Positions 1 to 64,000 of a DNA stretch of 64,000 bases are shown here, piece by piece. The notes beneath the pieces were generated by a model. The model was not told the DNA's origin, ran no database searches, and was given only the letters and a program-made list of their open reading frames with translations. The position numbers were made by a program, and so were the translations under genes. Each line of letters begins with the position of its first letter. Positions within the stretch are counted from its first letter, which is position 1. Source of the DNA: Chryseobacterium gleum (GTDB lineage: Bacteria; Bacteroidota; Bacteroidia; Flavobacteriales_F; PHOS-HE28); contig CAMCAZ010000005.1 in the NCBI GenBank assembly GCA_945872795.1, forward strand, positions 22,999 to 86,998, given 5' to 3'.

Positions 1-861
1 CCCGCCACCGGTCACCAGGACCGGTCCATCGGCAAGGGCCAGTGCTGTGGCCACTTGCTGTGCGATGTGCTCCACCACGGTGGCCAGCCGGTCCGGCAGG
101 CTATCTCCTTGTCCCGCGATCAGCGGCTTCAGCCACGCCTCGAACCACTCGCGCCCCAACGATCGGGGTGGCTGTTGGTGGTGGAAGGGGAGGGTGTTCA
201 GCGCATCCAGCAGTTCCGGGATGATCCTGCCCGTGCGTGCCATTGCGCCACCCTTATCGTAGGGTAGGTCTGCCTCGTTCGCCAGGAAATTCAAGGCCTG
301 GTTGCCGATGCAGACATCGTAACCGGTCACGTGGCTATCACCGTGCAGCGCGATATTGCAGATGCCGCCGATGTTCAGGAAACCCTTGTGCTGGGGGAAT
401 AGAAGCCGTTCGCCCAAGGGGACCAGTGGGGCACCCTGGCCACCGAGGGCCACGTCCATGGTGCGGAAGTCGCAGACCGTGGTGGTGCCTGTGAGGGCCG
501 CGACGCGGGCGCCACAGCCGACCTGCAGGGTCAGCCCTTCCTCCGGCTTATGGAAGAGGGTATGTCCGTGGGATGCGATCAGGTCCACGCTCCTTCCGTT
601 CAACAGGTCCCGGCAGGCCTGTCCGATGCGGTCGCCGAGGTCGCGATGCAGCCGTGCCAGGTCCAGCGCGCTGCCCTCCATGGCGTGCAACAGCCTCTCC
701 TGAAAGGCCTGGTCGTAGGGAACCGTGCGGGCCTCCCGGATGCTGAAGCTCCAGTCGCCCACGTCATGGACCAGTTCGCACCACGCCAGATCAAGCCCGT
801 CGAGGGAGCTTCCGCTCATCACGCCGATGACCTGGTACCGATCCGCTCCGGGCGCTTCCAT
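1..861 (-). CDS. anmK: Anhydro-N-acetylmuramic acid kinase (3' end truncated by window edge)
   Basis: Minus-strand reading from ATG at 861: MEAPGADRYQVIGVMSGSSLDGLDLAWCEL...GGQGAPLVPLGERLLFPQHKGFLNIGGICNIAL...; GVMSGSSLDG and GGQGAPLVP are AnmK hallmarks. Absent from the ORF track because it runs off the edge. Confidence 0.93.
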   Translation of the reverse strand, partial: MEAPGADRYQVIGVMSGSSLDGLDLAWCELVHDVGDWSFSIREARTVPYDQAFQERLLHAMEGSALDLARLHRDLGDRIGQACRDLLNGRSVDLIASHGHTLFHKPEEGLTLQVGCGARVAALTGTTTVCDFRTMDVALGGQGAPLVPLGERLLFPQHKGFLNIGGICNIALHGDSHVTGYDVCIGNQALNFLANEADLPYDKGGAMARTGRIIPELLDALNTLPFHHQQPPRSLGREWFEAWLKPLIAGQGDSLPDRLATVVEHIAQQVATALALADGPVLVTGGG

Positions 862-878
862 GACGCGAAGTTACCCCC

Positions 879-886
879 TACTTTTG
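879..886 (+). promoter_or_regulatory. Candidate Bacteroidota -7 box (TAnnTTTG) for the acyl-CoA dehydrogenase
   Basis: TACTTTTG, 22 nt upstream of ATG 909. Confidence 0.4.
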
Positions 887-908
887 CGCTCCCTTGAACA
901 GAATTCCC

Positions 909-2078
909 ATGCAGGAAACCACCACCCTTGCCGGCCTCAATTTCGAACTCTCCGAGGAGCAGATCGCAGCGCGCGATGCCGCCCGTGATTTCGCCCAGAA
1001 CGTGTTGAAGCCCGGCGTGATCGACCGCGACCGCGAACAGCGCTTCCCCGCCGAGGAGATCAAGCAGCTCGGTGAGCTCGGTTTCCTGGGCATGATGGTG
1101 GACCCCAAGTACGGCGGCGGTGGCATGGACACCATCAGCTACGTGCTGGTGATGGAGGAGCTGAGCAAGGTGGACGCCAGCGCCAGTGTGGTGGTGAGCG
1201 TGAACAACAGCCTGGTGTGCTGGGGTCTGGAGTCCTTCGCCAATGAAGAGCAGAAGCAGAAGTACCTGGTGCCCCTGGCCAAAGGTGAGAAGATCGGCGC
1301 CTTCTGCCTCAGCGAGCCCGAGGCCGGCAGCGATGCCACCAGCCAGCGCACGACCGCCATCGACATGGGCGATCACTACCTGCTCAACGGTACCAAGAAC
1401 TGGATCACCAACGGCAACAGTGCCAGCACCTACCTGGTGATGGCCCAGACCGACGCCGCCAAGGGGCACAAGGGCATCAACTGCCTCATCGTGGAGAAGG
1501 GAATGCCCGGCTTCGTGGTGGGTGCCAAGGAGGACAAGATGGGTATCCGCGGCAGCGACACCCACACCCTGATGTTCCAGGACGTGAAAGTCCCCAAGGC
1601 CAACCGCATCGGTGAGGACGGTTTCGGATTCACGTTCGCCATGAAGACCTTGAGCGGTGGCCGCATCGGTATCGCCGCGCAGGCATTGGGTATCGCGAGT
1701 GGTGCCTACGAACTGGCCCTCGCCTACAGCAAGGAGCGCAAGGCTTTCGGGAAGACCATCAGCGACCACCAGGCCATCGCCTTCAAGCTGGCCGATATGG
1801 CCACGGAGATCGAGGCGGCCCGTCTGCTGTGCCTGAAGGCCGCGTGGCTGAAGGACCAGCACCTGAACTACGACCAGGCCAGCGCCATGGCCAAGGTCTT
1901 CGCCAGCGAAGTGGCCATGCGCACCACCACCGAAGCGGTGCAGGTGCACGGCGGTTACGGCTACGTGAAGGAGTACCACGTGGAGCGTCTGATGCGGGAC
2001 GCCAAGATCACGCAGATCTACGAGGGCACCAGCGAGGTTCAGCGTATCGTGATCAGCCGGTCCGTCCTGAAGGGATAA
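909..2078 (+). CDS. Acyl-CoA dehydrogenase
   Basis: ORF 894..2078, likely start at MQETTTL (909); FCLSEPEAGSDA, NGTKNWITN, QVHGGYGYVKEYHVERLMRDAKITQIYEGTSEVQ are family signatures. Confidence 0.95.
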   Translation: MQETTTLAGLNFELSEEQIAARDAARDFAQNVLKPGVIDRDREQRFPAEEIKQLGELGFLGMMVDPKYGGGGMDTISYVLVMEELSKVDASASVVVSVNNSLVCWGLESFANEEQKQKYLVPLAKGEKIGAFCLSEPEAGSDATSQRTTAIDMGDHYLLNGTKNWITNGNSASTYLVMAQTDAAKGHKGINCLIVEKGMPGFVVGAKEDKMGIRGSDTHTLMFQDVKVPKANRIGEDGFGFTFAMKTLSGGRIGIAAQALGIASGAYELALAYSKERKAFGKTISDHQAIAFKLADMATEIEAARLLCLKAAWLKDQHLNYDQASAMAKVFASEVAMRTTTEAVQVHGGYGYVKEYHVERLMRDAKITQIYEGTSEVQRIVISRSVLKG

Positions 2079-2116
2079 TTGCTCAGGCTCGCACTGACGC
2101 TCCTCGGAGGCATACC

Positions 2117-2135
2117 GTCGACCCAAGGGGTCGAC
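2117..2135. terminator. Hairpin between convergent genes
   Basis: GTCGACCC-AAG-GGGTCGAC, perfect 8-bp stem directly abutting the murF stop (2136-2138); no clear U-tract. Confidence 0.5.
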
Positions 2136-3428
2136 CTACAGCGCTTCCAATAGGGTTTCCAACCTGATCCCCCGCGAACCCTTCACCAGCACCAAGTGCC
2201 CGGTGAGGGGTTCGTTCTTCAGGATACCGAGCAGCGCTGCGGTGTTGGGATAGCACCGTTCCAAAGTGCTGCGCTGGAATTCAGGCCCCACGAAGCGGGC
2301 ATCGATGTTCAATTCCCTGACCAAGGCAACGATGGCATCATGCTCGGTCCGGCTGTCCGCACCCAGTTCCAACATGTCGCCTAGGATCGCCAGTTTGGGC
2401 CGGTCCGTGGTCATGGCCGCGAAGTTGCGCAGCGCGGCGGCCATGCTGGTGGGGTTGGCGTTGTAGGCATCCAGCACCAGCTGGTTGCGGCCGGTATCGG
2501 AGAACTGTGAGCGGTTGTTGCTGGGCGTGTAGTCCCCGATGGCTCTGGCGATCACGTCGTCGGGAACGCCGAAGTGCCTGCCGATGGCCACGGCCGCCAA
2601 CGCGTTCGGTGCATTGTAATCGCCGATGAGCTTGGTGGAGACGTGAAAATGGCCCACGCGACCGCGGTCATCGAAGACCAGCTCCATGTGGGGCGTATCA
2701 CCGGTGACGGCATTCCCGCGCGTATCAGCAGTTTTGTCGTTCCCGTAGGTCACGCGTTCGAGGCCGGCGCTCTTTTCCATCAACAGGGCATCGTCCGCGT
2801 TCACGAAGACAAGGCCCTCATGGTCGCCCAGGAAGCTGTACATCTCCGTCTTTGCCCTGATCACGCCTTCATAGCTGCCAAAACCTTCGAGGTGTGCGCG
2901 CCCCACGTTCGTGATGAGCCCGTGGGTGGGCTCGGCGATGGCCACCAGTTCGGCTATGTCACCGACCTTGTTCGCGCCCATCTCGATGATGGCGATGCGG
3001 TGCTCCGAGGTCAGCCGTAGCACTGTCAGCGGCACCCCGATGTGGTTGTTGAGGTTGCCGGTGGTGGCCAGTGTGGGGCGGTCGGCGCTGAGCACGGCAT
3101 GCACCAGTTCCTTCGTCGTCGTCTTGCCGTTCGTGCCGGTGATCCCGATCACGGGGATGGAGAATGTGCGACGGTGATACCGGGCAAGCTCCTGCATCGC
3201 GGTGAGCACATCGGGGACCAGCAGGAAGCGCTCGTCCAGCGCCACGGCCGGGTCGTCCACCACGGCATAGCGGCTGCCTTGTGCCAGGGCCTCGGCGGCG
3301 AAGGCATTGGCGTTGAAGTGGGGGCCTTTCAGGGCGAAGAAGAGACTCTGTGGAGCGATTGAACGAGTGTCCGTGCAGGCCCCGGAGCATTCCAGGAAAC
3401 GCTGATGCAGTGCTGCGATGGTGATCAT
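2136..3428 (-). CDS. murF: UDP-N-acetylmuramoyl-tripeptide--D-alanyl-D-alanine ligase
   Basis: VIGITGTNGKTTTKELV P-loop, NLNNHIGVPLT, LDAYNANPTSMAAAL, LAILGDMLELG. Confidence 0.96.
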   Translation of the reverse strand: MITIAALHQRFLECSGACTDTRSIAPQSLFFALKGPHFNANAFAAEALAQGSRYAVVDDPAVALDERFLLVPDVLTAMQELARYHRRTFSIPVIGITGTNGKTTTKELVHAVLSADRPTLATTGNLNNHIGVPLTVLRLTSEHRIAIIEMGANKVGDIAELVAIAEPTHGLITNVGRAHLEGFGSYEGVIRAKTEMYSFLGDHEGLVFVNADDALLMEKSAGLERVTYGNDKTADTRGNAVTGDTPHMELVFDDRGRVGHFHVSTKLIGDYNAPNALAAVAIGRHFGVPDDVIARAIGDYTPSNNRSQFSDTGRNQLVLDAYNANPTSMAAALRNFAAMTTDRPKLAILGDMLELGADSRTEHDAIVALVRELNIDARFVGPEFQRSTLERCYPNTAALLGILKNEPLTGHLVLVKGSRGIRLETLLEAL

Positions 3429-3435
3429 AACGAAA

Positions 3436-3460
3436 GAGCCCCCGGACAGGCCGGGGGCTC
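3436..3460 (-). terminator. Intrinsic terminator-like hairpin downstream of gldJ
   Basis: GAGCCCCCGG-ACAGG-CCGGGGGCTC, perfect 10-bp stem; on the minus strand followed by TTTCGTT. Confidence 0.7.
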
Positions 3461-3484
3461 GAAGATAGAAGGGGGATCGAACGA

Positions 3485-5239
3485 CTACTTGTCGAGCTTC
3501 TCGCGGCGCTTGTCATCGCCCAGGCCCTTGGGACTTCCCACACGGGTCATGGCACAACGGAAGCCGATGGTGGCCGTGCTCTGGCGCTCATCCAGGTGAC
3601 GGCGCGTTCCGGGGTTCGCCCAGTAGATGCGGTCGGCCCAAGAGGCACCCTTGTACACGCGACTGCGGTCGTTCACCAGGGTGGTCTTGCCCCAATCGTA
3701 CATCGGGTTGCCCTCGAAGTCGGGTTGTTCGAAGTAGATGCTGCTCTCCACATCACCATCGGTGAAGCTGATGTTGTCCGACTGACGGTAGTTGCGACGG
3801 TCGATGTTCTCCTCCACGGTCACGTTGCGGACGCGCACGTCACCGGGCTGGTCGGCCTGGTAGTCGCTGATGCCGGCCAACAGCTTGGGGCAGATCTCCA
3901 GGTCCTTGCCCTTGATGTTGTCCACCATGTCCTGCACCCGCTGCATCGCTGCGTCCTGCTTGCGGGTGTTGTTGAACTCGATGGCCTGATCGATGGTCGT
4001 CAACAGCTCGTCAATGAGCCCCGCCTCCTCATCGGTTGCACGGCCCTGCATGGCGGTCTGGAACTGGGTGAGGTAGTACTTGATCCCGTCCACATCGTAG
4101 ATCACCAGGTCATGCTTGTCCTCCACCACACCATCGCTGTTCAGCACTTTGGTCTTGAACACGTTGCCGCGGAAGGGGCGGAAGTCGTCCTTGTCCTCGG
4201 GGCTCAGGGGACGATAAACGTCCATCACCCACTCGCTGACGTTGCCGGCCATATTGTACAGACCGTAGTCATTGGGCCAGAAGCTGAACACGGGGGCGGT
4301 CACGTCGGCATTGTCGTTCAGCGTGCCGGCAACACCCATGTAGTCACCACGACCGCGCATGAAGTTGCCGCGGAAATCACCGTAGAACGCACCGCCTTTC
4401 TTGCGGCTGTCGTAACGCACCCAGTGACCGTTCCAAGGATAGATGCGACGCTCCACCACGCGCTCGTCCACGGTATTGCCTACGAGGCCATAGGCGGCGT
4501 ATTCCCACTCGGCCTCCGTCGGCAGACGGTAGCGGGGCAGCAGCACACCGTCCTCCATCTTGATATTCCGCGTGTCCTTGTTCGGGTTGAAGTCGGTCAC
4601 GCCATCCACCTTCTTGCCGCTCTCATACTGGCCGGCGAGATAGGCGTCGGTGGTGAAGTGGTCCTCGTTGATCTGGTTCGGGTAGTGCTCGAACAGGCCT
4701 TCCCGGATCAGGATCACCTCGTTCACCCGGTCCGTACGCCATGCGCAATAGTCATTGGCCTGCAGCCAGTTCACACCGACCACGGGGTAATCGCGGTAGG
4801 CCGGGTGACGGAGGTAGTATTCCACAAAGGGCTCGTTGAAGGCCAGTTTGCTGCGCCACACGAGGGTGTCGGGCAGGGCTTTCTTGTAGATCTCAGGATA
4901 ATCCGCCGCGAAGACGCGGTCCAGCCAGTAGAGGTATTCCAGCCAATAGAAGTTGGTCACCTCCACCTCATCCATATAGAAAGAGGATACTGTGACCGTG
5001 CGGGGCACATTGTCCCAATCATGGCGCAGGTCATCCGTCACGCGGCCCATGGTGAACTGACCGCCTTCCACCAGGATCAGGCCGGGGCCCGTTTCCTGGT
5101 CCGCGAACGCAGCCTTTTCAAAGCCACCGTTCTTGGAATCGTTGTAGTTCCATCCGGTTGCGCCGCTCTTCTCGAACTGGCAACTGGTGAACAGTGCCGT
5201 GCCAGAAACGAGTATGCCGATATTCCTTACAAGGCTCAT
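3485..5239 (-). CDS. gldJ: Gliding motility lipoprotein GldJ (formylglycine-generating-enzyme-like fold)
   Basis: Lipobox-like LFTSC; LVEGGQFTMGR, VTNFYWLEYLYWL, RYRLPTEAEWEYAA, NMAGNVSEWV, KGASWADR, IGFRCAM. Confidence 0.92.
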   Translation of the reverse strand: MSLVRNIGILVSGTALFTSCQFEKSGATGWNYNDSKNGGFEKAAFADQETGPGLILVEGGQFTMGRVTDDLRHDWDNVPRTVTVSSFYMDEVEVTNFYWLEYLYWLDRVFAADYPEIYKKALPDTLVWRSKLAFNEPFVEYYLRHPAYRDYPVVGVNWLQANDYCAWRTDRVNEVILIREGLFEHYPNQINEDHFTTDAYLAGQYESGKKVDGVTDFNPNKDTRNIKMEDGVLLPRYRLPTEAEWEYAAYGLVGNTVDERVVERRIYPWNGHWVRYDSRKKGGAFYGDFRGNFMRGRGDYMGVAGTLNDNADVTAPVFSFWPNDYGLYNMAGNVSEWVMDVYRPLSPEDKDDFRPFRGNVFKTKVLNSDGVVEDKHDLVIYDVDGIKYYLTQFQTAMQGRATDEEAGLIDELLTTIDQAIEFNNTRKQDAAMQRVQDMVDNIKGKDLEICPKLLAGISDYQADQPGDVRVRNVTVEENIDRRNYRQSDNISFTDGDVESSIYFEQPDFEGNPMYDWGKTTLVNDRSRVYKGASWADRIYWANPGTRRHLDERQSTATIGFRCAMTRVGSPKGLGDDKRREKLDK

Positions 5240-5258
5240 GGTCTTGTGGGTTGCTGGT

Positions 5259-6236
5259 TCAGAAGGTGGGGCAGGCTACGACCCGGAACCTCCTCTTCTT
5301 GGGTTTGCAGTTGAATTGCAGTTGCATGCTGATCTCGTGGGAGCCAGCAGTGGCAGTGGTCAATTTGGACGTGGTCACATCGTAGCTGTAACCGAACTTG
5401 AACTTGTCCGTCTGGAAGCCGATCAGGGCGATGAAGGCATCCCGCGTGCGATACCATACACCGGCGGTGATCGGTCCGTGGTCAACGTACAGGCCGAGGT
5501 TCAACTGTCGGAACGCGGCCTGCTGCTGGTAAAGTATGTTCGGCGAGATCCGGGTGCGGGCCTCACCGTACTTGCCGTTCATGCCCAGGGGAATGGCGGC
5601 ACCGGCATGAGCGGTCAGTTTCATGGGCAGCTTGCTGGTGCCCACGATGAGCGACTCATTGGGTTCGGTGAGGTGATGGGCGGAGAAGCCGATGAAGTAC
5701 ACATCACTATAACCCAGCACACCGGCGCTGAAGTCGGCGTTGCCCACCTGGCCGCCGCGGGGCACATCCTGAGTGTTGTACACGAAGCCCCGGCGGGGGT
5801 CGATCTGGTCGCCGAACGTGAGCTTTGTCCAGTCCAAGGACTTTTGGAAGTACGTGGCTTGGAATCCCACCTTGAGGGAGAATTTCCGGGAGATGGCCTG
5901 CTGGTAGGAGTAGATCCCGCTGACCGTGGTGGTGTTCAAGGTCCCTTTGCCTGCCTGGTCGTTGGTCACCAACAACCCCAAGCCACCCATGAGGCCGTCC
6001 ACATGCTGGTCGTAGCTGGCGCTGGTGGTGACGAAGGTGCCCGTCAGTGCAGGCCACTGGTTGCGGTAGTTCAGGACCACACGCGGACAGCGTGCGGTGC
6101 CGGCGAACGCGGGGTTCAGATACAGCGGGTTCGCATAGAATTGTGTGAACTGCGGATCCTGTGCGTTAGCGCCCAAGGTCGCGAACACAGCCAGTGCCAG
6201 GCCTAGGGCCCCACGCCTAATGGTCCATTCCATCAT
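5259..6236 (-). CDS. PorP/SprF family type IX secretion system membrane protein
   Basis: QDPQFTQFYANPLYLNPAFAGT...NYRNQWPALTG...SYDQHVDGLMGGLGLLV is the PorP/SprF N-terminal signature. Confidence 0.93.
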   Translation of the reverse strand: MMEWTIRRGALGLALAVFATLGANAQDPQFTQFYANPLYLNPAFAGTARCPRVVLNYRNQWPALTGTFVTTSASYDQHVDGLMGGLGLLVTNDQAGKGTLNTTTVSGIYSYQQAISRKFSLKVGFQATYFQKSLDWTKLTFGDQIDPRRGFVYNTQDVPRGGQVGNADFSAGVLGYSDVYFIGFSAHHLTEPNESLIVGTSKLPMKLTAHAGAAIPLGMNGKYGEARTRISPNILYQQQAAFRQLNLGLYVDHGPITAGVWYRTRDAFIALIGFQTDKFKFGYSYDVTTSKLTTATAGSHEISMQLQFNCKPKKRRFRVVACPTF

Positions 6237-6413
6237 GCTCTCAGATCGATCAAGGCTTTCGAGCCAGCGCCAAGTATACGCAACCCTTCGCGATACGGTT
6301 CACCTTCCCCACGGCAATATTCGTGAACCTGGACCGTTGGTCGGGTGTTCCGTGAACGCAAGGGTCGAAGGTAGTAGTTTCGACCGATCTGTTGATAACC
6401 TGCTCATCGCCGC

Positions 6414-9400
6414 ATGACCGCCACCCGTCCAGCCCTCGCCATCCTGCTGTTGTTCAGTACGCTTCCGTCCATGGCCCAAGAGCGTGCTCAGCGCCTGTTG
6501 AACTGGGGGGAGAGCGCCAACCCGGCCAAGGTTGCCACGGAGGGACGGAACGTTCAGCCTGTGGAAGGGCTGGTCCGTGCAACGACCTCTCCTTTAGTGC
6601 TTGCGTTCGATGGTGCTTTCTTCGATGAGGACCGTGGAGGACTGCCATACTACAACGAACAGACCGAAATGCCCACCGGCGTCACAGGCATCTCCGCCTA
6701 TGTGAGGGATGCGGTTTACGTGCCACTGACCGCCGCGGAACGTGCAGCATGGCCCGCCGTGGAGCAGGCAGGCCCTGAACCTGAGGTGCATGCCCGTGTG
6801 ACCTTCTACCGCAAACGGCCTCAGGGTCTGGTCAGCGTCTATCCCTATCGGCGCGATCCGGTCACCGGGTCGTTGGACAAATTGCTGTCCTTCCGCATCG
6901 AACTGGTGGAGGGCCGCTCGGAGGCCCGTGGTGGGGGACAACGGTCCTACCCGGAGAACTCCAAACTGGCGTCCGGCGATTGGTTCCGCTTCACCATCGC
7001 CAAGGATGGCGTCTATAAGGTCACCTACGAGACCCTGCGCGACATGGGGGCGGATATCAGTTCGCTGAGCTCCGACCGGATCAACGTCTACGGCAACCAT
7101 TTCGGCCTGCTGCCCTTCGTGAACAATGTGGAACGGCCCACGGACCTTCTGCTCAATGCCATTCAGATGGTGGACGGTGGCGATGGCGTGTTCGGCCCGG
7201 GTGACCACCTGCTGTTCTACGGGACCGGAGCGCACCGATGGGAGGTGCAGAACGACCGGTTCGTGCACACCCGCAATGTCTATTCCGACTCCGCATCCTA
7301 CTTCATCGGCATCGATGTGGATCCGCCATCGCGCATTGCCGATGCCGAACTGAGCTCGGATGATGCCACCCTCACCGTCACCTCCTTTAGTGATCGGCAT
7401 TTCATCAACCGTGAGCTGGTGAACCTCCTGAAGTCGGGCAGGAACTGGTTGGGCGAGACCTTCGATCTGACCACCACCTATAACTACAACTTCGAGACCC
7501 CGTTCCTGAACCCCGGCAGTGATGCGACGCTGGTGGTGAACGTCGCAGGCCGGACCTACGGATTGGGCAATACCAGCAGCTTCACGATCACCTCGAGCGG
7601 CAGCTTGAACACCTCGCTCACGGTGCCCGGTATCTCGCAGAACAATACGTCCCCCGTGGCCAGTGCTGCACAGGGTGTGTACACCTTCAGCCCCACGGGC
7701 AATAATGTGCCGGTGACACTGTCCTTCATCAAGTTCGACCCGATCACTTCGGTGGGCTGGTTGAACTATCTGGAGCTCAATTGCCGCCGCCAGTTGCGCA
7801 TGACCGGTGACCAGGTGGCGTTCAGGGACCTGGCTTCCGTGGGTGCCGGACAGGTGGCCGAGATGGTCATGGACCAGGCACAACCGGTCTACCGGATCTG
7901 GGAGGTGACCAACCCCACAGCGGCACGCAGCGTGCCCTTCACGACCGATGGCTCCACGAAGCGTTTCCGTGTGCGCACGGATGAACTTCGGGAGTTCATC
8001 GCCTTCCGCGATGCGAATTACCTCACGCCTACGGTGATCGGTCGTGTGCCGAACCAGAATCTGCATGCCTCGGCTACGCCCACCGACCTGGTGATCGTCG
8101 TTCCTCCCATGTTCCAGGCCGCGGCCTCCCGCTTGGCGGAACGGCGCGCCAGCGAAGGCATGACCGTGTTGATGGTCAGCCCCCAGCAGGTGTTCAACGA
8201 ATTCTCCAGTGGTGCCCGTGATGCGACGGCCATCAAACGCTACATGCGTATGCTATACGACCGGGCGGGCATGGATGACGCTTTGATGCCTAGACACCTG
8301 TTGCTCTTTGGCGATGGCTCATACAATAACCTCTCCCTGATACCGACCAATCAGAACTTCATCCCATCCTACCAGACCGCCGACGGCATCTCCCCCTCCA
8401 ACTCCTACACCTCCGATGATTATTTTGGACTGCTGGACGAGACCGATGGCGAGAGCACAGGTGACCTGGTGGATATCGGTGTAGGGCGACTTCCCGTATC
8501 CTCCTCCCAGCAGGCACAGGAGGTGGTGACCAAGATCCTGGCCTACGATCGATTGCAGTTGTTGAGCTCCTCGGACGACAACTGTTCGGCGATCGGTGGC
8601 GGCGGTATCGCTGATTGGCGGAACCATGTACTGTTCGCCTCCGACGATCAGGAGGGTGATTCCTTCGAGGGCGTCATTCATATGGAACAAAGCAACCAGT
8701 TGGCCATGCGTGTGGAGACAGAGCATCCGCATCTCAACGTGGACAAGATCTACATGGATGCCTACCAGCAGGTGACCACGCCGGGTGGTGAGCGCTACCT
8801 GCAGGCCAATGAGGAACTGAGGGACAAGGTGCAGAAGGGGTCCCTCGTGGTGAACTATGTAGGACATGGTGGTGAGGTGGGGTGGGCCCACGAGCGCTTC
8901 CTGGACAACGGGACCATCACCAACTGGTCCAACCTGGACCGTCTGCCGCTCTTCATGACCGCCACCTGCGAGTTCTCCCGCTGGGATGATCCCGGACGGA
9001 CATCGGCCGGTGAACTCGTGCTGCTGAACCCTTCCGGAGGTGGTATTGGTCTGATGACCACCACGCGCCTGGCCTATTCCAACCAGAACTTCGATCTGGC
9101 CCGTCGCTTTTACGATCATGTGTTCACTGAAGAGGATGCCCTGGGCCGTCCCTGGCAGCTGGGGGATATCTACCGCGAGACCAAGCGCTCCATCACGGCG
9201 GCACAACCCAGTCAACGCAACCACCGCAACTTCTCGTTGCTGGGCGATCCCAGCATGCGACTTGCCCTTCCCCGCGAACGGATCGTCATCACGTCGATCA
9301 CCGATACTCTGGGCGTACCCATGGATACCCTGAAGGCCCTCTCCACTGCGCGCATCTCGGGCTTCGTGGATGATGGCACTGGACAGCCCATGGCCGACTT

Positions 9401-10349
9401 CAATGGTCGGGTACTTCCGCTGGTCTACGACAAGGAATCGGACCAAAGCACGCTCGCCAACGATGGTGGTGGCCCCTTCAACTTCAAGATCCGGAAGAAC
9501 ATCATCTACCGCGGCAAGGCGACCGTTACCAACGGCCAGTTCGATTTCACCTTCGTGGTGCCCAAGGACATCAACTACCAGGTGGGGCCGGGCAGGGTCA
9601 GCTGTTATGCAGAAAGTTGGTCAACGAACGCCAGCGGCTACACTAACTCGCCCTTGATCGGGTCCACGGCCACGGATATCGTGGAGGATAGCCAAGGTCC
9701 CCAGATCGAACTGTTCATGAACGATGAACGTTTCGTGCGGGGCGGTATGACCAACGAAACACCGCTGTTGTACGCGAAGCTGTTCGACGAGAACGGGGTC
9801 AACACGGTGGGCAGCAGCATCGGTCACGACCTGCTTGCCGTACTGGATGAGAACACCGAACAGGCCGTGGTGCTGAACGACCTTTATGAAGCGGACCTGG
9901 ATACGTACAAGAGCGGAGCCGTGCGCTATCGGTTCGACAACCTCGCCGAGGGCCCGCACTCCCTACGCCTGAAGGCCTGGGATGCCCATAACAACTCCTC
10001 GGACGCGACCACGGACTTCGTGGTGGCCTCCTCGGCCGAGCTGGCCTTGGACCACGTGCTGAACTATCCCAACCCGTTCACCACCCGCACATCCTTTTTC
10101 TTTGAGCACAACCGGCCCTGTACCACCCTGAATGTGCAGGTGCAGGTGTTCACGGTCAGCGGACGCTTGATCAAGACCCTGAGCCGGCAGCTGGCCTGCG
10201 AGGGTTTCCGCAGCGAACCGCTCGAGTGGGACGGCCGTGATGATGTGGGGGACACCATCGGACGCGGGGTCTATGTGTACCGCCTGAGCGTGGTGACCCC
10301 GGAGGGTGAGCGTGCCGAGAAGTTCGAGAAACTGGTGGTCCTGCGTTAA
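6414..10349 (+). CDS. porU: Type IX secretion system sortase PorU (C25/gingipain-like)
   Basis: 1311 aa; LLLFGDGSYNN, NYVGHGGEVGWAHERF (His) and FMTATCEFSRWDDP (Cys) catalytic-region motifs; C-terminal YPNPF...GRGVYVYRL; adjacent to porV. Confidence 0.93.
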   Translation: MTATRPALAILLLFSTLPSMAQERAQRLLNWGESANPAKVATEGRNVQPVEGLVRATTSPLVLAFDGAFFDEDRGGLPYYNEQTEMPTGVTGISAYVRDAVYVPLTAAERAAWPAVEQAGPEPEVHARVTFYRKRPQGLVSVYPYRRDPVTGSLDKLLSFRIELVEGRSEARGGGQRSYPENSKLASGDWFRFTIAKDGVYKVTYETLRDMGADISSLSSDRINVYGNHFGLLPFVNNVERPTDLLLNAIQMVDGGDGVFGPGDHLLFYGTGAHRWEVQNDRFVHTRNVYSDSASYFIGIDVDPPSRIADAELSSDDATLTVTSFSDRHFINRELVNLLKSGRNWLGETFDLTTTYNYNFETPFLNPGSDATLVVNVAGRTYGLGNTSSFTITSSGSLNTSLTVPGISQNNTSPVASAAQGVYTFSPTGNNVPVTLSFIKFDPITSVGWLNYLELNCRRQLRMTGDQVAFRDLASVGAGQVAEMVMDQAQPVYRIWEVTNPTAARSVPFTTDGSTKRFRVRTDELREFIAFRDANYLTPTVIGRVPNQNLHASATPTDLVIVVPPMFQAAASRLAERRASEGMTVLMVSPQQVFNEFSSGARDATAIKRYMRMLYDRAGMDDALMPRHLLLFGDGSYNNLSLIPTNQNFIPSYQTADGISPSNSYTSDDYFGLLDETDGESTGDLVDIGVGRLPVSSSQQAQEVVTKILAYDRLQLLSSSDDNCSAIGGGGIADWRNHVLFASDDQEGDSFEGVIHMEQSNQLAMRVETEHPHLNVDKIYMDAYQQVTTPGGERYLQANEELRDKVQKGSLVVNYVGHGGEVGWAHERFLDNGTITNWSNLDRLPLFMTATCEFSRWDDPGRTSAGELVLLNPSGGGIGLMTTTRLAYSNQNFDLARRFYDHVFTEEDALGRPWQLGDIYRETKRSITAAQPSQRNHRNFSLLGDPSMRLALPRERIVITSITDTLGVPMDTLKALSTARISGFVDDGTGQPMADFNGRVLPLVYDKESDQSTLANDGGGPFNFKIRKNIIYRGKATVTNGQFDFTFVVPKDINYQVGPGRVSCYAESWSTNASGYTNSPLIGSTATDIVEDSQGPQIELFMNDERFVRGGMTNETPLLYAKLFDENGVNTVGSSIGHDLLAVLDENTEQAVVLNDLYEADLDTYKSGAVRYRFDNLAEGPHSLRLKAWDAHNNSSDATTDFVVASSAELALDHVLNYPNPFTTRTSFFFEHNRPCTTLNVQVQVFTVSGRLIKTLSRQLACEGFRSEPLEWDGRDDVGDTIGRGVYVYRLSVVTPEGERAEKFEKLVVLR

Positions 10350-10380
10350 GCCCTGCACAATAAGCACCCCTGTTCCGGCG

Positions 10381-10388
10381 TATATTTG
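10381..10388 (+). promoter_or_regulatory. Candidate -7 box (TAnnTTTG) for porV
   Basis: TATATTTG, 26 nt upstream of ATG 10415. Confidence 0.45.
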
Positions 10389-10414
10389 ACGTCCTGTTCC
10401 CGACCCCTGCCCTG

Positions 10415-11722
10415 ATGCGTTCCATCCGTCGTCCCGTTATTGTCGCAGCGATCGTTCTGTCGATCGCTGCACCCCTGGTCGTCATGGCCCAGCCTTGCGA
10501 TCCGCAGTTCCAATCGGCCGGACAGCAATGTGGCGACCAGCTGAACACCATCACGACGGCCGTGCCATTCCTGATGATCTCCGTGGACTCCCGTGCGGGC
10601 GGCATGGGTGATGCGGGTGTCGCGGTCTCTCCGGATGCCAATTCCATCCACTGGAACCCCGCCAAACTGGCCTTCGCCGAGCAGGACGGTGAGTTCAGTA
10701 TGAGCTACAGCCCCTGGCTCAGGAACCTGGTGCCCGACATGAGCCTGGCCTACCTCTCCGGGTACAAGCGTTTGGGCAACAAACGCAGCTCCATCGGTGG
10801 TTCCCTGCGCTACTTCAACCTGGGCAGCATTCTGTTCACCGACCAGAACGGTTCCACCATCCGCGATTTCAAACCGGCCGAGTTCGCCGTGGACCTCGCT
10901 TTCGCGCAGCGGTTCGGTGAGAACTTCTCGGGGGGGGTCGCCATCCGATACGTCAACAGCAACCTCACCGGTGGGATCAGTGTGCAGGGGGCCAACTCCA
11001 AGGCGGGGCAGAGCGTTGCCGCCGACGTATCCTTCTACTACCAAAAGAAAGATCTGAAGTGGGGCAAGAAGGACGGGACCTTTGCCTTGGGCCTGAACAT
11101 TTCGAACGTCGGTGCGAAGATGTCCTACACGGAGACCTCCGCCCAGGACTTCATCCCCATCAATCTGCGGCTTGGACCTGCGTTCACGCTGGACATGGAC
11201 GAGTTCAACAGCCTGACCTTCGCCTTCGATGTGAACAAGTTGCTGGTTCCCACGCCGCCGGTCTATCTGCTGGATGAGAACGGCGCGGTGGTGATCGATC
11301 CGGTCACCGACCGGCCTGCGGTGGCCAGTGGCCGAGACCCGAACGTGGGTGTAGCTTCCGGTATGATCGGGTCCTTCAGCGATGCTCCGGGAAATGTGAG
11401 CTATGATGACAATGGCAATTTAGTCGTGGAATCCGGCAGCATTCTCCGCGAGGAGATGCGCGAGATCAATCTGGGTGGCGGCTTGGAGTATTGGTACGCC
11501 AAGCAGTTCGCTTTCCGTGCCGGCTATTTCTGGGAGCATTACACCAAGGGTAACCGCAAGTACTTCACCCTGGGTGCAGGTCTTCGCTACAACATCTTCT
11601 CGCTTGACCTGAGCTACCTGATCGCCAATACCCAGCGCAGCCCCTTGGCGAACACGCTCCGCTTCACATTGGGCTTCCGCTTTGATGGCAAGGGCGCCAA
11701 GAAGACGCCTGCGGAAGGATGA
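10415..11722 (+). CDS. porV: Type IX secretion system outer membrane channel protein PorV (LptO)
   Basis: VPFLMISVDSRAGGMGDAGVAVSPDANSIHWNPAKLAF is the PorV N-terminal signature. Confidence 0.95.
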   Translation: MRSIRRPVIVAAIVLSIAAPLVVMAQPCDPQFQSAGQQCGDQLNTITTAVPFLMISVDSRAGGMGDAGVAVSPDANSIHWNPAKLAFAEQDGEFSMSYSPWLRNLVPDMSLAYLSGYKRLGNKRSSIGGSLRYFNLGSILFTDQNGSTIRDFKPAEFAVDLAFAQRFGENFSGGVAIRYVNSNLTGGISVQGANSKAGQSVAADVSFYYQKKDLKWGKKDGTFALGLNISNVGAKMSYTETSAQDFIPINLRLGPAFTLDMDEFNSLTFAFDVNKLLVPTPPVYLLDENGAVVIDPVTDRPAVASGRDPNVGVASGMIGSFSDAPGNVSYDDNGNLVVESGSILREEMREINLGGGLEYWYAKQFAFRAGYFWEHYTKGNRKYFTLGAGLRYNIFSLDLSYLIANTQRSPLANTLRFTLGFRFDGKGAKKTPAEG

Positions 11723-12201
11723 TGATCCGTGTCGGTTTCGGCTTCGACGTGCATCAGCTCGTGGAAGGTCGTGAGCTCTGGCTCGGTGGTGTTCAGATCC
11801 CCCATTCGGTGGGTGCCCTCGGTCATTCGGACGCCGATGTGCTGCTGCACGCCGTGTGTGACGCCCTGCTCGGGGCTGTTGCCTTGGGCGACATCGGCAA
11901 ACATTTCCCCGATACTGATCAGCGCTGGAAAGGTGCTGACAGCAAGGTCCTGCTGAAGGCGGTGGTCGAGCTGCTCGACGAACGCGGCTGGACCGTGGGC
12001 AATGTGGATGCCTCCCTGGTCCTGGAGCGGCCGAAGATCATGCCCCATGTTCCCGCCATGCAGCAGATCATGGCCGAGCTGTTGCGCGTGGGGGAGGATG
12101 CCGTGAGCATCAAGGCCACCACCAACGAGCGCATGGGCTACGTGGGTCGGGAGGAAGGTGTGTGCGCCTATGCGGTGGCCCTGGTCCAGCGCAAGGGCTG
12201 A
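11722..12201 (+). CDS. ispF: 2-C-methyl-D-erythritol 2,4-cyclodiphosphate synthase
   Basis: RVGFGFDVHQL, LGHSDADVLLHAVCDALLGA, DIGKHFPDTD, KATTNERMGYVGREEG; ATG overlaps the porV stop. Confidence 0.97.
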   Translation: MIRVGFGFDVHQLVEGRELWLGGVQIPHSVGALGHSDADVLLHAVCDALLGAVALGDIGKHFPDTDQRWKGADSKVLLKAVVELLDERGWTVGNVDASLVLERPKIMPHVPAMQQIMAELLRVGEDAVSIKATTNERMGYVGREEGVCAYAVALVQRKG

Positions 12202-12207
12202 GCCCTT

Positions 12208-12855
12208 CTAATCATCGCCATCATCGGCCACCTCCGCGAAGGTGCCGTGGCCCTGCTCATCCTCGAAATAGAACACCCGCAACTGCGCCGTGTCCTTCAG
12301 CAGGTCGATCTTGCCGATCTCCACACGGCTCACCGTGACACCCAGCCGCTCATGCAGGTCCGCATACAGCTGCACCCGGTTTCCCGGTTTGATGAGCTCG
12401 ATGCGCTCGTACAGGATCTGCTTCATGGCCTCGTGACGGGTGAGCCACATGTGCTCCAGTGCATAGGTCATCACCAGGATCATCCCGTCCGTGAAGACCA
12501 GTTCGGCGATGCTGACCTTCTTGCTCGCCAACGAATTGATCACCGCAATGGTGATCACCGCGAACAGATAGGTCATATCCTTGATGCTGATCTGTTCCGT
12601 GCGGTAGCGCAGCACGCCGAAGATGGCGAAGAGGCCGAAGGCGAAACCGATGCTGAGCTTCACGCTGTTCAGCAGCACGCAGAGGAAGAAGATGAGCGTG
12701 TTGAACAGGAAGTAGGTGAACAGGTAGTCCTTCTTCCGGTGGATCGGGTAGTAGATGAGCCGGATGAGGACGAACAGCACCAGGGCGTTCAATCCGAACT
12801 TGAACAGGAGCTCCCACATGTCTGCGTGGAAGACGGGCATTCCAAAGACCTTCAT
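12208..12855 (-). CDS. DUF4956 domain-containing membrane protein
   Basis: FAFGLFAIFGVLRYRTEQISIKDMTYLFAVITIAVINSLA is the DUF4956 core; predicted N-terminal TM helices. Confidence 0.9.
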   Translation of the reverse strand: MKVFGMPVFHADMWELLFKFGLNALVLFVLIRLIYYPIHRKKDYLFTYFLFNTLIFFLCVLLNSVKLSIGFAFGLFAIFGVLRYRTEQISIKDMTYLFAVITIAVINSLASKKVSIAELVFTDGMILVMTYALEHMWLTRHEAMKQILYERIELIKPGNRVQLYADLHERLGVTVSRVEIGKIDLLKDTAQLRVFYFEDEQGHGTFAEVADDGDD

Positions 12856-13631
12856 CGTTTCAGTTCCATAGGTAAGGGAAGGGCCCGCTGCCGCAAGCGG
12901 TGCAGGCGGAGCAGCACTTCCTTGAACGCATTGTGTTTCACCGGGCGATCGAGCATGATCATGCCCACGCAGTATTTGCTCATGCCCGCCTCACGGATCC
13001 CCCGGGCACGCATCAGGCGAACAAAGGGCGAGCTGCGGTCCGAACGTTCCTGCTTCAGCTCTGCCACCACGATGTCCCCCAGCTCACTTCCCTTCGCAGG
13101 GTCGGCGAACCGCAGTCCGATGTCCATGGTGAGCCGCTCGGGACGCGCCTTGTTCACGAAGGTGTAGCGGGTGAAGTAGTTCCAGAGGGTGGGCACGAGG
13201 TCCTCATCCCTGCCGGTGGCCTCCGCGATGTACCGTTGCTGTTCGGGGCTCAACTGCTCCGGTATGCCACCCACCTTCACGCGGGCCTTGTCCGTGCGGC
13301 CACCACCGGTCTTGCGCTTCACCTCCAGAAAGGTGAGGCCACTGCCGATGTACTCCCGGAAACGGACCTTGTTGCGGAAGGTGCGCTTGTTGTGATGGTC
13401 CTGGAAATGGCGGTGGTCCGCCGTGTCGAAATAGAGGCTACGGTACGCCGTCCCGGGCTGTCCGTCCACGTGCAGCAGGCGGTAGTGCTCCTGCATCTCA
13501 CCCAGCAGTGCGGGCAGGTCCTTGCCGGCGAACACATACTTGGTGTCCACCCGGTTCTGCAGCTTGACGCTGTCCATCTCGGCCAGGGAGATGGGCGTGA
13601 AATGGGCTATCTGCAGAGCGATGGGATCCAC
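12852..13631 (-). CDS. VTC domain-containing (polyphosphate polymerase-like) protein
   Basis: MDSVKLQNRVDTKYVF, YFDT, FLEVKRKTGGGRTDKARV, GMSKYCVGM; probable GTG start at 13631 because the longer ORF (to 13769) overlaps cdd. Confidence 0.88.
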   Translation of the reverse strand: MDPIALQIAHFTPISLAEMDSVKLQNRVDTKYVFAGKDLPALLGEMQEHYRLLHVDGQPGTAYRSLYFDTADHRHFQDHHNKRTFRNKVRFREYIGSGLTFLEVKRKTGGGRTDKARVKVGGIPEQLSPEQQRYIAEATGRDEDLVPTLWNYFTRYTFVNKARPERLTMDIGLRFADPAKGSELGDIVVAELKQERSDRSSPFVRLMRARGIREAGMSKYCVGMIMLDRPVKHNAFKEVLLRLHRLRQRALPLPMELKR

Positions 13632-13746
13632 GGTGGTGGGGCGGGGCAAGGAGGCGAAAGCTAAGTATCGGCAGGGTTGGACCGTGGATGCCTCGTCCGG
13701 TCCGATCGCCGGGTGCGTAAATTCAGCCCCCTTTCCGAAGAACCCC

Positions 13747-14232
13747 ATGGCCACGGTCCGCACGATCACACTGGAATTTGTCTCCCATGATGGGGCCTCG
13801 GGCCTTTCATCCGCCGACCGCTTGCTGCTCCAAGAAGCGGCCGCCGCGGCGGACCGGGCCTATGCCCCGTACTCGAAGTTCCATGTGGGCGCCGCCCTCC
13901 GCATGGCCGATGGCACGGTGGTCACGGGCAATAACCAGGAGAACGCCTCCTTTCCCGCAGGCATCTGCGCCGAACGGACCGCGATCCATGCGGCGATGTC
14001 CCGCTGGCCACAGGGAGTGGTCACCGAAATGGCCATCATGGTCCCTTCGGTCACCGGTGAACGCCCGGTATCGCCCTGTGGCATATGCCGCCAGGCCTTG
14101 CTGGAGCAGGAGCACCGGCAGGGCGCGCCCATTCGGCTGTTGATGGCGACCTCCGGGAATGCCGTCCACGAGCTCGCCAGCGCTGCGGCCTTGCTGCCCC
14201 TGTCCTTTGATGCCAGTTTCCTTCAACCCTGA
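13747..14232 (+). CDS. cdd: Cytidine deaminase
   Basis: YAPYSKFHVGAALRMADG, NNQENASFPAGICAERTAI, VSPCGICRQ zinc-site motifs. Confidence 0.96.
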   Translation: MATVRTITLEFVSHDGASGLSSADRLLLQEAAAAADRAYAPYSKFHVGAALRMADGTVVTGNNQENASFPAGICAERTAIHAAMSRWPQGVVTEMAIMVPSVTGERPVSPCGICRQALLEQEHRQGAPIRLLMATSGNAVHELASAAALLPLSFDASFLQP

Positions 14233-14259
14233 AGGGCCCCCTGCGCAACTGCCCGGGGC

Positions 14260-14267
14260 TATATTTG
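14260..14267 (+). promoter_or_regulatory. Candidate -7 box (TAnnTTTG) for pdhA
   Basis: TATATTTG, 22 nt upstream of ATG 14290. Confidence 0.45.
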
Positions 14268-14289
14268 CCCCCTCACGAATGCGTCCTGT

Positions 14290-15336
14290 ATGAGCACAAA
14301 GACCGCTTCCAGTAAGAAGCCGACCAAAAGCGCGGCGTCCCCGACCCAAGGGGGCTTTGACAGTGCCACGTACATGCGCTGGTTCAAGGAGATGGTGCTG
14401 ATGCGTCGTTTCGAGGAGAAGTGCGGGCAGCTCTACACCATGCAGAAGTTCGGCGGTTTCTGCCACCTCTACATCGGACAGGAGGCCATCCTTGCGGGCA
14501 TGATCACCGCCATCCGCCCGTCCGACCGCATCATCACCGGCTATCGCGATCACTGCCATCCGCTGGTGCTGGGCGTTTCGCCGAAGAACGTGATGGCCGA
14601 GCTCTACGGCAAACTGACCGGAACGAGCAAGGGCAAGGGAGGCAGCATGCACTACTTCGACAAGCAGCGCAACCTCTTCGGTGGGCACGGCATCGTGGGC
14701 GGGCAGATCGGCCTGGGCGCCGGTATCGCCTTCGCCGACAAGTACCGCGGTGAGGACCATGTGACCCTGTGCATGATGGGTGATGGTGCGATCCGCCAGG
14801 GCATGCTGCATGAGACCTTCAACATGGCCATGACGTGGAAGTTGCCGGTGATCTTCATCATCGAGAACAACAACTATGCGATGGGCACCAGTGTGGAACG
14901 CACCAGCAACGTGCATGACCTGAGCACCATCGGCGAGAGCTACGACATGCCCGGACTGGGGGTGAACGGCATGCGCTGCGAGGATGTGCACGAGGCCATC
15001 GCCATGGCCTGCGATCATGTGCGCGCCGGCAACGGACCCTACCTGCTGGACATCAAGACCTATCGCTACAAGGGGCACAGCATGAGCGACCCCCAGAAGT
15101 ACCGCACCAAGGAGGAAGTGGAGGAGTACAAGAAACAGGACCCCATCGAGGGCGTGCGCGATGTGCTGCTCTCCAGCAAATGGGCCACCGAGGCCGAGCT
15201 CGAGGCGATCGATGCGGCCGTGAAGAAAGAGGTGGAGGAAGCGGTGAAGTTCGCGGAGGACAGCCCGATGGCCACCGCTGAGGAGCTTTACAACGATGTG
15301 TATTTCGAGCGGGATTATCCATTCGAGAAGGACTGA
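14290..15336 (+). CDS. pdhA: Pyruvate dehydrogenase E1 component alpha subunit
   Basis: RRFEEKCGQLY, GKGGSMHYFDK, GDGAIRQGMLHETFNMA, ENNNYAMGTSVER, YRYKGHSMSDP. Confidence 0.96.
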   Translation: MSTKTASSKKPTKSAASPTQGGFDSATYMRWFKEMVLMRRFEEKCGQLYTMQKFGGFCHLYIGQEAILAGMITAIRPSDRIITGYRDHCHPLVLGVSPKNVMAELYGKLTGTSKGKGGSMHYFDKQRNLFGGHGIVGGQIGLGAGIAFADKYRGEDHVTLCMMGDGAIRQGMLHETFNMAMTWKLPVIFIIENNNYAMGTSVERTSNVHDLSTIGESYDMPGLGVNGMRCEDVHEAIAMACDHVRAGNGPYLLDIKTYRYKGHSMSDPQKYRTKEEVEEYKKQDPIEGVRDVLLSSKWATEAELEAIDAAVKKEVEEAVKFAEDSPMATAEELYNDVYFERDYPFEKD

Positions 15337-15369
15337 GCAACACCTGCGCCGGGCTACGGCGTTATAGAC

Positions 15370-16659
15370 ATGGCCGAGATCGTACGCATGCCCAAGTTGA
15401 GCGACACCATGACCGAAGGGGTGGTGGCCGCCTGGCACAAGAAGGTGGGGGACAAGGTCAAGAGCGGCGAAGTGCTTGCCGAGATCGAGACCGACAAGGC
15501 CACCATGGAATTCGAAAGCTTCACCGATGGTGTGCTGTTGCACATCGGTGTGCAAAAAGGCAAGACGGCCGCGGTGGACAGCGTGCTTGCCGTGCTGGGC
15601 AAGGAAGGGGAGGACATCACCAAGTTGCTCGCCGATGCCGCCGCTGGTGCACCCAAGGAGACGGAGGTGAAAGCGGTGAAGGAAGAGAAGGAGGAGAAGG
15701 GCGTGAAGGAGGAAGAAGCCCCGGTGAAAGCGGCCGCACCTGCTAGTGCGCCGAAGGCCGTAGCACCTGCTGCTCGTCCGGTCGCACAATTGCAAACACC
15801 AGCTAACGGTCGGGTGAAAGCCAGCCCGCTCGCGAAACAATTGGCCGAGGAGAAAGGCATCGATATTTCACGGGTGCCGGGCTCCGGTCCCGAAGGGCGT
15901 GTGACCAAGGCCGACATCGAGAACTTCACCGGTGGTGCCGGCATGTTCACCGTGCCGCAGGTGGAAGCCTTCGAGGAAGTGCCCGTGAGCCAGATGCGGA
16001 AGACCATCGCGCGCCGCCTCGCGGAGAGCAAGTTCACGGCGCCGCACTTCTATTTGACCCTGGAGATCGACATGGAGCGCGCCATGCAGGTGCGCGAGGC
16101 CATCAACACCAGCATCGCTCCGGAGAAGGTCTCCTACAACGACCTTGTGATCAAGGCGGTGGCCGTGGCCCTGAAGCAGCACCCCAAGGTGAACAGCTCA
16201 TGGCTCGGTGACCGCATCCGCTTCAACCAGCACGTGCACATCGGCGTAGCGGTGGCTGTGGAGGAAGGCCTGTTGGTGCCCGTGGTGCGCTTCGCCGATG
16301 GGAAGCCCCTGCGCACCATCGGGGCGGAGGTGCGCGACTTCGCCAAGAAGGCCAAGGAGAAGAAACTGCAACCGGCGGACTGGGAAGGCAACACCTTCAC
16401 CATATCCAATCTGGGCATGTTCGGCATCGAGGAGTTCACCGCCATCATCAACCCGCCCGATGCCTGCATCATGGCCGTGGGGGGCATCATGGAGAAGCCC
16501 GTGGTGCGGAACGGCGCCGTCGTGCCAGGCCACACCATGAAGGTGACGCTGAGCTGCGACCACCGCGTGGTGGACGGCGCCACCGGAGCAGCCTTCCTGA
16601 ACACCTTCAAGCAGATGTTGGAGGAGCCGGCGTTGCTGCTGGGGGCGGGAGCTATCTGA
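15370..16659 (+). CDS. pdhC: Pyruvate dehydrogenase complex dihydrolipoamide acetyltransferase (E2)
   Basis: Lipoyl domain EIETDKATMEFES; E3-binding domain ASPLAKQLAEEKGIDISRVPGSGPEGRVTKADIE; catalytic LSCDHRVVDGA. Confidence 0.95.
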   Translation: MAEIVRMPKLSDTMTEGVVAAWHKKVGDKVKSGEVLAEIETDKATMEFESFTDGVLLHIGVQKGKTAAVDSVLAVLGKEGEDITKLLADAAAGAPKETEVKAVKEEKEEKGVKEEEAPVKAAAPASAPKAVAPAARPVAQLQTPANGRVKASPLAKQLAEEKGIDISRVPGSGPEGRVTKADIENFTGGAGMFTVPQVEAFEEVPVSQMRKTIARRLAESKFTAPHFYLTLEIDMERAMQVREAINTSIAPEKVSYNDLVIKAVAVALKQHPKVNSSWLGDRIRFNQHVHIGVAVAVEEGLLVPVVRFADGKPLRTIGAEVRDFAKKAKEKKLQPADWEGNTFTISNLGMFGIEEFTAIINPPDACIMAVGGIMEKPVVRNGAVVPGHTMKVTLSCDHRVVDGATGAAFLNTFKQMLEEPALLLGAGAI

Positions 16660-16660
16660 G

Positions 16661-17830
16661 CTATCCTTCTGCCACCGTTACTCTCTTTCCCAAGAACTCC
16701 CGCTTGAACCACAGTTCGAAACCGGGGTCAAGGAAGGAGTAACCCTCTTGTGTGCGTTCGATGATGTCCTTGCCTTCGAGGGCATCACGCGTCTTCGTCA
16801 CGTTACGTGGGGTGCCGATGCGGTAGGTGCGCATCACTTCGGCCGAGGTCAGCTGGCTCTCCCCGCTGGCGACGGCCTTGAGCACGTTGATGGCGGTGTT
16901 GCTCAGCGTTTCGCAGGTGAGCTGGTAGAGCGGTGTGTTGGCGTCCATCACCAGTTGCAAAGCCGCTTCCAAGGCTTCTGGTCCTGCCTTCTTCTTGGTA
17001 AGCGTCCATGTGAAGTGGGCCAGTTGCTGCACGTACCAGCTGTGGCAGCCCATGGTGAGCGCCAGTGCGGTGGCCAGTTCGGGCGCAATGCTCTTGCCCG
17101 TGCTCTTGAAGCGTTCCACGATGAAGGGTGTCCAGTGCTCCAGAGCGATGCGTTGCAGCCAGATGATGTCGCCAAAGCGGTAGAAGGGGCTGGCACTGTC
17201 GTCGAAGAGCGTGGCCATCATGTGGCGCTTGCTGCCGTACAGGACGTAGGTCACGTGCTTGTGGCGTTGCCAGTGGGCGCGCATGAGCTTCTGCATGCGC
17301 AGGTCCTCCTCCCAATTGTCCAGGTTCTGGAACTCGTCGATGCACACCACCATGCGCAACTTCTTCGCCTCAGCGATGCGTTCGGGAAGGTCCAGGATCT
17401 CGCCCACATGCTTCCGTGCCTCCTGCCAGTCGAAACCCAGTGACACCTGGCCTTCCAGCTCGCTGCCGATGGAGATGCGCGGTGCCACCGCCTTGAAGAA
17501 GGACCTGGCATTGTTCATCCGTTCCTGCCATTTGCCGCTGCTGGCCGTGATCACCTCGCGGCTCAGGTTCTCCAGGAATTCCTCGAAGGTGTGGCAGGCG
17601 AACATGTCCAGGATGGCCACGCGGGCGTTCTTGCGTTCGGCTCGCAGTTCCAGGGCCGCCTGTTCCACCAACGAGCTTTTGCCCCAACGCCGGGGGCTGA
17701 TGAGGATGGTGTTGATGCCCGCCGCCATGTTGGCCTTCAGCCGGGCAAGGTCCGCACTTCTGTTGGTGAACTTCACCTGGTTCACCGTGCTGCCGAAGTC
17801 GAAGGGGGAGACGGGCGCTTCCTGGATCAT
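16661..17830 (-). CDS. AAA/STAND-like ATPase with C-terminal winged-helix-like region
   Basis: NTILISPRRWGKSSLVEQAAL (Walker A), RMVVCIDEFQNL (Walker B), C-terminal LTSAEVMRTYRIGTPRNVTKTRDALEGKDIIER wHTH-like. Confidence 0.85.
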   Translation of the reverse strand: MIQEAPVSPFDFGSTVNQVKFTNRSADLARLKANMAAGINTILISPRRWGKSSLVEQAALELRAERKNARVAILDMFACHTFEEFLENLSREVITASSGKWQERMNNARSFFKAVAPRISIGSELEGQVSLGFDWQEARKHVGEILDLPERIAEAKKLRMVVCIDEFQNLDNWEEDLRMQKLMRAHWQRHKHVTYVLYGSKRHMMATLFDDSASPFYRFGDIIWLQRIALEHWTPFIVERFKSTGKSIAPELATALALTMGCHSWYVQQLAHFTWTLTKKKAGPEALEAALQLVMDANTPLYQLTCETLSNTAINVLKAVASGESQLTSAEVMRTYRIGTPRNVTKTRDALEGKDIIERTQEGYSFLDPGFELWFKREFLGKRVTVAEG

Positions 17831-17835
17831 GGACC

Positions 17836-17843
17836 CAAAGGTA
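17836..17843 (-). promoter_or_regulatory. Candidate -7 box (TAnnTTTG) for the ATPase gene
   Basis: TACCTTTG on the minus strand, 5 nt upstream of the annotated ATG (17830), overlapping the palindromic repeat. Confidence 0.35.
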
Positions 17844-17866
17844 TTATACCATGTGGTATTATACCA
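17840..17866. repeat. Two 12-bp direct copies of a palindromic word (GGTATTATACCA)
   Basis: ggtattatacca at 17840-17851 and 17855-17866; each is part of tGGTAT-T-ATACCa; 15-bp period; immediately upstream of the ATPase start. Confidence 0.75.
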
Positions 17867-17958
17867 AGTGATATAAGTTATTTACCCAGCTGTTCCACGG
17901 TGGCACGGCTCTGTATGGTGGCCCCCGGTGTTCCTGAACGCTTTTTATCTTCATCGCC

Positions 17959-19404
17959 ATGGCCGCCCAACGCCCCACCATCCGCTGCTCCACCGATGGA
18001 CTTTCGCGGTCCGAGGTGATCGTCCTGCTCTTCCAGGCCTTTCGCGAACTGAAGTGGGGCGTGGAACACCTGCACCCCATGCGCGTGGTGGCGGTCACGC
18101 CAAGGTCCGCGTTCTCGTGGGGTGAAGAGGTGGTGATCGACCTTGACACCGACGGCTTCACAGCCCTGAGCAAGTTCCAACAATGGAGCATCATCTCAGG
18201 ACGCAAACGACACCAGCGCAATCTGGACCGGCTCATGGAGGCTTTTGCCCTGGCCCGGGTGAGCGTGAGCCCGGAAGTGATGGCCGCTGAACTGAAGGAA
18301 CTGGAGGAGAGCGGCGTGATGGCCCAGGATGCCAGCACGGCGAAGGCCCACGAGTTCAGCTGGAAGGACATCGGTATGGCCTTCATCCCCGGCAGGAATC
18401 TTTTCGCCACGCCGCTGCTCATCGATATCAGCGTGCTGGTATACCTGCTGATGGTGGCCTCGGGCGTGCATTTCATGGAACCCGGCAGTGAGGACCTGCT
18501 GGCCTGGGGCGGCAACTGGCGTGGTGCGACCATGGCCGGGGAATGGTGGCGCCTGCTGAGCTGCTGCTTCGTACACATCGGCATCGTCCACCTGCTCTTC
18601 AACATGTACGCCCTACTGATGGTGGGCATCCACCTGGAACCCCTTTTGGGCCGCTTCCGGGTACTTGCGCTGTATGTGATCACCGGTGTCCTGGCCAGTG
18701 TGGCCAGCTTGTGGTGGCATGACAATACGGTGAGCGCGGGTGCTTCCGGGGCCATCTTCGGGCTGTACGGCGTCTTCCTGGCCTTGCTCACCACCGACCT
18801 GTTGCACAAGGAGGTGCGCCAGCAATTGCTCTCCAGCATCGGCATCTTCGTGGTGTACAACCTGGTCTATGGCCTGCAGGGCGGCGTGGACAATGCCGCG
18901 CACATCGGTGGGCTGGTGAGCGGGGTGGTGCTGGGCTTCGCGATGTATCCCTCACTGCGTCGACCTGAGGCAGCGACCTTGCGCTGGAGCTCCGTGCTGC
19001 TGCCGTCCGTGGCCCTGGCCGCGGTCGGTGTCTGGGCCGTTGGCTCGCTTCCGGGCGAGGACCATGTGTTCGAGGAACGGATCCAGGTCTTCAGTCGATT
19101 GGAGGATGAAGGTTTGGCAATGTTCAAGTTGGGGGACCAGGCGACGAGCGTCCAGCAGCTGGTGGTGCTGGATGAACGCAGCGCTCCGGCCTGGGACAGC
19201 GCCTTGGTGCTGTTGGAGGGTACCACCACGTTGGACCTATCACCGGCTGCAACCGAGCGTAGAACCATGCTGCTGGCCTACACCCACGAACGCATAGCGA
19301 ACACCCGCCTGGTCCGACAAGCGCTCACCAGCCCTGACACGGATACCGACAGCCTCATCGAACGCAGCTTCGCAAGGCTCGATTCGATCGTTGGTGAGCC
19401 TTGA
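17959..19404 (+). CDS. Rhomboid family intramembrane serine protease
   Basis: SCCFVHIGIVHLLFNMYALLMVG, SAGASGAIFGLYG (GxSG), DNAAHIGGLVSGVVLG. Confidence 0.95.
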   Translation: MAAQRPTIRCSTDGLSRSEVIVLLFQAFRELKWGVEHLHPMRVVAVTPRSAFSWGEEVVIDLDTDGFTALSKFQQWSIISGRKRHQRNLDRLMEAFALARVSVSPEVMAAELKELEESGVMAQDASTAKAHEFSWKDIGMAFIPGRNLFATPLLIDISVLVYLLMVASGVHFMEPGSEDLLAWGGNWRGATMAGEWWRLLSCCFVHIGIVHLLFNMYALLMVGIHLEPLLGRFRVLALYVITGVLASVASLWWHDNTVSAGASGAIFGLYGVFLALLTTDLLHKEVRQQLLSSIGIFVVYNLVYGLQGGVDNAAHIGGLVSGVVLGFAMYPSLRRPEAATLRWSSVLLPSVALAAVGVWAVGSLPGEDHVFEERIQVFSRLEDEGLAMFKLGDQATSVQQLVVLDERSAPAWDSALVLLEGTTTLDLSPAATERRTMLLAYTHERIANTRLVRQALTSPDTDTDSLIERSFARLDSIVGEP

Positions 19405-19467
19405 ATGTTGGCTCAGGACCTTGGTGTGGAACTGCTCCGCGCCGTGTGCTACCCCTAATTTGGCACC

Positions 19468-21585
19468 GTGCAGCAGGTGCTTTCCACTCCGATCGAATTC
19501 CTCAAGGGCGTCGGCCCCTTGCGGGCTGAGTTCCTGCGCAAGGACCTGAACATCCACACCTTCGGTGATCTCCTCCAGCATTATCCCTTCCGTTATGTGG
19601 ACCGTAGTGTGTTCCATCGGATCGCAGAACTGACCGAGGACCTTCAACAAGTCCAGCTGCGCGGAGTGCTGGGTCCCGTGCGCACGGTGGGGGAAAAGCA
19701 GGGACGACGGCTCACGGCCACCCTCTCCGACCCCTCGGGCAGCGTCGACCTGGTGTGGTTCAAGGGAATCCGGTGGCTGCAGGGATCCCTGAAGCCCGGC
19801 CATGAATACGTGGTGTTCGGCAAGCCCTCGGTCTTCAAGGGGCGTTTCAACCTGGCACATCCCGAGCTGGAGCTCGCCGCCACCTGGGACGAAGGCCTGG
19901 AGGCCGCCCTGCAACCCGTATACAGCACCACCGAGAAGCTCATCGCCAAAGGGCTCACGAGCCGTTCGATCTGGAAGCTGCAGAAGACCCTGTTGCTCAC
20001 CGTGGCCGGTGCCCTTCCGGAGAACCTGAGCCGCGAACTGGTGGACCTTCTCGGCGGCATCTCCCGGGAGGAGGCGATCCGCCAGATGCATGCTCCACAG
20101 GACCAGGAACGACTGGAACTGGCCACCCGGCGCCTGAAGTTCGAGGAGCTCTTCTTCATCCAGATGCAGCTGCTCAAACAGAAGTTGCTGCTTCAGCAGA
20201 GCCTGCGGGGCAACGTGTTCACCCAAGTGGGCGAGCTTTTCAACACCTTCTACCATACACACCTGCCCTTCGACCTCACCGGCGCACAGAAGCGGGTGGT
20301 GAAGGAGATCCGCAAGGACATGGGCACGGGGCGGCAGATGAACCGCCTGGTGCAGGGCGATGTGGGCAGTGGAAAGACAGTTGTCTCGTTGCTCAGCATG
20401 CTGATCGCACTGGACAATGGGTTCCAGGCCGCGCTGATGGCCCCCACGGAGATCCTTGCGCAACAGCACTTCCATTCCATCAGCCGCATGGTGGAAGGCA
20501 TGCCGGTGGTGGTGCGGCTGCTCACCGGCAATTCGCGGATAGCGGAGCGCAGGAGCATCCTCTCCGCGCTGAAGGCCGGCGAGGTGCACATCATCGTGGG
20601 TACCCACGCGCTGCTGGAGGACCGCGTGCAGTTCCAGCGCTTGGGACTGGTGGTGATCGATGAGCAGCACCGCTTCGGCGTGGCGCAGCGCGCGCGCCTG
20701 TGGGGCAAGGCCGAGGTGCCTCCGCATGTGCTGGTGATGACCGCCACGCCCATCCCCCGCACCTTGGCCATGACGCTCTACGGAGACCTGGACACCAGCG
20801 TCATCGATGAGCTTCCGCCGGGCCGCAAGCCGATCCGCACCGTGCATCGTTTCGATCATTCACGTAACGCCGTGTTCGCCTTCATGGAGGAGGAGATCAC
20901 CAAGGGGCGCCAGGTCTACGTGGTCTATCCGCTCATTGAGGAAGGCGATCCGGAGAAGATGCGCGGATTGGAACTGAAGGACCTCACCGATGGCTTCGAG
21001 AGCATCTCCCGCCGATTTCCGCTGCCGAAGTATGCCGTGAGCATCGTGCACGGCCGCATGGACCAGGCCACGAAGGACTACGAGATGGCGCGGTTCAAGA
21101 AGGGTGAGACCAACGTCCTGGTGGCCACCACGGTGATCGAGGTGGGCGTGGACGTGCCCAACGCCAGTGTGATGGTGATCGAGAACGCGGAGCGCTTCGG
21201 CCTGTCGCAGTTGCATCAGTTGCGCGGTCGGGTGGGGCGGGGCGCCGAGCAGAGCTTCTGCATCCTGATGACCGGCGACAAGCTGGGCAACGATGCCCGG
21301 TCACGCATCGAGACCATGGTGCGCACCAACGACGGTTTCGAGATCGCGGAGACGGACCTGCGGCTGCGCGGGCCGGGCGACCTGATGGGTACGCAGCAGA
21401 GCGGACTGCCCGAGATGCACATCGCCGACCTGGTGCAGGATGGCGCCCTGTTGCAGCAGGCCCGCCAGGTGGCCATGCGGATCCTGGACATGGACCCCGG
21501 GCTGGCCGAACCACGCCACCAGCCCATTGCGCGTGCCTTCCAGGAACGGATGAAGGACAAACCCCTGTGGGGGCGGATCAGCTGA
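19468..21585 (+). CDS. recG: ATP-dependent DNA helicase RecG (GTG start)
   Basis: RLVQGDVGSGKTVVSLL, APTEILAQQH, VIDEQHRFGVAQR, MTATPIPRTLAM, QLRGRVGRG, LRLRGPGDLMGTQQSG. Confidence 0.97.
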   Translation: MQQVLSTPIEFLKGVGPLRAEFLRKDLNIHTFGDLLQHYPFRYVDRSVFHRIAELTEDLQQVQLRGVLGPVRTVGEKQGRRLTATLSDPSGSVDLVWFKGIRWLQGSLKPGHEYVVFGKPSVFKGRFNLAHPELELAATWDEGLEAALQPVYSTTEKLIAKGLTSRSIWKLQKTLLLTVAGALPENLSRELVDLLGGISREEAIRQMHAPQDQERLELATRRLKFEELFFIQMQLLKQKLLLQQSLRGNVFTQVGELFNTFYHTHLPFDLTGAQKRVVKEIRKDMGTGRQMNRLVQGDVGSGKTVVSLLSMLIALDNGFQAALMAPTEILAQQHFHSISRMVEGMPVVVRLLTGNSRIAERRSILSALKAGEVHIIVGTHALLEDRVQFQRLGLVVIDEQHRFGVAQRARLWGKAEVPPHVLVMTATPIPRTLAMTLYGDLDTSVIDELPPGRKPIRTVHRFDHSRNAVFAFMEEEITKGRQVYVVYPLIEEGDPEKMRGLELKDLTDGFESISRRFPLPKYAVSIVHGRMDQATKDYEMARFKKGETNVLVATTVIEVGVDVPNASVMVIENAERFGLSQLHQLRGRVGRGAEQSFCILMTGDKLGNDARSRIETMVRTNDGFEIAETDLRLRGPGDLMGTQQSGLPEMHIADLVQDGALLQQARQVAMRILDMDPGLAEPRHQPIARAFQERMKDKPLWGRIS

Positions 21586-21594
21586 AGGGCCGGC

Positions 21595-22326
21595 TCAGGT
21601 GGAGAGCGCTGCCTTGCGGCGGATCTCCTCGGGGTTCAGGACATGCCATAGCGCACCGGCCGTGATCAGCGCCTGCCCCAGCCCGTAGGTGAGCATCACC
21701 GACCACGATGCGTGGTACAAGGGGCGGGCGAAGCGGTTCGTGGCCAACAGACTGTCCGAAACAATGAACAACAGTGCACCGGCGAAGACCAGGACGAAGC
21801 TCTGCGTGTATGTGCGTCCGAAGCGCAAGGCGGCCAGCACACCCATGGCACAGATGGCGATGGCATAGATCGTCACCGGCAGTACCAAGGTCTCCTCCAT
21901 GCGCGGCAGCAGGTCGCTCGCGAAGATGATCCCGTAGCCGACCACCGCGGCGGCCAACAGCGAGCCCACCAGCAATCCCTGCCCGCCCGGGGTCTCGGAG
22001 ATGTTCTGTGCAAAGGCCAGCGCGTAGCACAGCTGGGCCACCATGAAGGCGCCCAGACCGATGAGGAAGTTGAATTCGTCCACGTGCTGGAACATCAGGG
22101 CGACATCCCCGAAGAGACTGAACAGGAGACCGGCCTGGATCAGCAGGGTGAAACGATCGCCCACACGGCGGCTGTTGAAGAAGAACCAACTGCCCAACAC
22201 CAGCATCAGCAGGGGCTTGGTGGCGTACACCAGCATGCGTGTCCCTTGCACCTCGCCGATGATGTTCAGCATCAGCAAGATCCCGTAGACGCTCAGGTTC
22301 AGTACGGTGTGCTTCCGGATATCCAT
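21595..22326 (-). CDS. Lysoplasmalogenase (YhhN family)
   Basis: YATKPLLMLVL, LLFSLFGDVALMF, GALLFIVSDSLLA, YGLGQALITAG. Confidence 0.88.
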   Translation of the reverse strand: MDIRKHTVLNLSVYGILLMLNIIGEVQGTRMLVYATKPLLMLVLGSWFFFNSRRVGDRFTLLIQAGLLFSLFGDVALMFQHVDEFNFLIGLGAFMVAQLCYALAFAQNISETPGGQGLLVGSLLAAAVVGYGIIFASDLLPRMEETLVLPVTIYAIAICAMGVLAALRFGRTYTQSFVLVFAGALLFIVSDSLLATNRFARPLYHASWSVMLTYGLGQALITAGALWHVLNPEEIRRKAALST

Positions 22327-22445
22327 TATGGTCGTGGAGGCGATAGGGGTGTTGGCAGCGGCCAAGTTAAGCGGCTTCACCCCTCATGCTGTGCGGACCG
22401 ACGTCCGGGTCGGGCATGTTCACGGCCAGAACCAGGGAGCCCGGG

Positions 22446-23666
22446 TCAATGCAGCACCGGCCGGGGCAGCTGGCGGAAGAGCAGGGCCAGCGCCAGGAGC
22501 GATGCCAGGGTGAGCACGGCGGTGACCGGGAGCAGGACGGTGGCAGGGAGCAGGTCCGTGCTTCGGAACAGGAGCAGCGCGAACAGGACCACGCGCAGCA
22601 CTTCCACCATCAAGCCCCCCCGACGTCCTTCCAGCAGTAGCCCCATGGTCATCACCCAGACCACGATCAGGCCTGCGGTGGCCCACATGCGCACCGTGCC
22701 CAGGTCGTTCTGTCGGAACAGGAAGAAGGTGACCACCGCGAGCAACATTATGAACTGGGCCACCACATAGCCCGAGATGCTGCCGGATACCTCAGTGTCG
22801 AATTTCCGGTAGGTGCTGCGGTCCTTCGCCGTGGCGCCCTGGAAACCGCCCAGTTCGCGCGGCCTCCACCCCGGTGGCTTCAGGAAGACGAGCACCTTGT
22901 CCTTCCAGTTCGAGCACCGACCGGCGAGTGCGATCAGATCACCCCAGTAATGGAAGTTGGCCTTCACGGGGTCCCAGGTGCCCAGTGTGCCGGTGATCCC
23001 GTAGGTCGGTTCCTCCTCCTCCTCCTGGTAGGTGCCGAAGAGCTTGTCCCAGATGATCAGCGTTCCCGCATGGTTGCGGTCGATGTACTTCGGGTCGCTG
23101 CCGTGGTGCACACGGTGGTGGCTCGGCGTGTTGAAGAGCCATTCCACCGGCCCCAACTTGCCCAAGGCCTTGGTATGGATCCAGAACTGGTAGAGCGTGA
23201 CGAAGGCGCCCACGGTGAGGATGGTCAGGGGGTGCACACCCAGCAGGGCCACCGGGATGTAGAACCAGAAGCTGAAGAGCCCCTGCCACCAGCTCTGGCG
23301 CAGGGCCACGCTCAGGTTGTACTCCTCGCTCTGGTGGTGCACGATGTGCGCCGCCCACAGGAAGTTGATCTCGTGGCTCAGCCGGTGGAACCAGTAGTAC
23401 AGCAGGTCGATGAGCAGGAAGGTGGCGATCCAGGTGAGCACCGAGTTCTCCAGCGTGGTGAGCCGCCAATGATCGTAGACCCAGAGGTAGACCGCGAAGA
23501 CCAGCGTTTTGGTGAAGGCGCCCACCACCTGCGACCCGATGCCGCAGCCCATGTTCGCCACGAAATCGTTGAAGCGGTAGACCTTGCGGCCGCTCCAGGC
23601 GCTCCACGCCAGCTCGATGCCCATGAGCAGGAAGAACAGCGGGATGGACAGGGCGATGTACTCCAT
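22446..23666 (-). CDS. Sterol desaturase / fatty acid hydroxylase family protein
   Basis: Histidine boxes HRLSHE, HIVHHQSEEYN, HHRVHHGSDPKYIDRNHAGTLIIWDKLFGTY. Confidence 0.93.
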   Translation of the reverse strand: MEYIALSIPLFFLLMGIELAWSAWSGRKVYRFNDFVANMGCGIGSQVVGAFTKTLVFAVYLWVYDHWRLTTLENSVLTWIATFLLIDLLYYWFHRLSHEINFLWAAHIVHHQSEEYNLSVALRQSWWQGLFSFWFYIPVALLGVHPLTILTVGAFVTLYQFWIHTKALGKLGPVEWLFNTPSHHRVHHGSDPKYIDRNHAGTLIIWDKLFGTYQEEEEEPTYGITGTLGTWDPVKANFHYWGDLIALAGRCSNWKDKVLVFLKPPGWRPRELGGFQGATAKDRSTYRKFDTEVSGSISGYVVAQFIMLLAVVTFFLFRQNDLGTVRMWATAGLIVVWVMTMGLLLEGRRGGLMVEVLRVVLFALLLFRSTDLLPATVLLPVTAVLTLASLLALALLFRQLPRPVLH

Positions 23667-23676
23667 GGTCGAACCT

Positions 23677-23684
23677 CAAAATTA
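23677..23684 (-). promoter_or_regulatory. Candidate -7 box (TAnnTTTG) for the sterol desaturase gene
   Basis: TAATTTTG on the minus strand, 10 nt upstream of ATG 23666. Confidence 0.4.
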
Positions 23685-23794
23685 GGGCGACCGGCGGCGG
23701 TCCTGCACCAGCACCCATCGGCCCCGGGCCATTGGGTAACTTCGCCGACCGTTATTACGCCCCATCCACCTGCGCCGAGGCTTCGGCGGATATC

Positions 23795-26230
23795 ATGCGC
23801 ATCTCCTGGAACTGGCTCAAGCAGTACATCGATACGGACCTGACCCCGCAGCAGGCGGGAGCGATCCTCACCAGCACCGGCCTCGAGACAGAAAGCGTGG
23901 AGCTCCATGAGCCCATCAAGGGCATGCTTGCCGGAGTGGTGGTGGGCCATGTGCTTCAGTGCCGCAAACACCCCGATGCCGACCGACTGAGCGTGACCCT
24001 GGTCGACCTCGGGCAGGGCGAACCCGTGCAGATCGTGTGCGGCGCACCGAACGTGGCGGCCGGACAAAAGGTGCTGGTGGCCACCGTCGGTGCCAATCTG
24101 TGCATGACGGACGGCACCTGCATCATCATCAAGAAGAGCAAGATCCGCGGACAGGAGAGCCAGGGCATGATCTGCGCCGAGGATGAACTGGGGCTGGGCC
24201 ACGACCACGATGGCATCCTGGTCCTGGACCCGAGCGCCGTGGTGGGCACCCCCGCTGCGCAACAGCTGGGCCTGGTGAGCGACCATGTGCTGGAGATCGG
24301 CCTCACGCCCAATCGGACCGATGCCATGGGGCATGTGGGGGTGGCGCGCGACCTGATCGCTGCGGTCAACCATCGCGAGGGGCGTTCATTGGAATTGAAA
24401 TTGCCCGATGTCTCCGCGTTCGCACAGGATGATGAGGCACGCAGCATCGTCGTCTCCGTGCAGGATGCGAAGGCCTGCCCTCGATATGCCGGGCTGACAT
24501 TGACGCAGGTGCAGGTGGGGCCATCGCCTAAGTGGCTGCAGGACAGGCTCGGGTCCATCGGCCTGAAGCCCATCAACAACGTGGTGGACGTGACCAACTA
24601 CGTGCAGCACGAGCTGGGGCAGCCGTTACATGCGTTCGATGCCGATCAACTGGCCGGTGGACGCATTGTCGTGCGCATGGCCTCGGCCGCGGAACCCTTT
24701 TTGACCTTGGATGGCAAGGAGAGGAAGCTGGATGCCGGTGACCTCGTGATCGCCGATGCGAAGGATCCCGCGTGCATCGCCGGCGTGTTCGGCGGTGCGG
24801 CAAGCGGTGTCAGCGAGGCCACCACCACGGTGTTCCTGGAGAGCGCCTGCTTCGATCCCAGCACCATCCGTCGGACCGCCCGGCGCCATGGCCTGAACAC
24901 CGATGCATCCTTCCGTTTCGAACGTGGTGTGGACCCGGAGATCACCGTGTATGCGTTGAAGCGCGCGGCATTGCTGCTGAAGGAGGTCGCCGGCGCGCGC
25001 ATCAGTTCAGCCATCACGGACATCGATCACTCGCCGAAGCAACGGGTCGAGGTGCACCTGAAGTTCGCCGACCTGGAGCGGCTCGCCGGGTTGCACATCC
25101 CTGCCGATCAGGTGGTGCGTATCCTCGAACTGCTCGACTTCCGGATCCGCGAACGCAACGCTGTGGGCATCCACCTGCAGGTGCCGGCCTACCGTGTGGA
25201 CGTGCGTCGCCCGGCGGATGTGATCGAGGAGGTGCTGCGGATCCATGGTTACGATCATGTGCCATTGCCCGCCCACCTGTTGCTCCCTCCCGTGCTGCAG
25301 GATGCCCTCACCTTGGAGAGCCTTCGCCAACAGAGCGGTCAGCACCTTGCCGCCCGCGGGTTCCGGGAGGTGATGACCCCTTCGCTCGTCAACGGTGAGC
25401 GCACGGTGCGCAGCGGTTCCCACGAAGCTGCACAGCTCGTCACCCTCGCCAATCCGCTGAGCGCCGAACTGGATGTGCTGCGCCCCACGATGCTCACCGG
25501 CATGCTGCAGGCCATGGCCTATAATGTGAACCGCCAGCAACGCGATCTGCGCTTCTTCGAGCGGGGACGCACCTACGTGGAGGCGAAGGGCCGGACCGTG
25601 GAGACCGAGACCTTGGGCATCGCCATCACGGGAAAGCACGCGCGCGAGCGTTGGCGCAGTGTGGACCGCAAGGCCGAACTGGCCGACGTGAAGGAGGAAC
25701 TGGAGGCGCTGTTCGAACGCTTGGGCGTGAACGCGCTGGCCACTTGGGAGCCCATTGAACACGCCTTGCTCGAGAACGCCCATGCCGTACAGGTCAACCG
25801 CCGTACGCTGGGCCTGATCGGCGAGGTGAGCAGGACCCACCTGAAGGTTCAGGACCTGGCCCAGTCCGTGTATTTCGCCGAAGTGGATGAGCAGGCCCTG
25901 CTCGACGTGTGCCGTGCACAGGTGATCGGCTTCAACGAGGTCTCCCGCTTCCCCAGCGTGCGTCGCGATCTGAGCCTGCTGCTGGACAAGGCCGTACGCT
26001 TCGAACAGTTGCGCAAGCTGGCCTTGAACGCCGAACGCAAACTGTTGCGCGAGGTGGATCTCTTCGATGTCTATGAAGGCGACAAGTTGCCTGCGGGAAA
26101 GAAGAGTTATGCGCTCAGTTTCATCCTCCAGGATGTGGAGAAGACCTTGACCGATGAACAGGTGGACAAGGCCATGGGCCGCATCCGCCAGGCTTTGGAG
26201 AAGGAGGTGGGCGCGGAGTTGCGCGGGTGA
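23795..26230 (+). CDS. pheT: Phenylalanine--tRNA ligase beta subunit
   Basis: MRISWNWLKQYIDTDL; tRNA-binding domain VVGHVLQCRKHPDADRLSVTLVDLG; B3/B4, GLNTDASFRFERGVDPE, FDVYEGDKLPAGKKSYALSFILQ. Confidence 0.97.
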   Translation: MRISWNWLKQYIDTDLTPQQAGAILTSTGLETESVELHEPIKGMLAGVVVGHVLQCRKHPDADRLSVTLVDLGQGEPVQIVCGAPNVAAGQKVLVATVGANLCMTDGTCIIIKKSKIRGQESQGMICAEDELGLGHDHDGILVLDPSAVVGTPAAQQLGLVSDHVLEIGLTPNRTDAMGHVGVARDLIAAVNHREGRSLELKLPDVSAFAQDDEARSIVVSVQDAKACPRYAGLTLTQVQVGPSPKWLQDRLGSIGLKPINNVVDVTNYVQHELGQPLHAFDADQLAGGRIVVRMASAAEPFLTLDGKERKLDAGDLVIADAKDPACIAGVFGGAASGVSEATTTVFLESACFDPSTIRRTARRHGLNTDASFRFERGVDPEITVYALKRAALLLKEVAGARISSAITDIDHSPKQRVEVHLKFADLERLAGLHIPADQVVRILELLDFRIRERNAVGIHLQVPAYRVDVRRPADVIEEVLRIHGYDHVPLPAHLLLPPVLQDALTLESLRQQSGQHLAARGFREVMTPSLVNGERTVRSGSHEAAQLVTLANPLSAELDVLRPTMLTGMLQAMAYNVNRQQRDLRFFERGRTYVEAKGRTVETETLGIAITGKHARERWRSVDRKAELADVKEELEALFERLGVNALATWEPIEHALLENAHAVQVNRRTLGLIGEVSRTHLKVQDLAQSVYFAEVDEQALLDVCRAQVIGFNEVSRFPSVRRDLSLLLDKAVRFEQLRKLALNAERKLLREVDLFDVYEGDKLPAGKKSYALSFILQDVEKTLTDEQVDKAMGRIRQALEKEVGAELRG

Positions 26231-26761
26231 TCACTTCACCTGCCAACGCTGCACCGTGGCCATCGCATCGGCCTTGCCCTTCACGGCGATCAGTTCCGCA
26301 CCGTCCTCGGGGTCATAGTTCAGCAGCCAGGTCACGAGGATGTCCCGCGCTGCTTCGGGCAGTTCGAGGAGGTCGTCCGCATCCACGGTACGGAGCGCCG
26401 GGTCCACGGGTAGGGCGATCAGCTTGTCGTCGCGCTCACCGGCATCGAGCAGCTCGATGATGCCGATCGCTTCCACTTCCAGCACGGTGCCGCTGGGTAA
26501 GGAGCCGCAGAGGACGAAGACATCCACCGCGTCGCCATCGCCACCCTCCTCCTTGTTCATTTTGGTGCCCGGGATGAAGCCATAGTTGGCGGGATAGGGC
26601 AGGAAGCGGATCATGCGGGGCACCCCGTTGCGCAGGTCGATAGGGAAGCTGTTCGTTGCCGGGTCGTACTGCCGTTTCTCCGCACTGCCGGCCGGGATCT
26701 CGATCACTGCGTTCAGGATGCCGGGACGGGCCAGGGGGGCGAGGTTCTCCAAGTCGTTCAT
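26231..26761 (-). CDS. ppa: Inorganic diphosphatase
   Basis: VIEIPAGSAEKRQYD, YPANYGFIPGT, GGDGDAVDVFVL, AIGIIELLDAGERDDKLIA. Confidence 0.94.
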   Translation of the reverse strand: MNDLENLAPLARPGILNAVIEIPAGSAEKRQYDPATNSFPIDLRNGVPRMIRFLPYPANYGFIPGTKMNKEEGGDGDAVDVFVLCGSLPSGTVLEVEAIGIIELLDAGERDDKLIALPVDPALRTVDADDLLELPEAARDILVTWLLNYDPEDGAELIAVKGKADAMATVQRWQVK

Positions 26762-26816
26762 GGGGGAAGGGGCCGGCTGTGATGGAGCGGTGGGGGTGGA
26801 GGTGTCGGTTCACTCT

Positions 26817-26847
26817 CATACACGGAGCCGACCGCCGCGGGGTTGGG
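26817..26847 (-). promoter_or_regulatory. ECF-sigma-type promoter candidate upstream of ppa
   Basis: Minus strand CCCAACCC (26847-26840), 15-nt spacer, CGTGTATG (26824-26817); same two boxes and spacing as at 28323-28353. Confidence 0.6.
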
Positions 26848-26884
26848 TGCGACCGAAAATTAATCCACCGGCCATCCCCGAACG

Positions 26885-26918
26885 CAGTAGCGCCCCGCAT
26901 TGCTGCGAGGCGCTACTG
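26885..26918. terminator. Strong hairpin downstream of the T9SS-target gene
   Basis: CAGTAGCGCC-c-CGCA-ttgc-TGCG-a-GGCGCTACTG. Confidence 0.6.
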
Positions 26919-26936
26919 GAAGGATCGGACGGCGGA

Positions 26937-28289
26937 TCAATCCGCTTTCACGAACCGGATGCTGATGTTGTGTCCTTTGCTGTCGGTGGCGCGCAGGGTG
27001 TAGATGCCGGCCGGCAGGTCGGTGGTGTCGAAGCGGTTTTGGCTGCGGCCGGCGTTCATCGTGCGGCTCTCCTGGCGTACTTCGCGACCGTTCACATCGA
27101 AGAAGCTCACGCGCAGTAGGCCGTCAGCCGTGGCTACCAGCGCCAGGTTCAGGTCGCCATTGCTGGGGTTCGGCCAGATGGCGGCATTCGTCAGCTCCTG
27201 CATCTCAGTGATGGAGGTGGTCAGCGGGTTCTGCACGTTCAGCGTGAAGCCATCGGTGCGCTCCGTGTTCGCCAAGTGGTGGCCACCGAGCACCATGCCG
27301 TTCAGCGTGCCGTTCTCGCCGATCGAGATGGTATCGCAGGAGGTGCTGGTGCAGCCGCTGGCATCCGCAATGGTGAGGCAGAGCAGGTAGGGGCCGTTCT
27401 GGCTGTAGGTGTGCGTGGGGAAGGGGTCAGTGCTGCTGGTACCGTCACCGAAGTTCCAGAGATAGGTGAGCGCGCCATTGCCGGTGCTCAGGTTCCACAC
27501 CCACACTTCGTTGGGCACGGGCAGGCTGTCCTGGCCATAGGCCTGGATCACCCAGAAACCCGCCTGGCAGGGCAAGCCGCCACCACTGGTGCAGTTGCAG
27601 TTGGCGTCCCAGGTGCCGATGAAGTTGGTGCCAGGCGTCCAGCAGGGCGTTCCGGGCAGGTTGTCCCCGTTCAGTACGCCGAGGCAATCATAAGCGCCGC
27701 CGGTGGTGTCGGAAACACAGATGCAATCAGGGCTCCAGAAGCCGCTGACACCGGTGGCCGGGTTGGTACAGGGCATGCCGGGCATCGCAGGACCGTTGGG
27801 TACGCCCTCGCAGTCGACCACGGCATTCAGTTCACATGTGCAGTTCGTGCTCCAGACACCGGCCAGGCCAAGTGCCGTGGTGCATGCGGTGCCGGGCAGC
27901 GCACTGCCACCGGGCACTCCCAGGCAATCGGGTGTGCCGCCACCACCGCAATTCAGGACCACCATGATCGAATCTGAACCGGAAGGGTCCACCTGGTACT
28001 GGCCCACTGCGGTGAGCATGGCGCCGTTGCAAGCCACATTGAACGTGAAGGCGCCACCAGGGCTCTGCATCCAAGCCACGGTATCAAAACCGCAGTTCAC
28101 GAGGTCGAGCGTGTAGCTCCAGGAAGGTTGCGTCCCGGGCATGGACGCGATGGTCACCTGGCTGTTGGGCATGCATCCCTGCACCATGCCGGTGATGAGG
28201 ATGGGATAGGGAGGTATGGGCTGTGCGAAGGCGGCCAGCCCAAAGAGGGTGGCGGCTGCGAACAGCATGGAGCGGAATGCGTGTTTCAT
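26937..28289 (-). CDS. T9SS type A sorting-domain protein with three Cys-rich tandem repeats and a PKD domain
   Basis: Signal peptide MKHAFRSMLFAAATLFGLAAFAQ; three DCxGVxNGxxxPGxxC repeats; YLWNFGDGTSSTDPFPTHTYSQNGPYLLCLTI PKD; C-terminal IWPNPSNGDLNL...LPAGIYTLRATDSKGHNISIRFVK. Confidence 0.92.
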   Translation of the reverse strand: MKHAFRSMLFAAATLFGLAAFAQPIPPYPILITGMVQGCMPNSQVTIASMPGTQPSWSYTLDLVNCGFDTVAWMQSPGGAFTFNVACNGAMLTAVGQYQVDPSGSDSIMVVLNCGGGGTPDCLGVPGGSALPGTACTTALGLAGVWSTNCTCELNAVVDCEGVPNGPAMPGMPCTNPATGVSGFWSPDCICVSDTTGGAYDCLGVLNGDNLPGTPCWTPGTNFIGTWDANCNCTSGGGLPCQAGFWVIQAYGQDSLPVPNEVWVWNLSTGNGALTYLWNFGDGTSSTDPFPTHTYSQNGPYLLCLTIADASGCTSTSCDTISIGENGTLNGMVLGGHHLANTERTDGFTLNVQNPLTTSITEMQELTNAAIWPNPSNGDLNLALVATADGLLRVSFFDVNGREVRQESRTMNAGRSQNRFDTTDLPAGIYTLRATDSKGHNISIRFVKAD

Positions 28290-28322
28290 GGTCGTGAGGT
28301 TCGGTTATCGGGCGTTCACTCA

Positions 28323-28353
28323 CATACACGGAGCGTCCCCTTGCCGGGTTGGG
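28323..28353 (-). promoter_or_regulatory. ECF-sigma-type promoter candidate upstream of the T9SS-target gene
   Basis: Minus strand CCCAACCC (28353-28346), 15-nt spacer, CGTGTATG (28330-28323), 33 nt before ATG 28289. Confidence 0.6.
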
Positions 28354-28379
28354 TGGCCCACGAAATTAATCCTCTTCCC

Positions 28380-30407
28380 TTACCCCAGCGCCCCGTCGAT
28401 CACCGCATCCTCCGCTTCGTTCGGCAGGGTCACTTTCAGCAGCGGCGTGCGCTTCATCTCCTGCTCGATGCTCCACACCGCGTTGGGGTTGCGGGCCCAG
28501 GCGCGGCGCGCAATGCCGTTGTTCACGTCCCAGTGCAGCATGCTCTTCAGGCGACGGTCACTGTCGGCGCTTCCGTCCAGCACCATGCCGAAGCCGCCGT
28601 TGATCACTTCGCCCCAGCCCACGCCACCACCGTTGTGCAGACTGATCCAGGTGGCGCCGCGGAAGGCATCGCCCACGAAGTTCTGCACCGCCATGTCCGC
28701 GGTGAAGCGGCTGCCGTCGCGGATGTTGCTGGTCTCGCGGTACGGACTGTCCGTGCCGCTCACGTCATGGTGGTCGCGGCCCAGCACGATCGGTGCGCTG
28801 ATGACCCCGGCCTTGATGGCCGCGTTGAAGGCCTCGGCGATGCGGATGCGGCCCTCGCTGTCGGCGTAGAGGATGCGCGCCTGGCTGCCCACGACCAGCT
28901 TGTTCTGCTGGGCGTTGCGGATCCAGTGCAGGTTATCCGCGATCTGCTGGCGGATGGCCTCGGGTGCTTCGTGCAACATGGCCTCCAACACATCACCGGC
29001 GATGCGGTCGCTGGTGGCCAGGTCCTTCGGGTCGCCGCTCGCGCACACCCAGCGGAAGGGACCGAATCCATGGTCGAAGCATAGGGGACCCATGATGTCC
29101 TCCACGTAGCTCGGGTAGCGGAACTCCTCGCCCTCCGACCCGCCGATCTCCGCACCGGCGCGCTTGCTCTCCAACAGGAAGGCATTGCCGTAGTCGAAGA
29201 AATACATGCCCTGCGCGGTGAGGCTGTTGATGGCCTTCACCTGGCGCTTCAGGCTGGCCTGCACGCGCTGCTTGAACGCTGCCGGGTCCTGCACCATCAG
29301 CGCGTTGCTCTCCTCATAGCTCAGGCCCACGGGGTAGTAACCGCCGGCCCAGGGATTGTGCAAACTGGTCTGGTCGCTGCCCAGGTCCACGTTGATGTTC
29401 CGCGCGGCGAGGCGCTCCCATAGGTCCACGATGTTGCCGAGGAAGGCGATGCTGTGCGCCTCGCCCTTCCGCTGCCAGGCCAGGGCGGCGTCGATGCAGG
29501 CATCCACGTCGCCGATCACCTCGTCCACCCAACCCTGGCTGTGGCGTTTGTGGGCCGCAGTGGCGTTCACTTCGGCGCAGATGGTCACCACCCCGGCGAT
29601 GTTGCCTGCCTTGGGCTGGGCGCCGCTCATGCCACCCAGACCGGAAGTGACGAAGAGCTTGCCGCTCGTGCCGGGCGATCCCTTGATCATCCGGCAGGCG
29701 TTCAATACGGTGATGGTAGTGCCATGCACGATGCCCTGCGGACCGATGTACATGTAACTGCCCGCTGTCATCTGGCCATACTGCGTCACACCGAGGGCGT
29801 TGAAGCGCTCCCAGTCATCGGGCTTGCTGTAGTTGGGGATCATCATCCCATTGGTCACCACCACGCGCGGGGCGTCAGCATGGCTGGGGAAGAGGCCCAT
29901 GGGGTGGCCGCTGTACATCACCAGGGTCTGCTCCTCGGTCATCTCCGAGAGGTATTGCAGGGTGAGGCGGTACTGCGCCCAGTTCTGGAATACTGCACCG
30001 TTGCCCCCGTAGGTGATGAGCTCATGCGGGTGCTGCGCCACGGCCGGGTCCAGGTTGTTCTGGACCATCAGCATGATGGCCGCCGCCTGCTTGCAACGCG
30101 CGGGGTAGTGTTCGATCGGCCGCGCATGCATCGGGTAGTCCGGACGCAGCCGGTACATGTAGATGCGGCCGTGGGTGTTCAGTTCATCGGCGAACTCGGG
30201 CGCCAGCGTGGCGTGATGCTTCGGGTGGAAGTAACGCAGGGCATTGCGCAGGGCCAGCTTCTTCTCCTCGGCGCTCAGGATGTCCTTGCGCTTGGGGGCG
30301 TGGCTTACCGACGGATCCAACGGCCGGGCGGGCGGGAGGACATCAGGGATGCCTTCGCGGATGGTCTGTTGGAAGAGAGCGAGGTCGGACTGCGTCAAGG
30401 TGGCCAT
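28380..30407 (-). CDS. hutU: Urocanate hydratase
   Basis: 675 aa; YGGNGAVFQNWAQYRL, MYSGHPMGLFPS, TSGLGGMSGAQPKAGNIAG, LHNGGGVGWGEVINGGFGMVLDG. Confidence 0.96.
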   Translation of the reverse strand: MATLTQSDLALFQQTIREGIPDVLPPARPLDPSVSHAPKRKDILSAEEKKLALRNALRYFHPKHHATLAPEFADELNTHGRIYMYRLRPDYPMHARPIEHYPARCKQAAAIMLMVQNNLDPAVAQHPHELITYGGNGAVFQNWAQYRLTLQYLSEMTEEQTLVMYSGHPMGLFPSHADAPRVVVTNGMMIPNYSKPDDWERFNALGVTQYGQMTAGSYMYIGPQGIVHGTTITVLNACRMIKGSPGTSGKLFVTSGLGGMSGAQPKAGNIAGVVTICAEVNATAAHKRHSQGWVDEVIGDVDACIDAALAWQRKGEAHSIAFLGNIVDLWERLAARNINVDLGSDQTSLHNPWAGGYYPVGLSYEESNALMVQDPAAFKQRVQASLKRQVKAINSLTAQGMYFFDYGNAFLLESKRAGAEIGGSEGEEFRYPSYVEDIMGPLCFDHGFGPFRWVCASGDPKDLATSDRIAGDVLEAMLHEAPEAIRQQIADNLHWIRNAQQNKLVVGSQARILYADSEGRIRIAEAFNAAIKAGVISAPIVLGRDHHDVSGTDSPYRETSNIRDGSRFTADMAVQNFVGDAFRGATWISLHNGGGVGWGEVINGGFGMVLDGSADSDRRLKSMLHWDVNNGIARRAWARNPNAVWSIEQEMKRTPLLKVTLPNEAEDAVIDGALG

Positions 30408-30423
30408 GCGGGTAGGGATGCTC

Positions 30424-30431
30424 CAAAACTA
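30424..30431 (-). promoter_or_regulatory. Candidate -7 box (TAnnTTTG) for hutU
   Basis: TAGTTTTG on the minus strand, 16 nt upstream of ATG 30407. Confidence 0.4.
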
Positions 30432-30583
30432 CGGGGCTTCGGGCACCCTGCTAAACACGCGGCAGGGCGTGTGGTTCAGCGCCCAATGCTGCCCAAAGCA
30501 GAGCAATGTGATCGTGATCAGGAGGGCGGATAGGATCCGAATGGCTTTCGGAACCTTGAAGAAAACAAAATGCGACAGATGCC

Positions 30584-30832
<249 letters not shown>

Positions 30833-30972
30833 CTAGGACGGTTGTAAAGATGCCGGGCCCGGTGTACGCCGGGGAGACCTTGGCACGTTGTTTCCACGAT
30901 CACTTGTGCACGCTGGGCGCCCTAACGGCCCTTCGGCCCCCTGTCGGCAGGGGTAGTTTCGCCCTTCAACCC

Positions 30973-31992
30973 ATGGAGAACCCCGGAATGTTGCATTCAC
31001 CCAAGGTCCTGCGCTCGCTGGTGGGGGTGTTCATCCTCCTGGTCTGTTCATCGCTGGACCTGCCCGGACAGCCCGATGGCGAGCGCCTGACGGCCGAGCA
31101 GTACATCGAGCAGTGGAAGCAGGTGGCCGTGCGCAAGATGAAGGAGCACGGGATCCCGGCCTCCATCACCCTGGCCCAGGGGCTGCTGGAGAGCGGCAAC
31201 GGCAACAGCAAGCTGGCGCGGGAGGCCAACAACCACTTCGGCATCAAGTGCACACCCGACTGGACCGGGGGCAAGAGCTACCACGACGACGACAAGAAGG
31301 ACGATTGTTTCCGCAAGTACAAGGACGCTGCCCAGAGCTTTGAGGACCACGCCAAGTTCCTCCAGAAGCCGCGCTATGCCGCACTGTTCGAACTGAAGCC
31401 CACGGATTACGAAGGTTGGGCCAAGGGGCTGAAGAAGGCGGGCTATGCCACCGACCCGGCCTATCCGCAGAAGCTCATCAGCCTCATCGAGCGGTACCGG
31501 CTGAACGACCTGGACCGTGGGGTGGACGTGACGTACAAGCCCGCATCGAAGCCGGAGGCCAAGCCTGCGCCCACGCGTACCGGACGACGTTCCGGCGGGG
31601 GAGGTGATGTGATCACCATCGGCGCAGCGCGACCGGTGGAGAAGTTCGAGGGGCGCATCAAGTTCGTGCGGGCCAAGCAGGGCGATACCTACCGCAAACT
31701 GGCCGAGGAACTGGAGATGACCCACGGTATGCTGGCGCGCTGGAACGACATGGACAAGGAGGCCGCACTGGCGGAAGGGCAACGGGTGTACATCCAGCCC
31801 AAGCGCAATGCCTCGAAGACCGTTGCCACCCACACGACGAAGGAAGGGGAGTCCCTCTGGGGTGTGAGCCAGCAGTATGGCGTGAAGCTCTCCCGACTGG
31901 CCCAGTACAACGACCTGCCCGAGAATGCCCGGCTGCAGGCGGGGCAGCAGATCGCGTTGCGGAAGCCCAAGCGATCGTTCAACGACCGGTGA
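30973..31992 (+). CDS. Glucosaminidase domain protein with LysM repeats (peptidoglycan hydrolase)
   Basis: GIPASITLAQGLLESGNGNSKLAREANNHFGIKC; LysM-like regions FVRAKQGDTYRKLAEELEM and HTTKEGESLWGVSQQYGVKLSRL. Confidence 0.92.
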   Translation: MENPGMLHSPKVLRSLVGVFILLVCSSLDLPGQPDGERLTAEQYIEQWKQVAVRKMKEHGIPASITLAQGLLESGNGNSKLAREANNHFGIKCTPDWTGGKSYHDDDKKDDCFRKYKDAAQSFEDHAKFLQKPRYAALFELKPTDYEGWAKGLKKAGYATDPAYPQKLISLIERYRLNDLDRGVDVTYKPASKPEAKPAPTRTGRRSGGGGDVITIGAARPVEKFEGRIKFVRAKQGDTYRKLAEELEMTHGMLARWNDMDKEAALAEGQRVYIQPKRNASKTVATHTTKEGESLWGVSQQYGVKLSRLAQYNDLPENARLQAGQQIALRKPKRSFNDR

Positions 31993-32350
31993 CGCGGTGC
32001 GCCATGACGCCCGCTATGGTGCGTGCCCGCTGCTTGGCCTCGTCGGCCTTGGGGCCTGTGAACAAGCTGTCCACGGTGTGGTCGAAGAGGCTCAGCCAGC
32101 GTTCGAAGTGCTCGGGTTCCATGGGGATGCGCTGGTGCAGGTGCACATGGGCCGTCATCGGATCGCCCTGGTACTTCCGGTCACCGAAGAGCACCATCTC
32201 CCAGAACGAGGCGATCAGGGGGATGTGGTGGTCCCAGTCCAGGGTAGTGAAGAAATGCCCGATGAGCGGGTCGGGGCGTGCTCTGGCATAGAACGCTTCG
32301 ATCAGCGCACGCACATCGGCAGGCGTGGAGAGTTCCCGTGTTCCCGGCAT
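31979..32350 (-). CDS. Group III truncated hemoglobin
   Basis: LIEAFYARARPDPLIGHFF, FWEMVLFGDRKYQGDPMTAHVHLH; 14-bp convergent overlap with the upstream gene. Confidence 0.88.
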   Translation of the reverse strand: MPGTRELSTPADVRALIEAFYARARPDPLIGHFFTTLDWDHHIPLIASFWEMVLFGDRKYQGDPMTAHVHLHQRIPMEPEHFERWLSLFDHTVDSLFTGPKADEAKQRARTIAGVMAHRVTGR

Positions 32351-32394
32351 GGCGCAAAGATGGGCGCATGCGGAGGCGGGCGGACTGACGAGCC

Positions 32395-33084
32395 TCAGCT
32401 GGTCTCGCCGGTGAAGCGGGTCACTTCATCCTTGGTGCCGAAGAGCACGAGGATATCGCCCTTGGTGGGCACGAAGTCGGGGTCCATCACGCCCAGCGCA
32501 CCCAGCTTGATGGTCTTGCGGCCCATGAAGCTCTTCTCGCTCTCCTTGCGCAGCACGGTCACGAGACCGAGTTGGCGTTTGGTCAGTTCCACGATCTGGC
32601 TGAGAGGCTTGCCCACGAACTTGTCCGGCACCACGATCTCCGCGATGATGAAGCCACCGGGGAGCTCGAACTGATCCACCAGGCGCCGAAGGTTCAGCTT
32701 GCGTGCCAATCCCTCCGCGGCCTTCTCCTCGGGGTGCACGATGTCCGTCACGCCCATGGAGTTCAGCACCATCTCGTGCAGCGGGTTGATGGCCCGGCTG
32801 ATGACGCGCTTCACCTTCAGGTTCACCAGCAGCGCGGTGGTCATGATGTTGGCCCCCTCGTTCTCGCCGATGGCCACCACGGCGGTGTCCACCTCGTTCA
32901 AGGGCAGGGAGCTCACCGCCTGCGGGTCGTTGCTCTCCAGGCAAACGGCATAGCTCACCTCCTGTTTGATGGCCTCGACCTTCTCCATGTCGTGGTCGAT
33001 GGCGATGACCTCATGGCCCATCTGGGTGAGCTTGATGGCGAGGTGCTTGCCGAAATTGCCGAGGCCGAAGACAGCGACTTTCAT
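32395..33084 (-). CDS. TrkA/KtrA family potassium uptake regulatory protein
   Basis: MKVAVFGLGNFGKHLAIKLTQMGHEVIAIDHD Rossmann (RCK) domain; C-terminal TrkA_C; adjacent to TrkH. Confidence 0.95.
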   Translation of the reverse strand: MKVAVFGLGNFGKHLAIKLTQMGHEVIAIDHDMEKVEAIKQEVSYAVCLESNDPQAVSSLPLNEVDTAVVAIGENEGANIMTTALLVNLKVKRVISRAINPLHEMVLNSMGVTDIVHPEEKAAEGLARKLNLRRLVDQFELPGGFIIAEIVVPDKFVGKPLSQIVELTKRQLGLVTVLRKESEKSFMGRKTIKLGALGVMDPDFVPTKGDILVLFGTKDEVTRFTGETS

Positions 33085-33090
33085 GGGTGA

Positions 33091-34851
33091 TCAGTTGATG
33101 AGGATGTCCTCCTTGGGATAACGGTACGGAGTGACCTGCACCTGGCGCAGCACGCCAACGAGCAAGGTAAGCGCGCTGACACGGCCCACGAACATGACCA
33201 CCACCAGGGCCAGGCGGGCGGGATCGCCCAATTGTCCGGTGAGGTTCATCGAAAGCCCCACCGTGCTGAACGCACTGAAGCACTCAAAGGCGATGGGAAG
33301 CAGGCCGAGCTCCTTTTCCAGTGAGGCGATGGTGGTGATGGAAAGGCCCAGGAACACCAGCGAAAGCACGATGGCCGCGAAGGCCCGGCGGATGCTCAGG
33401 TTGCTGATCTCGCGGCCGCTGAACTCCACCCGTCTGCGACCGCGTGCCGTGGCGAAGATGTTCAGCGTGGCCACCGCGAAGGTGGTGGTCTTGATGCCGC
33501 CCCCGGTGGACCCTGGTGACGCACCGATGTACATCAGGAGCAGGGTGATCATCAGCGTGGGCACGGAGAGCGTTCCGTAATCCACCACGTTGAAGCCTGC
33601 CGTACGCGGCGTGACCCCGGTCATGAAGGCCGTGGTGAACCGGCCCCACCACGTGGGGTGTTCCGCCAGGGCGCCGTTCCACTCGAACACCATGATCGCC
33701 ACGGTGCCCACCACGATGAGCATTGCCGTCACTTTCAGCACCAGACGGGTGCTGATGTTCACGATCCGGGGATAACGTTCGCAGGGGGCACCGGTGAGGA
33801 GGCGGCGCACCCGACTTGTGATCCACAGTTGCATATAGCGGCTGAAATTGAAGATGATGCCGAAGCCAAGGCCCCCGAAGATCAGCAGCAGGGCGAGGAT
33901 CCACATCAGGGAGTAGTTGAAGCGGAACGGAAGCTCGTACATGCCCAGGGTCTGCGTGGAGAAACCCGCGTTATTGAAAGCGGAGACGCTGTGGAACAGG
34001 GCAAAGAAGAGCCTGTCGCTCTGGGTGGTGAAGACCGCCTGGGGCACGGCGTAGTAGATCAGGATCATGCCCACGAATTCCACAGCAAGCGTGAAAGCGA
34101 TGACCTGCACGATGAAGCCCTTCGCGTTCACCAACGAGGTGTTGGCGATGTCGCGGATGCGCAATTGTTCCTCCAGGCTGGTGCGGCCCTTGAAGAAGAA
34201 GGCGAAGAAGCTGGTGAAGGTCATCACACCCAGACCACCCAGCTGGATCAGCAGCAGCAACACCCACTGGCCCATGGCGGTGAGGTCGCGGCCCACATCG
34301 ATGACGCTCAATCCCGTTACGCAAACGGCACTGGTGCTGGTGAACACGGCCTCCACGAGGGTGATCGGACGGGTGCTGGCGTTGGGCAGCAGGAACAGCG
34401 CCGATCCGATGGCGATGAGCATCACGAAGCTCACCGTGAACAGCAGCGCCGGATTGAACAGCGTGCTGTTGCGGCCCAGTTCCAGCCGTGACAGTTCGAT
34501 GAAGATGAAGCCCAGCAGGAACAGGAGATGCGGCCAGTGCATGGTGCGGTCCCAGACCTCGAAGCCCAGTGGACGTGCCAGCACCAGCAACACGGCGAGG
34601 ACCAACCAGAGGAACTCGGCGTTGCGCACCGTCTCCTCACGCAACTTCGCCCGCAGCACACTGGCCAGGGTCACCAAGCCCGCCGCGAACACCAGGCCGT
34701 AGCTCAACTGGTCCAACAGGAGACCGGTCGCCGCATCGGTGCTGTATCCGAATTCCAGCAGGAACAGGAACACGGCGAGCACGATGACGGTGACCCGGGC
34801 CAGGCCGACCATCTCCCTGCGCAGGACCGTTCGAAGGAGGGATTGTTTCAT
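33091..34851 (-). CDS. TrkH/KtrB family potassium uptake protein
   Basis: AVFTSTSAVCVTGLSVIDVGRDLT, GGLGVMTFTSFFAFF, FHSVSAFNNAGFSTQ, TPRTAGFNVVDYG, GASPGSTGGGIKTTTFAV, FSTVGLSMNLTGQL. Confidence 0.96.
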   Translation of the reverse strand: MKQSLLRTVLRREMVGLARVTVIVLAVFLFLLEFGYSTDAATGLLLDQLSYGLVFAAGLVTLASVLRAKLREETVRNAEFLWLVLAVLLVLARPLGFEVWDRTMHWPHLLFLLGFIFIELSRLELGRNSTLFNPALLFTVSFVMLIAIGSALFLLPNASTRPITLVEAVFTSTSAVCVTGLSVIDVGRDLTAMGQWVLLLLIQLGGLGVMTFTSFFAFFFKGRTSLEEQLRIRDIANTSLVNAKGFIVQVIAFTLAVEFVGMILIYYAVPQAVFTTQSDRLFFALFHSVSAFNNAGFSTQTLGMYELPFRFNYSLMWILALLLIFGGLGFGIIFNFSRYMQLWITSRVRRLLTGAPCERYPRIVNISTRLVLKVTAMLIVVGTVAIMVFEWNGALAEHPTWWGRFTTAFMTGVTPRTAGFNVVDYGTLSVPTLMITLLLMYIGASPGSTGGGIKTTTFAVATLNIFATARGRRRVEFSGREISNLSIRRAFAAIVLSLVFLGLSITTIASLEKELGLLPIAFECFSAFSTVGLSMNLTGQLGDPARLALVVVMFVGRVSALTLLVGVLRQVQVTPYRYPKEDILIN

Positions 34852-34895
34852 GGAACCGAGGCAAAAGGCATTGCCCCGGAAGTGCTGTGCGGTGG

Positions 34896-34903
34896 CAAAT
34901 CTA
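34896..34903 (-). promoter_or_regulatory. Candidate -7 box (TAnnTTTG) for the trkH-trkA operon
   Basis: TAGATTTG on the minus strand, 44 nt upstream of ATG 34851. Confidence 0.4.
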
Positions 34904-34928
34904 GGAGCATCCGAACTTCCGCGCTATA

Positions 34929-37562
34929 CTAATTCGAGGTATTGCCGGGCAGGGGCAGGCACTTCAGCGTCCCGTCGGGAAGCAGGGTGATCAGTTCGTG
35001 GCGACCATCCCGGTCCAGGTCAGCGAAACGACCCGGGCCCGCCTGCTCCACCGGAGTGCCGGGAAATACGCCTCCCTCCAGGTCGAAGACGTGCAGCTGC
35101 CGGGCCTCCGGTACGGGCACACTGAGGAGCATAGGCCCATCGCCCGCGCTCTGGAACAATGCCCCGGCCGCTTGGCATCCGGGCACTGTCCGCTGGAACA
35201 GGACGCGTTCACCCTGACGGACGGAAACACTATCGCCGCCCACCTGGGCTACCGATCGTTCGCCATCACTTCCCACGGGACCGAGCAGGTAGCTGCCCGG
35301 GCCGGCGGGTGCCCGCTGGTCGCGCTCGCCGGAAAGCTGCCCGCGCCACAACCGGCCCTCCCGGTCCACCCAATGGATCGCCGAGCGGCTGATGTCCGTG
35401 CCCGGCGCGATCGACAGCACCCGGGGCGACCCTCCGAGCTCCAGCTTGCTGCGTTCCCGGTCGCTGCCCCGGCGGTCCAGCACACGCACCTTTCCAAGGG
35501 TGTCCACCACGATCAGGTGGTCCTTGTTGCGGATGCGCAGGTGATGCACGGCACACGCGGCAGGTGCGGCCAGTTTCGGCCGTTCCCAGCCGTTCACCGG
35601 CAGGCCGTCCATGCCGTAGTTCATCACCACACCGTTCTGCAGGGTGACGAGGATGCGGTACTCGCCATCCCCTTCGTAGTCGAACACGGCGAGCGGCGCG
35701 GAGATGCGGCTGTCCGTCCGCACCGGGAACCCGCCCACGTCCTTGCCGTTCCGGTCGATGAGGTGGAGGCCTTCCGCCGTGGCGAAGAGCAGCTGCAGTT
35801 TTCCGTTCTTGAACCGGTCCACCTGCTGCACCTCGCCCAGGATGCGGCTTTCCAGCGCCCTGCTCCACAGCACTTTGCCCGTGGTACCCACCAGGTGCAG
35901 GCGGTGCAGGTCATCCTGCACCAGCACTTCATGCGTTCCGTTCGTGTGGTTCACCACGATCTGCGGCAATCCTGATGCGGGAGCGCCCAGGGCCACCTGC
36001 CAGCGTTCGTTGCTTGGCTGCTCCGTAAGGGGTGCGAACTGCAGTGCTGCGGACACATGTATGCTGCCCCGCTGTCCCGGCGTCACCTGCAGGGTGAGGC
36101 CACCGAAGGATGACCAAAGACCTTGGAGGCTGTCCATGAAAGGTGTCATGTCAGGTCGGGTGCCCTTGGAAAGCAGCGGTGTGGCGCGGGCCACATCACA
36201 CCACCAGCTGGCACCCACCTCACTGGCCATCCGCGACCACCAGGCCGAGGTGCGACCATCTTCGGCAAGGGAATTTCCGTCCAGCCAGGCATCCACAGCC
36301 TGCTGGATCCCCGCGGCCTCAGGGGCGAAGACCACCACATCGCCGAGCACCACCCACCAGGGCCGGCCCAGGTCTGCGAATTCGGGTCCGAGCAGTTCGG
36401 CGTGCATCTGTGCCCGCGGTAGGCGTTGGGCGCGGATCCCGCGATAGCCGATGGTATCGCAGCCTTGCGGGCACAGTGCGGACAGGCGTTCCGAGGCGGC
36501 CTCCGGGGAGGTGGTGGCGAACACGCCCCAAGGTCCCTGTTCGGGCTCGGCGCTGCGGGCAATGCCCACACTTCCCTCCACCCAATGGAACAGGTCGGCC
36601 ACCCAGGCGCTGTCCTGCACCCGGCCGCGGTCCTGGAGGTAGCGTACGGGATCGCTGACCTGCGTGGCCGTGTAGCTGACGGCACGCGTGGGGATGGCTC
36701 GGGCGCCGCTCCAGGCCCCGGGTTCCTGTCCTTGTAAGGCAGTGGCCCAGCTTGTTCCCTCCACGCCCAACAGCAGTCCGCTCAACAGCAGGGCATCGGG
36801 TCGGGTACGCAGGTCCATGGCCAACCAACCCTCGGGTGCTTCGAGACCCTCCAAGGTCTCGCTCGTCAGGCTCAACAGGGCGAGGTCCTTCAGGCGGTCG
36901 GGACGAAGCAGGACGTGTGCATCACTGCCGGCCCCCAGGGTGGCCAGGGCGCGGGAGAAGATCCCGTCCTGCGCCAGTGATCGGCCTGAACCCCATTGCA
37001 GCAGGGCCTCGTCCATGGTGGCGGTTGAATTGCTGAGCAACCAGAGCCCTTCGCGCACGCAGAACGAGAGCGTGGGAAGTGCCGTGTCCGGACGCACCTG
37101 CACCACCTCGCCCTTCGTAAGGGCCTGCAGTGCCGTGGCGTCCAGGCCCAGCAGTTCGCTGAAGGCCTTCAGAGGAGCGACGTCCGTGGAGCCGGGGGAA
37201 CCCACGAAGAGGCAGCCCATGGCCTCACCGCCATTGCGCATCACCGCAGCGAGCACCGTGGTATTGCGCAGCGCGCCGCGCAGGGCCTCATCGTTCTCCA
37301 TGCGCGCCACGGCCCTGGCCAGTAGCGCATCAGCAGCGGCCGCACCGGGCAGGGTGGATAGCGCGGCCCAAAGCTGTGACGTGTGCGTGAAGCGGTCCCA
37401 ACTGACGAAGGCATCGGGCACCGCCACCACGATGGCCGAACGCTCCGGCACGGCCCGCCACGGATCGACGGCCTGGGTGCTGCCGCGGTTCCAGCGGTAG
37501 AGCGTCCAGCCGACGGCAGCAGCAATGGCCAGCAGCAGGAGAACGGAAAGGAGGCGGCGCAT
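34929..37562 (-). CDS. Uncharacterised large protein: N-terminal TM, DUF3352-like body, C-terminal beta-propeller-like repeats
   Basis: Start at MRRLLSVLLLLAIAAAVGWTLYRW; C-terminal LLFATAEGLHLIDRNGKDVGGFPVRTDSRISAPLAVFDYEGDGEYRILVTL... propeller-like. Confidence 0.75.
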   Translation of the reverse strand: MRRLLSVLLLLAIAAAVGWTLYRWNRGSTQAVDPWRAVPERSAIVVAVPDAFVSWDRFTHTSQLWAALSTLPGAAAADALLARAVARMENDEALRGALRNTTVLAAVMRNGGEAMGCLFVGSPGSTDVAPLKAFSELLGLDATALQALTKGEVVQVRPDTALPTLSFCVREGLWLLSNSTATMDEALLQWGSGRSLAQDGIFSRALATLGAGSDAHVLLRPDRLKDLALLSLTSETLEGLEAPEGWLAMDLRTRPDALLLSGLLLGVEGTSWATALQGQEPGAWSGARAIPTRAVSYTATQVSDPVRYLQDRGRVQDSAWVADLFHWVEGSVGIARSAEPEQGPWGVFATTSPEAASERLSALCPQGCDTIGYRGIRAQRLPRAQMHAELLGPEFADLGRPWWVVLGDVVVFAPEAAGIQQAVDAWLDGNSLAEDGRTSAWWSRMASEVGASWWCDVARATPLLSKGTRPDMTPFMDSLQGLWSSFGGLTLQVTPGQRGSIHVSAALQFAPLTEQPSNERWQVALGAPASGLPQIVVNHTNGTHEVLVQDDLHRLHLVGTTGKVLWSRALESRILGEVQQVDRFKNGKLQLLFATAEGLHLIDRNGKDVGGFPVRTDSRISAPLAVFDYEGDGEYRILVTLQNGVVMNYGMDGLPVNGWERPKLAAPAACAVHHLRIRNKDHLIVVDTLGKVRVLDRRGSDRERSKLELGGSPRVLSIAPGTDISRSAIHWVDREGRLWRGQLSGERDQRAPAGPGSYLLGPVGSDGERSVAQVGGDSVSVRQGERVLFQRTVPGCQAAGALFQSAGDGPMLLSVPVPEARQLHVFDLEGGVFPGTPVEQAGPGRFADLDRDGRHELITLLPDGTLKCLPLPGNTSN

Positions 37563-37571
37563 GGGACCGTT

Positions 37572-37579
37572 CAAAAGTA
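37572..37579 (-). promoter_or_regulatory. Candidate -7 box (TAnnTTTG) for the DUF3352-like gene
   Basis: TACTTTTG on the minus strand, 9 nt upstream of ATG 37562. Confidence 0.4.
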
Positions 37580-37644
37580 CCCGGAGACCATGGTGGATCT
37601 TCGTGCGTCCGACGGGCCTTTGCACACGGGCGTGTGGACAGTGC

Positions 37645-38253
37645 TCAGGTGCCTTGAGGCTTCTCCAGCGCCAGCAGCCGGAAGGTCTGGCGGTGCTGGG
37701 AGCAGGGTCCCTCGCGGGCAATGGCAGCCCGATGGTCCAGCGTGGGATAGCCCTTGTTCACGGCCCACCCGTAGGCGGGATGACGGAGGGCCATCAGCTG
37801 CATGTGCTCGTCGCGGTGGGTCTTGGCCAGGATGCTCGCCGCGGCGATGCTCCGGTAGCGACCATCGCCCTTGATCACGCAGGTGTGCGGAGCGCAGCCA
37901 TGACCCGGAAAACGGTTGCCATCGATCAACAGGTGCTGGGGCCGAACGCTGAGCAGGTCGATGGCCCGTTGCATGGCCGCGAAACTGGCCTGCAGGATGT
38001 TGATCCGGTCGATCTCCTCGGGGTGAACGAAGGACACGGCCCAGGCCTGGGCCTCCGCTTCGATCAGGATGCGCAGGCGCTCACGGTGGGCGGCGGAAAG
38101 TTTCTTGCTATCGTCCAGCCCCGGCAACTTCAGTCGTGGAGGGAGGATCACCGCAGCGGCCACCACGGGTCCTGCCAGACAACCGCGTCCGGCCTCATCG
38201 CATCCGGCCTCCAAAAGACCCTTGGTGTGATATGCAGCCAACAGGGCCATCAC
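37645..38253 (-). CDS. rnhB: Ribonuclease HII
   Basis: LEAGCDEAGRGCLAGPVVAAAVIL, LDDSKKLSAAHRE, IDGNRFP, ASILAKTHRDE. Confidence 0.96.
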   Translation of the reverse strand: MMALLAAYHTKGLLEAGCDEAGRGCLAGPVVAAAVILPPRLKLPGLDDSKKLSAAHRERLRILIEAEAQAWAVSFVHPEEIDRINILQASFAAMQRAIDLLSVRPQHLLIDGNRFPGHGCAPHTCVIKGDGRYRSIAAASILAKTHRDEHMQLMALRHPAYGWAVNKGYPTLDHRAAIAREGPCSQHRQTFRLLALEKPQGT

Positions 38254-38277
38254 CAGCGAATATAACCCGGATCGGGA

Positions 38278-39423
38278 TCACAAAAGGTCCAGGCCGGCAT
38301 CGCGGCACATCCGCGCAAAACTGTCCCACAGGTCGGTCGCGGCATTGTCCCACGTATAGCGTTGCGCCCGCTTCAGGCCCTGTGCGCACAGTTGCTCACG
38401 CAGCGCATCATCGCTCCACATGGTGTACAGCGCCTTGGCGATGTCGGTGACACTGTATGGATCGCAGTAAAGCGCGGCATCGCCGGCCACCTCGGGCAAT
38501 GCTGTGGCCCCGGCCGCCACCACGGGAACGCCGCAGCGCATGGCCTCGGCCACGGGGATGCCGAAGCCCTCGAAGTAGCTCACGAAGGCCAGTGCCATGG
38601 AGCCGCCCAAGGCCATCCGCAGATCGGCCTGGCCCAGCCGACCGGTGAACTCCACCCGGTCGCGGTGGCGCATCCCTTCCCAGGCCTGCTTCATGCGGTC
38701 ATCCCACCAGAAGCTCTCGCCCACCACCACCAGCCGCAGATCGCCGGGATGATGGGCCAGCACAAGGTCGAAGGCCTGTAGCAGGCGGGCGATGTTCTTC
38801 CGCGGATGCAGCGAACCCACACAGATGAAATAAGGCGAACCCTTGCCGTAGCGCTCCAAGGCCTGCTGTTTCTCCTCCGCAGAAAGTGGCGTGAAGGTGG
38901 AGCCCACACCATTGTAGACCACGTCGATCCGGCTTTCATCCAGTTCGTAGCGTTTCGCGATGTCCCTGCGGGAATATTCGCTCACCGTGGCCAGCCGGGT
39001 GGCGTGCCGTGCGAAGCGCGGAAAATAGCTGCGGTAGAAGTTCCGGTAGGCGCGCGGCAGGTCCTCCGGATGGTGCTCAAAGTTCAGGTCGTGGATCACC
39101 GCCAGGGTGGGCACCGTGCTGTGCAGCGCGAGGTAGCCATCGGGACTGATGAAGGCATCGGCCTTCAGCGCCTTCAACTTCCGGGGCAGCAGCCAGTCGA
39201 ACCACAGGCGATAGAGCAGCGGGTGCCGTGTGGGCGGTCCCATCACCACCGGGCTCACGTTCGGGGCGTAGATGAAGCGCTTGTCGTAGGCCCTATCGAA
39301 GAGGAACAGGAACTCATGCTCGGGGTGCGCCCGCACGATGCGCTGCAAGGTCTCGTGCGTGAACCAGCCGATGCCCTCCAGCTTGTCGGCGAGCAGCAGG
39401 CGGGTGTTGACGGCGATGCGCAT
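38278..39423 (-). CDS. Glycosyltransferase family 1 / GT4 protein
   Basis: MRIAVNTRLLLADKLEGIGWFTHETL; YFICVGSLHPRKNIARLLQAF; FVSYFEGFGIPVAEAMRCGVPVVAAGATALPEVAGDAALY. Confidence 0.93.
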   Translation of the reverse strand: MRIAVNTRLLLADKLEGIGWFTHETLQRIVRAHPEHEFLFLFDRAYDKRFIYAPNVSPVVMGPPTRHPLLYRLWFDWLLPRKLKALKADAFISPDGYLALHSTVPTLAVIHDLNFEHHPEDLPRAYRNFYRSYFPRFARHATRLATVSEYSRRDIAKRYELDESRIDVVYNGVGSTFTPLSAEEKQQALERYGKGSPYFICVGSLHPRKNIARLLQAFDLVLAHHPGDLRLVVVGESFWWDDRMKQAWEGMRHRDRVEFTGRLGQADLRMALGGSMALAFVSYFEGFGIPVAEAMRCGVPVVAAGATALPEVAGDAALYCDPYSVTDIAKALYTMWSDDALREQLCAQGLKRAQRYTWDNAATDLWDSFARMCRDAGLDLL

Positions 39424-39623
39424 GGGGAAGGGGGCAGGCGGGTTCGGAGCTGCAAAGGTGGCGATCCTGGAGCAGGGGTGGCGGACCAACTTCCGTCCAT
39501 GGCAAACGTCTCCGCGGGTAGGGTGGAAAGTTCATCCCCCCAAGGTTGATGATGTCGTTCTTCACGCTCGTGGCACTGGCCGCTCGGTGCATTCCCCGCG
39601 CTCTCCTCATCTTCACCCCGCCA

Positions 39624-41066
39624 ATGCAACGCACCTTCCTCACCAACCTGGCCCTGTTGCTGGTGCTGAACCTGCTGGTGAAGCCCTTTTACCTGCTGGG
39701 CATCGATGCGGGCGTGCAGGATGCCGTGGGGGCATCGGCCTATGGCAGCTACGCGGCCTTGCTGAGCTTGAGCTTCCTGCTGAACATCGTGCTGGACCTG
39801 GGCCTGACGAACTACAACACGCGGAACATCGCCCAGCATACGCACCTGATGGGCAAGTACCTGAGCGGTGTGATCGGTGTGCGCATGGTGCTGGCCGGGC
39901 TCTACGCCCTGTTGACCGTGGTGGTGGGCCTGGTACTGGGCTACAGCGGGGAGCAACTGGGCGTGCTGGGCTGGCTGGTGCTGAACCAGGCGCTGGTGGC
40001 CAGCATCCTCTATCTGCGCAGCAACATCGCGGGCGCCCAGCGCTTCCGGCAGGACAGCCTGTTGAGCGTGCTGGACCGGGTGCTGCTGATCGCCGCGGTG
40101 GGCTGGCTGCTCTGGGCACGCGGCGGCGATGCGCCCTTCCGCATCGAATGGTTCGTGTGGGCCCAGACCGCAGCGTACGGTACCACGCTGCTGGTGGCCC
40201 TGGTGATGACCCTGCGCCTGAGCGGGAAGGTGCGGGTGGGCTGGAACCCCACGTTCAGCCGGGTGGTGCTGAAGCAAAGCTTCCCCTACGCTCTGCTCAT
40301 CCTGCTGATGACCTTCTACTACCGCACGGATACCCTGATGCTGGAGCGGATGCTGCCGGACGGTGCCTTCCAGGCCGGGATCTACGCGCAGGGCTTCCGC
40401 TTCTTCGAGGCCTTCAACATGCTGGGCTACCTCTTTGCCGGATTGCTGCTGCCCATCTTCAGCCGGCAGCTGAAGCATCGGGAGGCCGTCGCTCCACTGG
40501 TTGTGTTGGCGCTGCGCCTGGTCCTGGGCGGGTCGCTGGCCGTGGCGGCCTTCGTGCACTGGAACGCGTTGCCCGTGCTGGAGCTGATCTATGACCAGCA
40601 CGCGGGCCTTTCCGCCCCGTCCTTCGTACTGCTGATCCATTGTTTCGTGGGGGTGTGCGTGACCTATGTGTTCGGCACCCTGCTCACGGCCTCGGGCGAA
40701 CTGCGCCTGCTGAACTGGATGGCCGCGGGAGGGGCACTGCTCAACGTGGCGCTCAACCTGCTACTGATCCCGCGCATGCAGGCCGAAGGCGCCGCCTGGG
40801 CGAGCCTGGCAACGCAACTGCTCACGGCTGCGGTGCAGGTGGTGCTGGCCGGCCGCAGCCATGCCTTGCAGGGTGTGGGTGCCGTCCTGGTGCGGGCGGG
40901 CATCTATGGCGCCGTGCTGCTGGCCGCGGGTTGGGCCACGCTGGGCTTGGAGCTGGGCTGGCGGGCCCTGGCCTTCGCCGTGCTGGCCGCCGCCGCCGTG
41001 TTGCTGACGGGGCTGATCACGCCCCGTGTGGTGCGTGATGCAATGAAGCTGCCCCGCGCGCGTTAG
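39624..41066 (+). CDS. Polysaccharide flippase (Wzx/MATE-like membrane protein)
   Basis: About 12-14 hydrophobic segments; YGSYAALLSLSFLLNIVLDLGLTNYNTRNIAQ, QSFPYALLILLMTFYYRTDTLMLERMLPD; start likely MQRTFLTN (39624). Confidence 0.88.
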   Translation: MQRTFLTNLALLLVLNLLVKPFYLLGIDAGVQDAVGASAYGSYAALLSLSFLLNIVLDLGLTNYNTRNIAQHTHLMGKYLSGVIGVRMVLAGLYALLTVVVGLVLGYSGEQLGVLGWLVLNQALVASILYLRSNIAGAQRFRQDSLLSVLDRVLLIAAVGWLLWARGGDAPFRIEWFVWAQTAAYGTTLLVALVMTLRLSGKVRVGWNPTFSRVVLKQSFPYALLILLMTFYYRTDTLMLERMLPDGAFQAGIYAQGFRFFEAFNMLGYLFAGLLLPIFSRQLKHREAVAPLVVLALRLVLGGSLAVAAFVHWNALPVLELIYDQHAGLSAPSFVLLIHCFVGVCVTYVFGTLLTASGELRLLNWMAAGGALLNVALNLLLIPRMQAEGAAWASLATQLLTAAVQVVLAGRSHALQGVGAVLVRAGIYGAVLLAAGWATLGLELGWRALAFAVLAAAAVLLTGLITPRVVRDAMKLPRAR

Positions 41067-41122
41067 CCCTGCTCCACCGTCCTGAGCGAGCGGGCCCGAA
41101 GCCCTACTTTAGCGCCCCGTTA

Positions 41123-42172
41123 ATGCGAACCATGCAGTCCAGTAACCCAGAAGGGCAGGCCCGCCCACGTTCCGATGACGCTGCCGTGGACCTGGTCCGA
41201 TACCTCCTGTCCCGCTGGCGCCTCGTCGCCGGGATCACCCTGCTGGGCCTGATCGGGGGACTGATCGCGGCCTACGCCATCCATCCGCTCTACCGCAGCG
41301 AGGTGGTGCTCTTCCCCACGCGGACGAACTCGGTCTCCAAGGCCCTGCTGGTGGACCAACGCACCACCGGTGACGATTTCCTGGCGATGGGAGAGGAGCC
41401 CGATCTGGAGCACCTGGTGCAGATGCTGCAGACCGACGTGATCCGCGACCGAGCGGCGGAGCGCTTCGACCTTTACAAAGCCTATGGCATCGATGATGAT
41501 GTGAAGTACCCCAGGGCCGAGTTCATTGGGATCTACAATGACCAGGTGACCTACCGCAAGACACGCTTCAACAGCGTGAAGGTGGAGGTGCTGGACGGCG
41601 ATCCACAGCGTGCGGCCGACCTGGCCAATTTCATCTGCGACCAGGTGGATACGGTGTGGCGCGAGATGCTGCACGAACGCGTGAGCAGTGCACTCACCCT
41701 GCTGAACGGACAACTGGAGATCTCCCAATCCGAGCTGCACCAGCTCACAGACAGCCTCAAGGCGCTGCAGCGCTCCGGGGTGCATGATTACGAGTCACAG
41801 GCCGAGCGCTACAACGAGTACATCGGCGCCGCCATCGTGAAGGGTGATGACCGTGCCCTGAAGGCCTTGGAGGAGCGTTTCGCGGGTCTGTCCGAAACGG
41901 GAGGCCCCTACCTGGTGCTCAGCGAACAGGTCATCAAGTGGAGCTGGCGGATCAATGAACTGCGGGCCAAGCGTGATCTGGTGCGTGCCGAGCTGGAAAG
42001 CCAGATGCCCTTCAAGTTCGTGGTGAACCGCGCCCAGGTCACCGACAAGCCGGCCTACCCGATGAAGTGGCTGGTGCTGCTTGCCGGAGGGCTCAGCGGA
42101 TTGCTGCTGTCGCTGGTGCTCATCATCGTCCAAGCGAACCTCTCCAAATTCACCTGGGACAATGGCCAGTGA
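41123..42172 (+). CDS. Wzz/chain-length-determinant-like protein (first of a tandem pair)
   Basis: N-terminal TM WRLVAGITLLGLIGGLIAAYAIHPLYRSEVVLFP, coiled-coil middle, C-terminal PAYPMKWLVLLAGGLSGLLLSLVLII. Confidence 0.8.
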   Translation: MRTMQSSNPEGQARPRSDDAAVDLVRYLLSRWRLVAGITLLGLIGGLIAAYAIHPLYRSEVVLFPTRTNSVSKALLVDQRTTGDDFLAMGEEPDLEHLVQMLQTDVIRDRAAERFDLYKAYGIDDDVKYPRAEFIGIYNDQVTYRKTRFNSVKVEVLDGDPQRAADLANFICDQVDTVWREMLHERVSSALTLLNGQLEISQSELHQLTDSLKALQRSGVHDYESQAERYNEYIGAAIVKGDDRALKALEERFAGLSETGGPYLVLSEQVIKWSWRINELRAKRDLVRAELESQMPFKFVVNRAQVTDKPAYPMKWLVLLAGGLSGLLLSLVLIIVQANLSKFTWDNGQ

Positions 42173-43103
42173 GCTCACCTTCGCGCATTACCTGAAGATC
42201 GCCCAGCGGAACTGGAAGACCATGGCCCTGGTGGCTGTGGTGTCCGCGGTGATCGCCGTGGTGGCCAGTTCGCCCACCTTCATGCCACCCCGCTACCTGA
42301 GCCGGGCCACGGTGTATCCCGTGAACCTGAACAGCTACAGCATCGAGACGCGCACGGACCAATTGCTGCAATTGTTGCAGAGCAACAGCATCCGCGACAG
42401 CCTCATCATGCAGTTCGACCTGGCCACGGTCTATGACGTGGATACCACGGTGAACGGCGGGTACTTCGCCCTGTACAACGAGTTCAACGACCGGGTGGAG
42501 ATCAACAAGACGAACTTCGAGTCCGTGCGCATTGAGATCGTGGACGAGGATCCCGTACGTGCCCGCGACCTGGTGAACGCGATGCTCAAACAGGTGAACC
42601 TGCTGGCCCGGCGCCTGCAGCGCGAGAAGTCCAACGAACTGCTGGTGATCGCCGGACGTTCACTGGTACATGCCCAGGCGAAACTGGATTCCGTGGAGAC
42701 GCGCCTGGACACGCTCCGGGTGCGGGATGGTATTCTCGACTACGAGAGCCAGGTGCGCGAACTGACCAAGGGTTACATGCGGATGATCCAATCCGGAGCT
42801 CCAGTGTCCCGCATCGAGGAGGTGCAGGGCCTGATGAAGGACATGGAGGAGAAGGGGGGCGAGTTCCGCCAGCTTATGGAACTGAGCAACTTCTTCCGCG
42901 CCAACTACGATCGCCTGCTCACCGAATATGAGCGCATGGTGAACGACGTGACCAAGGAGCTCACCTACACCAACGTGGTGGTCTATCCGGAGGTCAGCGA
43001 CAAGAAGGTCTATCCCGTGCGCTGGTTGATCCTGCTCCTCACCACCGTGAGCGCGGTGTTCCTCAGCTTCCTGTTGCTCATCTGGCGCGATCAACGTTCC
43101 TGA
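42162..43103 (+). CDS. Wzz/chain-length-determinant-like protein (second of a tandem pair)
   Basis: Start MASELTFAHYLKIAQRNWK overlaps the upstream stop by 11 bp; same architecture, C-terminal PEVSDKKVYPVRWLILLLTTVSAVFLSFLLLI. Confidence 0.8.
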   Translation: MASELTFAHYLKIAQRNWKTMALVAVVSAVIAVVASSPTFMPPRYLSRATVYPVNLNSYSIETRTDQLLQLLQSNSIRDSLIMQFDLATVYDVDTTVNGGYFALYNEFNDRVEINKTNFESVRIEIVDEDPVRARDLVNAMLKQVNLLARRLQREKSNELLVIAGRSLVHAQAKLDSVETRLDTLRVRDGILDYESQVRELTKGYMRMIQSGAPVSRIEEVQGLMKDMEEKGGEFRQLMELSNFFRANYDRLLTEYERMVNDVTKELTYTNVVVYPEVSDKKVYPVRWLILLLTTVSAVFLSFLLLIWRDQRS

Positions 43104-43109
43104 CCGCCC

Positions 43110-44555
43110 ATGCGGCTGCTGAAGGAACACTGGGTCTTCGGGGCAAGTATCGCCTTCGTGCTGCTCAATGCGGTGTTGCTCGCCGAGCGCATCTATTGGT
43201 TCAGCGCACTGCCCATCGTGCTCCTCAGCGCCTGGGCCATGCTCACGGCGGTGGATCGCCTGGTGTATTTCGTCGCCTTCGCCACCCCGCTCTCCATCAA
43301 TCTTGAGGAGATGGACCTGGGAGGTATCGGCATCGCGCTGCCCACCGAACCCTTGCTGGTGGGTCTCATGGTGCTCTTCCTGGTGAAACTGGTGCTGGAG
43401 AAGGACCTGGTGGAGCAGCGGCTCTGGCGACATCCCATCACGGTGATCATCCTCGTGCAGGTCGCTTGGATGGCCATCTGCATCCTGCCCAGCAGCATGC
43501 CGCTGGTCTCTGCCAAATACGTCCTGGCCCGGGTGTGGTTCGTCACCACCATGTACCTGCTCGTCTCGCGCATCTTCCGGGACGAACGGAACATGCAGCG
43601 CTTCATCTGGTCCTACCTCGCGGGCCTGAGCATCGTGATCGGCTACACGCTGATCCATCACGCCCAGTTCGACTTCGCGCACGATCCCGCGCACTGGGTG
43701 ATGACGCCCTTTTTCAAGGACCACACGAGCTACGGGGCCATCATCGCCTTCTTCCTGCCCTTCGCGCTGATGGCGGTGACGATGCCCGGCTACACCGCCA
43801 CCGGCCGGATCTTCACCTACCTGATGCTGGCCATGCTCACGGCCGGCCTCATCTTTTCCTACACCCGTGCCGCATGGCTCAGCCTTGTGGGGGCCATCGG
43901 GGTGTTCCTCATCGTCCGCCTGCGCATCCCCGTCTGGACCCTGGTCGTGCTGGCCCTGACCGCAGGCGGCGTGTATTGGGCGAACTACGAGCAGATCACG
44001 ATCGCGCTGGAACGAAACCGCGAGGAATCATCCGATGACCTCGGAGAGCACGTGCGATCCATCTCCAACATCTCCAGCGATGCCAGCAACCTGGAACGCA
44101 TCAACCGCTGGAATTCGGCAATGCGCATGTTCGAGGAACGCCCGGTGTTCGGCTGGGGCCCCGGCACCTACATGTTCCAGTATGCGCCTTTTCAGGCTTC
44201 GGAGGACCGCACCATCATCAGCACCAATTTCGGCGAGGGTGGTAATGCCCATAGTGAGTACCTGGGACCGATGAGCGAGCAGGGCATCCCCGGCATCGGG
44301 TTGATGCTCACCTTGGTGATGGTGACCCTGGTGACGGGCATGCGCCTCTATGCCCGCATGCCCCCAGGCGTGGACCGGCGACTGATGTTGGCCGCCCTGT
44401 TGGGACTGGTGACCTATTACCTGCACGGCGCGCTCAACAACTTCCTTGATACCGACAAGGCATCCGTGCCCTTCTGGGCCTTCACGGTGATCATCGTGCA
44501 CTTCGACATGAAGTATCCGAAGGCATCCCGGAAGGTCCTGGCGGAGTCTGCGTAG
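43110..44555 (+). CDS. O-antigen ligase family protein
   Basis: Polytopic; FSYTRAAWLSLVGAI, RINRWNSAMRMFEERPVFGWGPGTYMFQYAPF, NAHSEYLGPMSEQGIPG (Wzy_C signature). Confidence 0.93.
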   Translation: MRLLKEHWVFGASIAFVLLNAVLLAERIYWFSALPIVLLSAWAMLTAVDRLVYFVAFATPLSINLEEMDLGGIGIALPTEPLLVGLMVLFLVKLVLEKDLVEQRLWRHPITVIILVQVAWMAICILPSSMPLVSAKYVLARVWFVTTMYLLVSRIFRDERNMQRFIWSYLAGLSIVIGYTLIHHAQFDFAHDPAHWVMTPFFKDHTSYGAIIAFFLPFALMAVTMPGYTATGRIFTYLMLAMLTAGLIFSYTRAAWLSLVGAIGVFLIVRLRIPVWTLVVLALTAGGVYWANYEQITIALERNREESSDDLGEHVRSISNISSDASNLERINRWNSAMRMFEERPVFGWGPGTYMFQYAPFQASEDRTIISTNFGEGGNAHSEYLGPMSEQGIPGIGLMLTLVMVTLVTGMRLYARMPPGVDRRLMLAALLGLVTYYLHGALNNFLDTDKASVPFWAFTVIIVHFDMKYPKASRKVLAESA

Positions 44556-44601
44556 ATCACATCGGTGCCATGGAACAGGGGCGTCCACCGGTCCTGCCCC
44601 T

Positions 44602-45825
44602 CTACTTGATCCGGCAGGTGAGCACGGCGATATCGTCCAGGTAGGGTTGATCGCCCCGATGAACGTTGAAGGCGGCGATGAGCGCTTCGTTGACGGGCTC
44701 AGGTCCGGCCAGCGAGAAGTCGCGCAGCAGGGTGCCCAGGATGTCCGTGCCGAAGTCGCGGCCTTGCTCATCCTCCTGCTCCACCAAGCCATCGGTGTAG
44801 CAGAACAGTGTGGCGCCTGGTGGCAGGTCTGCCGTGCCCACGCGAAGTGAGGGGAGCTGCGGCATCATGCCTAGGGCGATGCAGCCATCGTGCAGCGGCT
44901 TGGTGCCGTTGGGGGTGAGCAACAGGGGAGCGTTGTGGCCGCAGTTGATGTACGTGATGCGGCGGGCCACCGGATCGATATGGCCGATGAACAGGGTGAT
45001 GAAGCGTTCGCCGCGCGCACTGGCCTGCACTCGAGCATTGAGTTCGCGCACCACCTCGCTCAGGTCAGAGTTGTGTCGCACGCTCGCGTGCAGGTGGGCC
45101 TGGAAGTTGCTCATCAGCAAGGCCGCCGCGATGCCCTTGCCGCTCACATCGGCCACGCAGGCCACGTAAGTTCCGTCATCCAAGGTGATGAGGTCGTAGT
45201 GATCACCTCCCACCTGGCTGTGCGGTTGGTACCACGCGGCCGCTTCGATGATGGCGTTGTTCGGTAGTTGTGCGGGTACCAACATGCGCTGCATCTCCCG
45301 GGCGAGTTCCAGTTCGCGTTGGTCGCGCACCTGGCGCAAGGCCTGGTTCGCCAACCGCTGGTTCTCCATCGCCACCACGATCAGGTTGGTGAGGGTCTGG
45401 ATGTAATTGAGGTGCTTGACCGTGGGGCTCATCCGTTGCTCGTCCTCGTCGATGTCGCCGATGAGCAGGAAGGCCAGCGGCCGGTTGCGGTGGTAAACGG
45501 GAACAGCGACGTCAAAAGCCCCGAGGCTGCCCGCACTCTCACTGTCGATGACCTGGATGTCGCTGAAGCGGCTGAAGGCTTGCTCCACGTCCATCCCGTC
45601 ATCGGCGGGCGTGGTCCCGAAGGCCAGTATCCGCACCCATTGCTCCGTGCGTTCGAAGAGCATCAGTCGGGTGATGCCGAGGTCCTCGCGCACGATCTTC
45701 TCGTAGAGCTTCAGCAGCTCCTCGCGCGGCATGGTGTTATTGATGGCCTTGGTCACATCGAGCAATGCTCGCAGCTGGAACTCCTTCAGCTCCAGACGTT
45801 CGATGATGCGTTCCAGGCGGGCCAT
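44602..45825 (-). CDS. GAF + SpoIIE/PP2C-type serine/threonine phosphatase
   Basis: LAREMQRMLVPAQLPNN, QVGGDHYDLITLDDGTYVACVADVSGKGIAAALLMSNFQA, TYINCGHNAPLLL, LFCYTDGLVEQED. Confidence 0.93.
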   Translation of the reverse strand: MARLERIIERLELKEFQLRALLDVTKAINNTMPREELLKLYEKIVREDLGITRLMLFERTEQWVRILAFGTTPADDGMDVEQAFSRFSDIQVIDSESAGSLGAFDVAVPVYHRNRPLAFLLIGDIDEDEQRMSPTVKHLNYIQTLTNLIVVAMENQRLANQALRQVRDQRELELAREMQRMLVPAQLPNNAIIEAAAWYQPHSQVGGDHYDLITLDDGTYVACVADVSGKGIAAALLMSNFQAHLHASVRHNSDLSEVVRELNARVQASARGERFITLFIGHIDPVARRITYINCGHNAPLLLTPNGTKPLHDGCIALGMMPQLPSLRVGTADLPPGATLFCYTDGLVEQEDEQGRDFGTDILGTLLRDFSLAGPEPVNEALIAAFNVHRGDQPYLDDIAVLTCRIK

Positions 45826-45829
45826 GGCG

Positions 45830-46753
45830 TCAGTCCTTCAATTTCTTGTACAGTTCGGGCAGTTTGGCCAGCAGGGCGATCTCGCGCATCTTGGTCTTCC
45901 ATTCGCCCGCAGGGCTGCCGAAGTAGGTCCTTCCGCCTTCCAACGAGCCGATCAGACCGCTCTGTCCCAGGACCACGGCACCCTTGCCGATGCGCAGTTT
46001 GCTGGGCACGCCCACCTGGCCCCACAGCGTCACACCATCCTCCACCACCACGGCGCCGCTGATGCCCACGTGCGATGCGATGAGGCACTCCGCACCGATC
46101 AGGGTGTCGTGCCCCACTTGGATGTGGTTGTCCAATTTGCTGCCGCGACCGATGCGGGTGTCCGCGCTCACGCCGCGGTCGATCGTGCACAGTGCACCGA
46201 TCTCCACGTCGTCCTCGATCACCACGCTGCCGCCGGGGGTCATCTTGTCATAGCCCGTCGGGCGTTTCTTGTAGTAGAAGGGGTCCGCGCCGATCACCGT
46301 GTTGGCGTGGATGATCACCCGGTCGCCGATGGTGCAGTGCTCATAGATCACCACACCGGGGTGGATGATGCAATCGGCGCCGATGCGCACGTGCGGCCCC
46401 ACCACCGCGCTGGGATGCACCTCGCTCCCCGGACCGATGTGGATGTTGCTCTCCGCCCAGCCGGCACGTGGCATGAAGCGCCGGATCAGCGCGTTGTAAT
46501 CGCGGCAGGGGTCATCGCTGACGATGATGGCCTTGCCCTCTGGCACGCTCACCTCCTTGTTGATCAGGATGGTGGTGGCCGCGCTGTTCAGCGCCTTGTC
46601 GTAGTACTTCTCGTGGTCCACGAAGACCAGGTCGCCCTCCTCCACCCGGTTGATCTCGTTGAGGCCGGTGACCAGGCGTTCGCTGTTGCCCTGTACCCGG
46701 GCGTTGATCAGGTGCGCCAGTTCTGCGGCGGTCTGTGGAAGGGCGAGTTTCAC
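45830..46753 (-). CDS. LpxD-like UDP-3-O-acylglucosamine N-acyltransferase paralogue
   Basis: Left-handed beta-helix hexapeptides HPSAVVGPHVRIGADCIIHPGVVIYEHCTIGDRVIIHANTVIGADPF; DRGVSADTRIGRGSKLDNHIQVGHD. Confidence 0.85.
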   Translation of the reverse strand: MKLALPQTAAELAHLINARVQGNSERLVTGLNEINRVEEGDLVFVDHEKYYDKALNSAATTILINKEVSVPEGKAIIVSDDPCRDYNALIRRFMPRAGWAESNIHIGPGSEVHPSAVVGPHVRIGADCIIHPGVVIYEHCTIGDRVIIHANTVIGADPFYYKKRPTGYDKMTPGGSVVIEDDVEIGALCTIDRGVSADTRIGRGSKLDNHIQVGHDTLIGAECLIASHVGISGAVVVEDGVTLWGQVGVPSKLRIGKGAVVLGQSGLIGSLEGGRTYFGSPAGEWKTKMREIALLAKLPELYKKLKD

Positions 46754-46957
46754 GGGTTGCGGGGAATTGGGCTAAAGGTAGCGGTCGCGGACATGCCCTC
46801 GGGGAGCGGCGGGTCAGGGTGCGCCCGGAGCGTTTCAACCGTGGTTCTGGGCGCAGAATGGATCGCATCTGTTTGGTGCCCAAAGCTCCGTGGACCAAGC
46901 ACGGTACCGTCCTTCCCTGCGCCCCTGGAGCCTTTGCAGACCCCTGCCCACAGCCAT

Positions 46958-47021
46958 GCCTTGAACGACGGACCCCGCCTCCCAGTTGTTGGGGGCGGGG
47001 TCCGCAAAGCCGGTTCAAGGC
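46958..47021. terminator. Nested inverted repeat / hairpin immediately downstream of efp
   Basis: Outer arms GCCTTGAAC (46958-46966)/GTTCAAGGC (47013-47021); inner arms GGACCCCGCC (46970-46979)/GGCGGGGTCC (46994-47003). Confidence 0.65.
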
Positions 47022-47022
47022 C

Positions 47023-47586
47023 TTATTTCTTCACACGGTCCAGGTACTCACCGGTCTCGGTGTCCACGCGCACCACGGTGCCGATGTCCACGAAGCTGGG
47101 TACGCTGATCTCGGCGCCGCCCGCGAGGGTGGCGGCCTTCATCACCTTGTTGCTGGTGTCGCCCTTCACGGCGTGTTCGGTGTAGGTCACCTCCAGTTCC
47201 ACCACTTTCGGCGGACGGGCGAAGATGGGCGTGTCGCTCTCGAAGCCGATCTGCACCACCATCTCCTCCTTGATGAAGCGCATGGCATCACCGAACAGTT
47301 CTGCGGGCACGTACTTCTGCTCGAAGCTCTCCTGGTCCATGCACACCAGGTTGTCGCCCTCCCGGTAGAGGTACTGCAGTTCGTGGACTTCCACACGGAG
47401 CACCTCCATGGTCTCGCCGCTGCGCCAGCGGTGCTCGTTGAGCTTGCCGTTGCGCAGTACGCGCATCTTGCCCTGGTAAAAGGCGCGCAGGTTGCCGGGC
47501 GTGCGGTGCTGCCACTCCATGATCTGGCAGATGTCGCCATTGAAGCGGATGTAGGAGCCGATATTGACGTCGGACGTGGAGGCCAT
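47023..47586 (-). CDS. efp: Elongation factor P
   Basis: MASTSDVNIGSYIRFNGDICQIMEWQHRTPGNLRAFYQGKMR; YTEHAVKGDTSNKVMKAATLAGGAEISVPSFVDIGTVVRVDTETGEYLDR. Confidence 0.97.
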   Translation of the reverse strand: MASTSDVNIGSYIRFNGDICQIMEWQHRTPGNLRAFYQGKMRVLRNGKLNEHRWRSGETMEVLRVEVHELQYLYREGDNLVCMDQESFEQKYVPAELFGDAMRFIKEEMVVQIGFESDTPIFARPPKVVELEVTYTEHAVKGDTSNKVMKAATLAGGAEISVPSFVDIGTVVRVDTETGEYLDRVKK

Positions 47587-47632
47587 GATGCTGGGATTCA
47601 GATGTTCGGGCCGCGAAAATAGGCTTTTTGGG

Positions 47633-47691
47633 GTGGTGAGCGCAGAGTAGCGAGTAGGTGTGGGGCGAGTGGCGGGGGGGGTGCTCACCAC
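47633..47691. repeat. Low-complexity GAGT/GTGAG spacer with inverted repeat
   Basis: GTGGTGAGC (47633-47641) / GCTCACCAC (47683-47691). Confidence 0.6.
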
Positions 47692-47702
47692 TCGCTCACT
47701 CG

Positions 47703-48326
47703 TCACTGCTTGAACGTGCTGATCTCCACGCTGTCCGCGCACAGATCGTGCTCCGCGGCCTGGCGGTTGCTGGCCACCAGCAGGGTTCGACCGGACATGT
47801 GTTCCTGCAGCAGGGTGCGGTACCAGGCAATGGCCTCGGCGTCCAGGTTGCTGGCGGGTTCATCCAGCAGCAGCAGCGGTGTGTCGCTCAGGATGGCGAG
47901 GGCGAGCTTGAGGCGCTGCTTCATGCCACTGCTGAAGTGCAGGACCGGCTTCTCCAAGGCTTGGTCCAGATAGGCGATGCGTGCCACATCGGCGGGCTTC
48001 AGGCCGGCGCGCAGCGGCTTGAAGCGTGCGTGGAACTCCACGGCTTGGCGCAGGCTCAGGTCCTCATAAAGCCCCAGGTAGGGCGCGGCGATGCTGACGT
48101 GGCGGTAGACCTCCTCCTGCGGGATCGTGCGACCATGGAGCCGGTGTTCGATGGTCCCTTCCGTGGGCACCAGCGCACCGCCGATGACCTGCAGCAGGGT
48201 GCTCTTGCCGCTGCCGTTGGGTCCCAGGATGGCCGTGCGGCTGCCGCTGGCCAGCGAGCGCGTCACACCGCGGAAGACCACTTCACGGCCGAAGTGTTTG
48301 GAGATATCGGTCAGACGAAGATCCAT
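47703..48326 (-). CDS. ABC transporter ATP-binding protein
   Basis: AILGPNGSGKSTLLQVIGG Walker A, HFSSGMKQRLKLALAIL signature, LLLLDEPASNLD Walker B. Confidence 0.93.
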   Translation of the reverse strand: MDLRLTDISKHFGREVVFRGVTRSLASGSRTAILGPNGSGKSTLLQVIGGALVPTEGTIEHRLHGRTIPQEEVYRHVSIAAPYLGLYEDLSLRQAVEFHARFKPLRAGLKPADVARIAYLDQALEKPVLHFSSGMKQRLKLALAILSDTPLLLLDEPASNLDAEAIAWYRTLLQEHMSGRTLLVASNRQAAEHDLCADSVEISTFKQ

Positions 48327-48333
48327 ACTCTCA

Positions 48334-48504
48334 TGTGGTCATGTGGTCATGTGGACATGTGCGCATGTGCTCATGCCGTATCTGCAAGGTTGCAGGTTTC
48401 TGCTTGAGCTGCTGTGTTCACCACGTTGGTGCCGAGCACTCCATTGAAGGTGACCATCGAGATACATCGAAGCACTCTTCCATGAGCACATGGTCACATG
48501 AGCA
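48334..48504. repeat. CATGTG-rich tandem/inverted repeat region
   Basis: tcatgtggtcatgtggtcatgtggacatgtgcgcatgtgctcatg; CATGTGCTCATG (48364-48375) pairs with CATGAGCACATG (48481-48492). Confidence 0.65.
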
Positions 48505-48511
48505 CCTGTCT

Positions 48512-49294
48512 TCACTCGGCCAGTCCCCGCATGATCCCCTTGGGGCTGTTGCGGATGAAGTCGAGGATCTGTCCGCGCTCGGGGCTGCGGGGCAGGGTCT
48601 GCTCCACGTTCTGCACCGCACGGTCCACGTTGGTATTGCGCACGAAGATCTCGCGGTAGATGTCCTCGATGCGGGCCACGGCGGCATCATCGAAGCCTCG
48701 GCGGCGCAGGCCCACCACGTTCACGCCCACGTAGCTCAAGGGCTCGCGGGCGGCCTTCACGAAGGGCGGTACGTTCTTCCGCACCAGGCTGGCACCGGCG
48801 ATGAAGCTGTGCGCACCGATGTGGATGAACTGCTGCACGGCCACATTACCCTCCAGGATGGCCCAATCGTCGATGGTGACGTGGCCGGCGAGGTTGACGC
48901 TGTTGGCCACCACGATGTTGTTGCCCAGGATGCAGTCGTGCGCGAGGTGCACGTAGGCCATCAGCAGGCAGTTGGCGCCCACGGCCGTCTTTTCCCGGTC
49001 GGCCGTCCCGCGGTTGATGGTGACGCACTCGCGGATGGTGGTGCCATCGCCCACCTCGGCCGTGGTATGCTCTCCGGCGAACTTCAGGTCCTGAGGAATG
49101 GCAGCGATCACCGCACCGGGGAAGATCCGGCACTTGCTGCCGATGCGCGCACCGTCCATCAGCACGCTGTTCGGGCCGATCCAGGTGCCGTCGCCCACCA
49201 CCACATCCCCGTAGATGCTCGCGAAGGGTTCCACGGTGACGTCCTTCCCGATGCGGGCATCGGGGTGCACGAAGGCGAGGGGTGAGATGCTCAT
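48512..49294 (-). CDS. lpxA: Acyl-ACP--UDP-N-acetylglucosamine O-acyltransferase
   Basis: SPLAFVHPDARIGKDVTVEPFASIYGDVVVGDGTWIGPNSVLMDGARIG; IPQDLKFAGE; INRGT; YVHLAHDC. Confidence 0.96.
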   Translation of the reverse strand: MSISPLAFVHPDARIGKDVTVEPFASIYGDVVVGDGTWIGPNSVLMDGARIGSKCRIFPGAVIAAIPQDLKFAGEHTTAEVGDGTTIRECVTINRGTADREKTAVGANCLLMAYVHLAHDCILGNNIVVANSVNLAGHVTIDDWAILEGNVAVQQFIHIGAHSFIAGASLVRKNVPPFVKAAREPLSYVGVNVVGLRRRGFDDAAVARIEDIYREIFVRNTNVDRAVQNVEQTLPRSPERGQILDFIRNSPKGIMRGLAE

Positions 49295-50739
49295 CGGACG
49301 GTGGCGCTTGCTTGCGGTGGTGCGGCGGCTTCGACCTTGTCCTTCACGATCTGCGCCATCATCTCGGCCTCCACGGCCAGCTGGCCGTTCACGTAGCCGT
49401 GGCCCTGCATGTGCACCAGGCCTCTGCGGATGGGCGTGATCAGGGTGAGGTGGAACACCAGCGTATCGCCGGGGATCACCTTTCGGCGGTAACGGATGCC
49501 GTCGGTCTTCAGGAAGTAGGTGGTGTAGTTCTCCGGATCGGGCACCTGGCTCAGGGCGAAGATGCCGCCCACCTGTGCCATCGCCTCCACCTGCAGCACG
49601 CCCGGCATCACCGGATTCCCCGGGAAGTGACCGGTGAAGTGCGGCTCGTTCATCGTCACATTCTTCACGCCCACGATGCTGGTCTTGTCCATGCTCATCA
49701 CCTTGTCCACCAGCAGGAAGGGGTAGCGGTGGGGGAGCATCTTCTCGATGGCCATGATGTCGAACAGCGGCTCCTTCGTCAGGTCCACGTGGGCCACGGG
49801 GTTCTTCTCCTCCTCGCGGATCTTTTCCTTGATGCGCTTGGCAAAACTGGTGTTGCCGAAGTGCCCGGGACGGGCAGCGAGGATGTGGCCCTTGATGGGG
49901 CGGCCCACCAACGCCAGATCGCCCACGATGTCCAGCAGCTTGTGCCGTGCGGGTTCGTTGAAGAACTTCAGGTCGGTGGTGTTCAGCACTCCGTTGCGGC
50001 GCACTTCCACGTCCTGGTATTCGCGGCCCAAGGTCTTGGCAAGGTCCTTCAGTTGCTCCTTCGTGGTGCCTTCGCGGTCCTCCAACACGATGGCGTTGTC
50101 CAGGTCGCCACCCTTGATCAGGCCGGCCTTGGCCAGCTGCTCCAGCTCGCGCAGGAACACGAAGGTGCGGCAGGGTGCGATCTCGGTCTTGAACTCCTCG
50201 GCGCGGTACATGCTGGCATGCTGGGTGCCCAGCACGGGACTGTTGTAGTCCACCATCACTGTCACGCGGAACTCGCCGCCGGGGGTGGGCACGCCCAGCA
50301 TCTCGGTGCCGCGCTCCTGGGTCTCGAACCAGATGGGCTCCTTCAGTTCGTACCAGTTGCGCGGGGCGTCCTGCGCCACCAGGCCCACGCTCTCAATGGC
50401 ATCCACGAAGGGCAGCGCACTGCCGTTCATGATGGGCACCTCCGGACCGCTGAGCTGCAGCAGGCAGTTGTCCACGTTCAGCGCATACAGGGCGCTGAGC
50501 ACGTGTTCGGTGGTGTTCACCACGGCATCGCCCTTGCCCAGGGTGGTGCCGCGGGCGGTGCTCACCACCAGGTCGGCATCCGCATCGATGGTGGGCTGGC
50601 CCTCGAGGTCGGTGCGCTGGAATTTGTAGCCGTGACCCACCGGGGCGGGGTTCAGCGTCAGTTTCACCGGTACACCGGAGTGAAGGCCCACGCCTTCCAG
50701 GGTGACGGAGGCCTTGAGGGTATGCTGGTTGTCGCTCAT
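49291..50739 (-). CDS. lpxC/fabZ: Bifunctional UDP-3-O-acyl-GlcNAc deacetylase / 3-hydroxyacyl-ACP dehydratase
   Basis: LpxC: TEHVLSALYAL, RTFVFLRELEQL, NEPARHKLLDIVGDLALVG; FabZ: LPHRYPFLLVDKV, HFPGNPVMPGVLQVEAMAQ. Confidence 0.97.
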   Translation of the reverse strand: MSDNQHTLKASVTLEGVGLHSGVPVKLTLNPAPVGHGYKFQRTDLEGQPTIDADADLVVSTARGTTLGKGDAVVNTTEHVLSALYALNVDNCLLQLSGPEVPIMNGSALPFVDAIESVGLVAQDAPRNWYELKEPIWFETQERGTEMLGVPTPGGEFRVTVMVDYNSPVLGTQHASMYRAEEFKTEIAPCRTFVFLRELEQLAKAGLIKGGDLDNAIVLEDREGTTKEQLKDLAKTLGREYQDVEVRRNGVLNTTDLKFFNEPARHKLLDIVGDLALVGRPIKGHILAARPGHFGNTSFAKRIKEKIREEEKNPVAHVDLTKEPLFDIMAIEKMLPHRYPFLLVDKVMSMDKTSIVGVKNVTMNEPHFTGHFPGNPVMPGVLQVEAMAQVGGIFALSQVPDPENYTTYFLKTDGIRYRRKVIPGDTLVFHLTLITPIRRGLVHMQGHGYVNGQLAVEAEMMAQIVKDKVEAAAPPQASATVR

Positions 50740-50902
50740 GACACAAGACGGCCGACATAGGGTTCATGACAAGCCCATGCCGACGCTCGGCGAAGGTACG
50801 AGCGCGTCCCGGACCGGCAGATGATCTCCCCAGGGCAGGTCACCCTGAAACAAGGTCTTCGTACGTGGAGTAACGGTCAGGATCGGGGTTCAGAGACCGG
50901 GT

Positions 50903-51967
50903 TCAAGCCTCCGGCATCGCATCATCCTGCGACTTGCGCAGGGCGGCGAGCTCCTTCTCCAGTGCATCGATCCGCCGCTGCAGGGCGGGCAGGTTGCGGT
51001 ACACCACATAACTCCGGTCATACAGGCCTTTGGCGAAGGCCGGGGATCCCTGCACGGTCACGCCGTCCTCCAGATTGCTGCCGATGCCGCTCTGTGCCGC
51101 CACCCGCACCTTGTTGCCGATGGTGAGGTGACCGGCGATGCCCACCTGGCCGCCGATCTGGTTGTGGTCGCCCACCTTGGTGCTGCCCGCGATGCCTGTT
51201 TGCGACACGATCACGTTGTGCCTCCCGATCTCCGCATTATGCCCCACCTGGATCAGGTTGTCCAGCTTGGTGCCCTGGCGGATGATGGTGTGCCCGATGG
51301 TGGCCCGGTCGATGGTGGTGTTCGCGCCCACCTCCACTTGGTCCTCCAAGATGACGTTGCCCACCTGGGGCATCTTCTCATAGACCCCTTCCGCGTTGGG
51401 CACGAATCCAAAGCCATCGGCACCGATCACCGCACCGCTGTGGATCACGCACTGCGCGCCGATCACCGTCTGGTGGTAGATCTTCACACCGGCATGGATG
51501 CGCGTGCCGGCCCCCACTGTGGTGCGGTCGCCGATGAAGCAACTGGGGAACACCTTCACGCCATCGCCCAACACCACATCATCGCCGATGTAGCAGAAGG
51601 CACCGATGTATACGCTCTTGCCCAGCTTCGCCCGTGGGCTCACATAGCTGGGTTGCTCCACGCCCTTCTTCTCGTACTGTAACTGGTAGTTGCGCTCCAG
51701 CAGCTGGGTGAAGGCCATGCGCGCATCGGCGACACGGATCAGCGTGAGGCTTTTGGGGGTCGCCTTGGTGGCCACGAATCCCCGGTCCACGATGGCGATG
51801 GTGGCCTTCGTGGTGTAGATGAACTCGGTGTACTTGGGGTTGGCCAGGAAGGTGAGGGTGCCACTGCGGGCCTCCTCGATCTTGGCCAGGTCGTTCACCA
51901 TCACCTGCGGATCGCCGTCCACTTCTCCTTGAAGGAGCTCGGCGATCTGGTCTGCGGTGAACTGCAT
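50903..51967 (-). CDS. lpxD: UDP-3-O-(3-hydroxymyristoyl)glucosamine N-acyltransferase
   Basis: [102 protein letters not shown]. Confidence 0.96.
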
Positions 51968-51991
51968 AGGGTGAAGATAGGCTAGGGCGGA

Positions 51992-52540
51992 TCAGTGCTT
52001 CAAGGGAACCTGGACCTGCACATCATCCCAACGCAGCACCAGTTCACTGGGCGAGCCCTCCACGGAAATGGTGAATTGCTCCGTGATCGCATCGGTACGA
52101 CGGACGGGTGCTTTCGCCTTGGCCACATCGGCCATCGGGTCGCGCTGTGCCACCCCGTCGAAGTTCACCCCCCAGCCGTACATCTTGCCGTTCAGGATCA
52201 CCAGCCATTCGTCCTCGTTGGGTATGGTCCACAGCGTGTAGGTGCCCGCCTTTAACGGCGCCTCACCCAAAGTGACGTCCTTGTTCACCGTGAAGGTGGT
52301 GGCCTCGTTGGCCCCGGTGCGCCATACTTTGCCGTAGGGTACCAGTGTGCCGAAGATGGCGCGGCCCTTTTTGAAGGGGCGGCTGTAGGTCACCTCCACC
52401 TTCAGGTCGTCCACCACGAAGGTCGTTGTCTCCTCCGGACTGGCCTTCTTGGTCTGGCTGGTCATGTATCGGAAACCGACGAAGGCCAGCAAGGCCACAA
52501 AGCCGATACTGATCAGGGTCCACTTGAGGTACTTGGGCAT
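51992..52540 (-). CDS. DUF2911 domain-containing protein
   Basis: LKVEVTYSRPFKKGRAIFGTLVPYGKVWRTGANEATTFTVNKDVTLGEAPLKAGTYTLWTIPNEDEWLVILN; start at MPKYLKW. Confidence 0.92.
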   Translation of the reverse strand: MPKYLKWTLISIGFVALLAFVGFRYMTSQTKKASPEETTTFVVDDLKVEVTYSRPFKKGRAIFGTLVPYGKVWRTGANEATTFTVNKDVTLGEAPLKAGTYTLWTIPNEDEWLVILNGKMYGWGVNFDGVAQRDPMADVAKAKAPVRRTDAITEQFTISVEGSPSELVLRWDDVQVQVPLKH

Positions 52541-52573
52541 GAGCGCTCGGTTTTGCGGCGGTGAAGTTACTCC

Positions 52574-52737
52574 AGTGTCGCAACCCGTAAGTTCCTTAAC
52601 CATCTCCGCCCCTCTTTCACCTTCCTGCCGCGTTGGAACATTTCGTCGTAGCACACACTAAGCCGTGCATGTTCCGCCTTGCATGAAGGCGAAATAGTGG
52701 TAGACCTTCAGTTAACCAACTTACGGGTTGCGACACT
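52574..52737. mobile_element. MITE-like element: 164 bp bounded by 20-bp perfect terminal inverted repeats
   Basis: AGTGTCGCAACCCGTAAGTT (52574-52593) and AACTTACGGGTTGCGACACT (52718-52737); inner IR ggaacat/atgttcc; no ORF inside; no TSD seen. Confidence 0.55.
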
Positions 52738-53509
52738 AGGTCCGGCGGTGCACCACCATGCTGCTGGCCTGCGCGGTGGGCGTCACCACCAGGTCGTTCA
52801 CGCACACGTGTGCTGGCAGCGTGGTCACGAAGTGCACGAGGTGGGCGATGTCCTCGCCCTTCAGCGGGCTCAGCCCCTGGTAAGGGGTGCTGGCCTTGTC
52901 CTCGTCGCCGTGGAAGCGTACCAGGCTGAACTCCGTCTCGGCCAGTCCCGGAGCGATCTGCGTCACCTTGATACCGTGGGGCAGAAGGTCCTGTCGCATG
53001 CCCTTGCTCAAGGCATCCACCGCATGCTTGCTGGCGCAGTAAACATTGCCCTTGGGGTACACCTCCTTACCGGCGGTGCTGCCGATGTTGATGATGTGTC
53101 CCTTTCCGCGGGCGATCATGCCGGGTATGATGGCGTGGCTCACATGGAGGAGACCCTTCACGTTGGTGTCCAGCATGCGGTCCCAATCGTCCAGGTTACC
53201 GTCCTGTATCGGATCAAGGCCAGCGGCGAGCCCGGCATTGTTCACCAGCACGTCGATGGACCTCCATCCCTCGGGCAGGCCGGTGATGGCGGCTTCCACA
53301 GCGGCGTTGTCGCGCACATCGAAGTGCAGGGCATGGATGGTCGGGCGATCCAAGCTCCCGTGAAGGCCTTCCAGTTCTTTGCGCAGTGCTTCGAGACGTT
53401 CTTTCCGGCGACCGGTGATGATGACGCGCCAACCCTCGGAAGCGAAGCGACGTGCGGTGGATTCACCGAAGCCGGAGGTGGCACCGGTGATGAGGATGGT
53501 CTGGGGCAT
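52736..53509 (-). CDS. SDR family NAD(P)-dependent oxidoreductase
   Basis: ILITGATSGFGESTARRFASEGWRVIITGR, VNNAGLA, IINIGSTAGKEVYPKGNVYCASKHAVDAL (S-YxxxK). Confidence 0.95.
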   Translation of the reverse strand: MPQTILITGATSGFGESTARRFASEGWRVIITGRRKERLEALRKELEGLHGSLDRPTIHALHFDVRDNAAVEAAITGLPEGWRSIDVLVNNAGLAAGLDPIQDGNLDDWDRMLDTNVKGLLHVSHAIIPGMIARGKGHIINIGSTAGKEVYPKGNVYCASKHAVDALSKGMRQDLLPHGIKVTQIAPGLAETEFSLVRFHGDEDKASTPYQGLSPLKGEDIAHLVHFVTTLPAHVCVNDLVVTPTAQASSMVVHRRT

Positions 53510-53518
53510 GGTGCGAAC

Positions 53519-54736
53519 TTACTGTACGACCCACCTCGGCCACGCCAGGTACCACTTGGTCACTGGCCGTGCCAGCGCTTGGATACCCAGGTTGTCACTG
53601 GCTTCCGCGATGTCGCGCAGGGTGCCGTCCTTGTAGCGAAGCTCGATCCGGTCCTTGCCCGGGTCGTAGGCATTGTTCACGATGCTGCCGGTGAGGACGA
53701 AATGCGCTGCATCGGTAACCGAGATGCCCAGTTGTGTGGCCACCAACTGTCGAAGGTCGTCGACCTTTGACGGCGGCCACTCGACGTTCTGCAGTTTGAT
53801 CCGCAGGTTGCGGCGATGCACGAGGTCACCGGCCAGTTTGGACAGCACCGGATCGGGGTGTTCGCTCCAGACCTTCACAGCGCCCATCACGTCGTGGTCG
53901 TCCAACTTCAGGAAGTCCGCCAATACCTGTGGGTCGCGGAAGGAGGAACGATCCTGCTCCGCGGATAGGAAGCGCATCAGGGCAGGGGAGGCGAACACGG
54001 GCACACCGGACATGGCCAGGTCCTTGGCGCGTCGCAGCGTTTCCACGAGCATCAGCTCGCAGGCCACCACGGTCTTGTGCAGGTATACCTGCCAGTACAT
54101 CAGCCGGCGCGCCACCAGGAACTTCTCGATGCTGTAGATGGCTTTCTCTTCCACCACCAGCTTGTCGTCCACCACCTGCAACATCTTGATGATGCGCTCC
54201 CCACCGATCACGCCTTCGCTCACACCGGTGTAGAAACTGTCGCGGTTCAGGTAGTCGATGCGGTCCACATCCAGCTGGCCGCTGACCAATTGGTGCAGGA
54301 AACGCTTGGGGTATTCATCGCGGAAGATGCGGATGCCAAGGTCCAGCGCGCCATTGAACTCGGTGTTCAGGGCGTCCATCACCAAGGCGCTCACCGCTTC
54401 ATGTCCGATGCCTTCCACCAGGCTGTGCTCCAGCGCGTGGCTGAAGGGTCCATGGCCGATGTCATGCAGGAGAATGGCGATGCGGGCGCCCAAGGCTTCC
54501 TCGTCCGTGATGGCGTGGCCCTTGTCGCGCAGGGTGGCGATGGCATCACCCATCAGGTGCATGGCCCCCAGCGCGTGGTGGAATCGTGTGTGCAACGCGC
54601 CGGGATAGACCAGGTGGCCCAGCCCCAGCTGCTTGATGTAGCGCAGTCGCTGGAACCACGGATGGTCGATCAATCGCAGCACCGTGGGGTGCGGCACGGT
54701 GATGAAACCGTAGATGGGGTCGTTCAGGATCTTCAT
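53519..54736 (-). CDS. HD domain-containing protein (dGTPase-like HD phosphohydrolase)
   Basis: YGFITVPHPTVLRLIDHPWFQRLRYIKQLGLGHLVYPGALHTRFHHALGAMHL; IAILLHDIGHGPFSHALEHSL; DRIDYLNRDSFYTGV. Confidence 0.94.
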   Translation of the reverse strand: MKILNDPIYGFITVPHPTVLRLIDHPWFQRLRYIKQLGLGHLVYPGALHTRFHHALGAMHLMGDAIATLRDKGHAITDEEALGARIAILLHDIGHGPFSHALEHSLVEGIGHEAVSALVMDALNTEFNGALDLGIRIFRDEYPKRFLHQLVSGQLDVDRIDYLNRDSFYTGVSEGVIGGERIIKMLQVVDDKLVVEEKAIYSIEKFLVARRLMYWQVYLHKTVVACELMLVETLRRAKDLAMSGVPVFASPALMRFLSAEQDRSSFRDPQVLADFLKLDDHDVMGAVKVWSEHPDPVLSKLAGDLVHRRNLRIKLQNVEWPPSKVDDLRQLVATQLGISVTDAAHFVLTGSIVNNAYDPGKDRIELRYKDGTLRDIAEASDNLGIQALARPVTKWYLAWPRWVVQ

Positions 54737-54784
54737 TGGTCACTTCACACCTCACAAGTAACAACTCACACCTCACACTTCCTA

Positions 54785-54815
54785 CCCAGTACCTTCACGC
54801 CCCGAAAGTACTGGG
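54785..54815. promoter_or_regulatory. Inverted repeat in the divergent HD-protein / porX intergenic region
   Basis: CCCAGTAC (54785-54792) / GTACTGGG (54808-54815); preceded by direct repeats TCACACCTCACA (54745-54756, 54766-54777). Confidence 0.4.
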
Positions 54816-54902
54816 CAACACGGCACGCTATTCCGCGTTTCCATTGGTATGCGATCTTTCACCACCGAACCTGTAGCGCCGAAAGGCACCACCATACCAC
54901 TG

Positions 54903-56456
54903 ATGACCGCTTCCATCCTCTGGGCCGACGACGAGATCGATCTGCTCCGTCCCCACGTGCTCTTCCTGCAAGGCAAAGGCTACACGGTGGATACCGTGAA
55001 CAACGGCCTCGACGCCGTGGAGAAGGCGCAGGCGAAGGAATACGACATCATCTTCCTGGACGAGAACATGCCCGGCCTCAGCGGGCTGGAGACGCTCAAC
55101 CGCATCAAGGCGGTGCTGCCCCATGTGCCCGTGATCATGATCACCAAGAGCGAGGAGGAGCATATCATGGAGGAGGCCATCGGCGGCAAGATCAGCGATT
55201 ACCTGATCAAGCCCGTGAACCCCAACCAGATCCTGCTCTCGCTGAAGAAGCACCTGGAGGGCCGGCGCCTCGTGAGCGAAAAGACCAGCAGCAGCTACCA
55301 GCAGCAGTTCCGCCAGCTGGCCATGCGCCTCAGCGACCGCCTGGGCACCGAGGACTGGAAACAGCTCTACGACGAGCTGGTGAAGTGGGAACTGGACCTC
55401 AGCGGCAGCCAGGACCAGGGCATGACCGAGATCCTGCGCAGCCAGTGGACCGAGGCCAACGAGCAGTTCTGCCGCTTCGTGGAGCGCAACTACATCGACT
55501 GGGTGAACAACAAGGGCGGCGACGTGCCCCTGCAATCACACCAGATCTTCAAGACCAAGGTGGCGCCGCTGATCGATGAGAAGCAGCCGCCCCTGTTCAT
55601 GATCCTGATCGACAACCTGCGGCTGGACCAATGGCGCATCCTGGAACCCATCCTGGGCCAGTTCTTCCGTACCGAGGAGCAGGGAATGTTCTACAGCATC
55701 CTGCCCACCGCCACGCAGTACGCGCGCAACGCCATCTTCTCCGGCCTCATGCCCAGCGAGATCGAAAAGCGCTTCCCCGGCAAGTGGGTGAACGAGGAGG
55801 AGGAGGGCAGCAAGAACGCGCACGAGGAGGAGTTCGTGGGAGACCAGTTGAAGCGCCTGGGCAAGAACGTGAAGTTCAGCTACCACAAGATCCTGAACCT
55901 GAACGCCGGTCGCAAACTGGCCGACAGCCTGGACAACCTGATGGGCAACCCGCTGAACGTGATCGTCTACAACTTCGTGGACATGCTGAGCCATGCCCGC
56001 ACCGAGATGGAGGTGATCCGCGAACTGGCCGATGACGATGCCGCCTACCGCTCCCTCACCAAGAGCTGGTTCGAGCACTCGCCGCTGTTCGACATCTTCA
56101 AGGGCATCGCCGAGCGCGGTGGCCGCGTGATGCTCACCACCGACCACGGCACCATTCGCGTGGGCGAACCCAGCAAGGTGGTCGGCGACCGCAATACCAA
56201 CTCCAACCTGCGCTACAAGTTCGGCCGCAACCTCACGTACGAGAACCGCGATGTGCTGGTGGTGAAGGACCCCGGACAGGCCTTCCTCCCCAAGGCCAAC
56301 GTCAGCACCGTCTACGTCTTCGCCAAGGGCGACCGTTTCTTCGTCTACCCCAACAACTACAACCACTTCGTCACCTACTTCCGCCACACCTTCCAGCACG
56401 GCGGTATCAGCATGGAGGAGATGATCGTGCCGTGGGCGGTGTTGAAGCCGAGGTGA
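54903..56456 (+). CDS. porX: T9SS response regulator / PglZ-type phosphatase PorX
   Basis: Receiver ILWADDEIDLLRPHVLFLQGKGYTVDTVNNGLDAVEKAQAKEYDIIFLDENMPGLSGLETL; PglZ region ILIDNLRLDQWRILEPIL...TTDHGTIRVGEP. Confidence 0.94.
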   Translation: MTASILWADDEIDLLRPHVLFLQGKGYTVDTVNNGLDAVEKAQAKEYDIIFLDENMPGLSGLETLNRIKAVLPHVPVIMITKSEEEHIMEEAIGGKISDYLIKPVNPNQILLSLKKHLEGRRLVSEKTSSSYQQQFRQLAMRLSDRLGTEDWKQLYDELVKWELDLSGSQDQGMTEILRSQWTEANEQFCRFVERNYIDWVNNKGGDVPLQSHQIFKTKVAPLIDEKQPPLFMILIDNLRLDQWRILEPILGQFFRTEEQGMFYSILPTATQYARNAIFSGLMPSEIEKRFPGKWVNEEEEGSKNAHEEEFVGDQLKRLGKNVKFSYHKILNLNAGRKLADSLDNLMGNPLNVIVYNFVDMLSHARTEMEVIRELADDDAAYRSLTKSWFEHSPLFDIFKGIAERGGRVMLTTDHGTIRVGEPSKVVGDRNTNSNLRYKFGRNLTYENRDVLVVKDPGQAFLPKANVSTVYVFAKGDRFFVYPNNYNHFVTYFRHTFQHGGISMEEMIVPWAVLKPR

Positions 56457-56462
56457 TCTTTA

Positions 56463-56627
56463 TTGGCCGCAAAGGCGCAAAGACGCCAAGTTTGCGGTGG
56501 GATGGTGAACTTCTAATAGGGTTGAAGGTCACAAGGCCGAACGAGGAACGTGTATCCAAGAACGTACTCGAACATGGTGAGATAGAGGTTCATATGTTCC
56601 TTTGCGCCTTAGCGTCTTTGCGGCCAA
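56463..56627. repeat. 165-bp inverted-repeat element with GCAAAG-type heptads
   Basis: TTGGCCGCAAAG (56463-56474)/CTTTGCGGCCAA (56616-56627) and AAGGCGCAAAG (56472-56482)/CTTTGCGCCTT (56600-56610). Confidence 0.65.
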
Positions 56628-56634
56628 CTCACCC

Positions 56635-57063
56635 ATGCTCGCCACCCTCACCCTCCGCAAAGCCTCCGAAGCTCCGGACATCGCGCGCCTCATCCTGCAG
56701 AGCCATGCTGAGCGACGCGTCTTCGCCCTGCACGGTGACCTCGGTGCCGGCAAGACCACGCTGATCAAGGCCTTGTGCGAGGCGCTGGGCGTGGCCGATG
56801 CCACCAGCAGCCCCAGCTTCGCCATCGTGAACGAGTACCGCATGGCCGACGACCGCCCCGTGTACCACTTCGACCTCTACCGCCTGCGCGATGCCCGCGA
56901 GCTGCTGGACATCGGCTTCGAGGAGTACCTGGACAGCGGCGCCTACTGCTTCATCGAGTGGCCTGAGCTGGCGGACGAGCTCTTGCCCCGCGAGGTGCTG
57001 CACATCACCATCGAGGCGCCTGACAGCGGGGTGCGCACCATCCGGATGGTGCCGGGCGCCTGA
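56635..57063 (+). CDS. tsaE: tRNA threonylcarbamoyladenosine biosynthesis ATPase TsaE
   Basis: RVFALHGDLGAGKTTLIKALCEALGV, TSSPSFAIVNEY, VYHFDLYRLRDARELLDIGFEEYLDSGAYCFIEWPEL. Confidence 0.96.
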   Translation: MLATLTLRKASEAPDIARLILQSHAERRVFALHGDLGAGKTTLIKALCEALGVADATSSPSFAIVNEYRMADDRPVYHFDLYRLRDARELLDIGFEEYLDSGAYCFIEWPELADELLPREVLHITIEAPDSGVRTIRMVPGA

Positions 57064-57123
57064 AGGTCCGCCGGCCTCACCGCTCTTCCGCAGGCCGTAC
57101 CTTCGCGATCCCACCACACCCCC

Positions 57124-58344
57124 ATGAGCTCCTCCAGTGATCTGCTGAAACAACTGGCCCGCGATGTGGCCATGATGCCCCAGGAACAGGTGATGGCCGT
57201 GGGGCGCCGGAAGAAGAGCCTCTTCATCGGCATTCCGAAGGAGATCATCTACCAGGAGCACCGCGTGCCCCTGACCCCCTCGGCCGTCGCCGTGCTGGTG
57301 GGGCGCGGGCACGAGATCATCATCCAGCGCGGCGCCGGTGAGCCCGCCCAGTGGCAGGACAATGACTACAGCGAGGCCGGCGCCATGGTGGTGGACAGCC
57401 CCGAGGAGGTCTTCAAGGCGGATATGATCCTGAAGGTGGCACCGCCCACGCATGCCGAGATCGAGATGCTGCGCCACAAGCAGATCCTGGTCTCCGCCCT
57501 GCAGCTCACCGTGCAGCCCAAGGACACCCTGAAGCGCATGATGGAGAAGCGCATGACCGCCGTGGCCTGGGACTTCATCAAGGACCGCGAGGGCATCTAT
57601 CCCATCATCCGCGCCATGGGTGAGATCGCCGGCAACACCTCCATCATGGTGGCCAGCGAATACCTCAGCGCCGACAAGGGCGGCCCCGGCCTCATGCTCG
57701 GCGGCATCAGCGGCGTGGCACCGGCCGAGGTGGTGATCATCGGCGCCGGTACCGTGGGCGAGTTCGCCACCCGCGCCGCGCTGGGCCTGGGCGCCAGCGT
57801 GAAGGTCTTCGACAAGAGCATCTACCGCCTGCGCCGTTTGCAGAACGACCTGGGCCAACGCATCTGGACCTCCGTGATCCAGCCCGAGGAACTGAAGAAG
57901 GCCCTGAGCCATGCCGATGTCGCCATCGGTGCCCTGCGTCCCGAACAAGGCCGCACCCCCATGGTGGTGACCGAGGAGATGGTGAAGGAGATGAAGAACG
58001 GCAGCGTCATCGTGGACGTCAGCATCGACCGCGGCGGCTGCTTCGAGACCAGCGAGGTCACCACCCACACCGACCCCGTCTTCAAGAAGTACGGCGTGCT
58101 GCACTACGGCGTGCCCAACATCGCCAGCCGCGTACCCCGCACCGCCAGCACCGCCCTCAGCAACATCTTCGGCCCCATGCTCCTGCACATGGGCGAGGTC
58201 GGCGGCTTCGAGGACCTCATCAAACAGGACCTCGGCGTGCGCCATGGCGTCTACTGCTACAACGGCACCGTCACCAGCCCCATCCTCGGTGAGGCCTTCA
58301 AGCTTCCCTACAAGGACTTGGATATTCTGCTGGCCGCTTTTTAG
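57124..58344 (+). CDS. ald: Alanine dehydrogenase
   Basis: FIGIPKEIIYQEHRVPLTPSAVAVLVGRGHEI, VVIIGAGTVGEFATRAALGLGASVKVFDKS, DVSIDRGGCFETSEVTTH, PNIASRVPRTAS. Confidence 0.93.
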   Translation: MSSSSDLLKQLARDVAMMPQEQVMAVGRRKKSLFIGIPKEIIYQEHRVPLTPSAVAVLVGRGHEIIIQRGAGEPAQWQDNDYSEAGAMVVDSPEEVFKADMILKVAPPTHAEIEMLRHKQILVSALQLTVQPKDTLKRMMEKRMTAVAWDFIKDREGIYPIIRAMGEIAGNTSIMVASEYLSADKGGPGLMLGGISGVAPAEVVIIGAGTVGEFATRAALGLGASVKVFDKSIYRLRRLQNDLGQRIWTSVIQPEELKKALSHADVAIGALRPEQGRTPMVVTEEMVKEMKNGSVIVDVSIDRGGCFETSEVTTHTDPVFKKYGVLHYGVPNIASRVPRTASTALSNIFGPMLLHMGEVGGFEDLIKQDLGVRHGVYCYNGTVTSPILGEAFKLPYKDLDILLAAF

Positions 58345-58390
58345 GATCGGACGTACAGATGATCGGCAGTGTCCGGGGAATATCGAAGGA

Positions 58391-58575
58391 ACACCGGCTG
58401 CGACCCCTCCGGGGTCGTATTTCTGGCGTTGATGCCAGAGCTAGATGCTGTGACCCCTCCGGGGTCATCCAACCGGAGACGCATTGTCCCGACCCCGGAG
58501 GGGTCACAGCATGTAGCCCGAAGGGCGTTGAACGGCGCGTTGGATCTTCGACCCCGGAGGGGTCGCAGCCGGTGT
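58391..58575. repeat. Nested palindromic repeat cluster (four copies of GACCCCTCCGGGGTC in two inverted pairs)
   Basis: Cores at 58401-58417, 58451-58467, 58490-58506, 58549-58565; outer pair is a 27-bp perfect IR (58391-58417/58549-58575), inner pair about 22 bp. Confidence 0.9.
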
Positions 58576-58829
58576 ATTGCATGCCACTGGGAATGGATGC
58601 CCATTCTACCACGACCTTGTTCTTCGCTATACTGCAGCCACAATTCATGTCGGTGTCGCAGTTTTCCCGGGACACCACTGATCGGAAGATCGGATCACGG
58701 GACGATCGATGGCCTCAACAATGGTTCACCATCAAGACCATCCTCCGACCCTATCTATCGTTTTCACCATTCCACCCGCGAACGGCATTTCCATTTTCTG
58801 ATCGTCTGACCTTCTGATCCCCTCCCCCC

Positions 58830-59213
58830 ATGGATCTCCAGCGCCGCCTCACCCTCTACCTCTTCGGACTCCTCATCGGCGGTGGCATGGCCTACTGGAT
58901 CTATGGCCAGCGACTGACCAGTGGCGCGTGGCTGCCCGAGAACAAGACCAAGCAGCGGCTGGAAAGCACCCTGCTGCGCAGTACCCCTGCGGCGGATAAG
59001 GACCTTGCCACCTGGCCCGCCGACCTGGAGAGCGTGCGCAAGAGCATCGCCACGGCAACGGTGTCCTTCAAGGAGAGCATCCGCCGAAACGACAGCATCT
59101 ACTACGCCCTCGACGGCACGGTGAACGGACGCGATGCGCGTTTCGTGATCGTGGGCCTGCGCGATTTCGACCGCGACAGCACCGCCACGCTCTGGAGCCT
59201 GCGCGCCCGCTGA
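58830..59213 (+). CDS. Hypothetical membrane-anchored protein
   Basis: MDLQRRLTLYLFGLLIGGGMAYWIYGQRLTSGAWLPENKTKQRLESTLLRS; one TM helix; located between ald and prodh with good spacing. Confidence 0.75.
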   Translation: MDLQRRLTLYLFGLLIGGGMAYWIYGQRLTSGAWLPENKTKQRLESTLLRSTPAADKDLATWPADLESVRKSIATATVSFKESIRRNDSIYYALDGTVNGRDARFVIVGLRDFDRDSTATLWSLRAR

Positions 59214-59220
59214 GCCCTGC

Positions 59221-59328
59221 TTACATCCGGTAGGTGTAGGCCTCCTCCACCTCCTTGTCGTTCAGCGCAGTAGCTCGAAACAAGGGTGATCGAGGGTCCT
59301 GGAACACAATGCTCCAGAGGGGAGCTTC
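59221..59328 (-). pseudogene. Possible C-terminal remnant of an unidentified gene, or frameshifted tail
   Basis: Open minus-strand frame ...EAPLWSIVFQDPRSPLFRATALNDKEVEEAYTYRM* directly downstream of the prodh stop. Confidence 0.25.
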
Positions 59329-60535
59329 ACCCCTTCCTCCTCTTCCGTTCCGCCAGCAGCAGCCCCAGTTCGCGGCCCGTCTGGCCTTTTACGCTGGTGT
59401 TCTCTGCCGCGCGGCGGATGAGGTAGGGCAGCACCTCGCGCACCGGGCCGTAGGGCACGTACTTGGCCACGCGGTAGTGCGCGGCGGCCAGGTTGTAGCT
59501 GATGTGGTCGCTCATGCCCAGCAGCTGCGCGAAGCAGATGCGCGGGTCGTGGTGGACGATGCCCCGCTCGTGCATCAGGCGGGCCAGCAGCAGCGAGCTC
59601 TGCTCATTGTGCGTGCCGGCCATGAAGGCGATGTGCTCCACATGCTCCAGGCAGTAAAGCAGCGCGGCATCGTAGTCGCGGTCCACCGCCGCCTTGTCCG
59701 CGTGGATGGGAGAGGGGTAGCCCTGTTCGGCGGCACGTTCGCGTTCCTTCTCCATGTAGGCGCCGCGCACCAGCTTCAGGCCCAGGTGGTAGTTGCCCGC
59801 CACGGCCCGCGCGTGGCTCGCCTTCACGTAGGCCAGGCGGTCGTGCCGGTACAGCTGGGCGGTGTTGTACAGCAGCGCCCGCTGGCGGTTGTAGCGCGCC
59901 ATCATCTCCTCCACCAGCGTGTCGATGGCGGGTTGCAGCCAGCTCTCCTCGGCATCCACCAGCAGGGGCACGTCGGCATCCTGCGCGGCCTTGCACAGGC
60001 GCACCAGGCGCTGCTGCACGCGCTGCCACTCGGCCTCCTCGGCGGTGCCCAGCGCCTTGCCCGCGCTCACATCCGCCAGCAGTTGCGTGCGGCTGATGCC
60101 CGTGGGCTTGAACACGCAGAAGGGGATGTCTTTGCGCTCGCCCGCCACGGCGATGGTGCGCAGCACCTCGAACACGGTATCGTCCAGCGCCGCCTCATCG
60201 TCCTGCCCCTCCACGCTGTGGTCCAGGATGGTGCCGATGCCGCTGCGGTCCAGCCGGGCCGCCGTGCGCAGGCTCTCCTCTATGGTCTCGCCCCCGCAGA
60301 ACTGCTTGAAGATGGTGGCCTTGATCAGCCCCTTGATGGGCAGGTGCAGCGCGATGGCCGCCCGCGTGGCCGCCTGCCCCAGGCCGGAGAGCGTGGGATT
60401 GCCGATGAGGCGGAACAGCCACGTGGCCCGCCACAGGTCCGCCGTGCTCTTGTCCGCGAAGGCGATCCGCGTGTCGTGCAGGTCGGGCAGCGCTGTGGCG
60501 CTCGGGGGGGGCTGGGGGTCGGCGGTGGGCCGCAT
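59327..60535 (-). CDS. Proline dehydrogenase family protein
   Basis: LIKATIFKQFCGGETIEESL, LDHSVEGQDDE, FCVFKPTG, VPLLVDAEESWLQPAID, YNTAQLYRHDRLAYV, KLVRGAYMEKERERA, MAGTHNEQSS, QLLGMSDHISYNLA. Confidence 0.95.
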   Translation of the reverse strand: MRPTADPQPPPSATALPDLHDTRIAFADKSTADLWRATWLFRLIGNPTLSGLGQAATRAAIALHLPIKGLIKATIFKQFCGGETIEESLRTAARLDRSGIGTILDHSVEGQDDEAALDDTVFEVLRTIAVAGERKDIPFCVFKPTGISRTQLLADVSAGKALGTAEEAEWQRVQQRLVRLCKAAQDADVPLLVDAEESWLQPAIDTLVEEMMARYNRQRALLYNTAQLYRHDRLAYVKASHARAVAGNYHLGLKLVRGAYMEKERERAAEQGYPSPIHADKAAVDRDYDAALLYCLEHVEHIAFMAGTHNEQSSLLLARLMHERGIVHHDPRICFAQLLGMSDHISYNLAAAHYRVAKYVPYGPVREVLPYLIRRAAENTSVKGQTGRELGLLLAERKRRKG

Positions 60536-60611
60536 GCGGGGGCGCCGGGGCGCGGGCTGGGGTGGGTGCCCGTTCCTTCGTTCCTTTGGGTCCGGGCGGC
60601 GGTGGGGCGCC

Positions 60612-60619
60612 CAAAATTA
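60612..60619 (-). promoter_or_regulatory. Candidate -7 box (TAnnTTTG) for the proline dehydrogenase gene
   Basis: TAATTTTG on the minus strand, 76 nt upstream of start 60535. Confidence 0.35.
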
Positions 60620-60622
60620 ACA

Positions 60623-61720
60623 ATGGCCGAGGACCCGACGATGCTGCACACCGTGGATGCCGGGGGACACCCCGTGGTGCTGGGCCCCCAGGCCCTGGCC
60701 CAGCTGCAACGCCAGCTGCTACAGCTGGAGCGACCCGCCGTGCACATCCTGGGCGACGAGAACACCCTGCGCCACTGCCTGCCGGAACTGCTGGCCCATG
60801 TGCCCGCCCTGCGCAAGGCCACCACGCTCTCCGTGCCCGCCGGCGAGGGTAGCAAGGGCCTGCCCGTGTGCCAGGCCGTGTGGCAGCACTTGGCGGACCA
60901 TGCCGCCGACCGCCGCACGCTGCTGCTCTGCCTGGGCGGCGGCGTGGTCAGCGACCTCGGCGGCTTCGTGGCCTCCACCTACAAGCGCGGCATCCGCTGC
61001 ATCCACGTGCCCACCACCCTGCTCGCCATGGTCGATGCGGCCATCGGCGGCAAGACCGGCGTGGACCTCGGCGGGGTCAAGAACATCGTGGGCACCTTCC
61101 ATGATCCGCTCTGCGTGTACCTCCACGTGCCCTTCCTGCGCAGCCTGGGCAAGCGCGAACTGCTCAACGGCCTGGCGGAGATGATCAAGCACGGCCTGGT
61201 GCACGATGCCGCCCACTGGGAGGCCATCGCCGATGCGCCCCTGCACGATATCGATGCCCTCGCACCCCTCATCGCGGAGAGCGCCGCCATCAAGGCCGCC
61301 ATCGTGGCGCAGGACCCGCGCGAGGCCGGGCCCCGCAAGCTCCTCAACTTCGGCCACACCATCGGCCACGGCATCGAGGCCTTCTCCTGGGAAAGCCCCC
61401 AGCGCGCCCTGCTCCACGGCGAGGCCGTCGCCATCGGCATGCTCTGCGCCGCCTACATCAGCTGGCGCAGCGGCCTGCTGCCCCGTGAAGCCAATGACCG
61501 CATCGCCGCCCAGCTCCGCGCCCTCTACCGCCCCTTCGAGCTGGCACAGACCGACGCCCACCGCATCGTCCAGCTCATGCGCAACGACAAGAAGAACGTC
61601 GGCGACGAGTTCCGCTTCACCCTCCTCACCGCCATCGGCCAGGGCCGCGTGGATGTCCCCGTCAGCGCCGCCCAGGTGCAGGAAGCGGTGGAGTATTATA
61701 GGTTGTTGGTGAGAGAATAG
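60623..61720 (+). CDS. aroB: 3-dehydroquinate synthase
   Basis: True start MAEDPTMLHTV at 60623; LCLGGGVVSDLGGFVASTYKRGIRCIHVPTTLLAMVDAAIGGKTGVDLGGVKNIVGTFHDP; LNFGHTIGHGIEA; MRNDKKNVGDEFRFTLL. Confidence 0.96.
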   Translation: MAEDPTMLHTVDAGGHPVVLGPQALAQLQRQLLQLERPAVHILGDENTLRHCLPELLAHVPALRKATTLSVPAGEGSKGLPVCQAVWQHLADHAADRRTLLLCLGGGVVSDLGGFVASTYKRGIRCIHVPTTLLAMVDAAIGGKTGVDLGGVKNIVGTFHDPLCVYLHVPFLRSLGKRELLNGLAEMIKHGLVHDAAHWEAIADAPLHDIDALAPLIAESAAIKAAIVAQDPREAGPRKLLNFGHTIGHGIEAFSWESPQRALLHGEAVAIGMLCAAYISWRSGLLPREANDRIAAQLRALYRPFELAQTDAHRIVQLMRNDKKNVGDEFRFTLLTAIGQGRVDVPVSAAQVQEAVEYYRLLVRE

Positions 61721-61725
61721 GTGAT

Positions 61726-61798
61726 GGCATCCCGCTGGGGCGGGACAGGTCGTGCCCATATGCTCATGTGGGCATCCCGCTGGGCGGGACAGGTCGTG
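61726..61798. repeat. Two direct copies of a hairpin-containing 28/29-nt repeat after aroB
   Basis: ggcatcccgctggggcgggacaggtcgtg (61726-61754) and ggcatcccgctgggcgggacaggtcgtg (61771-61798); each holds TCCCGC..GCGGGA. Confidence 0.85.
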
Positions 61799-61971
61799 GA
61801 CATGGAATGCGCGCTACTGGGTAGGTGGGTACGCTTTATGAGGGTTCATGCGAAGGGTAGGCTCCTCGTGGAGAGATGCTGCCCAGGCTCGGTACGTCGT
61901 GTTTTGGCGCAGCGATGCATCAAGATTCGCATACCTGTACCATCAGGTCCGGCCTGAACCGACAAACACGG

Positions 61972-62847
61972 ATGACAATGAAAGGGACTTGGATCCTATG
62001 CGGGATGGTCATGATGAGCGGTTGCAGTGACTCCAAGCTACGGAACGAGGCCACGATGGCGTCCACGGAGTTCTTTTCCGCCATCAAGAACGGCGACACG
62101 GAGCGTGCTGGGAACTTGTACGCAGGATTCGGGGAATTGCCTTCGTACTTCAAGAGCGATTCTATCAGCGTTCGTGAGGTAATTGTCATGGATACACTGG
62201 TGGTCAGCAAGGTCAGGAACTTCTTTACCAACCTGGCTGGCAAGAAGTCGGTACGGGACATCGACCTGTACTTCGTCCGGGAGAAGGACAACCCATTGGT
62301 GCTGGTGGATTCAAAGGGCATGTCAGACTTCAAGGAGAATGAGGACCACCAGTTCGCGGTCTCCACGGGATGCATCGATACCCGATCGGATACGCTTGAC
62401 CAGCGCATGTGTGAGCGGCTCAAGTTGGCGAACGACCTGATGGTCGCCAAGGCGGTGGACCTGTGGAAGGAGCTCAGGCTTGGCTGTGTGGTGGACAACT
62501 GGAGTTGGGAATCCGGCTATGCAGGTTCGGCGAACGGCAAGGGCATTGTGGTGAACAACACCACGTACCGGATACCGCGTGTTAAGTACAAGATCACCTA
62601 CAAGGACCGTGCGGGCAGCATGATCACCACGGATGATGGGTACGTGACCTACGACGCGCTGGTGCCATTGGGCAGCAGGTCCTTCACATTCTACACCAGC
62701 TATGTGGGCAATGCGCATACAGCAAGCATCGAGCTGGTGTTCGATGACGAACTGCTGATGGACTGCGTGAAGATGGCGAAATGGACCGGCAGCGAATGCG
62801 CGGAGTTCCTGGCAGCAAAGGATGCAGGGCAAGCAGAAACGGAGTAG
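61972..62847 (+). CDS. Hypothetical lipoprotein
   Basis: Lipoprotein signal MTMKGTWILCGMVMMSGCSDSK; no family recognised; start could also be 61978. Confidence 0.7.
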   Translation: MTMKGTWILCGMVMMSGCSDSKLRNEATMASTEFFSAIKNGDTERAGNLYAGFGELPSYFKSDSISVREVIVMDTLVVSKVRNFFTNLAGKKSVRDIDLYFVREKDNPLVLVDSKGMSDFKENEDHQFAVSTGCIDTRSDTLDQRMCERLKLANDLMVAKAVDLWKELRLGCVVDNWSWESGYAGSANGKGIVVNNTTYRIPRVKYKITYKDRAGSMITTDDGYVTYDALVPLGSRSFTFYTSYVGNAHTASIELVFDDELLMDCVKMAKWTGSECAEFLAAKDAGQAETE

Positions 62848-62957
62848 GGCGACACATCCAGAAGAGAGCGCCTTACAGGTCTGGGGCAGGATCCCTACGG
62901 AAGACCTTGGGAAGGCATGAAGAACTCAATGAGCATTCGCATAAGCAGGGTAGGGTA

Positions 62958-63182
62958 TCACTCCTTCGCCACCACCGTATCATACAGCCCGTAATGCGTC
63001 AGCCCCTCATGGCTCTCAATCCCTGTGTAGCGTAAGGACGCATCCTCGTATCGGCGGAACGCGAACACGTTGAAGAACTCCACCCAGAAGGGCTTGGCGT
63101 CCGCCTCCTCATTGTGTGCATCGGCCTATTGCTTGGCAAAGCGCGTGGCGCGGGTGCGGATCTCTCGGCGGGATAGTGGCAT
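62958..63182 (-). pseudogene. Decayed N-terminus of an MmeI/type IIG-like class I DNA methyltransferase
   Basis: Minus strand: MPLSRREIRTRATRFAKQ*ADAHNEEADAKPFWVEFFNVFAFRRYEDASLRYTGIESHEGLTHYGLYDTVVAKE*; in-frame TAG at codon 19; only about the first 42 codons resemble the methyltransferase N-terminus. Confidence 0.6.
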
Positions 63183-63262
63183 GGCTGGAAAATTAAGTAT
63201 TCAACAACGACAGAATTTGCCGTGGTTCCAGTTCCATCTTTATGCGGTGACGAGCAGACCCC

Positions 63263-64000
63263 ATGCGTAAAGTAGCCTATCTCCTTGGTGCCGGTGCCAG
63301 CGCTCAGCGACTCCCGGTGATTGCTTCCATGTCGGCAGTGATCTTGGAGCAGGTCGAGTGGTTAAAGAATGAAGTGCGCACCATGGCCTTAGGTCCGGCG
63401 GGTTCCATTGCGGAACTGAACGGTAAGCTTGATAAGTATCTCGGTGCCTTGGACGACCTCGCCGTTGAATCGGTCAAATACGTGTCCGTGGACACCTATG
63501 CTCGGTGGCTCAGTAACGATCGGAAGCTCAGCGAGATCAAGGCAGCGCTCTCCACCTTCTTCGCCATTGAGCAATTCCGGAAAGGATATGACCCACGCTA
63601 CGAATCATTCGTGAGCACCCTGCTGGACCATGACGAGAAGGCGATCAACAAGGATGCCGTAATTCTTACTTGGAACTACGACCAGCATCTGGCGCAGGTG
63701 CTGAAACGAGCGACCGGTTCATCCTCTGTCAGGGATGTGATGCGCCAGCATTCCATCACCACCCTGCATCGGTTGCAGAAAATGAACATCACGGATTATC
63801 ACGTCTTACACTTGAATGGGATAGCGGGTATGTACGGTAGAGGTACGGACCACCCCATTCTTGACCGCTATGAGCCCGGTTCACTGACTGCCTCCAACCT
63901 GAATGTATGGTTGAGTCAGTTTGAGCTCTTGAGCCAGGAACGTTATACCTCCAGCGATTCGCCGACCAACTTGATGTGTTATACCTGGGAGGCGCCCGAT
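63263..64000 (+). CDS. SIR2-like domain protein (5' part; truncated by window edge)
   Basis: Reading from ATG 63263: MRKVAYLLGAGASAQRLPVIASMSAVILEQ...AVILTWNYDQHLAQVLKRA...DYHVLHLNGIAGMYGRG...; N-terminal GAGAS and downstream TWNYD fit SIR2-like (SIR2_2) proteins. Open for 246 codons to the window end; absent from the ORF track. Confidence 0.72.
   Translation, partial: MRKVAYLLGAGASAQRLPVIASMSAVILEQVEWLKNEVRTMALGPAGSIAELNGKLDKYLGALDDLAVESVKYVSVDTYARWLSNDRKLSEIKAALSTFFAIEQFRKGYDPRYESFVSTLLDHDEKAINKDAVILTWNYDQHLAQVLKRATGSSSVRDVMRQHSITTLHRLQKMNITDYHVLHLNGIAGMYGRGTDHPILDRYEPGSLTASNLNVWLSQFELLSQERYTSSDSPTNLMCYTWEAPD

Follow-up and report, generated by a model that had tools for sequence, protein, structure and literature searches.

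A truncated stand-alone SIR2-like gene with Asn-Gly at the place of the catalytic His-Gly, a probable one-gene abortive-infection effector in accessory DNA next to aroB

The window (the whole stretch of DNA analysed here, 64,000 nucleotides) ends in accessory DNA which follows aroB and which carries the beginning of a SIR2-like gene. The features at this end of the window, including the conserved motifs of the SIR2-like gene, are:

60677..61720, + strand: aroB, the core gene that borders the accessory stretch; 43 of 45 genomes of the genus have it, and aroA comes next in 25 of 29 relatives
61978..62847, + strand: accessory gene of 289 aa with a lipoprotein-like start, present in 2 of 45 genomes of the genus
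63048..63182, − strand: remnant of an MmeI-like type IIG restriction-methylase gene, recognised by homology (first 45 codons, with TAG at codon 19 and the rest missing)
63263..64000, + strand: SIR2-like gene, interrupted where the contig stops, with its initial 246 codons out of about 340 present (from the ORF listing, relatives and family profile)
63287..63301, + strand: GAGAS motif, residues 9-13, the sirtuin NAD-binding loop, with no more than two of the 104 family members deviating at any position
63674..63682, + strand: N138-Y139-D140 of WNYD, counterpart of the sirtuin NxD, in 104 of 104 members and aligned with TTNYD of HG-type SIR2_2 proteins
63815..63820, + strand: N185-G186, occupying the position of the catalytic His-Gly of sirtuins, with Asn in all 104 members (hhalign places KLNG on KLHG)

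After aroB the order is the 289-aa gene, the methylase remnant on the other strand, 80 bp and then the SIR2-like gene. The latter was found as a 246-codon ORF with an ATG start and an open 3′ end when frames running off the source were allowed in the ORF listing; the default listing omits such frames, which explains why the gene was missing from the ORF track, as a preliminary description of this DNA had remarked. Its translation begins MRKVAYLLGAGAS and later contains ILTWNYDQHL. Because the frame is open for just 4 more codons upstream of the ATG (250 in total), the start appears to be well placed. At the other end, contig C5 stops at base 86998. The window ends on this same base, and the gene is thus truncated by an assembly break as well as by the window edge (the assembly comprises 3.3 Mb in 102 contigs). 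The nearest relative is a 343-aa protein from the genus genome G065 (43% identity, E = 3.4e-59), which matches through to the window end. This match, together with that of the family profile (1.8e-101, the window ORF itself being one row of the profile), confirmed that the open frame is not due to chance. Residues 2-249 of the relative span the fragment, so that about 95 residues are missing from the window copy; judging from the relatives, these would complete the SIR2 fold and a second domain is not expected. The missing gene end was not found on other contigs of the same genome, and neither the end of contig C5 nor that of contig C41, which holds aroA, carries it.

The SIR2-like ORF has a G+C content of 53.7%, compared with 62.8 ± 2.7% for equal-sized stretches in the rest of the window, all 255 of which were higher, and a GC3 of 0.66, compared with 0.91-0.92 for the core genes of the window, in agreement with the lower G+C noticed originally. 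With relatives in 5 of the 45 genus genomes (genus profile search) and this outlier composition, it does not look like a conserved core housekeeping gene. The 289-aa accessory gene gave no match in the Pfam scan and has one relative in the genus (genome G013, 48% identity). The methylase remnant, with its one TAG, is 80% identical over residues 1-45 to a 919-aa protein from a genus relative (E = 7.3e-17), and this 919-aa protein carries the Pfam MmeI domains. The G+C content and the patchiness thus uphold the earlier picture of low-G+C accessory DNA, here with a defence-type (restriction-methylase) remnant alongside the gene, and we consider, from the sequence, that the SIR2-like gene lies in accessory DNA and is of horizontal character. 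Next to the remnant, at 62960-63047 (− strand), its frame continues for about 29 codons (YEDASLRYTGIESHEGLTHYGLYDTVVAKE, then a stop) which are unlike the methylase and are possibly the end of another decayed gene. GC-rich intergenic words are also repeated in this part of the window: GGCATCCCGCTGGG.CGGGACAGGTCGTG-like words near 61730-61800 (61720-61800) and words of the CCCCGGAGGGGTC type in 58400-58700, scattered between genes.

Among the genus relatives examined, aroA follows aroB with a gap of −1 to 380 bp in 25 of 29. Here, contig C41 carries aroA, within which it ends, together with the gene that follows, for formate-tetrahydrofolate ligase; at least 2.28 kb of accessory DNA separate aroB from the end of contig C5. 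The simplest explanation of the accessory DNA is that it was inserted between aroB and aroA; a rearrangement is also conceivable, because 4 of the 29 relatives likewise lack aroA at this site.

PDB sequence searches with the single protein, a 4-row profile and a 63-row profile gave no meaningful match, and a fold comparison was therefore needed. We modelled a full-length relative (L048) with AlphaFold2, using an alignment with 63 family members, which gave a pLDDT of 90.2 and a pTM of 0.90. The whole modelled chain is accounted for by one Rossmann-type SIR2 fold, and its best fold matches in the PDB were the SIR2 chains of SIR2-HerA (E = 9.9e-6), followed by CobB, ThsA and Sir2Tm. The preliminary description had called the protein SIR2-like and had proposed profile and structural comparisons with SIR2 domains. 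The structural comparison, run on the family model, returned SIR2 proteins as the best matches and supports this identification. In the profile comparison the window protein by itself lies under the Pfam SIR2_2 cut-off (13.5 bits against 24.5, E = 0.079). Modelled by itself, without the family alignment, the window protein reached a pLDDT of 39, which is unusable. For these two reasons the SIR2 nature of the window protein is assigned through its family, with weak agreement from sequence models: PADLOC SIR2 models match 31 of the 63 members (best 7e-11) and Pfam SIR2_2 matches 13. The GAGxS and NxD motifs of SIR2-like proteins are both present. Weak Pfam matches of the window protein to MIOX, sulfotransferase and others were dismissed as chance.

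To describe the family we pooled 104 distinct members from the genus and class profile searches, a GTDB genome scan, viral contigs and phage records. The class search found relatives in 14 of 389 genomes (about 3.6%), and the GTDB scan gave 126 related stretches, of which 80 were kept; 11 came from viral contigs and the phage records contained three Leptospira phages with a family member. Complete members are mostly 320-400 aa long, typically about 345 aa, and nearly all fall between 317 and 426 aa. In the GTDB scan they belonged mainly to Bacteroidota, with some from Deltaproteobacteria, Ignavibacteria, Balneola, Brevinematales and Leptospiraceae. No match was found in plasmid collections, nothing significant in a viral fold library and nothing relevant in the NCBIfam scan. 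Pfam, NCBIfam and PADLOC hold no dedicated model for the family, which suggests that defence annotation tools probably overlook it. We conclude that these single-domain SIR2-like proteins form a family which is widespread in Bacteroidota and inherited patchily.

Residues D77, R112, W137-N138-Y139-D140, N185 and G186 (window numbering) are identical in all 104 members. It should be noted that WNYD belonged to the search pattern of the GTDB scan, so that its constancy is partly due to selection; D77, R112 and N185-G186 were outside this pattern. In a profile alignment of the family with nine SIR2_2 proteins of the HG type, taken from genomes belonging to the same class (hhalign probability 96.6%, E = 5.7e-10), NYD fell on NYD and KLNG on KLHG. 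The canonical catalytic His is therefore Asn throughout the family, a replacement which the preliminary description had missed; of the GAGAS/NYD NAD-depleting effector which it proposed, the motifs stand, while the His that serves catalysis in known SIR2 NADases is absent. The window copy keeps every highly conserved family residue in the part covered, except for H142 in place of the usual Gln.

The same replacement occurs in PaAvs5-1, where NG takes the place of HG at the SIR2 active site, changing this Asn to Ala or Gln abolishes defence, changing it to His keeps defence in part, and infected cells lose NAD+; the NG variant is found in about half of Avs5 proteins (PMC12931631). Since NG works in PaAvs5-1, Asn in place of His would by analogy be no proof of inactivity, though the loss of the catalytic His could also mean that NAD+ hydrolysis has been lost.

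We also compared the neighbourhoods of the relatives. In two genus relatives an MmeI-type IIG gene, intact or gapped, lies directly upstream of the SIR2-like gene with gaps of 2-6 bp. As about one in four genomes of the genus has an MmeI-like methylase gene, its occurrence beside the SIR2-like gene in three of the five carriers (with the remnant described here included) would seem unlikely to be due to chance. Around ten further loci have type IIG-like or type I methylase genes directly before or close to the SIR2-like gene, and in several loci methylase genes abut it with gaps of 0-24 bp; AbiH, TIR and DUF262 genes were recognised by eye near other members. Restriction-modification genes were found within 3 kb in 7 of 71 loci and at 5.5-8.5 kb in 2 of 58, an excess of around 2-fold per coding length which, given the small counts, we do not take as significant. 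In the near neighbour sets 363 PADLOC models were hit and in the far sets 90 (these are counts of models, not of loci), and the Pfam scan of the same sets pointed in the same direction. Many members adjoin ordinary genes.

Across 95 related loci, in which two pairs each represent one contig counted twice, no recurrent partner was found and no neighbour family occurred in more than 7. This is consistent with the stand-alone gene first proposed and with a family that, on its sequence neighbourhoods, has no obligate partner. Of the earlier suggestion that a partner gene or a C-terminal domain lay beyond position 64000, the domain found no support: full-length relatives are about 345 aa long, with one SIR2 fold making up the whole modelled chain. 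As for a partner gene, none recurs in these loci. Six flavobacterial loci (L074, L076, L081, L093, L100 and L120) share a fixed order of SDR, SIR2-like and AlbA_2/Schlafen-like genes with gaps of 4-45 bp. We rejected the upstream SDR and the downstream AlbA-like gene as partners, judging the order to be the shared synteny of one lineage; it might also represent a two-gene variant.

Members carried by phages have a different setting. On the viral contig L197 the gene (9995-10999) stands alone in the opposite orientation, flanked by genes for major head, head-morphogenesis, portal and terminase proteins, in the manner of phage cargo genes, and in L204 (9992-10993) it is likewise lone opposite-strand cargo between (pro)phage structural genes. 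A member annotated as hypothetical was also found in genomes of the Leptospira phage LE1 type (L006:5998-7032), with genes for RND transporter and DNA polymerase B nearby.

The absence of a constant partner, the SIR2 NADase residues, the exchange between chromosomes and phages and the company of restriction genes are best read together as marking a one-gene abortive-infection effector. We therefore regard the window fragment as the N-terminal 70% of a stand-alone, horizontally acquired NG-type SIR2-like protein of about 345 aa which most likely acts in this way, a reading to which we give a probability of about 0.6. Sequence comparison and the structural model give firm ground for the fold, the family, the motif replacement, the horizontal and accessory character and the lack of a constant partner; cleavage of NAD+ by the NG family would follow by analogy, and neighbourhood and phage carriage point to an anti-phage role for the family. 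A phage cue would switch on NAD+ cleavage by the SIR2-like protein, releasing nicotinamide and forming ADP-ribose; the WNYD asparagine (N138) would place the attacking water, the NG asparagine (N185) would do the work of the usual histidine, and the infected cell would stop before phage is made. More tentatively, and at somewhat less than even odds, the members could form a large unmodelled clade which unites phage sensing and NAD+ destruction in one SIR2 domain of some 345 aa, in which the Asn is obligatory, and which travels between chromosomes, restriction loci and phages.

Other explanations are less probable. The protein could be a catalytically altered SIR2 which binds NAD+ or ADP-ribose derivatives without bulk NAD+ hydrolysis, acting as a sensor or transferring ADP-ribose to a target. 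The catalytic His is indeed missing from every member, and the invariance of D77 and R112, both outside the search pattern, makes another chemistry possible; we think this unlikely, as both GAGAS and NxD are preserved and Avs5 with this NG can still deplete NAD+ (PMC12931631). We give a similarly low probability to a multi-gene system in which the protein is the effector subunit and the partner is encoded past the end of the contig; this partner could be a HerA-like ATPase, for example, or a restriction enzyme whose breaching sets off the effector. In structure the family model comes nearest to the SIR2 of SIR2-HerA, and methylase genes abut several members, but the neighbour counts given above speak against a fixed partner and in phage contigs the gene is found singly among structural genes.

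The gene might instead be dead, a remnant of a decayed island like the adjoining methylase gene, which is down to 45 codons with a stop, and its own 3′ end lies beyond the contig. This is rather improbable, given 246 codons without a stop or frameshift and the retention of the conserved family residues apart from H142. Least probable by far is a role outside defence, as an NAD-dependent deacylase or a metabolic sirtuin: the structural matches do include CobB and Sir2Tm, but these match less well than SIR2-HerA, the His needed for deacylation in canonical sirtuins is absent, and patchy distribution, phage carriage and outlier composition are unlike those of a housekeeping enzyme.

Among the main weapons of abortive infection in bacteria are the SIR2 NADases, and proteins related to them take part in the immunity of animals. 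Before the NG form of Avs5 was reported in 2026 (PMC12931631), the SIR2 histidine had been regarded as essential. A stand-alone clade with NG only makes the use of Asn for His in NAD+ cleavage directly testable on a small single-domain protein, and it also poses the question of whether a bare SIR2 domain can sense phage by itself.

Compared with known systems, the family has its best fold match in the SIR2 subunit of SIR2-HerA (GAO_19), which is likewise a SIR2 domain without a large extra domain. The SIR2 partner of HerA has HG, whereas the family has NG and no recurrent partner gene, and the sequence similarity of the two is weak (about 14-15% identity in the structural alignment); no HerA partner was seen when the neighbours were compared for recurrence across the 95 loci. 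In S. thermophilus, SIR2-HerA likewise lies close to restriction-modification loci (PMC11514479). With Avs5 (SIR2-STAND) the family has GAGxS, NxD and the NG variant in common (PMC12931631), but at about 345 aa its members have, by length, no STAND NTPase or sensor domain in the chain, and NG is found in all of them rather than in about half. The SIR2 fold is shared with Thoeris ThsA (6lhx), which has HG and a C-terminal SLOG domain for which a single SIR2 unit of about 345 aa leaves no counterpart. DSR1 and DSR2 are also single-gene SIR2 systems, but they have long C-terminal sensor regions where the family consists of the SIR2 unit alone (317-426 aa in nearly all). The PADLOC Aga_SIR2 models of SIR2-APAZ/short pAgo systems weakly match 8 of the 63 members, which have no room for APAZ and no recurrent neighbour such as an Argonaute. 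The vertebrate FAM118 sirtuins are also SIR2-like; they are relatives of bacterial anti-phage sirtuins and process NAD (PMC12700824), but FAM118 keeps the active-site His (H206 in FAM118B). Domain lengths and the lack of a recurring partner therefore do not favour membership in Thoeris, DSR, SIR2-HerA or SIR2-pAgo as such, as the preliminary description had considered, and the best reading is that the family is distinct from these systems and from Avs5. In the part of the literature covered by open-access papers we found no description of a stand-alone, NG-only SIR2 family, and what we report is best called a new family of this kind whose action would probably resemble that of the SIR2 NADases already known.
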